Shown here in pieces: positions 1-40,931 of a stretch of 40,931 bases of DNA (position 1 is the first letter of the stretch; the number at the start of each line of letters is the position of its first letter). Origin of the DNA: a virus; the IMG/VR virus record IMGVR_UViG_3300045107_000822, positions 1 through 40,931 of that record; one strand, given 5' to 3'. The notes under the pieces were generated by a model that was not told the origin of the DNA, searched no databases, and saw only the letters and a list, made by a program, of their open reading frames with translations. The position numbers were made by a program, and so were the translations under genes.

Positions 1-300
1 ATGGTGGACCCCGTGCAGCTGCTTCGCACCGACGCGAACACGCTCCGCATCATGGCCGCCGGCGTGCAGGCGGAGTCCCCGCTCGCGTTCCAGATGCTCG
101 AGCGCGCGGCCCTGCTGTGCGAGAAGGAGGCGGCGGAGCGGGCGCGCGACGCCGCACAGGTCGCCGTGAGCCAGATCCCATCGCTGGGCGACCCGAACAT
201 GGCCGTTCGCAGCCTCGCCTACCGGAAGGCAGCGGTCGCGCTGTCTGCCGCGCAGGACGCGCTCAACGCCGCGTTGGCCAAGGCGGAGGTGCCCCGGTGA
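1..300 (+). CDS. Hypothetical small alpha-helical protein
   Basis: A 99-residue protein that I do not recognise. It is Ala/Glu/Arg-rich with long stretches of predicted helix, including an acidic-basic segment around residues 30-50, so a small coiled-coil or helical-bundle protein is likely. It starts with ATG on the first base of the window, so an upstream start cannot be excluded. Its stop codon overlaps the ATG of the next gene (TGATG), indicating co-translation. It is the first gene of the left arm; in a circularised genome it would follow the integrase. Confidence 0.7.
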   Translation: MVDPVQLLRTDANTLRIMAAGVQAESPLAFQMLERAALLCEKEAAERARDAAQVAVSQIPSLGDPNMAVRSLAYRKAAVALSAAQDALNAALAKAEVPR

Positions 301-1235
301 TGCCGAGCCTCCGTCCCTCCACCCCCGCCAAGGGCGCTGCGGCCCGCGAGTCGGCCGCGGAGCGCGCGGCCACGGCCCGGCGCGCCCGCGAGCTGGCCGA
401 GGCGCTGCAGTGCCCGGTCCCGCAGTGCGGCGGCACCCTCGAGGCGCCGCCAGACCACGCGCCCACCCGGCGGCCCTGGTGCCGGCGGTGCGAGCAGCGC
501 ATCACGCGCTGGCGCGAGGCCCTCGCGCGGATCCAGCAGCTCGAGGCCGCGCCGGCGCGGCCGGCCGTGGCGCCCGTCGCCGCGCCGCCCGCCAGCGTGC
601 CGGCCGGGCGCCTCGAGGCGCTCGCGCGGAAGCTCGCCGCCGCCGAAGCCGAGCTCGAGGTGCTGCGCGGCGTCTTCGCGCAGCGGAAGCGCTACCTGCC
701 CACCTGCATGAAGTGCCGGAAGCCGCACAACTCGGCCAAGGGCGCGAAGCTCTGCACGCCGTGCCGGACCGCGCCGAAGCCGGTGGCGCCCCGGGCCTGC
801 CACACCCCCGACTGCACGGGGACGGTGACGGCGAAGCGTGAGTGGTTCTGCCCCGCGTGCCAGGTGCAGAAGAAGACGCGCCCGTGCCGCACCGCCGGGT
901 GCGCCGAACGCCTGCCGCGCGGGAGCCGGCTCGGGCGGGCGGCCGCGCGCACCCAGTTCTGCCCGTCGTGCACCGCGCGCCGGCAGGCCGCCAAGGCCGC
1001 CCGGCGGCGGCCGCGCACGGCGCAGGAGGTGCGCGCGGCGATCGCGCGCGCCGGCAAGCCGATGACGCTGGACGAGCTGCGCGCCGCGCTGCCGACGGTG
1101 CGGGCGACCGCCCTGCCGTCGGTGCTCTACCAGCAGTGCCAGCAGGGGAAGCTGCGGCGCGTCCGCGCCACGGGCGCCGGCGACCATCGCACGCGCTTCC
1201 GGTACGCCATCGCCACGCCGCGGAGGGCCGCCTGA
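300..1235 (+). CDS. Multi-zinc-ribbon protein with C-terminal winged-helix-like domain
   Basis: A 311-residue protein, not matched to a named family. Four Cys clusters are visible: about residues 38-64 (CPVPQC then CRRC), 136-155 (CMKC then CTPC), 167-187 (CHTPDC then CPAC) and 196-225 (CRTAGC then CPSC). Each has the spacing of a treble-clef or zinc-ribbon knuckle. An Ala-rich helical segment (about residues 80-125) separates the first from the others. The C-terminal 80 residues look like a small winged helix ('MTLDELRAALP', then a basic wing). Together these suggest a nucleic-acid-binding regulator or processing factor; that role is inferred. The ATG at 300 overlaps the preceding stop; a frame-compatible upstream start at 117 would lie inside the previous gene and is not needed. 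Confidence 0.75.
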   Translation: MPSLRPSTPAKGAAARESAAERAATARRARELAEALQCPVPQCGGTLEAPPDHAPTRRPWCRRCEQRITRWREALARIQQLEAAPARPAVAPVAAPPASVPAGRLEALARKLAAAEAELEVLRGVFAQRKRYLPTCMKCRKPHNSAKGAKLCTPCRTAPKPVAPRACHTPDCTGTVTAKREWFCPACQVQKKTRPCRTAGCAERLPRGSRLGRAAARTQFCPSCTARRQAAKAARRRPRTAQEVRAAIARAGKPMTLDELRAALPTVRATALPSVLYQQCQQGKLRRVRATGAGDHRTRFRYAIATPRRAA

Positions 1236-1696
1236 TGCGGACCGCCATGGACCCCGCCTTCACGGCGCCCCGCGCGCGCGGCACGGACGACCTGCCGCTC
1301 TTCGCGGCCCCGCCCGCGCCGCCGGCGCCGGCAAATATTCCGGCGAATATTCCGGCGCGCCCGCAGGACCACGCCCCCCAGGGCGCGCTGACGGCCGCGC
1401 AGCACGAGACGTTCCGCGCGCTGGTGCCGGTCGCGCGCGCGCTCATGCGCACGGGCGGCCCCGCCGGGAAGCCGGGCACCCTGCGCGCGTGGGAGGTCCT
1501 CCTTGAGGGGATGCACCGCGGCATCCTCGAGCGCCCGGTGCCCCAGTCGTTCTCGCGGCGCATGCCGTGGTTCATGGCGAAGGCCTGCGCCTTCGTCCCC
1601 ACGGGCGAGCGGGAGCGCGTCCCGGCCGAGCACTTCCCGGACAAGCACAGCAACATTTGCACGGTTTGGCGCTCGGCCTCGGGAGGTGCCCCGTGA
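1235..1696 (+). CDS. Hypothetical early protein
   Basis: A 153-residue protein that I do not recognise. The N-terminal 55 residues are Pro/Ala-rich and low in complexity, and contain a tandem NIPANIPA encoded by two perfect 12-bp repeats (1334-1357). The C-terminal half (about residues 60-145) is the folded part, with helices and a conserved-looking Trp/Phe-rich stretch. The start ATG overlaps the upstream stop (TGATG), and the gene ends inside the GTGA start of the nuclease gene, so all three are translationally coupled. Confidence 0.65.
   Translation: MRTAMDPAFTAPRARGTDDLPLFAAPPAPPAPANIPANIPARPQDHAPQGALTAAQHETFRALVPVARALMRTGGPAGKPGTLRAWEVLLEGMHRGILERPVPQSFSRRMPWFMAKACAFVPTGERERVPAEHFPDKHSNICTVWRSASGGAP
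1334..1357 (+). repeat. Perfect tandem repeat, 2 x 12 bp
   Basis: Two adjacent copies of AATATTCCGGCG (1334-1345 and 1346-1357). They are conspicuous because AATATT is AT-rich in a genome with very few such stretches. They lie in frame inside the gene at 1235-1696 and encode the duplicated NIPA unit. Either simple repeat expansion or a protein-binding site could explain them. Confidence 0.8.
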
Positions 1697-2412
1697 GCAA
1701 GCAGCGACTCTCCGATGCGGCCAAGACCGCGGTCCTGTTCGAGGCCGCGTGCGAGCTGCACGACCAGTTCTCCGTTTCCTACCAGGCGCCGACGCTGGCC
1801 CGCGAGTGGGCCCTCGTGAGCGAGGTCCTCGAGTCGACGGGCAGCGGTGGAGGCCGGGCGGACCTGTTCGCCGTGAACCTGTGGCAGTCGCGGCATCAGG
1901 TTATCGGCTACGAGATCAAGGCCAGCCGGGCGGACTTGCAGCGCGAGCTGAAGGACCCGGCCAAGGCCGCGCGGTTCGCCCGCTACTGCCATCAGTGGCG
2001 GCTCGTGGTGTGGGACCGGACCTGGCTGCTGGACGGTGGCCTCGTGCGCCGCGATATCCCGGGCACGTGGGGACTCTACGCCTACGACGCCGAGGCGGGC
2101 GGGCTCAAGGTGGTGCGGCCCGCGGTGAAGTTGCAGCCGGACGAATGGCCGCGGCACTTCACGCTGGGACTCCTGCGGCGCGCCATCGAGACGGGCGCCG
2201 GCACGGCGGTCCTGCTGCGCGCGGTCGAGCAGGCCTCCGAGCGTGGCGCTGCGCACGGCAAGCAGGTGGAGGCGGCGCGGATTCGGCAGCTGCTGGCGCC
2301 GCTCGACAGCGCCGTGCGGGAGTCGATGGGTCTGCGGTGGGGCCGCCCCACGATCGAGGACATCATCGCGTTCGCCGTGTCGAAGCTCGCCAAGGAGGAG
2401 GAAGCCGCATGA
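1693..2412 (+). CDS. PD-(D/E)xK nuclease-like protein, MmcB type
   Basis: A 239-residue protein resembling the MmcB/DUF1052-like restriction-fold family linked to DNA repair. The signature is present: GGRADLF with D57, followed by GYEIKAS with E74 and K76 (the D...ExK metal site), then the typical RADLQRELKDPAKA segment. The beta-sheet core continues to about residue 135. The C-terminal 100 residues are helical and not assigned. GTG at 1693 gives a 4-base overlap with the preceding stop (GTGA), and the conserved region lies downstream of it. Its place in the early arm suggests a phage recombination or repair nuclease; substrate and polarity cannot be read from sequence. Confidence 0.75.
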   Translation: MSKQRLSDAAKTAVLFEAACELHDQFSVSYQAPTLAREWALVSEVLESTGSGGGRADLFAVNLWQSRHQVIGYEIKASRADLQRELKDPAKAARFARYCHQWRLVVWDRTWLLDGGLVRRDIPGTWGLYAYDAEAGGLKVVRPAVKLQPDEWPRHFTLGLLRRAIETGAGTAVLLRAVEQASERGAAHGKQVEAARIRQLLAPLDSAVRESMGLRWGRPTIEDIIAFAVSKLAKEEEAA

Positions 2413-2528
2413 TCGCCTTCGCCTGGGTGTTGGGCTGGCTCGCCACGTGGGCCTGCTGCTTCCTCGCGGCGCTGACTCTTGAGGATCCGCCGCGCCGGGC
2501 GCCGACGAAGTGGGAGGTGGGCGGGTGA
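2409..2528 (+). CDS. Tiny membrane protein
   Basis: A 39-residue protein. Residues 2-24 form one hydrophobic segment rich in Trp, Ala, Leu and Cys, followed by a short charged tail ending KWEVGG. ATG overlaps the nuclease stop (ATGA) and its own stop overlaps the next GTG. The tight coupling argues that it is real despite its size. Function unknown. Confidence 0.55.
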   Translation: MIAFAWVLGWLATWACCFLAALTLEDPPRRAPTKWEVGG

Positions 2529-2641
2529 CGCGCCTCCTCACTTCCGTCCGCGCCGCCGTGTCGCTCGCCTTGCTCTGCGCGGGGCTGGGGCTGGTGCTCC
2601 TGGCCGACTGGCTCCACAGCCCGGAGGCGCCACGTGCGTAG
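2525..2641 (+). CDS. Tiny membrane protein
   Basis: A 38-residue protein beginning MTRLLTSVRAAVSLAL, with one membrane segment at about residues 10-29 and a short polar C-terminus. It begins with a GTG overlapping the previous stop (GTGA). It ends in a TAG that lies inside the next gene's first codons. It may be a membrane toxin-like or exclusion peptide, but nothing identifies it. Confidence 0.45.
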   Translation: MTRLLTSVRAAVSLALLCAGLGLVLLADWLHSPEAPRA

Positions 2642-2840
2642 CGTGCTCCGCTTCCTTCTGCGCCGCCGGTACCGCGAGTGGTCGCGCCGTGCGTGGTTCG
2701 CCGGCGTGTCCTTCGACCCGCTCGCCTTCCTGATTGGGTGGCAGCTGTGGATGTCATGGTGGAAGGGCGACAGCTGGGGGATCTGGATCTCCATCGGCCC
2801 GCTGCAGCTCACCTGCGGCACGCACGGGGACCCGTTCTGA
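2634..2840 (+). CDS. Small Trp-rich membrane-associated protein
   Basis: A 68-residue protein. The N-terminus is strongly basic (RFLLRRRYREWSRR), followed by a hydrophobic stretch at about residues 24-55 very rich in Trp (WQLWMSWWKGDSWGIW). GTG start at 2634, overlapping the previous gene by 8 bases. Probably sits at the inner membrane. Function unknown. It is the last of three consecutive tiny membrane ORFs before the replication genes. Confidence 0.5.
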   Translation: MRSVLRFLLRRRYREWSRRAWFAGVSFDPLAFLIGWQLWMSWWKGDSWGIWISIGPLQLTCGTHGDPF

Positions 2841-3661
2841 TGACGCCCCGCGACTACCCGCGCGAGATCGCGGCGCTCCTGTCCCGTCAGGACGCCGCCG
2901 GCCTCGCCGCGCTCTGCATCGAACTCCACGGGAAGCTCGCCGCGATCCTCGACGAGCGCGCCGGGGCCGCCGCCCGCAAGCGGCGGCAGCGGAAGCGTGA
3001 GCAGGGCGAGCTCTCCCTCGAGGTGCCGGTTACCAGGCCGGCCCTCGTGAGCAGCGCTGCGCCGGCGGTGCCGTCCGCCGACGCCCCATCCGTGCCCCTG
3101 CCAGGGGGAGCCGTGTCGACCGCGTTGCCAGACGCGCCGATCCACCGCACGCCCGCGGTGCCGTCCGCGGCGATCGACGCCGTGCCCGGGACTGCCATGT
3201 CCCGTGACATGGCGCCGTGTCCCGTGACGTCACGGGACATCTCCCCTTCTCCCCCCACACCCCCTACTACCCCTCTAGAACTACCGGCTGTTGCTACTGC
3301 CGCGCGCGAGGGGCTGCCCTGGTCGGTCCGGCTGACCGTCGCCGCCAACCGCGGCCTCGCCGTCGCTCAGCGGGTCCCGTTCGACCTGCTGCCGCGGCCG
3401 CTCATCTCGAGCGCCGGCTTCACCGCGACGATGGTCGCCGAGCTGCAGGCCGCCGGCGTGCCGCTCGAGTTCGCGGAGCAGCAGCTCTTCGAGCTCGCCA
3501 GCACGTGGAAGGGCGCGCAGCCGCCGAACTCGCTGCGCTACTGGCTCGCCCCCGTGCGCGACGCCTGGGCGCGGCAGCAGGAGCGCCAGCGCCCCGCCTC
3601 CACCCCGGCCGCCGGCACGCCCGCGGCCGCGCCCCTCACCCTCCGCCGCGTCACCGGATGA
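2840..3661 (+). CDS. Putative replication initiation protein (lambda O-like position)
   Basis: A 273-residue protein with no clear family match. Residues 1-60 are helical and end in a basic patch (ARKRRQRKREQ). Residues 60-157 form a Pro/Ala/Ser/Thr-rich linker. Residues 158-250 form a compact helical domain ('LPWSVRLTVAANRG' to 'WARQQERQ'). Two observations suggest a role like lambda O: the next overlapping gene encodes a DnaC-like helicase loader, and the linker DNA contains a 22-bp palindrome with an extra direct copy, as in origins embedded in initiator genes. The role is inference; it might instead be another replisome accessory protein. ATG overlaps the upstream stop (TGATG). Confidence 0.6.
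   Translation: MTPRDYPREIAALLSRQDAAGLAALCIELHGKLAAILDERAGAAARKRRQRKREQGELSLEVPVTRPALVSSAAPAVPSADAPSVPLPGGAVSTALPDAPIHRTPAVPSAAIDAVPGTAMSRDMAPCPVTSRDISPSPPTPPTTPLELPAVATAAREGLPWSVRLTVAANRGLAVAQRVPFDLLPRPLISSAGFTATMVAELQAAGVPLEFAEQQLFELASTWKGAQPPNSLRYWLAPVRDAWARQQERQRPASTPAAGTPAAAPLTLRRVTG
3197..3240. repeat. Iteron-like palindrome cluster inside the replication gene (candidate origin)
   Basis: The 11-mer TGTCCCGTGAC occurs at 3198-3208 and 3218-3228, and inverted at 3229-3239. The last two abut and form a perfect 22-bp palindrome. The two direct copies start 20 bp apart, about two helical turns. The first copy also lies in its own short inverted repeat (CATGTC/GACATG). A pyrimidine-rich tract follows at 3241-3275, then a locally AT-richer stretch around 3276-3300. 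Candidate initiator or repressor binding site. Confidence 0.6.
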
Positions 3662-4389
3662 CGACCCCCACGAAGCCCCAGCGCACCCCCGAGGAGGTCG
3701 CCGCCGCCGTGCAGGCGCGCCGCGAGCTCGACGCGCTTGAGCACCAGCAGCAGCTGCGCCGGCTCTACGAGAAGAAGGCCCGGCAGGAGGCCGCGGTCCA
3801 CCAGCTCGCCACGCCCCCGCTCTACCAGGGCGTCACGCTCGAGCAGTTCCGGCAGCACGGGCCGCTCGAGGACCGCCAGAAGCAGGCGACGTGCATTGCC
3901 GCCGGCCACCGCTACCTCGCCCAGTGGCCGGACGTCGAGGATGTCCTGCTCCTCACCGGGACCTACGGATCCGGCAAGGGGCACTGGGTCTGGTCGATCG
4001 CGCAGCACTTGGCGGCGACCGAGGGCGTGCAGGTCCGCGTGCACAAGCTGGCCGACATCGTCCGCGACCTGCGCGCCTCCTGGCGCACGCCGGATGCGGA
4101 GGCGGAACGCTCGGTGCTGCGCCGGCTCCGCGGGCTCGACCTGCTCGTGATCGACGAGGTGAGCCGCCACTCGTTCTACGGGGAGCCCACCCAGCACCTG
4201 TACGACCTGATCGACCACCGGATCGAGCACCGGCGGCCGACGATCCTGACGTCCAACGAGCCCCTCGAGGTCCTGCGCGAGATCCTGGGCCCCGCCGTCT
4301 TCAACCGACTCGAGGGGCACGCCGGCCTCCTCGACTTCGGCAACGCGAGCTGGCGCACCCGCCACGCGCGGGGGGATGGCGATCGATGA
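3658..4389 (+). CDS. DnaC-like helicase loader ATPase
   Basis: A 243-residue AAA+ protein of the DnaC/IstB-like group, which delivers the replicative helicase DnaB to a phage origin. Visible motifs: Walker A GTYGSGKG at residues 101-108, Walker B LLVIDE at 162-167, sensor 1 TSN at 198-200, and an arginine-finger-like FNRLEG near residue 220. The N-terminal 100 residues are charged and helical, as expected for a helicase-binding region. ATG overlaps the stop of the putative initiator gene (ATGA), giving an O/P-like pair. No transposase is nearby, so the IstB role is unlikely. Confidence 0.85.
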   Translation: MTTPTKPQRTPEEVAAAVQARRELDALEHQQQLRRLYEKKARQEAAVHQLATPPLYQGVTLEQFRQHGPLEDRQKQATCIAAGHRYLAQWPDVEDVLLLTGTYGSGKGHWVWSIAQHLAATEGVQVRVHKLADIVRDLRASWRTPDAEAERSVLRRLRGLDLLVIDEVSRHSFYGEPTQHLYDLIDHRIEHRRPTILTSNEPLEVLREILGPAVFNRLEGHAGLLDFGNASWRTRHARGDGDR

Positions 4390-4805
4390 GCGAATCGCTG
4401 GTGAGCAAGACGACCGTGGAGCCGGTGCGTCCGCGCGTCTACGTGGCGGGCCCGATGCGCGGTCGGCCGAACAACAACGAGGACGAGTTCAAGTACGTCA
4501 CGGGTGGCCTGCGGGCCATGGGCTTCGACGTCGTGAGCCCGCTCGAGGTGTGCGCGGACATGCCGAAGGGTCTCGAGCCGGAGGACTACCTGCGGCGTGA
4601 CATCGCGGCGCTCGTCACGTGCGATGGGATCGTGCTCCTCGACGGATGGCACGACAGCGTCGGCGCGCGCGCGGAGGCGGGGGTCGCGCTCGCATGCGGC
4701 CTCAAGTTCTACAGTGTGCGCGGCGAGCCTTTCGCACCGGGCCGGATTCCCAGAAGCATCGGCGTCGCGGGGTACGATCGTCCCACCGCGGAGGCCCTTG
4801 CATGA
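4386..4805 (+). CDS. DUF4406 protein (nucleoside deoxyribosyltransferase-like)
   Basis: A 139-residue protein. The segment VYVAGPMRGRP followed by NNEDEF and later YLRRDIAALVTCDGIVLLDGW and SVGARAEAGVALACGL is the DUF4406 signature. It is a Rossmann-like fold related to nucleoside 2-deoxyribosyltransferases that cleave or exchange N-glycosidic bonds. Whether this phage version is catalytic is unknown. Possible roles are nucleotide salvage, base modification or NAD/nucleotide signalling. ATG overlaps the helicase-loader stop (ATGA). Full length for the family. Confidence 0.8.
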   Translation: MSESLVSKTTVEPVRPRVYVAGPMRGRPNNNEDEFKYVTGGLRAMGFDVVSPLEVCADMPKGLEPEDYLRRDIAALVTCDGIVLLDGWHDSVGARAEAGVALACGLKFYSVRGEPFAPGRIPRSIGVAGYDRPTAEALA

Positions 4806-4945
4806 AGCGCCTCGTCTGCTGGGCCCTCGGGCACGTGTGGAAGCACCAGTACGGCAGCACCAACCCTTACGAGGTCACGATCCGCTGCGACCGATGCCGC
4901 GCGATGGTGCGCGTCCGCCAGATGGGGCCACCGGGGGTAGCATGA
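4802..4945 (+). CDS. Small CxxC protein, DUF1660-like
   Basis: A 47-residue protein with the layout LVCWALGHVWKH ... CDRCRAM: a Cys/His pair near the N-terminus and a CxxC near residue 34. This is the pattern of short phage zinc-knuckle proteins of the DUF1660 type. Likely binds one zinc ion. Function unknown. ATG overlaps the previous stop. Confidence 0.6.
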   Translation: MKRLVCWALGHVWKHQYGSTNPYEVTIRCDRCRAMVRVRQMGPPGVA

Positions 4946-5385
4946 GCGACCAGGTCAAGGAGCTGGAGCGGGAAGTCGAAGAGGCCGAGGACGCGCTTAT
5001 GACACCGCAGGCACCGCACGCGATTGCGGGATGGGCAACACGCATCGGCAAACTCCGCGATGCCGCCCTCGCGCTGGGTGCGGCGAGAGAGCGGGCGAAC
5101 TCGGACGCTGCGGCGGCACAGGCGTGGCAAACAGTCACCGAAGGCATCGTGCGCTCGGGCTGGATGGTGACCTGGTGGATCCCCGCGGACGTGACCGTGC
5201 CGCGTGGAAAGAACCCCGGTTACGTCGTGCACCGCCGGCGCCCGCGTCGGGGCCGCGAAAGCCGCATGGTCGCGCACTATGAAGTTTGGGCCGAGACCTA
5301 CGCGCCGACGCTCGCGGAGTGCGTGGAGAAGGCGCACACACTCACCGTCGCAGCCTCGCGAGTGGCGAAGGAGCACAAGGGATGA
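4942..5385 (+). CDS. Hypothetical protein with N-terminal coiled coil
   Basis: A 147-residue protein that I do not recognise. Residues 1-55 are heptad-like and charged (VKELEREVEEAEDAL). Residues 65-140 contain a Trp-rich beta region (GWMVTWWIP) and a basic patch (HRRRPRRGRESR). Codons here use more A/T in third positions than in the packaging genes, hinting at a separate origin for this part of the left arm. Coupled to its neighbours by ATGA overlaps on both sides. Confidence 0.6.
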   Translation: MSDQVKELEREVEEAEDALMTPQAPHAIAGWATRIGKLRDAALALGAARERANSDAAAAQAWQTVTEGIVRSGWMVTWWIPADVTVPRGKNPGYVVHRRRPRRGRESRMVAHYEVWAETYAPTLAECVEKAHTLTVAASRVAKEHKG

Positions 5386-5588
5386 TGAACAAGACGGAGT
5401 GGCCGCTCGCAGCCGCGGCCGTGTGCGTGGGGTTCGGCCTATTCCTGCTCGGATTCGGCATCGGCCAGCGCAACGCCGATCGTGCGTGCGAGGCCGCCTT
5501 GCGCGGTGCGACGGCGGCTGATTCACTGCGCTTCTATCGCGCAGCGGCGGGCGTGTGCTCGCAGAAGGAGGAGGCGTCCCGTGGCTGA
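5382..5588 (+). CDS. Small single-pass membrane protein
   Basis: A 68-residue protein with one strong transmembrane segment at about residues 8-27 (AAAAVCVGFGLFLLGFGIG) and a soluble tail containing two Cys. ATG at 5382 overlaps the preceding stop; a second ATG at 5385 is an equally possible start. The C-terminal codons overlap the GTG of the next gene. Function unknown. Confidence 0.5.
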   Translation: MMNKTEWPLAAAAVCVGFGLFLLGFGIGQRNADRACEAALRGATAADSLRFYRAAAGVCSQKEEASRG

Positions 5589-6201
5589 CGCGCCAACGAA
5601 CTCGACGCCCACGCGCGAGGAGCCCATGACGTGGGACCGCCTAGCGCGAGAAGCGCAAGTTGCGGTCGAGGAAGGCGTGCTTCGCGCGCTGTCGCCGACG
5701 CCCACGCGCGAGGATGTCGTGAAGTTCCTCGGCTTCACCGCCGACTTCTCGTCTCCCGAGTCCCGAGCCAATCGCGAGGAAGTGCTGGCGCTTGTGGAGC
5801 GATTCGGAACGGCACGCCTCGCCCGCGCCGCGCTGGCGATGCTCGCGCCGGAGCCGATGGAAGCGCACGCCGACTGCGCGACCATGGACGACGTGTTCCG
5901 CGCGGTCGCGTGCCGGGCGCTCGGCCCGGAGTACCATGCCAACCCAGACGCGCTGCGCGCACGCTGGGAGGAGTTTCGTGCGAAGGGGTGGATGTGGTGG
6001 GGCCGCGCACTCGGCGCCTTCATCGCCACGGTCGTCGCGGAGCGGACGTCCGGACCCGACCGGTGGCGCGAGGGCGATGCGATCTACTACATCGGCATGT
6101 CCGAGGTGAACGACTCGTGCGGGCACTATGCCGTCGCCGCCCGCTACCGCCGTGCCGCGCAGCGGGCCAAGGGGATCACGCCAACCGAGGACGGGCGGTG
6201 A
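5581..6201 (+). CDS. Hypothetical protein
   Basis: A 206-residue protein, not recognised. It is mainly helical, with a Trp-rich segment near residue 140 (FRAKGWMWWGRALGAF) and an ordered C-terminus (GDAIYYIGMSEVNDSCGHYAVAARYRRA). GTG at 5581 is chosen because AAGGAGGAGG (5565-5574) lies 6 bases upstream, the clearest Shine-Dalgarno of the left arm. An in-frame ATG at 5626 is the alternative. Less GC-biased in third positions than the late genes. Confidence 0.6.
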   Translation: MADAPTNSTPTREEPMTWDRLAREAQVAVEEGVLRALSPTPTREDVVKFLGFTADFSSPESRANREEVLALVERFGTARLARAALAMLAPEPMEAHADCATMDDVFRAVACRALGPEYHANPDALRARWEEFRAKGWMWWGRALGAFIATVVAERTSGPDRWREGDAIYYIGMSEVNDSCGHYAVAARYRRAAQRAKGITPTEDGR

Positions 6202-6530
6202 AGCACTGGCACGGCCCCCTCGCCGACCTGGGCGCCTACCTGCGCGCGCAGATCACGCCCCGCGCCCGCCCCGGCGGCTGGGTCGCCGTGCAGCTGCGCG
6301 GTGGCGCGCTCGTGGCCGTGCGCCGGAATGATGACGGCCTTGTCGAGTGGCGCATCGCGCGGAAGGACGCGCCCACCACCGATCAGGGCCGTGCGAAGTG
6401 GGAAGACGAGCTCCGCGTCTTCGTGCAGCACCTCGACCTGGGCCTCGCCGCCCGCCAACCGACCGACACGCGCGAGCCCAACGCTGCGCGCTTCATCGAA
6501 ACCTTCGTGCCCGCCGATCGCGATGCCTGA
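6198..6530 (+). CDS. Hypothetical protein
   Basis: A 110-residue protein, not recognised. The middle part (GGWVAVQLRGGALVAVRRNDDGLVEWRIAR) reads as a small antiparallel beta sheet; the C-terminus is helical (WEDELRVFVQHL). GTG start overlaps the previous stop by 4 bases, so it is part of the same translationally coupled run. Confidence 0.55.
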   Translation: MKHWHGPLADLGAYLRAQITPRARPGGWVAVQLRGGALVAVRRNDDGLVEWRIARKDAPTTDQGRAKWEDELRVFVQHLDLGLAARQPTDTREPNAARFIETFVPADRDA

Positions 6531-6693
6531 ACGCCGCCCCACCTCCCCCGACGAGCGCCGGCTCGCGCAGATCGCCTGGCGGCAGGCGATCCTCGCCGCC
6601 GGCACGGATCCGTGGGACCAGCAAGCCGCCGCCGACTACGCCTACCTGCTCGAGCGCCTCGGCGTCGAGCTGCCGACCCCCAAGCCCAACTAG
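6523..6693 (+). CDS. Small helical hypothetical protein
   Basis: A 56-residue protein: a basic N-terminus, then two amphipathic helices (LAQIAWRQAILAAG and QQAAADYAYLLERLG). It overlaps the previous gene by 8 bases. No family recognised; expression is supported only by its position in the run of coupled genes and its sensible composition. Confidence 0.45.
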   Translation: MPERRPTSPDERRLAQIAWRQAILAAGTDPWDQQAAADYAYLLERLGVELPTPKPN

Positions 6694-6695
6694 CC

Positions 6696-6989
6696 ATGAC
6701 CCGCCAGCCCAACCCGCGCGACTCCTCCCCGCGGGGCGCCCTCAACCCGCCTCCCGAGCCGCGCGAGCGACTCCCGCGGGTGGGCACCACGTTCTGGGAC
6801 GGGCGCTCGGTGCATACAGTGCGCGATGAGCCCTCGCTGGCCGACGTGCACGGGGCTTTCGTCGTGCGCGACGAGTGGCAGCGCACCTACCGCATTGGCT
6901 GGGACCCGGAAACGCGCCGCTGGGTCGGCGTGCCGCTCGGTCGTGCAACTCCCCAGGCTGCGCCGATCCTCCGGCGCGGCACACCCTGA
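6696..6989 (+). CDS. Hypothetical protein
   Basis: A 97-residue protein. The first 28 residues are Pro/Arg-rich and probably disordered. Residues 29-80 look like a small beta-rich domain (TFWDGRSVHTVRDEPS ... YRIGWDPETRRWVGVPLG). No family recognised. It starts 2 bases after the preceding stop and precedes a small lipoprotein gene. Confidence 0.5.
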   Translation: MTRQPNPRDSSPRGALNPPPEPRERLPRVGTTFWDGRSVHTVRDEPSLADVHGAFVVRDEWQRTYRIGWDPETRRWVGVPLGRATPQAAPILRRGTP

Positions 6990-7011
6990 GGCACTCTCAC
7001 GTCGAGGCCTC

Positions 7012-7194
7012 ATGCGTCGCTGGCTCTGGATCCTTCCCCTCGCGGCCGCCGCGGCCGCGTGCTTCCGTGATGCGCCCACTGCGCCGGCGTGCCGCGTGCC
7101 TGGCACCGTGCGGGATTCGTACCCGCTTACCTCGCCGAGTCGGCCCGACACGGCGTGGGTGATCTACTACCGCCCCCAGTGCTTGGCCCGATGA
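7012..7194 (+). CDS. Small lipoprotein
   Basis: A 60-residue protein with a clear lipoprotein signal: MRRWLWILPLAAAAAAC, the Cys at residue 17 being the likely lipidated residue. The mature peptide is about 44 residues with two more Cys. Lipid-anchored phage peptides can serve as exclusion factors or outer spanins. Its distance from the lysis genes (about 19 kb) argues against a spanin, and it may be a surface-exclusion factor (inference). Confidence 0.55.
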   Translation: MRRWLWILPLAAAAAACFRDAPTAPACRVPGTVRDSYPLTSPSRPDTAWVIYYRPQCLAR

Positions 7195-7430
7195 GCGACG
7201 AGCCACCCGTCCGTCCCGAGCGGCGACGCACCGCCTACATGGCGTCGGGGTCGCAGCCACCACGCTCGTCGCTCGAGCGCGTGCAGCTCGCGCGCGTGCG
7301 GATGGCGGACGCGCGGCGCGCCTACCAGCAGGCGCCAGATGCGACGAACTTGGCCGTACTCCTCGCTCGCATGGACCAGCTCGATTGCCAGCTCGACTTC
7401 ATGCTCGGCCCTCACAGCCCCGTCGTCTGA
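7191..7430 (+). CDS. Hypothetical small helical protein
   Basis: A 79-residue protein. The N-terminus is polar and basic. The C-terminal 50 residues form a helical hairpin (SLERVQLARVRMADARRAY ... NLAVLLARMDQLDCQL). ATG overlaps the lipoprotein stop and its stop overlaps the HNH start. Function unknown. Confidence 0.55.
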   Translation: MSDEPPVRPERRRTAYMASGSQPPRSSLERVQLARVRMADARRAYQQAPDATNLAVLLARMDQLDCQLDFMLGPHSPVV

Positions 7431-7771
7431 TGCCGCAGCGTCCTGCACGCGCTTGCTCGCGGTGCGGTGCCGCGTTCACGGGCCCGGCGTGCCCCCGCTG
7501 TCCCGCGTTTCGCGCGCCCGACGAGCGCCCCTCCGCCTCCGCGCGCGGGTACGGCGTGGACTGGCGCGCGCTGCGCGTCGAGGTGATGCGGCGCGATCCC
7601 ATCTGCCGGATCTGCGGCGCGAAGCCCAGCCGCCACGCCGACCACATCGTGCCGCGCGCGCGCGGCGGCAGCGACGACGTGAGCAACCTGCAGGGGGTGT
7701 GTCACTCGTGCCACTCGCGGAAGACGGCCGCCCATGACGGCGGCTTCGGCAACCCGGCAGGTCCTGCCTAG
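7430..7771 (+). CDS. HNH endonuclease
   Basis: A 113-residue HNH nuclease. It has a zinc-binding CRICG (C59, C62), the His-rich catalytic segment HADHIVPRARGG (H69, D71, H72), the Asn-containing turn SNLQGVC and a second zinc pair CHSCH (C91, C94). An extra Cys-rich knuckle lies near residues 9-27. In HK97-type phages a stand-alone HNH gene next to the terminase genes assists cos cleavage by the large terminase. Its position here, immediately before the repeat-rich putative cos region and the P27 small terminase, fits that role. ATG overlaps the previous stop (TGATG). Confidence 0.9.
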   Translation: MPQRPARACSRCGAAFTGPACPRCPAFRAPDERPSASARGYGVDWRALRVEVMRRDPICRICGAKPSRHADHIVPRARGGSDDVSNLQGVCHSCHSRKTAAHDGGFGNPAGPA

Positions 7772-7931
7772 TGTTGCACCGACGCAACGTTGCCCCGACG
7801 CAACACCACCTAGGGGGAGGGGGGGTGGGAAAGTTTTGCCGGGTCCCAGAGGACCGCGCGCCCGGTTTTGCGTGCGCGCCCGCAGGTTTTCGCGGAGGGG
7901 GGGGGCCTGCCCGCCGCCCCCCCACCCCCCC
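7772..7931. other. Probable cos/packaging region
   Basis: A 160-bp gene-free gap between the HNH and small-terminase genes. It holds a tandem inverted-repeat pair at 7773-7804, a G-rich tract (7813-7829), three GTTTT-containing elements beginning at 7833, 7865 and 7886 (32 and 21 bp apart, close to three and two helical turns), a run of nine G (7897-7905) and two runs of seven C (7917-7923, 7925-7931). Phased short repeats beside terminase genes are what cosB-type terminase binding sites look like. The exact nicking point cannot be read from sequence. Confidence 0.55.
7773..7804. repeat. Tandem 16-bp hyphenated palindromes
   Basis: GTTGCACCGACGCAAC (7773-7788) is followed directly by GTTGCCCCGACGCAAC (7789-7804), 15 of 16 bases identical. 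Each unit has GTTGC/GCAAC arms, and the junction forms a further 10-bp palindrome, GCAACGTTGC. No T-run follows, so it is not an obvious terminator; a protein-binding site is more likely. Confidence 0.8.
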
Positions 7932-8444
7932 ATGGGCCTGAGGGGCCCGGCGCCGGAGCCCACGGCCCTCCGCGACCTCAAGGGCAACCCGGGGCACCGG
8001 CCGCTCCCCGCCGATGAGCCGAAGCCGGAGGTGGGCGAGCCGCCGCGGCCGCGCCATCTCTCGCCCGTGGCGCGCGGCGCCTGGACACGCCTCGTGCCGC
8101 TCCTCCTCGAGCTGCGCGTGCTCACCGTGGCCGACGGGTTCGCCCTCGAGGCGATCTGCGAGGCCTACGCCATGTGGCGGAAGGCGCAGAGCGTCCTCAC
8201 GAAGGAGGGCTTCAGCTACGAGATCCAGGTCACCACGAAGCAGGGGAGCACGTACACCCAGATCGTGCCGCGCCCGGAGGTCAAGATCGCCGCGGAGGCC
8301 TGGCGGCGCTGCCTCACCGGCCTGCAGCAGTTCGGCCTCACCCCCTCCGCCCGCACTCGCGTTCGTGCGATCCCCGCCAAGGCCACCCAAGACCCGCTCG
8401 CCGCGCTCGCCGAGCTCGCCGCCGCCGCCCGCCGCGGCGCCTGA
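7932..8444 (+). CDS. terS: Terminase small subunit, P27 family
   Basis: A 170-residue protein with the P27-family opening GLRGPAPEPTALRDLKGNPG followed by RPLPADEPKPE, then a helical body and an Ala-rich C-terminal tail. It recognises the packaging site and recruits the large terminase. ATG at 7932 sets the conserved N-terminus exactly. There is no Shine-Dalgarno: the 15 bases upstream are almost all C, so translation probably depends on coupling or another mechanism. The order HNH, small subunit, large subunit is typical of cos-packaging HK97-like phages. Confidence 0.9.
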   Translation: MGLRGPAPEPTALRDLKGNPGHRPLPADEPKPEVGEPPRPRHLSPVARGAWTRLVPLLLELRVLTVADGFALEAICEAYAMWRKAQSVLTKEGFSYEIQVTTKQGSTYTQIVPRPEVKIAAEAWRRCLTGLQQFGLTPSARTRVRAIPAKATQDPLAALAELAAAARRGA

Positions 8445-10137
8445 GCCGGTCACGGATCCGGCCACCGACTACGCCCGGGACGTCGTGGCGGGCCGCGTCG
8501 TGGCGGGCCGGCTGGTGCGCCTTGCCTGCCAGCGGCACCTCCGCGACCTCGTCGAGGGGCCCGCGCGCGGCCTCCAATGGAATCCGCAGCTGGCCCGGGT
8601 CGTCTACGCCTTCTGCGGGCTCCTGCACCACTCCAAGGGCGAGTGGTCGGGCAAGCCCGTGCAGCTGCTCCCCTGGCAGCTCTTCGTGGTGGGGTCGCTC
8701 TTCGGCTGGCTGCGCACGGATGGGACCCGCCGGTTCCGGACGGCCTACATCCAGATCGCGCGCAAGAACGGCAAGAGCACGCTCGCCGCCGTCATCGCGC
8801 TGGTGTGCTTCGTCCTCGACGGGGAGGGCGGCGCGGAGGTCTACTCGGCCGCCACCACGCGCGACCAGGCGAAGATCGTCTTCGAGGAGGCCCGGGAGAT
8901 GGTGCGGCGGTCGCCCGCGCTCAAGAAGCGCATCGCGATCGCGAAGCGGAACCTCTCGATCGAGGCGACCCGGTCCAAGTTTGAGCCGCTCTCCTCCGAC
9001 TGGAACACGCTCGACGGCCTCAACCCACACGCGGCGATCGTCGACGAGCTGCACGCGCACAAGGATCGCGGCCTCGTCGACGTGATCGAGACGGCGTTCG
9101 GGGCCCGGCGGCAGCCACTCCTCGTCTACATCACCACCGCCGGCCAGTCGCGCGAGTCGGTGTGCTACGAGCAGCGCGCCTTGAGCGAGCAGATCGTGAC
9201 GGGCGTCTTCACGGACGAGACCTACTTCGCCTACGTGGCCGAGCTCGACGAGGCCGACGATTGGCGAGATGAGCGCACGTGGCTCAAGGCGAACCCCAGC
9301 CTCGGCGAGGCCGTCAAGCCGGACGAGCTGCGGCAGCTGGCGCAGCGAGCCGAGCGCGCGCCGGCCCGCCAGGAGCCGTTCCGCCGGCTCCGGCTCAACA
9401 CGTGGACCGACAAGGTCGCCACGTGGCTGCCGATCGAGGTCTGGGACCGCTGCGCGCCGCACCCCGAGCGGCCGACCCTCACGATCGACGACGCGGCGCT
9501 CGCGGGGCGCCGCTGCTTCGGGGGGCTCGACCTCTCCTCCAAGCTCGACCTCACCTGCCTCTGCCTGGTCTTCCCGCCGCGCACGGATGACCCGACCGAG
9601 CCGTGGGTGGCGCGGTGGCGGGTGTGGGTGCCGGAGGACACGCTGACGCGCCGGATGGAGCGTGACCGCGTGCCCTACCAGGCCTGGCGGGAGGCCGGCT
9701 GGCTCCGCGTGACCCCGGGCAACGTGGTCGACTACGACTTCATCGAGGAGGAGATCCGCGCGGCCGCGGCCACCTTCGAGGTCGTCGAGCTCGCCTTCGA
9801 CCAGTGGAACGCGACGCAGCTCACCACGCACCTGGCCGCCGAGGGGCTCCCCCTCGTGGAGGTTCGGCAGGGCTACAAGTCGATGAACCCGCCGATCACC
9901 GAGCTCGAGCGCCTTTTCACGGCCGGCCTCCTCGCGCACGGCGACCACCCGGTCGCGCGGTGGACCTTCGCCAACGTGACCCCCAAGACCGACGCCGGGG
10001 GGAACCGCATGTTCGACAAGAAGACGAGCCGCGACCGAATCGACCCCATGGTCACACTGGCTATGGCGGTGGGGCGTGCTATCGTGTCCCCCGACGCCGG
10101 ATCCATGTACGAAACCTCCGACCTCCGCACCCTCTGA
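8365..10137 (+). CDS. terL: Terminase large subunit (Terminase_1 type)
   Basis: The packaging motor: an N-terminal ATPase and a C-terminal nuclease. ATPase motifs: Walker A region IARKNGKST, Walker B IVDELHAH, and motif III YITTAG. Nuclease motifs: FGGLDLSSKLDLT, LAFDQWNA and DRIDPMVTLAM, carrying the acidic metal ligands. The family's conserved N-terminus (DPATDYARDVVAGR) begins within a few codons of the small-subunit stop at 8444, but no ATG, GTG or TTG lies there in frame. The nearest starts are GTG 8365, which overlaps the small subunit by 80 bases (590 residues), and GTG 8485, which would cut the conserved segment (550 residues). I use 8365; the true start is uncertain. Confidence 0.9.
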   Translation: MRSPPRPPKTRSPRSPSSPPPPAAAPEPVTDPATDYARDVVAGRVVAGRLVRLACQRHLRDLVEGPARGLQWNPQLARVVYAFCGLLHHSKGEWSGKPVQLLPWQLFVVGSLFGWLRTDGTRRFRTAYIQIARKNGKSTLAAVIALVCFVLDGEGGAEVYSAATTRDQAKIVFEEAREMVRRSPALKKRIAIAKRNLSIEATRSKFEPLSSDWNTLDGLNPHAAIVDELHAHKDRGLVDVIETAFGARRQPLLVYITTAGQSRESVCYEQRALSEQIVTGVFTDETYFAYVAELDEADDWRDERTWLKANPSLGEAVKPDELRQLAQRAERAPARQEPFRRLRLNTWTDKVATWLPIEVWDRCAPHPERPTLTIDDAALAGRRCFGGLDLSSKLDLTCLCLVFPPRTDDPTEPWVARWRVWVPEDTLTRRMERDRVPYQAWREAGWLRVTPGNVVDYDFIEEEIRAAAATFEVVELAFDQWNATQLTTHLAAEGLPLVEVRQGYKSMNPPITELERLFTAGLLAHGDHPVARWTFANVTPKTDAGGNRMFDKKTSRDRIDPMVTLAMAVGRAIVSPDAGSMYETSDLRTL

Positions 10138-10334
10138 TGGCCGAGACGCCGCCGGATTCCCCGCCGCCCGCCCCCGCCGCCGACACGGCCCGCGGGCTCG
10201 ACCTGCTCATCACGATCGGCGGGGCCGCTGTCAGCACCGGCGCGGGCTGGTACAGCCCCCCGCTCTTCCTCATCGTGGCCGGAAGCCTGGCCTTGGGGAT
10301 CGGGCTCTGGGCGCTCAAGCGGAAGGCGGCATGA
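10137..10334 (+). CDS. Small membrane protein between terminase and portal
   Basis: A 65-residue protein. The Pro-rich N-terminus is followed by two hydrophobic stretches (about residues 22-36 and 42-60) ending in LKRKAA. ATG overlaps the terminase stop (TGATG) and its own stop overlaps the portal ATG, so it is expressed with the packaging genes. Function unknown; possible inner-membrane or holin-like peptide. Confidence 0.5.
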   Translation: MAETPPDSPPPAPAADTARGLDLLITIGGAAVSTGAGWYSPPLFLIVAGSLALGIGLWALKRKAA

Positions 10335-12052
10335 GCGGGCTCCTGCGCCTGCTCGAGCGCCGCGACCGCGTGGGCCCGACGGCCACCCCCGCGGCGTCGG
10401 CCCCCTGGCTCGAGACGCTGCTCGGGGGCCCATCGGCGGCGAGCGGGGTGCAGGTGACCCCCCGCAATGCCGTCAACGTCGCCGCGCTGTTCGCCGGACT
10501 CCGACTGCTGGCGTGGTCGCTCGCGCAGCTGCCCCTGCCGGTGCTGCGGCGCAAGGCGGGCAAGAGCGTGGAGGCGCGGAGCCACCCGCTCTGGAACCTG
10601 CTCAACGAGTCGCCCAACGGCCTGCAGACGGCGTTCGAGTTCCGTGAGCTGCAGATCGGGTACGCCCTGCTCTACGGCAACTCGGTCGCGTGGCAGGAGA
10701 CGACCGCGGGCGGCAGTGTGAAGGCGCTGTGGCTCCTCAACCCCGAGCGCGTCAAGTTCTGGGTCACGCCGGATGAGCGGCGCCTCGTCTACGAGTACCG
10801 GCCGCGCACGGGGGAATCGCGCTACTTCGCGCAGGATGAGGTCCTGCACCTGCGCGGCCCCCTCGGGAACCTCTACGTCGGGTACAGCCTCGCGGACCTC
10901 GCGCGGGAAGCGCTCGGCATCGCGCTCACGGCCGAAGAGCACGCGGCGCGCTTCTTCGCCAATGGCGCGACGCCGAGCGGGGTGCTCACACACCCCAAGA
11001 AGCTGAGCGACGAGACGTTCAAGAAGCTGCAGCGGCAGTGGGACAACCGCTACGCGGGCGCCGGGAACGCGCACAAGACCGTGGTGCTCGAGGAGGGCCT
11101 CGACTACAAGCCGCTCGCGCTGGCGCTCAAGGAGCTGCAGTTCCTCGAGCTGCGCCAGTTCCAGGTCACGGAGATCGCCCGCTGGCTGGGCATCCCGCCC
11201 CACACGATCGGCGACCTCGAGCGGAGCACGAACAACAACATCGAGCACCAGGGCATGGAGCTCGTGCGGCATGCGCTCGGCCCGTGGGCCGTCCGGATCG
11301 AGCAGCGGCTCAAGATGAGCTGCCTCGGCAGCGTCGAGCGGGAGTCCTACTACTTCAAGCACCGGATGGAGGCGTTCCTACGCGGCAATACGCTGGATCG
11401 CTTCCGGGCCTACACGCTCGGCCGCAACGGTGGCTGGTTGTCGGTGAACGACATCCGGGGGTTCGAGGATCAGGAGCCGGTCGACGGGGGCGACGTCTAC
11501 CTGAGCCCGCTCAACATGGTCCCAAGCACGATGGTCGAGGACATCCTCGCCGGCGGCAGCGCGCCGCCGCCGGCCCTGAATCCGAGCCAGGGGAGCGGCG
11601 GCGGCGACCCGACCACGCGCAGCCGACCGGTCGGGGAGCCGTTCATCCCGCTCGCGCTCGACATCGCCGAACGCTGCGTGCGGCGGGCGGCGCACGAGGT
11701 CCGCCGCCTCGCGCGGCGCGACGGCCCACAGGCGGCCGACGTGAGCGCGCACGAGGCGTTCTGCGCGCGCGCCTTGAGCCCCCTGGTGCACGGCGTCGCC
11801 CTGCAGGTGGCGGGGCACGTGGGCGCACGCATCGACCTCAGCGCGGCGGTGGATTTCGCGACGCGATCCGCGGCCGCGCAGTGGAGCGCGGCGATGATGC
11901 CCACCGGCCGACCGCTGGACGCGGTGCCCGAGGATGCCGTCTGGCTGCGCACCGCCCCCGACCTGGCCGGGCGCGTGCTCGAGAGTCTCACCACCCACTT
12001 CACTGCCTGGGCCGCCGCCCAGCCGCCGACCGAGGAGGCCCCGACCCCATGA
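10331..12052 (+). CDS. HK97-family portal protein
   Basis: A 573-residue portal that forms the dodecameric ring at the capsid vertex through which DNA passes. Typical features: VNVAALFAGLRLLAWSLAQLPLPVLRR near residue 50, the HPLWNLLNESPN segment, LQIGYALLYGNSVAW, and the C-terminal clip/crown signature EIARWLGIPPHTIGDLERSTNN followed by NIEHQGMELVRHALGPW. The C-terminal 130 residues (after a Ser/Gly/Pro linker near residue 420) are an Ala/Arg-rich helical extension, longer than the usual 400-450-residue portals. ATG overlaps the previous stop. Confidence 0.92.
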   Translation: MSGLLRLLERRDRVGPTATPAASAPWLETLLGGPSAASGVQVTPRNAVNVAALFAGLRLLAWSLAQLPLPVLRRKAGKSVEARSHPLWNLLNESPNGLQTAFEFRELQIGYALLYGNSVAWQETTAGGSVKALWLLNPERVKFWVTPDERRLVYEYRPRTGESRYFAQDEVLHLRGPLGNLYVGYSLADLAREALGIALTAEEHAARFFANGATPSGVLTHPKKLSDETFKKLQRQWDNRYAGAGNAHKTVVLEEGLDYKPLALALKELQFLELRQFQVTEIARWLGIPPHTIGDLERSTNNNIEHQGMELVRHALGPWAVRIEQRLKMSCLGSVERESYYFKHRMEAFLRGNTLDRFRAYTLGRNGGWLSVNDIRGFEDQEPVDGGDVYLSPLNMVPSTMVEDILAGGSAPPPALNPSQGSGGGDPTTRSRPVGEPFIPLALDIAERCVRRAAHEVRRLARRDGPQAADVSAHEAFCARALSPLVHGVALQVAGHVGARIDLSAAVDFATRSAAAQWSAAMMPTGRPLDAVPEDAVWLRTAPDLAGRVLESLTTHFTAWAAAQPPTEEAPTP

Positions 12053-12717
12053 AGCGCTCCATCCGACAGGCCCCGTCGGGCCACGAGTTCCGGTACCGTG
12101 CCGAGCGCGTGCAGCTCGAGCAGCGCGACGACGTCCCGAGCGCGGGCGGTGCCGGCGACCTCACGCCGCAGGCCCGGCGGCTGCGCGGCCATGCCGCCGT
12201 CTTCGACACGCCCACGGCGATCGGCCCGGCCGACGACCCGTGGTGGATCGAGAAGATCGCGCGCGGGGCCTTCACGAAGACGATCGGCGCCGACGACATC
12301 CGGGCGCTCTTCAACCACGACGACGACAACGTGCTGGGGCGGACGACGAACGGCACCTGCCAGCTGAGCGAGGACGACGTGGGCCTCCTCAGCGTGATCG
12401 AGCCGGCGGACACGACCGTGGGCCGCGACGTGCTCACGCTGGTGGAGCGGGGGGACATCAACCAGATGTCGTTCGGGTTCCGCTGCATCGCCCAGACCTG
12501 GCAGGACCCGCCGATCGGGTCGATGGATCCGCCGACGCGCACGCTGACGGAAGTGCAGCTCTGGGACGTCTCGCCGGTCACCTTCCCGGCGTATCCGGAG
12601 ACCGACATCGCGCTCGCCGAGGCGCGGGCGGCCGGGCTGGTGCGCCGGCTGCGCGGCGACGGCTGGCGCACGGCCGCCCGCAAGCGCGCCCTTGCTATCG
12701 CGGAGCTCCTCGTGTAA
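12049..12717 (+). CDS. HK97-family prohead protease
   Basis: A 222-residue maturation protease of the herpesvirus-assemblin-like fold. It trims the scaffold-like delta domain of the capsid protein during prohead maturation. Catalytic candidates are H90 in ALFNHDDDNVLGRT and S141 in QMSFGF, with the conserved SPVTFPAYPETD downstream. ATG overlaps the portal stop (ATGA). The C-terminus is short and basic. It is followed by the largest gap in the window, which carries a strong inverted repeat before the capsid gene. Confidence 0.92.
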   Translation: MKRSIRQAPSGHEFRYRAERVQLEQRDDVPSAGGAGDLTPQARRLRGHAAVFDTPTAIGPADDPWWIEKIARGAFTKTIGADDIRALFNHDDDNVLGRTTNGTCQLSEDDVGLLSVIEPADTTVGRDVLTLVERGDINQMSFGFRCIAQTWQDPPIGSMDPPTRTLTEVQLWDVSPVTFPAYPETDIALAEARAAGLVRRLRGDGWRTAARKRALAIAELLV

Positions 12718-12928
12718 CCTCGCGGGCGACAAGTGCATCACGAGGCGTTGCGCGGCCAGCGTTCACTGTTCAGTGGCGCGCGCGTGACGTAGCGCAGAGG
12801 CCGGTGACCCGCGGACGCGGGCACCACCCTGATCCGACCCCTTTCCCCAAGGGGCCGGCGGGTGGTGCCCGCGTTGCTCGTTTCCGAGCCCTTGAGCGCC
12901 CTCCGCGGCCCCGCCACGGAGACCGCCC
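12718..12928. promoter_or_regulatory. Leader region of the major capsid gene
   Basis: A 211-bp gap, the longest in the window. It contains a short inverted repeat CACTG-TT-CAGTG (12764-12775), the large hairpin described separately (12815-12874), and a GGAG about 8 bases before the capsid ATG. No convincing -35/-10 pair could be picked out by eye. Confidence 0.5.
12815..12874. repeat. 15-bp perfect inverted repeat upstream of the capsid gene
   Basis: ACGCGGGCACCACCC (12815-12829) pairs perfectly with GGGTGGTGCCCGCGT (12860-12874). The 30-base loop can itself fold through CCCC (12838-12841) and GGGG (12851-12854). There is no downstream U-run, so a classical terminator is unlikely. RNA processing or stabilisation, attenuation, or protein binding are possible. 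Confidence 0.85.
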
Positions 12929-14224
12929 ATGGCGCTCAAGGACCTGCTGCAGAAGCGCAACGCCCTCGTCGAGAAGGCGCGCGCGATCAACGACGCGGCC
13001 GAGAAGGAAGGCCGCGCGCTGACGGACGAGGAGTCCCGCAACTTCGACCAGGCGATGGCCGACGCCACCGCCCTCAAGACCCAGATCGACCGCGCCCAGC
13101 GCCTCCGCGAGGCGGAGCTCGAGGTCGCGGCCGAGGGCGGCGCGGCCGACGCCGAGGACGGCGAGGCCCGCGGCGGCCGCCCCGCGGGCGCGCCGGAGGC
13201 GCGCACGATCGGCGCCGGGCGCTTCGCGCTCCGCCTCGACGACGTGCCGGCCGAGCAGCGCAGCATGATCGAGGCGCGCGCGAGCGACCGCTACAACGCG
13301 GCGTTCCGCAGCTGGCTGCGGACGGGCGATCGTGAGGCCCGCGCGCTCGACGCGCAGAGCGGCCCGGGTGGCGCCTTCGTCGTGGCGCCCGTGCAGTTCG
13401 CGCAGCGGCTCATCCAGGCGATGGACGACATCTGCTGGATCCGCCCGCTGGCCACGGTCGAGCTCGTGCCGTCGGCGCTCTCGCTCGGCATCCCGTCGCT
13501 CGACGCCGACCCGGCCGACGACGACTGGACGTCGGAGCTCGCGACGGGGGCCGAGGACAGCGCGATGAAGTTCGGCAACCGTGAGCTCAAGCCCTACCCG
13601 CTCGCGAAGCGCCTGAAGGTGTCGAACCGCCTCCTGCGGATCGCCTCGCTCGACGTCGAGGGCCTCGTCACGAAGCGCCTCTCGTACAAGACCGCGATCC
13701 CCGAGGAGAAGGCCTTCCTCACCGGCGACGGGGCGAACAAGCCGTTGGGCGTCTTCACGGCGTCGAACAACGGCATCCCGACCACGCGCGACGTCAGCAG
13801 CGGCAACACCACGACCGCCTTCACCTACGACGGCCTCGTGAACGCGAAGTACGCGCTCAAGGGCCCGTACCAGGCCAAGGCGAAGTGGCTGTTCCACCGG
13901 GACGGCATCTCGGCCCTCGCGAAGCTCAAGGACTCGCAGAACCGCCCGCTCTGGCAGCCGGCCATCCAGCTCGGCCAGCCCGACATGCTCCTGGGCATCC
14001 CCGTGCTCATGAGCGAGTACGTCCCGAACGTCTTCACGACCGGGAAGTACGTGGGCGCGATCGCCGACTGGTCCTTCTACAACATCGCGGACGCGCTCGA
14101 CATCCAGATCCAGCGCCTCAACGAGCTGTACGCCGAGACCAACCAGACCGGCTTCATCGTCCGCAAGGAGACCGACGGCATGCCCGTGCTCGCCGAGGCC
14201 TTCGCGCGCGTCACCCTCGCCTGA
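12929..14224 (+). CDS. HK97-family major capsid protein
   Basis: A 431-residue capsid subunit. Residues 1-70 are a charged coiled-coil delta domain (LLQKRNALVEKARAINDAAE), followed by a Gly/Ala/Glu-rich linker. The mature part begins near residue 110-140; GPGGAFVVAPVQFAQRLIQ and the A-domain stretches IPVLMSEYVPN and IADWSFYNIADALDIQIQRL are characteristic. The prohead protease immediately upstream would remove the N-terminal domain. A GGAG lies about 8 bases before the ATG. The gene stands apart from its neighbours, unlike most genes here, with hairpins on both sides. Confidence 0.95.
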   Translation: MALKDLLQKRNALVEKARAINDAAEKEGRALTDEESRNFDQAMADATALKTQIDRAQRLREAELEVAAEGGAADAEDGEARGGRPAGAPEARTIGAGRFALRLDDVPAEQRSMIEARASDRYNAAFRSWLRTGDREARALDAQSGPGGAFVVAPVQFAQRLIQAMDDICWIRPLATVELVPSALSLGIPSLDADPADDDWTSELATGAEDSAMKFGNRELKPYPLAKRLKVSNRLLRIASLDVEGLVTKRLSYKTAIPEEKAFLTGDGANKPLGVFTASNNGIPTTRDVSSGNTTTAFTYDGLVNAKYALKGPYQAKAKWLFHRDGISALAKLKDSQNRPLWQPAIQLGQPDMLLGIPVLMSEYVPNVFTTGKYVGAIADWSFYNIADALDIQIQRLNELYAETNQTGFIVRKETDGMPVLAEAFARVTLA

Positions 14225-14231
14225 CCTGGCC

Positions 14232-14256
14232 GGCGGGCGCGCCCCGCGCGCCCGCC
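14232..14256. repeat. GC-rich hairpin directly after the capsid gene
   Basis: GGCGGGCGCG (14232-14241) and CGCGCCCGCC (14247-14256) form a perfect 10-bp stem with a 5-base loop, starting 8 bases after the capsid stop. It is followed by a pyrimidine tract (CCCCTCTCTCTCC), not a T-run. It may act as a partial terminator or as a 3' barrier protecting the capsid message. Confidence 0.75.
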
Positions 14257-14280
14257 GCCCCTCTCTCTCCGGAGCGTCCC

Positions 14281-14721
14281 ATGAATCTCGGTCATGACGT
14301 GAAGATCACCCGCGTGTCGGCGGCGGCCGCCGCCGGCATCACGGCGGTGAACAGTGCCGTCGTCGACACCCAGGACTACGACGGCGTGATGTTCATCGCG
14401 CTCTTCGGCACCATCACCGCCACGGGCGTGCAGTCGCTCAAGGCGCAGATGGGCGCGCTGGCGAACGGCTCGGACCAGGCCGACATCGCCGGCTCCAAGG
14501 CGACCGTGCTCGACACCCAGTCGGGCTTCGCCGCCGTGGTGGACATCGTCCGCCCCACGCAGCGCTACGTGCGCGGCGTGGTGCAGCGCGCCACCGCCAA
14601 CTCCGTCGTCGACGGCATCATCGCCATCCAGTACCGCGCCGACAAGCGGCCCACGGTGCAGGACGCGGCCTCGATCGCCGCGACGGTGATCCTGCAGTCG
14701 CCCGCCCTCGGCACGCCGTAA
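14281..14721 (+). CDS. Putative virion structural protein (possible head decoration)
   Basis: A 146-residue protein with predicted beta structure (YDGVMFIALFGTITATGV, VDGIIAIQYRAD). It sits directly after the major capsid protein and, like it, in its own cistron with a clear GGAG six bases before the ATG and hairpins on both sides. High-copy accessory head proteins are often placed here, so decoration or head stabilisation is plausible, but no family motif confirms it. Confidence 0.6.
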   Translation: MNLGHDVKITRVSAAAAAGITAVNSAVVDTQDYDGVMFIALFGTITATGVQSLKAQMGALANGSDQADIAGSKATVLDTQSGFAAVVDIVRPTQRYVRGVVQRATANSVVDGIIAIQYRADKRPTVQDAASIAATVILQSPALGTP

Positions 14722-14741
14722 GGCGCGCCCTCCCCTCCACT

Positions 14742-14772
14742 CGCGACGCCGGCCAGCGCGGGCGGCGTCGCG
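14742..14772. repeat. Hairpin between structural cistrons
   Basis: CGCGACGCCG (14742-14751) and CGGCGTCGCG (14763-14772) form a perfect 10-bp stem with an 11-base loop, in the gap after the putative decoration gene. No T-run follows. It resembles the hairpins around the capsid gene in position and strength. Confidence 0.7.
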
Positions 14773-14784
14773 CGAGGTCTGCCC

Positions 14785-14964
14785 ATGCGTATCCAGCTCA
14801 CCGCCGTGATGGCGGGTCCCACCGGCTCCTACCAGGCGGGCGAGATCGCCGACGTCGACGCGGCGGAGGCGCAGGCGCTCATCGAGGGCGGCTACGCCGT
14901 CGCCGTCGAGGCGCCCGCGCCCGTCGTGGCCGAGCCGGCGACCGACACCCCGGTCCAGCCCTGA
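14785..14964 (+). CDS. Small conserved-type head protein, copy 1
   Basis: A 59-residue protein: an N-terminal beta-strand module (MRIQLTAVMAGPTGSYQAGEIADV), then AEAQALIEGGYAVAVE and a Pro/Ala/Thr-rich tail. It has the same layout as the gene at 16876-17091 (MRxxxxAxxxG, AxALIxxGxA, Pro-rich tail), so the two look like diverged paralogues. Small proteins of this type are common among phage head and tail-joining genes; role unknown. Confidence 0.6.
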   Translation: MRIQLTAVMAGPTGSYQAGEIADVDAAEAQALIEGGYAVAVEAPAPVVAEPATDTPVQP

Positions 14965-14966
14965 CC

Positions 14967-15554
14967 GTGACGGCCGTCCTGGCGACCCTCCCGGAGGCCA
15001 ACGCGTTCCTCGGCTTCACCGACAGCGATGCCGCGCGCGATGCGCTCGTGCAGCAGCTGCTCGATGGCGCCGAGGCGCTGCTGGTCGCCGACACGGGCCG
15101 CCAGGCGCGGCCGTTCGCGGTCGCACAGCCCAGCCGCGTCGAGCTGCAGGACAGCACCGGCACGGACTGGCTCTACCTCGACTACCCCGCCGCGACGAAC
15201 GCCATCGCCGCGTGCGTGATCGGCCCCGACTTCGCCGTCCCGACGGAGACGCTCGACGTGACGCGCGTCGCCGTGCAGGCGGGGAGTCGCTTCATCCGGC
15301 GCCTCGACGGCGGGCGGTTCGGCGCCGCGGAGGTCCCGCGCGCCGTGCGCGTCACGTACAGCGCGGCGGCTGACCTGCCCGCCGTCGCGAAGGCGGCCGT
15401 GCTCCGCGCGACCGAGCTCCTCTGGAACCAGCGCGGCTTCGCGGGCCTCAAGGGCGATCGCGTCGCCGGCCTCGCGATCGACCTCGCGCCCAGCCTGCAG
15501 GCGCTCCCGGACTGGCGCCTCGCCTGCGACGCCACGGGGGACATCAACGTATGA
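14967..15554 (+). CDS. Head-tail connector protein, gp6-like adaptor
   Basis: A 195-residue protein. The N-terminus (TLPEANAFLGFTDSDAARDALVQQLLDGAEALL) matches the helical opening of HK97 gp6/lambda-type adaptor proteins that bind under the portal. The middle is beta-rich and a C-terminal helical region (VAKAAVLRATELLWNQRG) follows, as in that family. GTG at 14967 lies 2 bases after the preceding stop. The gene position (capsid, then adaptor, then closure) supports the call. Confidence 0.7.
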   Translation: MTAVLATLPEANAFLGFTDSDAARDALVQQLLDGAEALLVADTGRQARPFAVAQPSRVELQDSTGTDWLYLDYPAATNAIAACVIGPDFAVPTETLDVTRVAVQAGSRFIRRLDGGRFGAAEVPRAVRVTYSAAADLPAVAKAAVLRATELLWNQRGFAGLKGDRVAGLAIDLAPSLQALPDWRLACDATGDINV

Positions 15555-15919
15555 TGACCGCGCAGGTCGTGCAGGCGCGGGGATGGCGGGCCGTGCGCTT
15601 GCGGCCGACCACGCAGCGCTCCCGCACCGGCGCCACGCAGCGCGTGCCGAGCGACGACGATCGGCGGCCGTGCCGCGTGTGGCTCGAGTCGATCACGGCC
15701 GAGCTGGCCCAGCGCGTCTTCGGCCAGGTGCCGAACGTGACCGTGCGCGGCTACGTGGCCGCGGCGACCGACATCGCCCTCGAGGACCGGCTCGCCGTGA
15801 CCGCCGGCCCGTTCCTGGGGACGTACCGCGTGGTGCGGCGCCTGCCGGCCCCGCGCGTCCACCCCAACGCCGTCGTCGAGCTCGGCCTCGAGGCGACGCC
15901 GGAGGCGGTGGCCCCGTGA
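15551..15919 (+). CDS. Putative head closure (head-tail joining) protein
   Basis: A 122-residue protein with a basic N-terminus and a beta-rich C-terminal half (VTVRGYVAAATDIALEDRLAV, GTYRVVRRLPA). This layout and the position between the adaptor and the gp10-like gene fit the small beta-barrel head-closure proteins. No family signature is certain. ATG overlaps the adaptor stop; the second codon is also ATG. Confidence 0.55.
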   Translation: MMTAQVVQARGWRAVRLRPTTQRSRTGATQRVPSDDDRRPCRVWLESITAELAQRVFGQVPNVTVRGYVAAATDIALEDRLAVTAGPFLGTYRVVRRLPAPRVHPNAVVELGLEATPEAVAP

Positions 15920-16431
15920 GCGCCTTCAACCTCGCCGACCTCGCCAAGGGGGCGTCGCTCGGGCTCGACGGGTTCCTCAAGGACGTCAGCGGCGCCGCCA
16001 ACGAGGGGCTCGTGGCGGGCGCCCGCGTCCTGCGCACCGAGATCAAGCGCGTCCTGAGTGTGCCGGGCACGGAAAGCCAGCCGGCCCCGCCCGGGGCGCC
16101 GCCGCACCGGCTGACCACGCCCAAGACCGCGAAGGCGACGGGGCGCGATGTCGCGGGCAGCCTGTACCGGTCCATCGGCATCGCGCGCGAGGGCGACGCG
16201 CTGCGCGTCGGCTCGCGCCTGTTCACGGCGCGCCTGCTCGAGGAGGGCGCGGGCGCGCTCGCGCCGCATCCCTTCATGGAGCGCGCCTTGGAGGCCGCGG
16301 CGCCGGCGCTCGAGGACGCCCTCGTGGGCACGCTGCAGAAGCGCATCGGCACGGGCGGCAGCTTCTTCGCCGCGGCGGACGCCGTGCGTGGCCGCACGGG
16401 GGGCTCGCCGCTCACGGAGGCCACCCGGTGA
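15916..16431 (+). CDS. HK97 gp10-like neck/tail-joining protein
   Basis: A 171-residue protein. Markers: an N-terminal helix (LVAGARVLRTEIKRVL), the loop GTESQPAPPGAPPHRLT, and above all the C-terminal APHPFMERALEAAAPALEDAL, which matches the 'HPF..PA' motif of HK97 gp10-family proteins. These sit at the head-tail interface or start of the tail. GTG overlaps the preceding stop (GTGA). Confidence 0.75.
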   Translation: MSAFNLADLAKGASLGLDGFLKDVSGAANEGLVAGARVLRTEIKRVLSVPGTESQPAPPGAPPHRLTTPKTAKATGRDVAGSLYRSIGIAREGDALRVGSRLFTARLLEEGAGALAPHPFMERALEAAAPALEDALVGTLQKRIGTGGSFFAAADAVRGRTGGSPLTEATR

Positions 16432-16862
16432 TGATCACGGCCACCGACCCCCTCGCCGCGCTCGCCCAGGGCCTCGTCGCCGTCACGGACATGGCCGCGG
16501 GCGTCGTGGCGCTCACCGGGCGTCCCGATGGCAACCTGCTGCGCGGCGGGGACGATGGCCTCCGTGAGGTGGGCGCCGGCCGCCTGGCCTACCAACTGCG
16601 CCCCGTGCGCCCGGCGGGCTCCGTGGGGCGCTCGTACCTCGGTGACGTCTCGCTCCTGGCGCTCGCGCCCGATGACGAGCGCGCGAGCGCGCTCCTTGAG
16701 GCCGCCTTCGCGGCGCAGACGCCGGCTGCGTTCCTGGCGGCCGGCCTCGACGCGGTGTGGTACGGGAAGCAGGAGCGCGCCATCGAGCCCGTCACGATCG
16801 CCCCCAACGTCGCGCTCGTCGAGGCGACGCTCACGGGCACCATCTGGTTCACCCTTCCCTAA
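16431..16862 (+). CDS. Putative tail terminator/completion protein
   Basis: A 143-residue protein, called mainly by position (between the gp10-like and tail-tube genes) and by its alpha/beta composition with a C-terminal strand TLTGTIWFTLP. Tail terminators cap the tail tube and join it to the head. ATG at 16431 overlaps the preceding stop by one base; a GTG at 16428, one codon earlier, would give the usual 4-base overlap and is equally acceptable. Confidence 0.55.
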   Translation: MITATDPLAALAQGLVAVTDMAAGVVALTGRPDGNLLRGGDDGLREVGAGRLAYQLRPVRPAGSVGRSYLGDVSLLALAPDDERASALLEAAFAAQTPAAFLAAGLDAVWYGKQERAIEPVTIAPNVALVEATLTGTIWFTLP

Positions 16863-16875
16863 CCCGAGAGTCCGC

Positions 16876-17091
16876 ATGCGCGTGAAGATGCTGGCCACCA
16901 TCGAAGGCTCGCCCGCCACCGGCGCCGTGCGCCGGGCCGCCGGCGAGCAGTTCATCATGCCCGACGACGAGGCGCAGGCCCTGATCGACGACGGGGTCGC
17001 GGCCTTCGTGGCGCACGACCCCGCGCCGCCGCCCCCGCCGCCTGCGCCCGCGGCGGCGCCCGAGGCGGCGTCGACCCCCACCGAGGAGTAG
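16876..17091 (+). CDS. Small conserved-type protein, copy 2
   Basis: A 71-residue protein (MRVKMLATIEGSPATG ... DEAQALIDDGVAAFV) with a long Pro/Ala C-terminal tail. It shares its layout with the gene at 14785-14964, so it is probably a paralogue. It precedes the tail-tube gene. Function unknown. Confidence 0.6.
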   Translation: MRVKMLATIEGSPATGAVRRAAGEQFIMPDDEAQALIDDGVAAFVAHDPAPPPPPPAPAAAPEAASTPTEE

Positions 17092-17097
17092 GCCGCC

Positions 17098-18552
17098 ATG
17101 CCCATTCGTGACCAGATGATCGACCGTGCCGACTCCCTGTGGATCGGCGAGGACAAGTCGGGCGGCGCCAGCACGACGCTGAGCGCGGGGGCGACGGCCG
17201 GCGCGACGACGCTCGCGGTCGGCTCCATCGCCGGCATCAGCACCGGCATGGTGCTGCGCGTCGGCGGCGAGGACGCCATGGAGCTGGTGCAGGTGAACGG
17301 GACCCCGAGCGCCGGCAACGTGCCGCTCGCCAGCCCCGGCCTGCAGCGCGACCACGCCTCGGGGGAGGCGGTCGTCGAGCAGATCGTCTACGACCTGGGG
17401 GACGCGGCCGACATCATGGCCGAGCACTCCGCGCAGCAGACGAGCATCCCCGTCGCGACCTCGCCGCTGCCGTTCGGTACCCTCGCCGGCTACACCGAGC
17501 AGGGCGTGAAGTTCTCGATCCCGACGCAGACGATCCACCAGATCGCTCTCGCGCTCGGCATCCCCACCGCGCGGGTGCTCGGCGCGGGCACGCTCGCGGA
17601 TCCGACGCAGCTCTTCACCGACGGCTCCGACTTCAGCACGGCCACGCGGTGGGCGCACGCGGCCGCGGTGCGCGAGGATGGCTCGATCGTGCGCGTCCTC
17701 TTCCCCGCCTGCCAGAGCGACCACACGGTGCACGGCTTCAAGATCGCCCAGGGCACGCCGGCCCCGACGCCGGTGAAGCTCGTGGCGGGGGCGGAGCCGG
17801 CCTACTTCAACGGCGCCTGGAACGCGACGCCACCCCTCTCGCTCCTCCTCCGCGCGACGAAGGGGAAGCTCATCGAGCGGCTGGTCGAGGTCGGGCTCAT
17901 CGTCGACGACGCCATCCTGAGCACGACCGTGGCGAACGCAGCCGCGAAGGACGCGCAGAGCCTGACGCTCGCGAGCGGCACGGGCGCGGCCGCCGGCCAG
18001 TGGCTCCGCCTCTCCGGGCCCGGGCGCCGCGACGACCTCGTCTTCATGAACGCCCCGAGCGGCGCGGTCATGAGCCTCCGGACCCGCCTCGGCTACGCGG
18101 CCGCCGTCGGCGACCTCGCGGTGGTGCAGAAGCTGGTCCCCTTCGGCGGGTGCGCCGAGGAGGGCATCGACTTCCAGACCGGCGGGGAGGTCGCCGCGAT
18201 CCGGCTCGGGACCAAGCGCGGGCAGGTCGCGATCAAGAACCGGCGCGCGGAGGGCCGGCTCTCGTTCATGGTGGTCGACTTCACCCTCGACAACATCCGG
18301 CAGGCGCTGGGGCTCCCGACGGGCAACCTGTCGGGCAGCCGCCTCAAGGTGGACACCTCGCTCTTCACCAACTACGTCAACGGCGTCTACGTGAAGGGGC
18401 TCTACAAGGACGGCTCCACCTTCTGGACGGTGCTCGCGGGGGCGGATGCGATCGCGCAGGCGCTCTCGCTCGCCTTCACGAACGCCGACATCGCGAAGCT
18501 CCCGCTCGCCTACCAGGCGAACAGCGCGATGCGCTTCCTCGCGCACCCGTAG
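17098..18552 (+). CDS. Tail tube (major tail) protein with internal duplication
   Basis: A 484-residue protein in the major-tail-protein position, before the assembly and tape-measure genes. The two halves repeat each other at a constant offset of about 250 residues: STTLSAGATAGATTLAVGS...GMVLRVGG (from residue 25) against STTVANAAAKDAQSLTLAS...GQWLRLSG (from residue 275), and IHQIALALGIPTARVLG (G154) against IRQALGLPTGNLSG (G405). This indicates two fused tube domains, each with an extra small beta domain, as reported for T5 pb6, where three duplicated subunits form a ring normally built from six. Ordinary siphophage tube proteins are about half this length. Confidence 0.8.
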   Translation: MPIRDQMIDRADSLWIGEDKSGGASTTLSAGATAGATTLAVGSIAGISTGMVLRVGGEDAMELVQVNGTPSAGNVPLASPGLQRDHASGEAVVEQIVYDLGDAADIMAEHSAQQTSIPVATSPLPFGTLAGYTEQGVKFSIPTQTIHQIALALGIPTARVLGAGTLADPTQLFTDGSDFSTATRWAHAAAVREDGSIVRVLFPACQSDHTVHGFKIAQGTPAPTPVKLVAGAEPAYFNGAWNATPPLSLLLRATKGKLIERLVEVGLIVDDAILSTTVANAAAKDAQSLTLASGTGAAAGQWLRLSGPGRRDDLVFMNAPSGAVMSLRTRLGYAAAVGDLAVVQKLVPFGGCAEEGIDFQTGGEVAAIRLGTKRGQVAIKNRRAEGRLSFMVVDFTLDNIRQALGLPTGNLSGSRLKVDTSLFTNYVNGVYVKGLYKDGSTFWTVLAGADAIAQALSLAFTNADIAKLPLAYQANSAMRFLAHP

Positions 18553-18559
18553 GGGCGCG

Positions 18560-19423
18560 ATGGACGTCATCCACCAGGCGGACCTCGCGGCGCAGGCGGA
18601 GCTCTTCGCCGCGAACCTCCTGCGCGCCGGGGCGCTGACGGCGGCCGAGCTGGCCGCCCTGCGCCCCGGCGCGGGCGCCGCCGTGCCGGACACCGCCGAG
18701 GGGTGGCTGGGGTTCCTCATCCAGCTGCACCGCCGGCACGCCGTGCTGCACGCCCGGACGCCGGCGGGCGGCGGCGAGGCCGCCGTCGACCCGATCGACC
18801 GCGTTGCCCTCGAGGCGCTCGCGGAGCGGCCGGCGGTGGTCACCCTGCTGGTCCCGCCGGATGCCGCGCACGCGCAGGTCGCCCTTGCGCCCAAGTCCTG
18901 GCAGGCGCTCACGCACTGCTGGGACCGGGACGGGGCGATCGCGTGGCTCTCGGACCTCCTCGAGAGCGCCACCACGGCGGCCGAGCCCCCGGACTACGCG
19001 TGGCTCGCGCAGGCGCGCGAGGAGCTCATCTACCAGCAGGCGCTGCAGGTGTGGGCGTTCAGCCATCCCGGGCCGCAGCTGCCCTGGGATCCCGCGGGGC
19101 CGCCGCCGGCGACCGTGCCCGCGTGGATCCTCGCGCTCGACGCGCGCGACGTCCTGCACCTGCAGATCGTCGCGCACCAGCAGCACGCCGAGGCCTTCCG
19201 GGCGCTGGGCGCCCTGCAGGGACGTCCGGTGGAGGGCACGCGCCGCCGCCCGCTGCCGTGGGCCACCTTCTTCGGCGCGATCGCGGCCGAGGCGGGGGTG
19301 CCGGCGGCGACGCTCATCCGGGACCGGAGCCTCGTAGCCGTCCTCGCGCAGGCGCGGGCCGCCGCGGCCGCCGCGCAGCCGGATCCGGACGAGCGGCGCG
19401 CCGCCGCCACGGGAGCGCGGTAG
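18560..19423 (+). CDS. Putative tail assembly protein
   Basis: A 287-residue helical, Ala-rich protein immediately before the tape measure, the place of tail assembly chaperones. No slippery heptamer or second overlapping reading frame was seen, so the usual programmed frameshift appears to be absent and the protein is a single unit. Residues 240-287 are low-complexity Ala/Arg. The assignment rests on position; a structural tail protein is the alternative. Its TAG stop is followed at once by the GTG of the tape-measure gene. Confidence 0.5.
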   Translation: MDVIHQADLAAQAELFAANLLRAGALTAAELAALRPGAGAAVPDTAEGWLGFLIQLHRRHAVLHARTPAGGGEAAVDPIDRVALEALAERPAVVTLLVPPDAAHAQVALAPKSWQALTHCWDRDGAIAWLSDLLESATTAAEPPDYAWLAQAREELIYQQALQVWAFSHPGPQLPWDPAGPPPATVPAWILALDARDVLHLQIVAHQQHAEAFRALGALQGRPVEGTRRRPLPWATFFGAIAAEAGVPAATLIRDRSLVAVLAQARAAAAAAQPDPDERRAAATGAR

Positions 19424-22400
19424 GTGGCCGGCAAGGCGATTCGCGAGCTGTTCTTCGAGCTTCGGGCCCGCACCCAAGGGCTCGAGGAAGATCTGCGCTT
19501 CGCGGAACGCCGACTGGGGCAGACGGCGAAGTGGGTGATGGCGAACCCGGTCGTCGCCGTGGGAGCGGTCGGAGCGGCCTTCGTGACGGCGGGGCTGGCT
19601 GCCGCCAAGTTCGCGGAAGATCACGACAAGGCCATGCGGAGGGTGGGTGCGGCGACGGGAGCGACAGTCGAGCAGCTGAGGGCTCTCAGTCGCGCCCAAC
19701 GTGAGCTCGCAGTCGAAACCGGCCGGAGCATTGAGGAGCTGGATGCAGCGGCGCAAGCCGTAGCCCGAAAGGGCGTGCAGTCGCCCGAAGAGATCACGCA
19801 GCGCTTGCGCGCGGCAGCCGTGGCGGCGAAGGCCACTGGTGAGGAAATCGGGGCGGTGCTGGAGGGATTGGATCAGGCCCTCGACACGTTCTCGCTGACG
19901 AGTGACCGCTCCGGAGAGGTACTCGGGAAGCTCTTCGCGGCATCACGCGGCAAGGCCAGCCTCGAGGAGCTCTTCGAGGGGATCGCAAAGGCCACGCCTC
20001 TCATCCGCGCGAACCGGATGGAGCTCGACCAGTTCGCACGCGTACTTTCGGCCGCAATTGACCGCGGGTACGGCGGCAAGAAGCTGGCGCCTTTCCTCGA
20101 GTCACTGAACGCCACCGACTTCACGCGGCTCGCCACCGAAGCTCCGCGCGTCGCTCACGGCCTCGACCAGATGGTCGCTGCCGCCGAGCGCGCGGAGACG
20201 CCGAGCGACCGGTTTGCCAGGACCTGGGCCAGCATCAAGGACACATTCCTCGAGGTTGGCACGGTCGCCCTGCCGGCCGTCGAAGGTGGCCTTCGGGCCT
20301 TCACCGATGCGTGGATGGGAGCAAAGTCCGCGATCGGCGGCATGACAGTGAAGGATTACCTGCGCGTGCTGCGCCAGTCGGCTTCGGATGTCGGCACGAT
20401 GGACGAGATCGGCGGTCTCAACAACGCAATCGAGGCGGTCCGCGCAATCCGCGAAGCGGTGGCCAAGCGAGCGTTTTCGTGGGCATCGCTCGACCCGGTC
20501 CAGCGCGCTCAGGTTCGCGACTGGTTGTCGACCTTGCAGCAGGCTCAGGAGCGGCGGCAGAAGGCCATGAACGTCGCCGCCGACTCTGAGTTCGACTTTG
20601 CTCGCACTTTCGGATGGACGGCTGCGGATGTCTCTGCGGTCGCAGGGGCAGGAAGGCGTACTACACCGCGCACGGGCGATGACCTCGACCGCCGCGCGCA
20701 GCAGAAGGCGCTGCGGGAGCTGAACCAGCGCCTCGGCGACCTGTTCGACCGCTTCGTCTCGCCGGCGGGCGGCGGCGAGGCGGCCGGCGTCAACAAGCTC
20801 TTCGACCAGCTGCGCGCGGACGGCGAGGGCCTCCTCAAGGACAAGAGCCAGCTCGATGAGTGGGTGCAGGGCCTCGAGCGCCTGCGCGCCGCCGCGCTCG
20901 TCCGCGCCGACGACAAGACGATCCTCAAGGCTGTTGAGGAGCAGGCGAAGAAGTTCATGAACACGCTCGGCGACGAGCCGATGACGGCGTCCGAGATGGA
21001 GCAGGCGGAGAAGCTCATCGCGAGCCTCAAGGAGCTCGTGCGCCGCCTCGGGCCGGACACCGCGGAGGGGGCCGCTGCGCAGGAGAAGCTCAACACGCTG
21101 CAGCAGCGCTACCTCAAGGGCGTGGGCGATGCCCGCATCATCAAGCGGGAATCGCTGAGCGATGACCAGCTCGCCATCCAGCGGCTGCAGATGCAGGCGC
21201 AGCTGATCGGGAACGCGGTCACGGGTGCGCTGCAGCTGGCGAGCGCGTTCGGCATGGTGGACGAGAAGACGGCCCGCGTGATCCAGAACCTGTCGCAGGT
21301 CGGGACGAACATTCCCGGCTTCATGAAGGCGCTCGAGGCCTACAACAACCCGACCACCGGGGGCAGCCTGAGTCAACTGTCCGAGGTGGCGGCATTCGGA
21401 CTGTCGATCGCGGGCGGCCTCGCCGGCCTGCTCGGCGGCCTCCTCGACGACGGGGGGGCGGAGCGCCGCCGTGTGCTCGAGGAGAACACGGCGGCGCTCG
21501 CGCGGCTCACCGACCACATCGGCGACCTCGCCGGCAGCAACGTCATGGGGAGCACGATCACCGCCGGCAAGGCGGTGGCCAACCGGTATGCGGGGACGAT
21601 GCCGGAGATCCCCGCCATCAATCCCTTCAACGGCGCCCAGCGCACCCAGGCCGCGCTGGCACAGGCCCAGTGGCTCGCCAACGTGAAGGCGGCGTTCGCG
21701 GCGCAGGGGCTCTCGGGGACGAAGCTGGCGGAGCTGGCGCAGGCGCTCGGCATCACCCTCGACGGCACGGCGGCGTCCTACCAGAAGCTGCTGCAGGCCA
21801 TCAAGGCGGCGGACCTGGCGGCGTTCACGGACACCTTCGCCGGCAGTCTCGCGCGCCTCGGCGCAGAGCTCAACGTCTACAACGTCACGGACCCGACCGA
21901 GAAGCTGCGGCGCACCGTGAAGGTGCTCACCGACACGAAGACCGGGATCCCCGCACTGGCGACGGCGTTCGCCGGGCTCGACCTCGGCAACGCCAGTGAC
22001 CGCGCCGTCGCGATCGCGCGCCTTCAGAACCTCTTCGAGGCCCTCGCGGCCGGCTCGCTCGAGACGGGGGGCGCGAACATCAGCGAGGCGCTGCAGGCCA
22101 TCCAGGACCTGCTCGCGCAGCTGCGCGGCCTCAACGGTACCACGACCGAGGGCGGGGGCCAGAGCGGCTTCTCCGTGAGTCGGTCGATCACGGAGTCTTC
22201 GGCGGAGGACCTCATCGGGCTCGCGCGCTCGCAGGTGATGCTCCTCGACGCGCTGCTGGCCCACGTGGCCGCCATCCGGACCGCGATCGCGCTCGGGCCG
22301 CAGCTGCCGCCGGCGACGGGGGGCGGGCTCCTCCCGGGCGCGGTCATCCACCTCACCGTGAACGTCCAGGCCGCGCCGGGCAGCGATGCCACCGCGATCG

Positions 22401-22501
22401 GGACGCAGGTCGGCAACGCCGCCGGCACGGCCATCCTCGACGCCCTCCTGGGGCGGTCCCTCGCGCTCACGCTGTACGCCCGCGGCCAGCTCACCGCCTA
22501 A
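19424..22501 (+). CDS. Tape measure protein
   Basis: A 1025-residue protein that sets tail length and takes part in DNA ejection. The N-terminal third has the typical tape-measure core (FAEDHDKAMRRVGAATGAT, helical repeats, KATGEEIGAVLEGLDQAL, RSGEVLGKLFAASRGKASLEEL), then long helical and Ala-rich regions with hydrophobic stretches (about residues 655-685) and a Gly-rich C-terminus. At roughly 0.15 nm per residue the tail would be near 150 nm. Codon use changes within the gene: 19424 to about 20690 has many A/T-ending codons, while the rest is almost purely G/C-ending, suggesting a recombinant junction. GTG start is directly adjacent to the upstream stop. Confidence 0.9.
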   Translation: MAGKAIRELFFELRARTQGLEEDLRFAERRLGQTAKWVMANPVVAVGAVGAAFVTAGLAAAKFAEDHDKAMRRVGAATGATVEQLRALSRAQRELAVETGRSIEELDAAAQAVARKGVQSPEEITQRLRAAAVAAKATGEEIGAVLEGLDQALDTFSLTSDRSGEVLGKLFAASRGKASLEELFEGIAKATPLIRANRMELDQFARVLSAAIDRGYGGKKLAPFLESLNATDFTRLATEAPRVAHGLDQMVAAAERAETPSDRFARTWASIKDTFLEVGTVALPAVEGGLRAFTDAWMGAKSAIGGMTVKDYLRVLRQSASDVGTMDEIGGLNNAIEAVRAIREAVAKRAFSWASLDPVQRAQVRDWLSTLQQAQERRQKAMNVAADSEFDFARTFGWTAADVSAVAGAGRRTTPRTGDDLDRRAQQKALRELNQRLGDLFDRFVSPAGGGEAAGVNKLFDQLRADGEGLLKDKSQLDEWVQGLERLRAAALVRADDKTILKAVEEQAKKFMNTLGDEPMTASEMEQAEKLIASLKELVRRLGPDTAEGAAAQEKLNTLQQRYLKGVGDARIIKRESLSDDQLAIQRLQMQAQLIGNAVTGALQLASAFGMVDEKTARVIQNLSQVGTNIPGFMKALEAYNNPTTGGSLSQLSEVAAFGLSIAGGLAGLLGGLLDDGGAERRRVLEENTAALARLTDHIGDLAGSNVMGSTITAGKAVANRYAGTMPEIPAINPFNGAQRTQAALAQAQWLANVKAAFAAQGLSGTKLAELAQALGITLDGTAASYQKLLQAIKAADLAAFTDTFAGSLARLGAELNVYNVTDPTEKLRRTVKVLTDTKTGIPALATAFAGLDLGNASDRAVAIARLQNLFEALAAGSLETGGANISEALQAIQDLLAQLRGLNGTTTEGGGQSGFSVSRSITESSAEDLIGLARSQVMLLDALLAHVAAIRTAIALGPQLPPATGGGLLPGAVIHLTVNVQAAPGSDATAIGTQVGNAAGTAILDALLGRSLALTLYARGQLTA

Positions 22502-22503
22502 CC

Positions 22504-23841
22504 ATGTGCACCGGCTTCCTCCTCAACGGCGCGGACGTCTGGGCGACCTACCGGCTGGCCCTCGAGAGCTGGGACGGCGCCTATGACGAGCCCGCGGCCA
22601 CGTGGGTGCAGCAGCCCCTGATCGGCCGCGCCGGCGCGGCCCTGCTGGATCCGGCAGCCCGGGTGGCCACGCGCCCGGTCACGCTCGTCGGGGTGCTCCG
22701 CGGCACGGATGCGGCCGACGCGCGCACCAAGCTCGGGCTCCTGAAGGCCGCGCTCGGGGGCGCCGCCCCGGTGCGCCTCACCACGCCGGATCTGCCGACG
22801 CGCGAGCTGTGGGCCTACCGCGGCACGTGCGCGGTCCGCGAGGCGCCGGCGTGGCAGCGGGACCTCACGGTCACGATCGCCCTCACGGCGCTCGACCCGT
22901 GGTGGCGCGGTACGAGTGACACCGTCGTCGCGGGCATCGGCGCGACGCCCGTGGCGCTGCCGCTCGGCGACGCGCCGGTGCGGCCCGAACTGACGTGGGT
23001 GGGGGCGGCGACCGACCCCGTCATCACCGTGCGGAGCGGTCGAGATGCCCTGCCCGCCTATCGCATGACGGCTGGGGCGACCTCCGCATACCCCAATCCT
23101 GAGAACCTGATCGCCTACAGCGAGGCGCTCGACAATGGCGCGTGGCTGGCTCAGAACGTCACGGTGGCCGCGGATGCCGCCGTGCTGGCCACCGGGGGAC
23201 AGCTCGCCGAGCAGCTGACCGTGACGGGCACGCCCGACGCCGGGCTGTTCTACACCACGCCCGCGCTCGTCGCGAACCAGCGCTACATCGGGGCGTTCGA
23301 TGTCCGCGGCGGGACGGCCGCCTGGGCGTGGCTCGGCCTGCTCGAGAACGGCACGTGGCATCGTGCCTGGGTGAACCTTGCGACCGGTGCGGTGGGAACG
23401 CAGGCGAGCTGCACGGCGAGCGTCACGGCGGTCACGGGCCCCGACGGCCAGGTGTGGTACCGGGTCACCGTGGCGTGTACGGCGCTCTCGATCGGGAACA
23501 TCGAAAAGAAGTGGTCGCTCGGCCTTTCGGATGCCGACAACAGCACCGCCGTCACGAACGGCAAGACCGCTTTCGTCGCGCGGGCGCAGTTTGCCCGGGC
23601 CCGCGCCGTGCTCGCCACGCTCGGTCTCACGACGACCATCGTCGCGGCGGATCGTCTGGTCGTCGACTGCGACGCGTGCACGGTGTCGCTCAACGGCGCC
23701 TCGAGTGCCAACCTCCTCACCAGCGGCGATTTCTTCGCGCTGGACCCGGCGACGGACGCGGATCTGGCTGGCGCGAGCTGGCCGACCCTCGAGGTGTCGA
23801 GCGGGACCCTGGCGGCGAAGTACCGGAAGCGCTGGCGATGA
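22504..23841 (+). CDS. Distal tail (Dit)-like protein with inserted carbohydrate-binding-type domain
   Basis: A 445-residue baseplate or tail-tip protein. Residues 1-150 resemble siphovirus Dit N-terminal domains (VRLTTPDLPTRELWAYRGTC, VTIALTALDPWWRG). Residues about 198-375 form a separate module that starts NPENLIAYSEALDNGAWLAQ and ends near TAFVARAQFARA, the pattern of jelly-roll carbohydrate-binding domains found in phage tail proteins. The C-terminal 70 residues resume the Dit fold (LVVDCDACTVSLNG ... LAAKYRKRWR). Such 'evolved' Dit proteins add host-surface binding to the hub. Confidence 0.75.
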   Translation: MCTGFLLNGADVWATYRLALESWDGAYDEPAATWVQQPLIGRAGAALLDPAARVATRPVTLVGVLRGTDAADARTKLGLLKAALGGAAPVRLTTPDLPTRELWAYRGTCAVREAPAWQRDLTVTIALTALDPWWRGTSDTVVAGIGATPVALPLGDAPVRPELTWVGAATDPVITVRSGRDALPAYRMTAGATSAYPNPENLIAYSEALDNGAWLAQNVTVAADAAVLATGGQLAEQLTVTGTPDAGLFYTTPALVANQRYIGAFDVRGGTAAWAWLGLLENGTWHRAWVNLATGAVGTQASCTASVTAVTGPDGQVWYRVTVACTALSIGNIEKKWSLGLSDADNSTAVTNGKTAFVARAQFARARAVLATLGLTTTIVAADRLVVDCDACTVSLNGASSANLLTSGDFFALDPATDADLAGASWPTLEVSSGTLAAKYRKRWR

Positions 23842-25916
23842 TTACCGTCAAGGTCTTCCAGCGGCTCGAGCGCTGGAACCGCTCGGCCTATGCGCCTTCC
23901 GCGGGCGGTTGGCCGGGGCCGGGCACGCGGCAGGGGGTCTGGCCGCGCAGCGCGCTCTTCGCGCTCACGGTGCGGCACGCGCTCACCGGCGACCACCTCC
24001 TGACGGCGCAGCTCGACGCGCGGCACGCGGACTCGGCGGCCCTCGCGCGCGGCCAGGTGCTGCGCGTGCAGGACGCCGACCCCGCGCTCGCCGATGAGTA
24101 CGAGGTGATCGACCTGGACCTCGATGCCACGGGCGGGATGCTCACCGTGACGGCGCTCGGCTGCGACGCATGGATGGCCCGCATCTTCCCGTTCTACGAG
24201 GACGCGCAGGGGCGCGCCCGGCTCGTCTACACCTACGAGAACCGGCCGGTCGAGCACCTCATCAACGACGCCTGCTTCATCGCGGGGAGCTATCACGGCA
24301 GCGCGCTCAACTTCGGGCTCGCGAACCCGGTGGTCCCCGTCCCGGCGCGGGTCAACGCAACCGTCAGCTGGGAGTCGATGCAGGCCTTCCTGCTGCGCAC
24401 CGTCCCGCCGACCGGGAACGAGATGGAGGTGGTGCGCAACGGCATCACTGGCCCGACCTACGGCATCCAGCTCGTTGCGCAGCGCGGCGCGGGCGCCGGC
24501 ACGCTCGACATCCGCGCCGGCAAGAACTTGAGCAGCCTGCGCGTGCGCCAGACGAGCCCGGAGTACGCGAATCGCGTCATCCCCAAGGGCGCCGCCGATT
24601 CGGCGCTCGACGCGGCCGCCGCCACGCTCGCGCAGGCGACGTGGAAGGTCGGCACCGTCACCGATGTGCCGGGGAGCGGCGGCGGCGGACTCGACCACGC
24701 GTGGGTGCAGCTGCTCGATCCCGCGGGCGGGCCCGGGCCGATCGCCTATGACGGCCAGTGGAGCGGCACCGCGCGCGGCTTCAACATCGTCTTCGCCCTG
24801 CTTAACGGCGTCGTGCGCAACAACGTGGTCGGGGGCATCACGGTCGGGGCGCACAACCTCTCCTCGATCCTGGATAGCCGCGCGGCCACGCAGGAAGTGC
24901 TGCTCGCCGGCTGCGCGGGCTGGCAGGCGACGGGCGACGTGGGCCGCATCGCCCCCTTCGCCGGCGGGTCGACGCTGCTCGACTTCATCAGCGTGGACCA
25001 CATGCCGGCGCAGGCCCCGGCCGGCGTGCAGCCCATCATCCTCGAGTGCCCCGATGTCCCCCCCTACGCCAACTGGGTGCCCAATCCCGCGATGCGCGTG
25101 TGGACCGGGGGGGTCGGCGGGCCGCCGGACGGCTGGGCCGTCGTGGGCGGGGCGACGCTGACGAAGGACCTGGTCCACGTGCAGAACAGCCCGCAGAGCA
25201 CCCGCGTACAGGGCGTGAACGACGGCGACGGGATCCGCACCGCGAACCTCACGCCGCTCGTGAGCGACATCCAGCGCTACGTCTCCGGCTACGCGCGGCT
25301 CTGGGTGGCCGCCGGGATGGCCCGGGTGGAGCTGGTGTTCACGACGCCGGGCGGCACCGTCGTCGTCCCCGCCGCGGCCCCCTTCGCGGTCCCATCGAAG
25401 ACGGGCATGTGGGTCGAGGTCGGCGTCCAGGGCATCGACACCTACTGGGCCCAGAACGCGACGGCCGTCACGCTCCGGGTCGTGCAGCACGGCGCGACCG
25501 CGCTCGACTGCTACGTGCAGGCCGCCCAGCTCACCACCAGCGCGGCCCAGCAGGCCTTCACCGAGGGCGGCGGCCCGAACGCCCTCTGGCAGCGCGCCAA
25601 CGCCGAGCTCCTGAAGCGCGTCGCGGTCACCGTCGAGGGCACGGTGACCTTGGCCGACCTCCACCGCGTGCGCGGCGCGGTCGGGCCGGATGCGGTGCAG
25701 CTCGGCCAGTCGGTGCGCATCACGCATCCCCTGCTCGCCACGCCGCTCACGACCCGCGTCGCGGAGGTGCTGCTGGACTACCTAACTCCGGGCAACACGC
25801 AGATCGTGCCCGCTGCGCAGCCCGCGCAGCTGTCGGCGCTCATCGCCAGCCCCGCCGCCACGCGCGCCGCGCTCGGCACGGCCGCCACGACCCCCGGGAC
25901 CCTTCGCCCCCTCTGA
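23838..25916 (+). CDS. Tail hub/tip (Tal-like) protein with jelly-roll insertion
   Basis: A 692-residue protein directly after the Dit-like gene, as for phage tail hub proteins. Residues 1-330 give the hub-like beta domains (VKVFQRLERWNRSAY ... YEVIDLDLDATGGMLTVTALGCDAW). Around residues 410-575 there is a probable carbohydrate-binding jelly roll (NWVPNPAMRVWTGG ... DGWAVVGGATLTKD ... CYVQAAQLTT). The C-terminus (VRITHPLLATPLTTRVAEVLLDYLTPGNTQI) resembles prophage tail-tip proteins. No protease motif is evident. ATG overlaps the previous stop (ATGA). Confidence 0.7.
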   Translation: MITVKVFQRLERWNRSAYAPSAGGWPGPGTRQGVWPRSALFALTVRHALTGDHLLTAQLDARHADSAALARGQVLRVQDADPALADEYEVIDLDLDATGGMLTVTALGCDAWMARIFPFYEDAQGRARLVYTYENRPVEHLINDACFIAGSYHGSALNFGLANPVVPVPARVNATVSWESMQAFLLRTVPPTGNEMEVVRNGITGPTYGIQLVAQRGAGAGTLDIRAGKNLSSLRVRQTSPEYANRVIPKGAADSALDAAAATLAQATWKVGTVTDVPGSGGGGLDHAWVQLLDPAGGPGPIAYDGQWSGTARGFNIVFALLNGVVRNNVVGGITVGAHNLSSILDSRAATQEVLLAGCAGWQATGDVGRIAPFAGGSTLLDFISVDHMPAQAPAGVQPIILECPDVPPYANWVPNPAMRVWTGGVGGPPDGWAVVGGATLTKDLVHVQNSPQSTRVQGVNDGDGIRTANLTPLVSDIQRYVSGYARLWVAAGMARVELVFTTPGGTVVVPAAAPFAVPSKTGMWVEVGVQGIDTYWAQNATAVTLRVVQHGATALDCYVQAAQLTTSAAQQAFTEGGGPNALWQRANAELLKRVAVTVEGTVTLADLHRVRGAVGPDAVQLGQSVRITHPLLATPLTTRVAEVLLDYLTPGNTQIVPAAQPAQLSALIASPAATRAALGTAATTPGTLRPL

Positions 25917-25917
25917 G

Positions 25918-26196
25918 ATGACCTCGCCGCCTCTCACGGAATCCGACATCGCCCGCTGGTTCTTCCGCCGCGGCGTGGCCATCATCACCGCGGCCGTGAT
26001 GCTCGCGGGCGCCTGGACACAGTTGCGCACGGAGATCGCCGCGCTGCGCGTGCAGGTGGAGCAGATCGACGTCGAGGGGTCCCACGCGGTGCGGGGGATG
26101 CGCCCGGCGATCGACTCCCTGCGCGGGGATGTCCGGGAGATCAAGCGCTACCTGTGCGGCGACCGGCCGCTCTGCGCCCGGGGGGGCCCCCGGTGA
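25918..26196 (+). CDS. Small membrane protein with coiled coil
   Basis: A 92-residue protein: a transmembrane helix at about residues 18-35 (GVAIITAAVMLAGAWTQL), then a heptad-like region (EIAALRVQVEQIDVEG ... IDSLRGDVREIKRYL). One-pass membrane proteins with a periplasmic coiled coil at this place can be antiholins or inner spanins. It lies just upstream of the holin candidate and endolysin, so a lysis-related role is plausible. Confidence 0.55.
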   Translation: MTSPPLTESDIARWFFRRGVAIITAAVMLAGAWTQLRTEIAALRVQVEQIDVEGSHAVRGMRPAIDSLRGDVREIKRYLCGDRPLCARGGPR

Positions 26197-26594
26197 GCCG
26201 CCTCGACCGCTTCCTCAACTGGGCCGCCGGCTTCTACGAGCAGGGTCGGGCGCAGAGCATGACGCGCTTCGTGGCCTTCGGCTGCCTGTGCGGCATGGCC
26301 TGCCTCGTGCTCGCGGCCGATGTGCTGGCGATCGCCTACGCCTGGGCGGTCGCCACCGGCAAGCCCGCGCCGGCCGATCCGTCGGGCGCGATCGCGGCGC
26401 TCGGCGTCCCCATGATCGGCCTGGCGGGCGCGGCCTACGGCGCCCTGCAGCAGCGCGGGAAGACGGCACCAGAGGGTTCTGGCCCCGCGGCTGGCGCCCC
26501 GGCGCCCCGCCTCACGCAGGTGCTCGAGGCGCCCGTGCGCACGATCGACCCGGTCGACGGCATCACCTACCAGCCCACGCGAGGGACGCCGTGA
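26193..26594 (+). CDS. Candidate holin
   Basis: A 133-residue protein with two hydrophobic segments, about residues 27-52 (FVAFGCLCGMACLVLAADVL and onward) and 67-84 (AALGVPMIGLAGAAYGAL), and a Pro/Ala-rich soluble tail. It lies between a membrane protein and the CHAP endolysin, with GTGA overlaps on both sides, the classical holin position. Two membrane segments would fit a class II-like holin. Sequence alone does not prove pore formation. Confidence 0.6.
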   Translation: MSRLDRFLNWAAGFYEQGRAQSMTRFVAFGCLCGMACLVLAADVLAIAYAWAVATGKPAPADPSGAIAALGVPMIGLAGAAYGALQQRGKTAPEGSGPAAGAPAPRLTQVLEAPVRTIDPVDGITYQPTRGTP

Positions 26595-27076
26595 CACCGG
26601 CCATGTACCTCGCATGGCTCGCCGGCTGCTTCACCTTCATCCGGGAGCAGGGCGGGAACAACCGCGGCCCCTGGGTCGAAGCGCTGCAGCGCGCGTTCAA
26701 CGGCACGCCGGGGCAGCCCTGGTGCGCCTACTTCGTCTGCTTCGTCCTCACGCTCTACTACGGCGGGCGCGCCCCCTTCCGCATGAGCGGCGGCTGCGAC
26801 GAGCTGCTGGCCGCCGCGGTGCGCGCCGGCCGCGAGCTGCCCGGCCCCGCCGTCGGCGCCCTGTTCTTCCGCCTCAACCCGAAGGATCCCACCGACGCCG
26901 AGCACGTGGGCTTCGTGGTCGACGTCCACCCCGACGGCACCTTCGACTCGATCGAGGGCAACACCTCGCCGCCCGCGACGGGCACCGAGGGCAGTCGCGA
27001 CGGGGGCGGGGTCTACCGCCACAGCCGGATGAAGCCCGCCGGCAAGCGCTTCGTGACCGTTCTGCCGGCCGCCTGA
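26591..27076 (+). CDS. CHAP-domain endolysin
   Basis: A 161-residue peptidoglycan hydrolase. The catalytic Cys is C45 in GQPWCAYFVCFVL and the catalytic His is H105 in AEHVGFVVDV, followed by the EGN segment typical of CHAP (amidase or endopeptidase) domains. Helix N-terminal to the Cys carries the NNRGPWVEALQ motif common in phage CHAP lysins. It has no signal peptide, so release should depend on the holin candidate just upstream. GTG start overlaps that gene's stop by 4 bases. Confidence 0.85.
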   Translation: MTPAMYLAWLAGCFTFIREQGGNNRGPWVEALQRAFNGTPGQPWCAYFVCFVLTLYYGGRAPFRMSGGCDELLAAAVRAGRELPGPAVGALFFRLNPKDPTDAEHVGFVVDVHPDGTFDSIEGNTSPPATGTEGSRDGGGVYRHSRMKPAGKRFVTVLPAA

Positions 27077-27125
27077 TCGCGGCCCCGCGCCGGGCGGCTC
27101 CCGGTTCTCGCTCCTCGAGGTTCGC

Positions 27126-27569
27126 ATGCGATCCCTGCTCCGCTCGCGCTGGTCCCCGCTCCTCCTGCTCCTCGCCGTCGTCACGTTCGCCACGGGCTTC
27201 CTCTGCGTCGCCCCGGACACCGCGCACGCCGCCGTCGTCACCGCCTCGCACGTCGTCTCGCTGGCCCCGTCGGACTCGATCGGCGTCGCGCTCGCCGGCA
27301 GCTGGTGCCTCACGATCCGCGGGACCGGAGCGCACCACGGCGGCGGCGCCCACACCGCGGACAAGATCGGCCGCGACACCGTCCTGACGCTGCAGGCGCT
27401 CGGCCAGTTCGTGCGCGAGGCGAAGTTCGAGCTGACCACCCTCAACACCACGGCCGACGGGTCCGAGGAAGTCGTGCAGCCCGATACCGGCCAGCACATC
27501 GACTACCTGAAGGAGCAGGCCGAACCGCCGGCCGAGCTCGTGGGCGCCGCCTCCGAGGCCACCACGTGA
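27126..27569 (+). CDS. Exported or membrane-anchored protein in the lysis region
   Basis: A 147-residue protein with an N-terminal signal sequence (residues 8-37, basic start, Leu-rich core, possible cleavage after AHA). The remainder is polar with a His/Gly patch (GAHHGGGAHT) and a central stretch of predicted helix. Its place between the endolysin and the spanin candidate suggests a lysis accessory or periplasmic role. No family recognised. Confidence 0.55.
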   Translation: MRSLLRSRWSPLLLLLAVVTFATGFLCVAPDTAHAAVVTASHVVSLAPSDSIGVALAGSWCLTIRGTGAHHGGGAHTADKIGRDTVLTLQALGQFVREAKFELTTLNTTADGSEEVVQPDTGQHIDYLKEQAEPPAELVGAASEATT

Positions 27570-28090
27570 CCGCCGCGCGCGGCCTCCTGCTCGTCGCCGC
27601 CGGGTTGGGGGCACTGCTCCTCGTCGAGCGGTGCGCCACGCCCCCGGCGCCGATGCCGGCGGCCGCGCGCGACAGCGCCGCCACCGCCCTGCTCGCCCAC
27701 TTCCACGCCGCGCACGATCGCGTGGCGCCGGAGACGGTGCGGGCGGAGCGGTGGCGGGTGCGCTACGACTCGATCCGGCGCACGGACACCCTGGTCGTGA
27801 CGCGCGTCGACACGCTCACGCGCGACACGACCCGGGTGGTGTTCGTGCCGGCTGCGCCGGCGGATTCGGCACTCGGCGCCTGCACCCTCGCCCGCCGCAC
27901 GTGCGCGACCGCCCTGGCCACGGCGGACACCGCCCTCACGGCGCTGGCGGCCGCGCGCGATGCCTGGCGCACCGAGGCACAGCGCCGGCGCTGGCTCAGC
28001 TGCGGGCCCGGCGTCGCCCTCGCGCTCGACGGCCAGCGCGTGCTCGTCGCCCCGGCCCTCTCCTGTCATGTCCCTCTCGTCTCCCGTTGA
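27566..28090 (+). CDS. Candidate spanin (Rz-like)
   Basis: A 174-residue protein with an N-terminal hydrophobic anchor (GLLLVAAGLGALLLVERC; the Cys might be lipidated) and a long helical periplasmic region (about residues 34-155) rich in Ala, Arg and Thr, ending in a hydrophobic patch. This is the layout of inner-membrane spanins, which link the membranes during lysis of Gram-negative hosts. The call rests on topology and on its place after the endolysin. GTG overlaps the previous stop. Confidence 0.5.
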   Translation: MTAARGLLLVAAGLGALLLVERCATPPAPMPAAARDSAATALLAHFHAAHDRVAPETVRAERWRVRYDSIRRTDTLVVTRVDTLTRDTTRVVFVPAAPADSALGACTLARRTCATALATADTALTALAAARDAWRTEAQRRRWLSCGPGVALALDGQRVLVAPALSCHVPLVSR

Positions 28091-28092
28091 CC

Positions 28093-28548
28093 ATGAGCCC
28101 CGCGACCACCGTCCTCGACAAGGCCGCCTTCCTGCGGCGCCTCACCCTGCCCAAGCTCGCGGCCGCGCTGCAGCGCCTCCCCGGCGACGGCGTGGTCGCG
28201 GCGTTCCAGCTCTGGCTCCAGACGGTCACCGCGGTGGACCTCGCCGCCCAGGAGACGATCGACGGCGTCGGGTACCTCGAGGCGATCGGGATCCTGACGG
28301 CGGGCGAGGCGGCCGCGGTCCTCGCTCTCCCCACCCCGGCCGAGACGGGCGCCGGCAGCTGGTACGTCGAGTACGACGGCACCACGCACGAGCTGGTGCG
28401 CGAGGGCCCGGACCCGATCGCCCTGGCCGACGTCGGCGCGAATGGGCTCGTGGTGTATGCGCAGGCGCCCCAGCTCTTCGACCCCTTCACGGGGCGCCGG
28501 CTCCGCTGGTGGGACGCGGCCGCCCTCGACTACGTGGAGCGCAGCTGA
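28093..28548 (+). CDS. Hypothetical protein upstream of the tailspike
   Basis: A 151-residue protein. The first 85 residues are helical (KAAFLRRLTLPKLAAALQRL). The C-terminal part is beta-rich and Trp/Tyr-containing (GSWYVEYDGTTHELV, RRLRWWDAAALDYVERS). Its stop overlaps the tailspike ATG, so it may be a tailspike-associated chaperone or attachment protein. Unrecognised. Confidence 0.55.
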   Translation: MSPATTVLDKAAFLRRLTLPKLAAALQRLPGDGVVAAFQLWLQTVTAVDLAAQETIDGVGYLEAIGILTAGEAAAVLALPTPAETGAGSWYVEYDGTTHELVREGPDPIALADVGANGLVVYAQAPQLFDPFTGRRLRWWDAAALDYVERS

Positions 28549-30239
28549 TGGCCCTCGCGGCGACGATGATCCTCGAGGTCCAGACCGGGGGCGCGGACAC
28601 GAACGGCGGCGGGTTCAACCCCGGCAACGCCAACTTCCCCACCGACCTCGCCTGCGACGCGAACACGGGCAACACGGCCAGCCCGGTCGTGTCGAGCGCC
28701 TCCTACACCTTCGTCGCGGGCGACGTCGGCGCCTGGGTCTTCGTGAAGAGCGGCACGAACTGGATCCCCGGCTGGTACCCGATCGCGAGCGTGGCGGGTG
28801 GCAAGGCCACCTTGAACGCCGCCGTCGGGGCCGGCGTGCGCTACCTCAACGGCACTGCGGGCGGCCCCACCACGGCGGTGGGCTGCGGCACCGTGGCCAC
28901 GCCCACGGCCGGTACGTTCGGGGTCGACTACTCGCAGGGCGGGTCCGCCCGCCTCGCCTTCACCGACCTCGTGATCGGGGGGACCACGACACAGTTCACG
29001 TCCGCCGGCAACCCCGTCGGCAAGAACTTCGTCGGGAACCACGTGCGGGTGACCTCCGGGACCGGCTTCACCGTCGGCACCTACGAGATCGTGAGCACGA
29101 CGGGGACGACGGCCACGTGCGACCGTTCGCTCGGCACCGCGGCCAGCACGGGGGGCGTCGGCAACCTGGGCGGCGCGCTGGCCTCCCCGGGGATGGCCTA
29201 CAGCCTCAAGGTGGCCGGGACCGACATCTTCGTGAAGGCGGGCACCTACACGCTCACGAGCACCACGGCCAACGTGAGCGGCGGGCGCCTCAACGACACG
29301 ACGGGGGGCGCTTCCATGGCCAATCCCTCGATCCTGGAAGGCTACAACGCCGTCCGCGGCGACAAGGGGACGGCCCCCGTGCTCTCGGCCGGGGCCCTCA
29401 CGGCCTTCACGATCATCGCCCCGGGCGGCGTCACCTACTTGATGCACGACAACCTCGTGCTCAACTGCAACTCGGGCGCCACCGTCATCGGGTTCGACGG
29501 CGGCAGCGCCACGCGGTCGTTCCTCAAGCGCCTGCAGTTCCAGAACGCCGCTTCCGGCGGCAAGGGATTTCAGGGCGGCGCCGGCGAGGGCATCCTCTGG
29601 CGCTGCACAGCGACCGGCTGCGCGGGCGCTGCGTTCGACATCACGGGCAGCTGGACGCTGGCCGACTGCGAGGCGTGGGCGAACACCGCCACGCCCTTCC
29701 AGGTGAACACCACCGGCGGCGCGGGCCTCATCCGGTGCATCGCCAGCGGGAACACCGGGGCCAGCACGGACGGATTCGGCGGCACCGGGACCCGTGGGCT
29801 CCACTTCAAGTCGTGCGTCGCCTACGGCAACGGCCGCCACGGGTTCAACCTGGTGAGCACCCAGCAGATCGTGCAGGACTGCATCGCGGAGGCGAACGGC
29901 GGGTTCGGCTTCACCTCGACGGCGGGCGTGAACGCCATGATCGAGCTGTGGAACTGCGCCGACTTCAACAACACCTCCGGGCGCAAGCACACGGCGAACG
30001 TCTTCGTCGACGTGAACCCCGTGACGGGGTCGGGGAGCTTCTTCACCAACGCCGCGAGCGGCGACTTCTCGCTCAACGCGACGGCGGGCGCCGGCGCGGC
30101 CGCGCGCGCCGCCGGACTCGGCACGCTCCCCCGCGGGACGTCGGGCGTCGGGTATCCCGACATCGGCGCGGTGCAGCACCAAGATGCGGGCGGGGCCAGC
30201 CTCGCCATCCCTCCCCTCACCGGAGTCCTCGCGGCATGA
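28548..30239 (+). CDS. Right-handed beta-helix tailspike
   Basis: A 563-residue receptor-binding or depolymerase protein. Residues about 225-530 show the short, strand-turn repeats of a pectin-lyase-type beta-helix (NPSILEGYNAVRG, TYLMHDNLVLNCN, GILWRCTATGCAGAAFD, WTLADCEAWANTAT, LIRCIASGNTG, LHFKSCVAYGNGRHGFN, IVQDCIAEANGGFGF, IELWNCADFNN). The N-terminal 220 residues are Gly/Thr-rich and probably anchor the spike. Likely trimeric and acting on surface polysaccharide; no catalytic residues can be assigned by eye. Confidence 0.8.
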   Translation: MALAATMILEVQTGGADTNGGGFNPGNANFPTDLACDANTGNTASPVVSSASYTFVAGDVGAWVFVKSGTNWIPGWYPIASVAGGKATLNAAVGAGVRYLNGTAGGPTTAVGCGTVATPTAGTFGVDYSQGGSARLAFTDLVIGGTTTQFTSAGNPVGKNFVGNHVRVTSGTGFTVGTYEIVSTTGTTATCDRSLGTAASTGGVGNLGGALASPGMAYSLKVAGTDIFVKAGTYTLTSTTANVSGGRLNDTTGGASMANPSILEGYNAVRGDKGTAPVLSAGALTAFTIIAPGGVTYLMHDNLVLNCNSGATVIGFDGGSATRSFLKRLQFQNAASGGKGFQGGAGEGILWRCTATGCAGAAFDITGSWTLADCEAWANTATPFQVNTTGGAGLIRCIASGNTGASTDGFGGTGTRGLHFKSCVAYGNGRHGFNLVSTQQIVQDCIAEANGGFGFTSTAGVNAMIELWNCADFNNTSGRKHTANVFVDVNPVTGSGSFFTNAASGDFSLNATAGAGAAARAAGLGTLPRGTSGVGYPDIGAVQHQDAGGASLAIPPLTGVLAA

Positions 30240-31231
30240 AGCACTACGGCGATTTCGACGCGTCGAGCGTGGTCTACATGAAGTTCTCGACGTTCCGCCC
30301 CTCGACGGGGGCGGCCTTCACGCTGGGGGGCACGCCCGCCGTCGCGGTCTACAAGGACGGCAGCGCGGTCGAGAGCACGACCGGCGTCACGCTCACCGTG
30401 GACTTCGACGCGCGCACGGGCATGCACCACGTGGCGATCGACACGAGCGCGGACGGCACCTTCTACGCGGCCGGCAGCTTCTTCGAGGCGGTCGTCACGC
30501 AGGGCACCGTGGACGGCGTGTCCATCGCGGGCGCCGTGGTGGGCGCGTTCACGATCCGGAAGAACTCGAGCCTCAAGCCCGCGACGGCGGGGCGCGCGGC
30601 GACGGTGGACGCGGCCGGGCGGGTCGACGTCGGCAGCGTCGGGGGCACGGCGCAGACGGCGCGCGACCTGGGCGCGCAGCTCGACGCCACCGTGAGCTCG
30701 CGCTCCACCTACGGGGGCGCGGACACCGCGGGCACGACCACGCTGCTCAGCCGCCTGACGGCGGGCCGCGCGACCAACCTCGACAACCTGGACGCGCTCA
30801 TCAGCTCCCGCCTCGCGGCCGCAGGGTACACGGCGCCCGACAACGCCACGATCGCGCTCATCTACGCGGCGATCGACACGGAGATCGCGACCATCATCAG
30901 CCGGATCGGGACGCCGGCCGGGGCCTCGCTCGCGGTGGACATCGCCGCGGTGAACGCGAAGACGCAGAACCTGCCGGCCGCGCCCGCGGCCGTCAGCGAC
31001 ATCCCGACCACCACGGCGATCGTGAACGCCATCTTCGCCAAGGCGATCGACGGGACGCTCTCGTTCCTGAATGTCCTCGTGGCGGCGCAGGCCTACTTCA
31101 CCGGGAAGGCGACCGGGATGGAGTCCGGCGGCACGCCGCGCCTCTACCGCGCGGACGGCACCACCGTCGCGGTCCAGGCGAACGGCGCCGACGACAACGG
31201 CAACCGCACCAGCACCACGGTGAACCTCTGA
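30236..31231 (+). CDS. Tail fibre-type structural protein
   Basis: A 331-residue protein. The first 110 residues form a beta-sandwich-like domain (FTLGGTPAVAVYKDGSAVESTTGVTLTVDFD) that recurs in phage fibre or baseplate proteins. The middle has low-complexity stalk-like sequence (ATVDAAGRVDVGSVGG; LTAGRATNLDNLDALISSRLAA), and a helical stretch and a short beta C-terminus follow. ATG overlaps the tailspike stop, so the two are probably made and assembled together. Confidence 0.65.
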   Translation: MKHYGDFDASSVVYMKFSTFRPSTGAAFTLGGTPAVAVYKDGSAVESTTGVTLTVDFDARTGMHHVAIDTSADGTFYAAGSFFEAVVTQGTVDGVSIAGAVVGAFTIRKNSSLKPATAGRAATVDAAGRVDVGSVGGTAQTARDLGAQLDATVSSRSTYGGADTAGTTTLLSRLTAGRATNLDNLDALISSRLAAAGYTAPDNATIALIYAAIDTEIATIISRIGTPAGASLAVDIAAVNAKTQNLPAAPAAVSDIPTTTAIVNAIFAKAIDGTLSFLNVLVAAQAYFTGKATGMESGGTPRLYRADGTTVAVQANGADDNGNRTSTTVNL

Positions 31232-31464
31232 TGCTGGGTCCCGGGCCGCGCTTCCTCGGCCGCCGGATGCGGCCCGGCCGCGTGTCGTTCCTCGGGACGG
31301 GCGGCGGCGCTCCGGCGCCCGTGCTCGGGATCCTCGCCGCGCGCGTGCGCACGGGGCCGGCCCTGCGGGCGCGCGTGCAGGACACCCCAGCCGCCGCCGC
31401 CCGCGTGCGCGACGGCGCCGCCCTGCGCACCCGCCTCAGCGATCGCCCGCGCGTCGACCCCTGA
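31231..31464 (+). CDS. Small Arg/Ala repeat protein
   Basis: A 77-residue protein. After a Gly/Pro-rich start, residues about 35-75 consist of four degenerate units of about 9-12 residues: ARVRTGPAL, RARVQDTPAAA, ARVRDGAAL and RTRLSDRPRV. The period suggests a short beta-solenoid or simple strand-turn stack. Placed among fibre genes and coupled by overlap to the upstream stop; probably a tail accessory protein, function unknown. Confidence 0.5.
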   Translation: MLGPGPRFLGRRMRPGRVSFLGTGGGAPAPVLGILAARVRTGPALRARVQDTPAAAARVRDGAALRTRLSDRPRVDP

Positions 31465-31476
31465 CCTCTCTCGCCC

Positions 31477-31890
31477 ATGCCGCCCATCACGCCCGTCACC
31501 GACACCGCCTGGGAACCGACGCGCCGCCTCTGGACGCGCGGCCAGCCGCGCGCCCTGGTCATCTGGGATACCGACCCGGCGACCGGGCTGCCGGGCTTCA
31601 CGGATCCGGCGGGGGCGGCCGTTCCCAGCGCCAACGTCTCGAGCCTGCAGGCGCAGCTGGGCACGGACGACCAGCTGAGCGTCTTCACCGCGCTCGGCGC
31701 GGGCGCCGGGCCCTTCGGGCTCACCTACGACGGGACCGCGAAGCGCTGGCTCGGCTACTGCGCCTACGACGCGAGCTTCGACGGCCTCGCGAGCGTGCGG
31801 TGTCGGGTGACGGGCCAGCTCGCCGGCGTCACGGGGACCCTCGTGCTCGCGGACCTGGTCTTCCGGTTCGTGCCGGCGCCGGGGCGGTAG
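31477..31890 (+). CDS. Putative tail-associated protein
   Basis: A 137-residue, beta-rich protein (RALVIWDTDPATGLPGFTD, LSVFTALGAGAG, VTGTLVLADLVFRFVP). Last gene of the rightward structural block; the next genes are on the minus strand. No family recognised; a structural role is inferred from position and composition. Only 13 bases separate it from the convergent DUF2513 gene, with no clear terminator hairpin. Confidence 0.55.
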   Translation: MPPITPVTDTAWEPTRRLWTRGQPRALVIWDTDPATGLPGFTDPAGAAVPSANVSSLQAQLGTDDQLSVFTALGAGAGPFGLTYDGTAKRWLGYCAYDASFDGLASVRCRVTGQLAGVTGTLVLADLVFRFVPAPGR

Positions 31891-31903
31891 CCGCGGTGCG
31901 GCG

Positions 31904-32272
31904 TCAACTCCCCGAGGCCAGCAGCTTCGTGGCCTCGGCCGTGAGCGCCGTCTTCAGCAGGTCGAGCGACCCCTCGAGGCCCTTCTCCTTCAGGGCGGCA
32001 AACGCGCGCCGCCAGACGGTGTCGTTGCGGGCCTTCTCGAGGAACTCGTGTCCCTCCCACGTGAGCCGGTGCACGAGGACGCCAATGCGCTCGCCGCTGC
32101 CCCGGAGTTCTTTGCCCTCGACGAGCCTCTTCTCGATAAGCAGCGTGACGTGATAGTCGACGACATCCTGCGCCCAGCCCGGCAGCTCGTACATCTTGAG
32201 GTCGCCCGCATCGTGCCGCGTCGCCTCGATGTCGGCCAGGATCGCCCGCACCAGCTCCATGTTCAGCTTCAT
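31904..32272 (-). CDS. DUF2513 family protein
   Basis: A 122-residue protein matching the DUF2513 pattern: an N-terminal helix (MKLNMELVRAILADIEA), then VDYHVTLLIEKRLVEG, then RLTWEGHEFLEKARNDTVW and a C-terminal LKEKGLEGSLDLLKTALTAEA. This is a winged-helix-like family of unknown function common in prophages near repressor genes. It is the last gene of the minus-strand lipoprotein-BRCT-DUF2513 group, 7 bases after the BRCT stop. Full length for the family. Confidence 0.85.
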   Translation of the reverse strand: MKLNMELVRAILADIEATRHDAGDLKMYELPGWAQDVVDYHVTLLIEKRLVEGKELRGSGERIGVLVHRLTWEGHEFLEKARNDTVWRRAFAALKEKGLEGSLDLLKTALTAEATKLLASGS

Positions 32273-32279
32273 GGGGTCC

Positions 32280-32912
32280 TCACGACAGGGACGGCGACCA
32301 ATCGCGCTCGGCGACGATCGCGAGGGGATGGCCGCGCTGCACCAGGTGCACCGCGGCCTCGATCTTCTGGCCGAACGACCCGTACATCCACGCGGCCGTG
32401 GCCGTCTCGCCGATGATCAGGTAGTCGGCGTAGCTCACGTTCTCGGTCACGCGCCCACCCTGCTCCTCGATCGCGGCCTTCACCACCCGCCGCGGCCCAA
32501 AGAGGAAAGTGCCCGTGAGCACGAAGCGCTTCTCGAGGTACTCGATCATGGGCACCGGATCCGTGAACGCGAGTTGCGTGGGGGCGGCCGCCGGCGCGCC
32601 CTGCAGGCCGGCATCGCCGCCCAGCAGGCGTTCGAGGTAGACCATGAGCTCGAGGCGCTCCTCGTCATCGACGTAGCCGTCAGCGCGGGCGGCTTCGATG
32701 CGCTCGAGGAGCTGGAGCGCTGGCCACTCCGGCAGCTCGGGGTGCCGCTCGACGAAGCGCGCGATGACGTCGATCTCGGCGTCGACGAGGCGGCGATCGG
32801 CCAGGGCGCCGCGGCACAGGCCGAGCAGCTCGCGGAACGCGCCGTCGATCAGGTACGGGCGCGCGAAGGCGCCCCCGCGGCCGAGGTCCTTCATGCGGTC
32901 GGCGTCGCTCAT
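32280..32912 (-). CDS. BRCT-domain protein with N-terminal TerB-like helical domain
   Basis: A 210-residue protein. The C-terminal part (residues about 125-205: KRFVLTGTFLFGPRRVVKAAIEEQGGRV, YADYLIIGETATAAWMYGSFGQKIEAAVHL) is a BRCT domain of the type found in NAD-dependent DNA ligases. The N-terminal part (residues 25-95; LADRRLVDAEIDVIARFVERH, DGYVDDEERLELMVYLERLLG) resembles TerB or EF-hand-like helical modules. No nucleotidyltransferase is present, so it is not a ligase. A role in DNA damage recognition or host interference is possible. Its start overlaps the stop of the upstream lipoprotein gene. Confidence 0.8.
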   Translation of the reverse strand: MSDADRMKDLGRGGAFARPYLIDGAFRELLGLCRGALADRRLVDAEIDVIARFVERHPELPEWPALQLLERIEAARADGYVDDEERLELMVYLERLLGGDAGLQGAPAAAPTQLAFTDPVPMIEYLEKRFVLTGTFLFGPRRVVKAAIEEQGGRVTENVSYADYLIIGETATAAWMYGSFGQKIEAAVHLVQRGHPLAIVAERDWSPSLS

Positions 32913-33442
32913 GGCCGGCCTCCTGGCACCGTGCGACCGCCACGCTCGGCCCGGTCCCGAATGAGTCCTTCCACCTCGCGCTCGAGGACGCCGCGCGTGC
33001 TACACTCCTCCGGGCTGTTCACCGCGCTCGCGCGCGTGGAGAAGCGCACGGTCATGATGACGATGCTCGACGTCGAATCGCCGCGCACGCGGATGTTGTA
33101 GATGGCCTCCGTCGGCTGCAGCTGGTCGCCGGCGCGAGAGCCGCAATCCGCCCACGGGTGCGCCGGCACCAGCATCGAGGCGGTATCGCGGCCCACCCGC
33201 CCCACCCGGCTCTCCTCGGCGACCACGAGGCCGCTCGAGCGATCGATCGTGCGGATTGGGATGAACCGCTCCGCCAGCTGGTCCACCACGGCGATCCACG
33301 TGCGCTCGAAGCTGGCCCGCACAACGGTCCCGGTGCTGGGCTGCGGAGGCCCCGGGGGAATGGTCTTCACGCACCCAGAGCTGGCCGCGACCGCTGCCGC
33401 GATCGTGGCGCGAACGGCGACACTAACCGTCCATTGACGCAT
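32909..33442 (-). CDS. Lipoprotein (probable lysogenic-conversion gene)
   Basis: A 177-residue protein with a lipoprotein-type signal (residues 8-24, AVAASSGC; lipidated Cys at 24). The mature part has an alpha/beta pattern typical of small periplasmic domains (SFERTWIAVVDQLAERFIPIRTIDRSSGLVVAEES, IYNIRVRGDSTSSIVIMTVRFSTRA). The GAAGGAAG Shine-Dalgarno just before the ATG is good. Transcribed away from the lytic genes and toward BRCT and DUF2513, so it may be expressed from the prophage and change the cell surface (inference). Confidence 0.75.
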   Translation of the reverse strand: MRQWTVSVAVRATIAAAVAASSGCVKTIPPGPPQPSTGTVVRASFERTWIAVVDQLAERFIPIRTIDRSSGLVVAEESRVGRVGRDTASMLVPAHPWADCGSRAGDQLQPTEAIYNIRVRGDSTSSIVIMTVRFSTRASAVNSPEECSTRGVLEREVEGLIRDRAERGGRTVPGGRP

Positions 33443-33536
33443 CGTTCTTCCTTCGGGATGTTTTCGGTCCTGCTGTAGGCTCCCCAGGCAGCGTCGCCCG
33501 GTCGGCCGCGTCGTACCACGCTACTGCTTGTGCTCC
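33443..33536. promoter_or_regulatory. Divergent intergenic region
   Basis: A 94-bp gap between the minus-strand lipoprotein start and the plus-strand small gene. It carries the lipoprotein ribosome-binding site (complement of CTTCCTTC, 33447-33454) and would have to hold a promoter for each side. No convincing -35/-10 pair was recognised. Confidence 0.35.
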
Positions 33537-33791
33537 ATGGTCCCACCTGCCACCCCCACCCGATTCATCCTGCTCGCGCGCACGCACATCATCATCGCCG
33601 GCGTGGTGGTGCGCGAGGGGCAGCGCGTCTGCGTTGACCTGCTCGCCCCGGCCGGTCGCCAGGTGCGCATCATGAAGGACACGCCGCTGACGCCCGGCGC
33701 GGTGCTCGGCGCGATCGTTGACGGCGCGCTCATCCCGCTCGACGACGCTTCTTCGCAGGCGGTGGAGGAGCTGCGGAAGGCGGCGGGGTAA
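33537..33791 (+). CDS. Small hypothetical protein, antisense-overlapping the repressor gene end
   Basis: An 84-residue protein with a beta-rich pattern (RFILLARTHIIIAGVVVREGQRVCVDLL) and a plausible composition. ATG at 33537; an in-frame TTG at 33528 is possible. Its last 62 bases overlap the 3' end of the convergent repressor gene. It might encode a small regulator, or be a spurious frame in GC-rich DNA. Confidence 0.4.
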   Translation: MVPPATPTRFILLARTHIIIAGVVVREGQRVCVDLLAPAGRQVRIMKDTPLTPGAVLGAIVDGALIPLDDASSQAVEELRKAAG

Positions 33792-34203
33792 CGTCGCGCG
33801 CGTGGAACTCCGTCACGGCGCTCACCTCGGCAGGCGCCGTCTCACGCATCGACGCTTCCAGCTCACGACGCTGCGCCTCCACGGCGGCCGCGAACACCTC
33901 AGCGGCGAACCGACCGGCGCGCTCCCACTGCTCAAGTCGGTAGCGGCGCAGGATGTCCGGAACGTCCGGCAGGTGCTCGGCCGCCCGAATCGGGCGCGAA
34001 CCGAATAGCAGCCACTCCGGCTCGCGCCCGAGGGCCCGAGCGAGTCGCCAGATCGTATCAAGGTCGGGCTCGGAAGCCTCAAGCTCCCAAGTAGATACGG
34101 CCGCGTAGGACGCCCCGACCAGCTCACCCAGGCCAGCCTGAGTGAGCTTGCGCGCCACGCGCGCCTCCCGAATGCGTTGGCCCCACCCTCTTGACGAATT
34201 CAC
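33730..34203 (-). CDS. XRE-family repressor (CI-like), lacking a peptidase domain
   Basis: A 157-residue protein. Residues 7-65 form an HTH_XRE domain (IREARVARKLTQAGLGELVGASYAAVSTWELEAS, then LARALGREPEWLLFG). The C-terminal part is helical (residues 80-120) and ends in a Pro/Ala-rich basic tail (PPPPAKKRRRAG). The S24/LexA-like autocleavage domain of lambda CI is missing, so induction should use another route. GTG start at 34203; transcription diverges from the Cro/Ner-like gene across 34204-34267. Confidence 0.85.
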   Translation of the reverse strand: MNSSRGWGQRIREARVARKLTQAGLGELVGASYAAVSTWELEASEPDLDTIWRLARALGREPEWLLFGSRPIRAAEHLPDVPDILRRYRLEQWERAGRFAAEVFAAAVEAQRRELEASMRETAPAEVSAVTEFHARDVTPPPSAAPPPPAKKRRRAG

Positions 34204-34267
34204 GCGATGCTTGTACGCTCAACCGTCGCTTGAAACGAAAACGCTTTCGCTTTCCTCAGAGGTAAGC
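34204..34267. promoter_or_regulatory. Divergent operator/promoter region of the lysogeny switch
   Basis: A 64-bp gap, the AT-richest intergenic stretch nearby, between the repressor and Cro/Ner-like genes. It holds an inverted repeat: CGAAA (34236-34240), ACGC, TTTCG (34245-34249). Outer GAAA (34232-34235) and CTTTC (34250-34254) extend the symmetry with a one-base offset. It is a good candidate operator. On the minus strand TACAAG (34210-34215) lies just before the repressor start, so a leaderless repressor transcript is possible; no complete -35/-10 pair is certain. Confidence 0.6.
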
Positions 34268-34504
34268 ATGACCCCGGCCGAGCGGAAGGCTGCGCTGATC
34301 CTCAAGGGCGCCGCGCACCACAGAATCGCAGCGAAGGCCCGTGTCTCGGGCGGGACGGTGTCTCGCGTGATCCACGGGCAGGCCCGGCATGCGCGCGTCG
34401 AGCGCGTGGTGTCGGAGATCCTTGGGCTGGCGCAGGAGGATGTGTTCGGCCCGGCGCCGGTTCCGCGGCGTCGGCTGGTGGGGAGCGCGCGCAAGTCTGC
34501 ATGA
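34268..34504 (+). CDS. Cro/Ner-like DNA-binding protein
   Basis: A 78-residue protein with one helix-turn-helix (RKAALILKGAAHHRIAAKARVSGGTVSRVIHGQARHARVERVV) and a basic C-terminus. It is divergent from the XRE repressor and is the first gene of the rightward early operon, the position of Cro or Ner regulators. It probably binds the inverted repeat at 34232-34254. The ATG follows an AGAGGTAAGC leader with a usable GAGG. Confidence 0.75.
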   Translation: MTPAERKAALILKGAAHHRIAAKARVSGGTVSRVIHGQARHARVERVVSEILGLAQEDVFGPAPVPRRRLVGSARKSA

Positions 34505-34587
34505 CCCTCACTCTCACCGCGCCGGTGACCGCCGGGGAGCGGGAGAGTTGCACAGCTGGACCCGGGCGCCTCGCCCAGGAGCGTCTC
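34505..34587. promoter_or_regulatory. Leader of the second right-arm gene
   Basis: An 83-bp stretch that could be read as an N-terminal extension but looks like untranslated leader. A hairpin GGGCG-CCT-CGCCC (34564-34576) sits directly before AGGAG (34577-34581), six bases from the ATG at 34588. This arrangement matches the leader of the gene at 14281 (GGAGCGTCCCATG there, GGAGCGTCTCATG here). Confidence 0.4.
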
Positions 34588-34932
34588 ATGGACCGTCCCA
34601 CGCAGGTCCTCAGCCTCGACGACTACCGCCGCCGCGTCAACGCCGGCGCGCGCGGCATGGTGATTCGCACGACCGACGAGCAGCGGCCGAAGAGCCAGGC
34701 GGTGCGGAACGCGCGCCGTGGCCTGCTGCGCCCGTGGTCGGGCCTCACGCGGCTGGTGGCGTGCGTGATCCGCGGCGCCGTCGACGCGCAGGTGGGCTGG
34801 GAGGTGCTCAGCTGGGTGGCGCGCCTCGAGGCCTACGTGCTGGCCGAGTGCCGCGCGCGGTGGCCGGAGGCGCTGTGGCCGCAGGACCCGCACCCGCCGG
34901 CGGCGACGTCGCCGCTGCGCCGCGCCGCCTGA
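34588..34932 (+). CDS. Hypothetical early protein
   Basis: A 114-residue protein: MDRPTQVLSLDDYRRRVNAG, a basic central region (KSQAVRNARRGLLRPWSG) and a helical, Trp-rich C-terminal half (WEVLSWVARLEAYVLAECRARWPEALWP). Not recognised. ATG 34588 is chosen because of the AGGAG six bases upstream; an ATG at 34501 overlapping the Cro-like stop would give 143 residues and cannot be excluded. Confidence 0.55.
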   Translation: MDRPTQVLSLDDYRRRVNAGARGMVIRTTDEQRPKSQAVRNARRGLLRPWSGLTRLVACVIRGAVDAQVGWEVLSWVARLEAYVLAECRARWPEALWPQDPHPPAATSPLRRAA

Positions 34933-35044
34933 CCCTCTACGGGAACGGGGCCCCCGTGTGACCGCACGGAGACCCCGTCACCACCGCGCGGCGGTGTTCC
35001 GCCCGCCGCGCGCCAGCAATCTAGCGGATCGAGGACCTGCTGTC

Positions 35045-35584
35045 ATGACCGCTGTGTCGATCGTCGTCGAGCCAGCCGCCGCGCGCACCCTCGCGGATGC
35101 GACGGGCTACCCGGGCACCGGCACCGACGCGCCGCTCACCCTCGAGCGCGTGCACCAGGAGGCCGACGAGGAGGGCGCCCCGCGCATCATCCGCGAGGCG
35201 ATCACCCTCCCCAACGCGAAGCTCTGCGCGCGGCGCGTGGGCTCCCGGAAGCGGGAGTCCCTCTTCCTGCACACCGCCGGCAACCCCGTGGTCACGGTCG
35301 GGCTCGAGCTCTCGCGCGACGACCTGCTCGCGCTCGACGAGCTGCTCCCGATCTACCCGGACAAGGTCGTCCTCCTCGGCGCGATGCAGCGGCTGCACGC
35401 GCAGCTGCTCGAGGCCCGCACGGCCGCGGCGCAGCTCGAGGTCGACCGGGCGGCGCTCGCGCGGCAGGCGGAGCAGGACCGCGCCTGGGCGCAGGAGACG
35501 ACGGCCCGGCTGGCCGACATGGAGACCACGATCGCCACGCTCACCGCGCAGCTGCAGCGCGCCGAGACCCGGAGCGGGTCGTGA
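35045..35584 (+). CDS. Hypothetical protein with C-terminal coiled coil
   Basis: A 179-residue protein. The N-terminal 120 residues are alpha/beta (APRIIREAITLPNAKLCARRV, SLFLHTAGNPVVTVGLELSRDDLLALDELLPIYPD). Residues 120-175 form a coiled coil (AMQRLHAQLLEARTAAAQLEV ... TIATLTAQLQRAE). Possibly an oligomeric scaffold for the replication or recombination proteins encoded next to it. ATG 35045 is preferred; GTG 34958 is an alternative. Its stop overlaps the clamp-like gene start (GTGA). Confidence 0.55.
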   Translation: MTAVSIVVEPAAARTLADATGYPGTGTDAPLTLERVHQEADEEGAPRIIREAITLPNAKLCARRVGSRKRESLFLHTAGNPVVTVGLELSRDDLLALDELLPIYPDKVVLLGAMQRLHAQLLEARTAAAQLEVDRAALARQAEQDRAWAQETTARLADMETTIATLTAQLQRAETRSGS

Positions 35585-36534
35585 GCGCGGCCACCCCCGA
35601 AGTGGCGGCGATGACGCTCGCCCTGCCGGCCGCGCTCGCAGCCCTCGGCTGGCGCAACGCCTTCCTCGCCACGGGGCAGGACGACGAGCGTCCCGCCCTC
35701 TACCGCACCCTCGCCGTCGAGTTCTTCCCGCGCGGCGTGCAGTTCGTGGCGACGAACGGGATCCTGCTGCTGCGCACCTGGGTGCCGACCCGCGCCCCCG
35801 AGGGGGAGCACATCGCCCGGATGCCGGAGCTCGACGAGGCGCCGGAGACGGCGGTGGTGGTCTCGGACCGCGAGCGGTTCGCGATCGGCTTCATGGGGAC
35901 CCTGTACCGCACCGCGAGCGCGGAGGGCGGGTCGGGGCTGGATGTCGAGCTCGTGGTCGAGCCGGTCCCGGACGACGAGGCGGAGCCCGCCCTGGGCGAG
36001 GCCTTCGCGCGCCGGCGGCTCACCCTGCGAGCGCTCGGGCAGGCGCTGCACTGCACGCTGCGAGAGGAGGACTTCCCGAACTGGCGCGAGGCGCAGGCCG
36101 GGCGCGGGCTCGACGGTACCGAGCTGGTGGACCAGATGCGGATCGCCGTCGGGCAGTTCAAGACGGTGGGGCAGCTTCGCGGCGTGTCGTCGCTCGAGTG
36201 CAGCTTCGCTGGCGTGAACGGCGCGATCGCCCTGTACGCGATCGGCGAGCTCGAGGTGCGCGGCCTGATGATGCCGATGCGCCAGGACAAGGCGGAGGTC
36301 GAGGCGCGCGAGAAGGCCCGCCTGCGCGACGCGCTGCGGCGAGGCGATCGCCTCGTGTCGCAGCTCGAGGAGGCGCTGGCCCCCGAGAACATGACCCGCG
36401 CCTTGGGGGAGCTCGAGGCGGAGGGTGACGACCGGAGCCTCGCGGCGCAGATGCGCCGGGGGGAGGTCTCGATCGAGGTCAACGGCCGCCCAGTGGCGCC
36501 GCCGACGGCCCGCCCCACGAAGAAGGAGAGCTGA
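35581..36534 (+). CDS. Shortened beta-clamp (DnaN)-like protein with C-terminal extension
   Basis: A 317-residue protein with two signatures of bacterial sliding clamps. One is RPALYRTLAVEFFPRGVQF followed by VATNGILLL, which corresponds to the start of clamp domain II with the VATDGHRL motif. The other is GLMMPMR at residues 229-234, matching the conserved VMPMR end of DnaN. Only two of the usual three clamp domains would fit before that motif. About 83 charged helical residues follow it. It may tether polymerase or recombination enzymes, or antagonise the host clamp. The fold is inferred from these motifs and not established. Confidence 0.55.
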   Translation: MSAATPEVAAMTLALPAALAALGWRNAFLATGQDDERPALYRTLAVEFFPRGVQFVATNGILLLRTWVPTRAPEGEHIARMPELDEAPETAVVVSDRERFAIGFMGTLYRTASAEGGSGLDVELVVEPVPDDEAEPALGEAFARRRLTLRALGQALHCTLREEDFPNWREAQAGRGLDGTELVDQMRIAVGQFKTVGQLRGVSSLECSFAGVNGAIALYAIGELEVRGLMMPMRQDKAEVEAREKARLRDALRRGDRLVSQLEEALAPENMTRALGELEAEGDDRSLAAQMRRGEVSIEVNGRPVAPPTARPTKKES

Positions 36535-36537
36535 CCC

Positions 36538-38493
36538 ATGCCGAAGACGCGCGCGGCCGCCCCAGCGGCCGACAACCAGATCGACTTCACGATCGCGATC
36601 CCCGAGGCCGCCAAGGCCCCGACGATCGTGCAGATCCCGCGCAGTGCGATCGTGCCGGATCCGGACAACCCCCGCCTCGAGGCCGACGCGGACCTCCGCG
36701 CCTCGATCGCGAGCCAGGGGATCCTCGAGCCGCTCACGGTGTTCCCCGCCCTCGGCGGCTACCAGCTCGTCGACGGCGAGCGCCGCTGGCGCGCGGCCGA
36801 GGGCGTGCTCGAGTCCCTGCCCTGCATCGTGCGCGAGGATCTCGCGGACCCGGCGCGCCGGCTCGCCGCGCAGCTGGTGGCGAACACGGGGAAGCCGCTC
36901 ACGCCGATCGAGTGGGGCCGCGCGGTGCGCCGCCTCCTGGACGCCGGCGCCGGCTCCCTCGAGGAAGTCGCCCGGCAGCTCGGGAAGCCGCGCTCGACGA
37001 TCGCGGAGCACGCGAAGCTGCTCGACCTCGGCCCCTGGGTGCCCCTGATCGAGCGTGGGCGCGTGCCGAGCTCTTGGGCGGTGCGGGTGCTCTTTCCCTA
37101 CGCCGGCTGCCCGGACGCGGTGCACGCGGCGGCGCTGGCGTCGCCCTCGCTCCTCGAGTTGTCCGAGGACGGGGTCGAAGGCGACACCATCGACGGCTTC
37201 GAGGCCGACGTGCGGCAGGCCTACCGCCCGCACCTCTACCCGATCGGGAAGTCGAAGGACGACGAGCGGCCGCGCTTCTCGACCAGCAAGCATGACGCCG
37301 AGTGCAGCTGCGGCGGCATCACGGTGGAGCTCGACTTCCGGGGGAAGCGGAAGTGCTGCGGCAACCCCGAGTGGTGGAAGCCGCTCGACGCGGCCGCGAA
37401 GAAGGCCGCCAAGGCGAAGGAGAAGGCGAGCGCGAAGGCGGCGCCGGCCCGGCCCAGCCGGCCGAAGGGCCCCGTCTTCGGGAAGCTCCCGGAGGGGCAC
37501 GAGCGCCTGCAGGCGAAGTCGTTGTACGAGGCGCCGAAGGGCCACGTGTGGCTCACCGAGTTCAACGGCTGCTGGGCGACCCGCGACCGTCAGGGCGGGG
37601 AGTGGGATGCGCGCGTCGTGGTCGCCTCTGCCACGCCGGCCGAGCTGGCCCGCGTCGTGACGCGCGAGGGCGAGCGCGTCGCCGTGAAGACGTCGGCGCT
37701 GCGCGATGCACAGAGCGAGTGGAAGGCGCGGTGGGAGGCGCGCGCACAGGCGCTGGCCGCCGAGGTCGACGCGCGCGCGCAGGCGTTCGCGCCCCTGAGC
37801 GATGCGGTCGCGCGCGCGGTGGTGCGCCTTGCGTTCGCGGACGACACCTGGCGCGCTCGCCAGCTGCTCGCGGCCTACCTGCCGGCGGCCGAGAAGCACC
37901 TGAAGGAGAGGGACCTGACGCCGCACGTTTCGCTCCACGACCACGACGCCGCGACGCTCGCGGGCCGGCTGCTCGCGTCCGGCGGCAACACGATCGAGCA
38001 GATGCTGCAGGACGAGCAGGAGGCAGCGCGGAAGGAGATCAGGGCCTCGCCCGTGCCGTTCCTGGGCGCCGAGCCCAAGGTCAAGGCGCCGACGGCCAAG
38101 GCGAAGCAGACGGTGCCGCAGAAGGTGCCGGCGTACATGGCGCCGATGCAGCCGTCGGCCGCGCTGGCGGCGATCGTGGGCGACGCGCCGCTGACGCGCG
38201 TGGAGATCACGAAGCGGCTGTGGACCTACATCCAGAAGCAGGGACTGCAGGACAAGAAGAACAAGCGGATGATCCACGCCGACGAGCTGCTTCAGCCGAT
38301 CTTCAAGGCCCGGTCCGTCAACATGTTCGACATGACGAAGCTGGTGAGCAAGCACCTGAAGCCCACGGCTGACGCCGCCAAGGCGCCGAAGGCCGGGAAG
38401 GCGAAGGCCGCCGCGCCGGCGCACGAGCCGCTGTGGGATGACGACGACGAGGAGCTCGACGAGGAGCCCCTCGACCTGGACGAGGAGGAGTAG
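36538..38493 (+). CDS. ParB-type N-terminus fused to a C-terminal SWIB/MDM2 domain
   Basis: A 651-residue protein. Residues 29-115 are a ParB/Srx-like domain: IPRSAIVPDPDNPRL, LRASIASQGILEPLTVFP, and VDGERRWRAAE (GERR at 80-83). A helix-turn-helix follows (about 140-163, SLEEVARQLGKPRSTIAEHAKLL). A Cys cluster (C256, C258, C273, C274) may bind zinc, and a Lys/Ala-rich linker spans about 280-310. Residues 538-609 match a SWIB/MDM2 domain (SAALAAIVGDAPLTRVEITK, then LWTYIQKQGLQDKKNKRMI, then SVNMFDMTKLVSKHLKP). The last 18 residues are nearly all acidic. ParB domains bind DNA and CTP; bacterial SWIB domains are usually stand-alone or fused to topoisomerase I. This fusion is unusual. Its role (DNA compaction, partition, transcription control) is unknown. 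Confidence 0.85.
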   Translation: MPKTRAAAPAADNQIDFTIAIPEAAKAPTIVQIPRSAIVPDPDNPRLEADADLRASIASQGILEPLTVFPALGGYQLVDGERRWRAAEGVLESLPCIVREDLADPARRLAAQLVANTGKPLTPIEWGRAVRRLLDAGAGSLEEVARQLGKPRSTIAEHAKLLDLGPWVPLIERGRVPSSWAVRVLFPYAGCPDAVHAAALASPSLLELSEDGVEGDTIDGFEADVRQAYRPHLYPIGKSKDDERPRFSTSKHDAECSCGGITVELDFRGKRKCCGNPEWWKPLDAAAKKAAKAKEKASAKAAPARPSRPKGPVFGKLPEGHERLQAKSLYEAPKGHVWLTEFNGCWATRDRQGGEWDARVVVASATPAELARVVTREGERVAVKTSALRDAQSEWKARWEARAQALAAEVDARAQAFAPLSDAVARAVVRLAFADDTWRARQLLAAYLPAAEKHLKERDLTPHVSLHDHDAATLAGRLLASGGNTIEQMLQDEQEAARKEIRASPVPFLGAEPKVKAPTAKAKQTVPQKVPAYMAPMQPSAALAAIVGDAPLTRVEITKRLWTYIQKQGLQDKKNKRMIHADELLQPIFKARSVNMFDMTKLVSKHLKPTADAAKAPKAGKAKAAAPAHEPLWDDDDEELDEEPLDLDEEE

Positions 38494-38495
38494 CG

Positions 38496-38774
38496 ATGCG
38501 ACGCACCATGAGCCAGCGCGAGGCGCGTGACTGGAAGCGGCGCGCCCTCGCGGCCGAGAGCAGGCTGCGGCACCGGGAGGGGGCGATCTTCGCGGCCTAC
38601 GGCGGCGATGTGCACCTCGGGCACCTGCCGGCGACCGAGAAGATCATGGAGGCCGTGCGGGTGGCCGAGGCGCTCGGGTGCGTCACGGTGGCGCGTCGCA
38701 CCACGCGCTTTGGTGGTCCCGCCCTCGAGTTCATGGCCATCGCCCAGACCCCGCCGAAGGTGGCCGGCGCGTGA
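38496..38774 (+). CDS. Hypothetical small protein
   Basis: A 92-residue protein with a basic N-terminal helix (SQREARDWKRRALAAESRLR) and a mixed C-terminal part (IMEAVRVAEALGCVTVARRTTRFGG). ATG is preceded by GAGGAGGAG inside the end of the ParB-SWIB gene, which provides the ribosome-binding site. Not recognised. Confidence 0.6.
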   Translation: MRRTMSQREARDWKRRALAAESRLRHREGAIFAAYGGDVHLGHLPATEKIMEAVRVAEALGCVTVARRTTRFGGPALEFMAIAQTPPKVAGA

Positions 38775-39292
38775 CCACGTTCATCGCCTCCCTCGAGACC
38801 GAGGTTCCCGTGAGCCGGTCCATCAACCACATCCGTGAGCTGGTGGAGCGGTTCGGGGCGCGCGAGTTCTCGACGCACTACGATGCGGCCACCCGCCCGA
38901 TCGGCATCGGCTTCACGGTGCGGGACCCGCGCGTGACCGGCGACGAGCCCGTCTACCTGCCGGTGCAGCTGCGCGCGCCGACCGAGACGATCTACAAGGC
39001 GCTGCTGGCGTCGAAGCGCCGCAGCTACTTCATCGCCACGCAGGAGCGGTGTCGTGCGCAGGCGGAGCGCGTGGCGTGGCGGAACCTCCACGACTTCGTG
39101 CGCGCCTCGCTCATCGGGGTCCAGACCGGCATCATGTCGCTCGGCGAGGCCTTCATGGCGTCGCTGGTGGTGACGACGCCGGCGGGACCGGAGCGCCTGG
39201 GGGAGATCGTCGCGCGGGGGAGCCTGCTGCAGCCCGTGCGCGGGCAGCTGCGGCTCCTGGCGCCCGGGATGCGGGAGGGCCCGACGCCATGA
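38771..39292 (+). CDS. Hypothetical phage early protein
   Basis: A 173-residue protein resembling an uncharacterised phage group (HIRELVERFGAREFSTHYDAATRPIGIGFTVRDP; then YLPVQLRAPTETIYKAL; AERVAWRNLHDFVRASLIGVQTGIMSLGEAFMASLVV). The order 'beta domain, then AWRxLxDFV helical segment' is shared by many temperate phages, but no function is known to me. GTG start overlaps the previous stop by 4 bases. Confidence 0.65.
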   Translation: MTTFIASLETEVPVSRSINHIRELVERFGAREFSTHYDAATRPIGIGFTVRDPRVTGDEPVYLPVQLRAPTETIYKALLASKRRSYFIATQERCRAQAERVAWRNLHDFVRASLIGVQTGIMSLGEAFMASLVVTTPAGPERLGEIVARGSLLQPVRGQLRLLAPGMREGPTP

Positions 39293-39642
39293 GCTCCACG
39301 GCCACCCTCGAGGAGGTCCTCGCCGACGCCGACGAGCAGGCGCAGATCCTGCGCCGGTCGGGCTACGAGCGCCATGCGGACTCGATCGCGGAGCTGGTGA
39401 GCGCGGTGCGGGGGGCCGCGCGCGAGTTCCTCGAGTTCGCCCCGGAGACGGAGGCGATGCTCTTTTCCGGGCAGACCCGGAACTGGCTGCGCGATCGGTT
39501 CGCCGGCTGGGAGCGCCGGGGCCACGCCAAGAAGGAGAAGGGGATGCGCTACTACCGGTTGTGCGTGCTGCCGCGGCGGGCCGAGCCCGCGCGGGCGCGT
39601 GAGGCGGGCCGCGCGGCGGCACGGCAGGGGGCGGCATCGTGA
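39289..39642 (+). CDS. Putative excisionase-like or small DNA-binding protein
   Basis: A 117-residue protein. The N-terminus is acidic and helical; the C-terminal half is basic, with a winged-helix-like pattern (LFSGQTRNWLRDRFAGWERRGHAKKEKGMRYYRLCVLP). It overlaps the integrase start by 4 bases. Recombination directionality factors are often small, basic and coupled to the integrase, so this is a candidate; the fold is inferred and not recognised with certainty. Confidence 0.5.
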   Translation: MSSTATLEEVLADADEQAQILRRSGYERHADSIAELVSAVRGAAREFLEFAPETEAMLFSGQTRNWLRDRFAGWERRGHAKKEKGMRYYRLCVLPRRAEPARAREAGRAAARQGAAS

Positions 39643-40931
39643 CCGCCCGGAAGAAGCGGCGCGAGCTGCTGCGCCTGGGGAAGCGGGGCGACCTGATCCG
39701 GATCGTCGCCGATCGCCGGGCGGGGCGCGTGATCGCCTACTACCGGGACGCGGCCGGGCTCAAGCACAAGCAGAGCTGGCCGGACACCCCGGAGGGGCGC
39801 ACCGAGGCGTTGGCGTGGGGCGAGGGGTTCTTCGAGGAGCGGAAGCGGATGGCCGAGGAGGCCGCCCGCGCCGGCGCCGCGGGCCCGGCCCCGATCACGC
39901 TCGGGGAGCTGTGGCAGCGCTACGCGGCGCTCGAGTTCGAGCACCTGCGCGCGGCGACGCGCCGCACGTACACGTGGCAGTGGGCCCGCTTCATGCGCTT
40001 CTTCGGGCCGGAGCGGCTGGCCGTGAGCCTCACCAAGGCCGACCTGGTCGAGTTCCGGGTGGGGACGCGGCAGGCCGGGATCGTGTCGAACCAGATCCGG
40101 CAGATGCTCGGGACGGCCCGGCTGGTCCTCAACTGGGGGATCGAGCACGAGCTCCTCGCGCACCACGCGCTGGTCGGGTTCCGCTGGAAGCAGCATCGGG
40201 ACGAGCAGCCCCTCGCGCCGGCGGAGTACACGGCGGAGGAGTTCGAGCGGCTGCTGGCGGCCCTGTCGCCGCAGCACCCGAAGCAGTGGCGCGCCTGGGT
40301 GTTCCTGATGCTGGCCGGGCACCACGGGCAGCGCGCCAACGCGGTGCAGCACCTGCGGTGGGCCGACGTGGATCTCGACGCCGGCGTGCTCACGTGGGCC
40401 CGCGAGTACCAGAAGCAGGGGAAGGCGCTCGAGCGCCCCATCACGTGGCCGATCCGGTCCGCGCTGCTCACCGCCCGCCACTGGCGGGAGACGGTGCGGC
40501 AGGGGCCGGTGCTGGCGCGGCGGAAGGTGGCCGCGCGGCCGGAGCGCCTCGACGCGGCCGACTGGGTGCTCTTCGCCGAGGGCGACAAGGCGCGCCCGGT
40601 GAGCTACACGAGCATGCACTACCAGCTGCGCCAGGCGGAGACGCGGGCGGGGGTGCCGCACCGCCCGTTCCGCGGCTTCCACGGGCTGCGGCGGATGGTG
40701 GTGGGCGAGACGATCGCGGCGACCGGGGACCGGATGGCGGGCCTCGAGGTCGTGGGCGACACGGACCCGAAGCAGCTGAAGAGCTACGACCGCCGGCAGC
40801 AGGAGCGGGTGCAGGCGGCGCTGCAGGCGCTCGACGAACGGCAGGCGGCGACGACGGCGTTGCCGAAAGTGTCCCCGAAGTTTCCCGAAATGACGAACGC
40901 GCCCGAGGGCGCGTTGGAGGTCGAGGACTGA
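39639..40931 (+). CDS. int: Tyrosine recombinase/integrase
   Basis: A 430-residue phage integrase that recombines attP with attB. Residues 1-90 are a basic arm-binding-type N-terminus; about 95-190 form the core-binding domain (ITLGELWQRYAALEFEHLRAATRRTY). The catalytic domain has R232 in GQRANAVQHLRWADVD, a Lys in the beta-hairpin (YQKQGKALE), H348 and R351 in HGLRR, and the nucleophile Y383 in LKSYDRR. The usual His (or Trp) before the Tyr is Asp374 (VGDTDPKQ), an uncommon change. The last 25 residues look disordered. GTG start; the stop is the final base of the window. Confidence 0.9.
   Translation: MTARKKRRELLRLGKRGDLIRIVADRRAGRVIAYYRDAAGLKHKQSWPDTPEGRTEALAWGEGFFEERKRMAEEAARAGAAGPAPITLGELWQRYAALEFEHLRAATRRTYTWQWARFMRFFGPERLAVSLTKADLVEFRVGTRQAGIVSNQIRQMLGTARLVLNWGIEHELLAHHALVGFRWKQHRDEQPLAPAEYTAEEFERLLAALSPQHPKQWRAWVFLMLAGHHGQRANAVQHLRWADVDLDAGVLTWAREYQKQGKALERPITWPIRSALLTARHWRETVRQGPVLARRKVAARPERLDAADWVLFAEGDKARPVSYTSMHYQLRQAETRAGVPHRPFRGFHGLRRMVVGETIAATGDRMAGLEVVGDTDPKQLKSYDRRQQERVQAALQALDERQAATTALPKVSPKFPEMTNAPEGALEVED
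40863..40915. repeat. Short repeats and hairpin at the integrase 3' end
   Basis: CCGAA occurs at 40863, 40875 and 40885 (spacing 12 and 10 bp). AACGCGCC (40896-40903) and GGCGCGTT (40908-40915) form an 8-bp stem with a 4-base loop. This lies inside the integrase coding sequence near the presumed att junction. It may be integrase arm-type sites, a weak terminator, or chance. Confidence 0.35.

What the first reader, a model, noticed from the sequence alone, without database searches (positions are those of the whole stretch)
36538..38493. ParB-like domain fused to a SWIB/MDM2 domain in a phage protein
The N-terminus carries ParB motifs (DNPR, GERRW) and a helix-turn-helix. Residues 538-609 carry a complete SWIB/MDM2 pattern (LTRVEITKRLWTYIQKQGLQ, KRMIHAD, FDMTKLVSKHLKP). 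Between them are a Cys cluster, a Lys-rich linker and, at the end, an acidic tail. Bacterial SWIB domains are usually small stand-alone proteins or fusions to topoisomerase I. Combining one with a DNA-loading, CTP-binding ParB-type module suggests a chromatin-like architectural or segregation factor. I know of no described function for this fusion.
Basis: partly seen in the sequence, partly recalled or inferred. Interest (0 to 1): 0.9.

Follow-up and report, generated by a model that had tools for sequence, protein, structure and literature searches.

The report
Phage ParB protein with SWIB tail
Several unrelated phages, one of them integrated in a Gemmatimonadota chromosome, make a protein that joins a ParB-type DNA-binding module, usually found in chromosome segregation, to a SWIB domain, best known from chromatin; the pairing seems to have arisen more than once and may organise phage DNA, but nobody has tested what it does.

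Summary
One uninterrupted 651-codon gene (36538-38493) encodes a ParB N-terminal domain and helix-turn-helix, a long middle, and a C-terminal SWIB domain (Pfam E 3.1e-25; model pLDDT about 97; fits mouse BAF60a SWIB at 1.4 A). It is not a frameshift or assembly error: the same architecture occurs in four other IMG/VR phage records (one read across its contig ends) and in a 50-kb prophage with recognisable att sites in tRNA-Asn of a Gemmatimonadota genome. The ParB parts do not form one clade (AU p about 1e-4), so the pairing probably arose more than once. Two close relatives end in a lysine-rich tail instead of SWIB, which suggests a swappable DNA-binding end. No ParA gene was found, the ParA-binding motif is absent, and five of six neighbourhoods carry an integrase, so partition is unlikely. 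My best explanation is an orphan ParB-type dimeric DNA-loading protein whose basic lysine/SWIB end holds or packs phage DNA; that function is inferred. CTP use is unproven: this protein and one relative lack the ENxQR motif. No paper in the library describes the pairing; a 2025 survey of ParB fusions does not mention SWIB in its main text. A new variant of a known kind.

The parts
36538..38493 (+). ParB-SWIB fusion gene, 651 aa
36523..36528 (+). ribosome-binding site AAGGAG
   Evidence: sequence
36625..36849 (+). ParB N-terminal (NTP-binding) domain, residues 30-104
   Evidence: Pfam PF02195 1.3e-11; AF2
36775..36786 (+). box II (P motif) GERR, residues 80-83
   Evidence: alignments
36880..36894 (+). 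box III position: ANTGK (residues 115-119) instead of ENxQR
   Evidence: alignments
36895..37035 (+). ParB helix-turn-helix domain, residues 120-166
   Evidence: Pfam PF17762 3.3e-5
37288..37380 (+). Cys cluster (CSCGG...KCCG), within residues 251-281; possible metal site
   Evidence: sequence; metal binding inferred
37381..37497 (+). Lys/Ala-rich stretch, residues 282-320, net charge +7
37636..37908 (+). long helices 367-433 and 437-457, possible coiled-coil dimer region
   Evidence: AF2 model, pLDDT about 75-87 in most of it; dimer role inferred
38053..38130 (+). Lys-rich linker before SWIB, residues 506-531
38143..38358 (+). SWIB/MDM2 domain, residues 536-607, pI about 10
   Evidence: Pfam PF02201 3.1e-25; AF2, Foldseek
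38365..38490 (+). Lys/Ala stretch then acidic C-terminal tail; the acidic tail is not seen in the other five fusions
35581..36534 (+). upstream gene, 317 aa, 3 bp before the fusion start; by eye like a divergent sliding clamp, not confirmed
38678..39292 (+). downstream gene of phrog_17260 (unknown function), also near the fusion in L017
39639..40931 (+). tyrosine integrase
   Evidence: Pfam PF00589, PHROG integrase

Best explanation
It is a phage-encoded orphan ParB-like DNA-loading protein. Shown: the domain order ParB NTP-fold, HTH, a middle with a predicted long helical region, Lys-rich linker, basic SWIB; recurrence in phages; a swappable C-terminus; no ParA. Inferred: it acts as a dimer, held by the helical middle instead of the usual ParB C-terminal domain. 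The HTH loads it at a phage-specific site under control of a bound nucleotide (probably CTP). The basic Lys/SWIB end grips DNA without sequence preference, as stand-alone SWIB proteins with H1-like tails do, so that it coats or bridges phage DNA while the genome is recombined or replicated. In the window and G001 versions the box III change suggests binding without efficient hydrolysis, as in PadC.
For: Six proteins with both domains. In the clade of L016/G408 two relatives carry the same ParB and middle but a Lys-rich H1-like tail in place of SWIB. SWIB has pI 9.5-10.4 in the five phage-record fusions and is preceded by 60 residues with 9-18 K/R. Stand-alone SWIBs often carry H1-like Lys/Ala tails. 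Plant SWIB-4 with an H1 motif binds DNA, compacts nucleoids and complements an E. coli H-NS mutant (PMC4154389); a Waddlia SWIB protein is found along the whole chromosome by ChIP-seq (PMC6426960). G001 context is Gp157, RecT, a 95-aa gene, the fusion, with DnaB farther on. No ParA. B. subtilis ParB E111Q (ENLQR) binds CTP and closes but does not hydrolyse; PadC lacks the motif (PMC8494293).
Against: No biochemical data exist. SWIB has the MDM2 fold, whose best-known activity is peptide binding, so its role could be protein recruitment. In Chlamydia TopA the SWIB domain is dispensable for complementation of an E. coli topA mutant (PMC12445093, section heading). The middle region is poorly modelled, so dimerisation by a coiled coil is a guess. 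The acidic tail of the window protein would oppose DNA binding. No repeated parS-like site was found.
Confidence: 0.4

Rival explanations
1. The SWIB domain is a peptide-binding module (MDM2-like cleft) that recruits a host or phage protein, such as a topoisomerase, RNA polymerase or recombination protein, to the DNA on which the ParB part is loaded.
For: The model matches MDM2-ligand structures; MDM2 SWIB binds FxxxWxxL peptides (PMC8769072, PMC12102759). SWIB is also fused to topoisomerase III in Pseudomonadota, to topoisomerase I in Chlamydia, and to a protein kinase in G408. SWIB is the best conserved part, 60-64% between window and G001 against 35% for ParB.
Against: Close relatives replace SWIB by a Lys-rich tail, which is not a peptide-binding fold. 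No partner is known.
Confidence: 0.27
2. It is a transcription regulator or anti-silencer like KorB, VirB or Noc: a ParB-type protein that loads near promoters and spreads, with SWIB displacing or competing with host nucleoid proteins.
For: Fold matches to KorB and Noc; VirB is a CTP-using ParB-family anti-silencer (PMC10676424 abstract). The gene lies between a repressor-like gene (33730-34203) and the integrase.
Against: Length and C-terminus unlike KorB, VirB or Noc; Noc model cut-off not met (62 against 315 bits). No repeated operator-like palindrome near the gene.
Confidence: 0.2
3. It is a partition (segregation) protein for an extrachromosomal prophage or phage plasmid.
For: ParB family membership.
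Against: No ParA over the cut-off in five phage records; no ParA-binding motif in the six sequences; integrase near the fusion in window, G001, L016, L018 and G408; the G408 copy is chromosomally integrated.
Confidence: 0.06
4. Frameshift, read-through or assembly artefact joining two genes.
For: None found. The G001 case alone depends on joining contig ends.
Against: Even codon-position GC along the whole gene and the same architecture in independent assemblies, four of them in one uninterrupted ORF inside a contig besides the window.
Confidence: 0.01

Closest known systems
ParB-CTPase-fold orphan fusions of phages and mobile elements (Kaljevic et al. 2025, PMC12704722)
   Same: PF02195 fold with box II, orphan (no ParA), phage-borne, fused to another domain
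   Different: SWIB is not named as a fusion partner in the main text (DUF3850, DUF4417, methyltransferases, HNH, CBS and others are); the supplement could not be read
phrog_4715 / phrog_6218 ParB-like partition proteins; PRTRC ParB (TIGR03734)
   Same: N-terminal and, for L017/L018, part of the middle align
   Different: PRTRC score far under the cut-off; PHROG profiles match only the ParB part and some of the middle, and no SWIB family was found in PHROGs
Stand-alone SWIB proteins with H1-like tails (bacteria, phages, plant SWIB-4)
   Same: Lys-rich stretch plus basic SWIB
   Different: No ParB; about 80-180 aa
Topoisomerase-SWIB fusions (topo III of Pseudomonadota, topo I of Chlamydia)
   Same: C-terminal SWIB on a DNA-acting protein
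   Different: Catalytic topoisomerase instead of ParB
PadC (Myxococcus)
   Same: ParB-like fold lacking ENLQR; binds CTP without hydrolysis (PMC8494293)
   Different: Different partner domains; the window protein keeps the GERR glutamate that PadC lacks

Membership tests
ParB-CTPase fold (PF02195) | PF02195 score over the gathering cut-off | tested here: met
   44.8 bits against 26.3
ParB-CTPase fold (PF02195) | box II P motif GxxR | tested here: met
   GERR, residues 80-83; G80, R82, R83 invariant
ParB-CTPase fold (PF02195) | box III ENxQR | tested here: not met
   ANTGK in window, LNQGK in G001; ENxQR in L016-L018 and ENLKR in G408. The survey says box III is often absent in orphan ParBs, so this does not exclude membership
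ParB-CTPase fold (PF02195) | nucleotide binding | not testable with these tools
   needs purified protein
Canonical ParABS ParB | TIGR00180 domain architecture | tested here: met
   76.7 bits against 58.45
Canonical ParABS ParB | ParA partner | tested here: not met
   PF13614 over cut-off in 0 of 5 phage records; records may be fragments
Canonical ParABS ParB | ParA-binding motif (L/F/I)G(K/R)G(L/F/I) | tested here: not met
   read by eye in the N-termini of the six fusions
Canonical ParABS ParB | ParB C-terminal dimerisation domain (PF23552) | tested here: not met
   no such hit in the Pfam scan at E 0.1
Canonical ParABS ParB | parS 16-mer site | tested here: not met
   best match has 4 mismatches
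SWIB/MDM2 domain (PF02201) | profile over cut-off and whole-model coverage | tested here: met
   88.2 bits against 25, model positions 2-74 of 74
SWIB/MDM2 domain (PF02201) | SWIB/MDM2 fold | tested here: met
   AF2 and Foldseek, 1uhr TM 0.76, 1.4 A
PRTRC ParB (TIGR03734) | score over the curated cut-off | tested here: not met
   42.9 (window) to 133 (L018) bits against 278.6
Noc (TIGR04285) | score over the curated cut-off | tested here: not met
   62.2 against 315 bits

The most novel reading that the evidence does not exclude
Phages of Gemmatimonadota and perhaps other hosts use a nucleotide-switched ParB clamp, armed with exchangeable chromatin-type ends (SWIB or an H1-like Lys tail), to build a phage-specific nucleoprotein structure during recombination and replication: a ParB-based genome organiser without ParA.
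Probability: 0.3. Interest if true: 0.8.

Novelty: new variant of a known kind. Interest (0 to 1): 0.6.

Why it matters
The ParB fold is now known as a widely reused nucleotide switch, and SWIB is a domain of eukaryotic chromatin remodellers whose bacterial role is unclear. A recurrent fusion of the two in phages gives a small, testable system: what SWIB does at DNA when a loading module brings it there, and whether ParB clamps work outside segregation. The natural swap of SWIB for a Lys-rich tail in close relatives is a ready-made domain-exchange experiment.

Tried and rejected
Close relatives of the whole protein in IMG/VR by short exact peptide patterns: none; SWIB patterns worked instead; a scan with the five-fusion alignment added no new record. 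SWIB in the INPHARED phages by tblastn: none. Middle region against phages: none. Fusions in plasmids: no place covering 80% of the query. Fusions among the 80 best bacterial SWIBs: none. In a sample of 398 Pseudomonadota 33 genomes have SWIB, with frames under 300 aa or about 1000 aa (two read: topo III), none of ParB-fusion length; in 297 Acidobacteriota none. parS-like repeats: none. The SWIB tree (82 columns) does not resolve whether the fused SWIBs share one origin. A SAP-like end in L118/L120/L122 suspected by eye: Pfam and Foldseek do not support it. Upstream gene as sliding clamp: suspected by eye, not confirmed.

Full report
What is there. The window is a 40,931-bp IMG/VR virus record with terminase, portal, major head protein and tape-measure genes and a tyrosine integrase at 39639-40931, so a temperate tailed phage. 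The gene at 36538-38493 is one open frame of 651 codons with a good ribosome-binding site and constant third-position GC (94-98%) in every 100-codon block. Pfam finds ParB_N (30-104), HTH_ParB (120-166) and SWIB (536-607), all above the curated cut-offs. AlphaFold2 gives a confident ParB N-domain/HTH and a very confident SWIB; the part between is largely uncertain, apart from long helices at 367-433 and 437-457 at medium confidence. Foldseek finds ParB, Noc, KorB and PadC for the first part and BAF60a SWIB and MDM2 for the second.

Is it an isolated oddity? No. A SWIB search of IMG/VR gave 22 records other than the window. In three, L016, L017 and L018, the SWIB is the C-terminus of a 606-655 aa ORF with ParB_N and HTH_ParB above cut-offs. 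In a fourth, G001, SWIB runs off one contig end and a ParB ORF off the other; joining the ends gives one in-frame ORF of 747 aa. No terminal repeat was seen, so the circular join is an inference, though an in-frame join of these two domains by chance is unlikely. The other 18 viral SWIBs are small proteins (80-168 aa) with no ParB in the fetched flanks; a few of them start at a contig end.

In bacteria. The 80 SWIBs of the genome collection closest to the window are all stand-alone in effect. A sampled survey found SWIB in 33 of 398 Pseudomonadota, 119 of 249 Gemmatimonadota and 45 of 297 Acidobacteriota genomes. The long frames were read in Gemmatimonadota: one, in G408, is a true ParB-SWIB of 617 aa; the rest are read-in frames or a kinase-SWIB. 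Two of the about 1000-aa frames of Pseudomonadota were read and are topoisomerase III-SWIB. G408 was drawn from the phylum of the genome of L076, whose title says Gemmatimonadaceae. A profile search of 394 genomes of G408's class found no second complete fusion.

The G408 copy is in a prophage. It lies beside an integrase that is beside tRNA-Asn. The sequence CTGTTAATCACCGGGTC inside the tRNA recurs 50 kb away as the start of a displaced tRNA 3' half, with no whole tRNA there: attL and attR. Tail proteins of this prophage resemble window 17098-18552 (1e-42) and the tape measure 19424-22501 (4e-10). So a phage with tail genes related to the window's, and its own version of the fusion, has lysogenised a Gemmatimonadota bacterium. 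The window phage's own host is not determined.

Evolution. In a tree of the ParB parts, holding all six fusions as one clade is rejected (p-AU 7.9e-5), also after removing the long-branched G001 and other long rows (1.5e-4). Long branches remain, so this is good but not perfect evidence that ParB and SWIB came together more than once. Inside one well-supported clade (100/99), two proteins of Gemmatimonadota, G748 (558 aa) and G525, share the ParB and the middle with L016/G408 but end in a Lys-rich tail with no SWIB; for the four fusions of that clade alone one origin is not rejected (p 0.064). The natural reading is that SWIB and the Lys-rich tail fill the same place. SWIB is basic in all five phage-record fusions and follows a Lys-rich stretch.

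Nucleotide site. The window and G001 have ANTGK/LNQGK where ParB has ENxQR; both keep GERR. In B. subtilis ParB, E78 (GERR) and E111 (ENLQR) are both needed for CTP hydrolysis but not for binding, and PadC, which lacks ENLQR, binds CTP without hydrolysis (PMC8494293). The other four fusions keep ENxQR or a near form. The 2025 survey shows that specificity (CTP, ATP, GTP) cannot be read from sequence, so the nucleotide is open.

Context. G001: Gp157, RecT, a 95-aa gene, the fusion, a putative phage metallopeptidase; farther on integrase and DnaB. L016 and L017: a HerA-like ATPase 3-4 kb upstream. Window and L017 share a phrog_17260 neighbour. No ParA over cut-off in the five phage records. The gene thus tends to sit in the early DNA-metabolism/integration region.

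Mechanism. Shown: domains, recurrence, swappable end, prophage location, no ParA. Inferred: dimeric loading at a phage site with nucleotide control, and non-specific DNA grip by the Lys/SWIB end, with plant SWIB-4 and the Waddlia SWIB protein as analogues. The main rival is recruitment of a protein through an MDM2-like cleft.

Novelty and limits. Among 5.39 million open papers none joins SWIB and ParB in this sense; the ParB-fusion survey does not name SWIB in its main text, but its data sets could not be read. The search by peptide patterns misses distant cases, so six is a lower bound. I rate it a new variant of a known kind.

Noticed in passing
L134:2099-3532 (G408:C5, around 34295): A Ser/Thr protein kinase (Pkinase 2.4e-23) with a C-terminal SWIB domain (1.8e-23) in the same Gemmatimonadota genome as the prophage fusion; another unusual SWIB fusion.
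   Followed up: partly
window 3198-3239: Three exact copies of TGTCCCGTGAC, two forming a perfect 22-bp palindrome (TGTCCCGTGACGTCACGGGACA) and one 20 bp upstream; the 22-mer with up to 3 mismatches was matched in 1 of 100 shuffles. Possible operator or ParB-type site, far from the fusion gene.
   Followed up: partly
window 35581-36534: Gene 3 bp upstream of the fusion looks by eye like a divergent DnaN sliding clamp (FPNWREA; GLMMPMR), but the PHROG match is only E 0.09 and the PDB search finds nothing.
   Followed up: partly
L148, L149 (G748:C18, G525:C68): ParB proteins with the same middle as L016/G408 but ending in a Lys-rich histone-H1-like tail instead of SWIB.
   Followed up: yes
L118, L120, L122: 770-880 aa phage ParB-like proteins with a conserved C-terminus (HTKEQLEALGKELGVYIDGAKSK...) that resembles a SAP motif by eye; Pfam and Foldseek do not confirm it.
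   Followed up: partly
L142, L143: Topoisomerase III proteins of Pseudomonadota with a C-terminal SWIB and Lys-rich linker; SWIB-topoisomerase fusions are thus not confined to Chlamydia (there topo I).
   Followed up: partly
L015, L020, L021, L029 and others: Stand-alone SWIB proteins in IMG/VR phages, some with H1-like AKKA tails; PHROGs has no SWIB family and the INPHARED search gave no match.
   Followed up: partly
L145:7308-8054 and L018:9323-10222: DUF5131 protein in both the G408 prophage and the L018 phage (41% identity), not far from the fusion.
   Followed up: no
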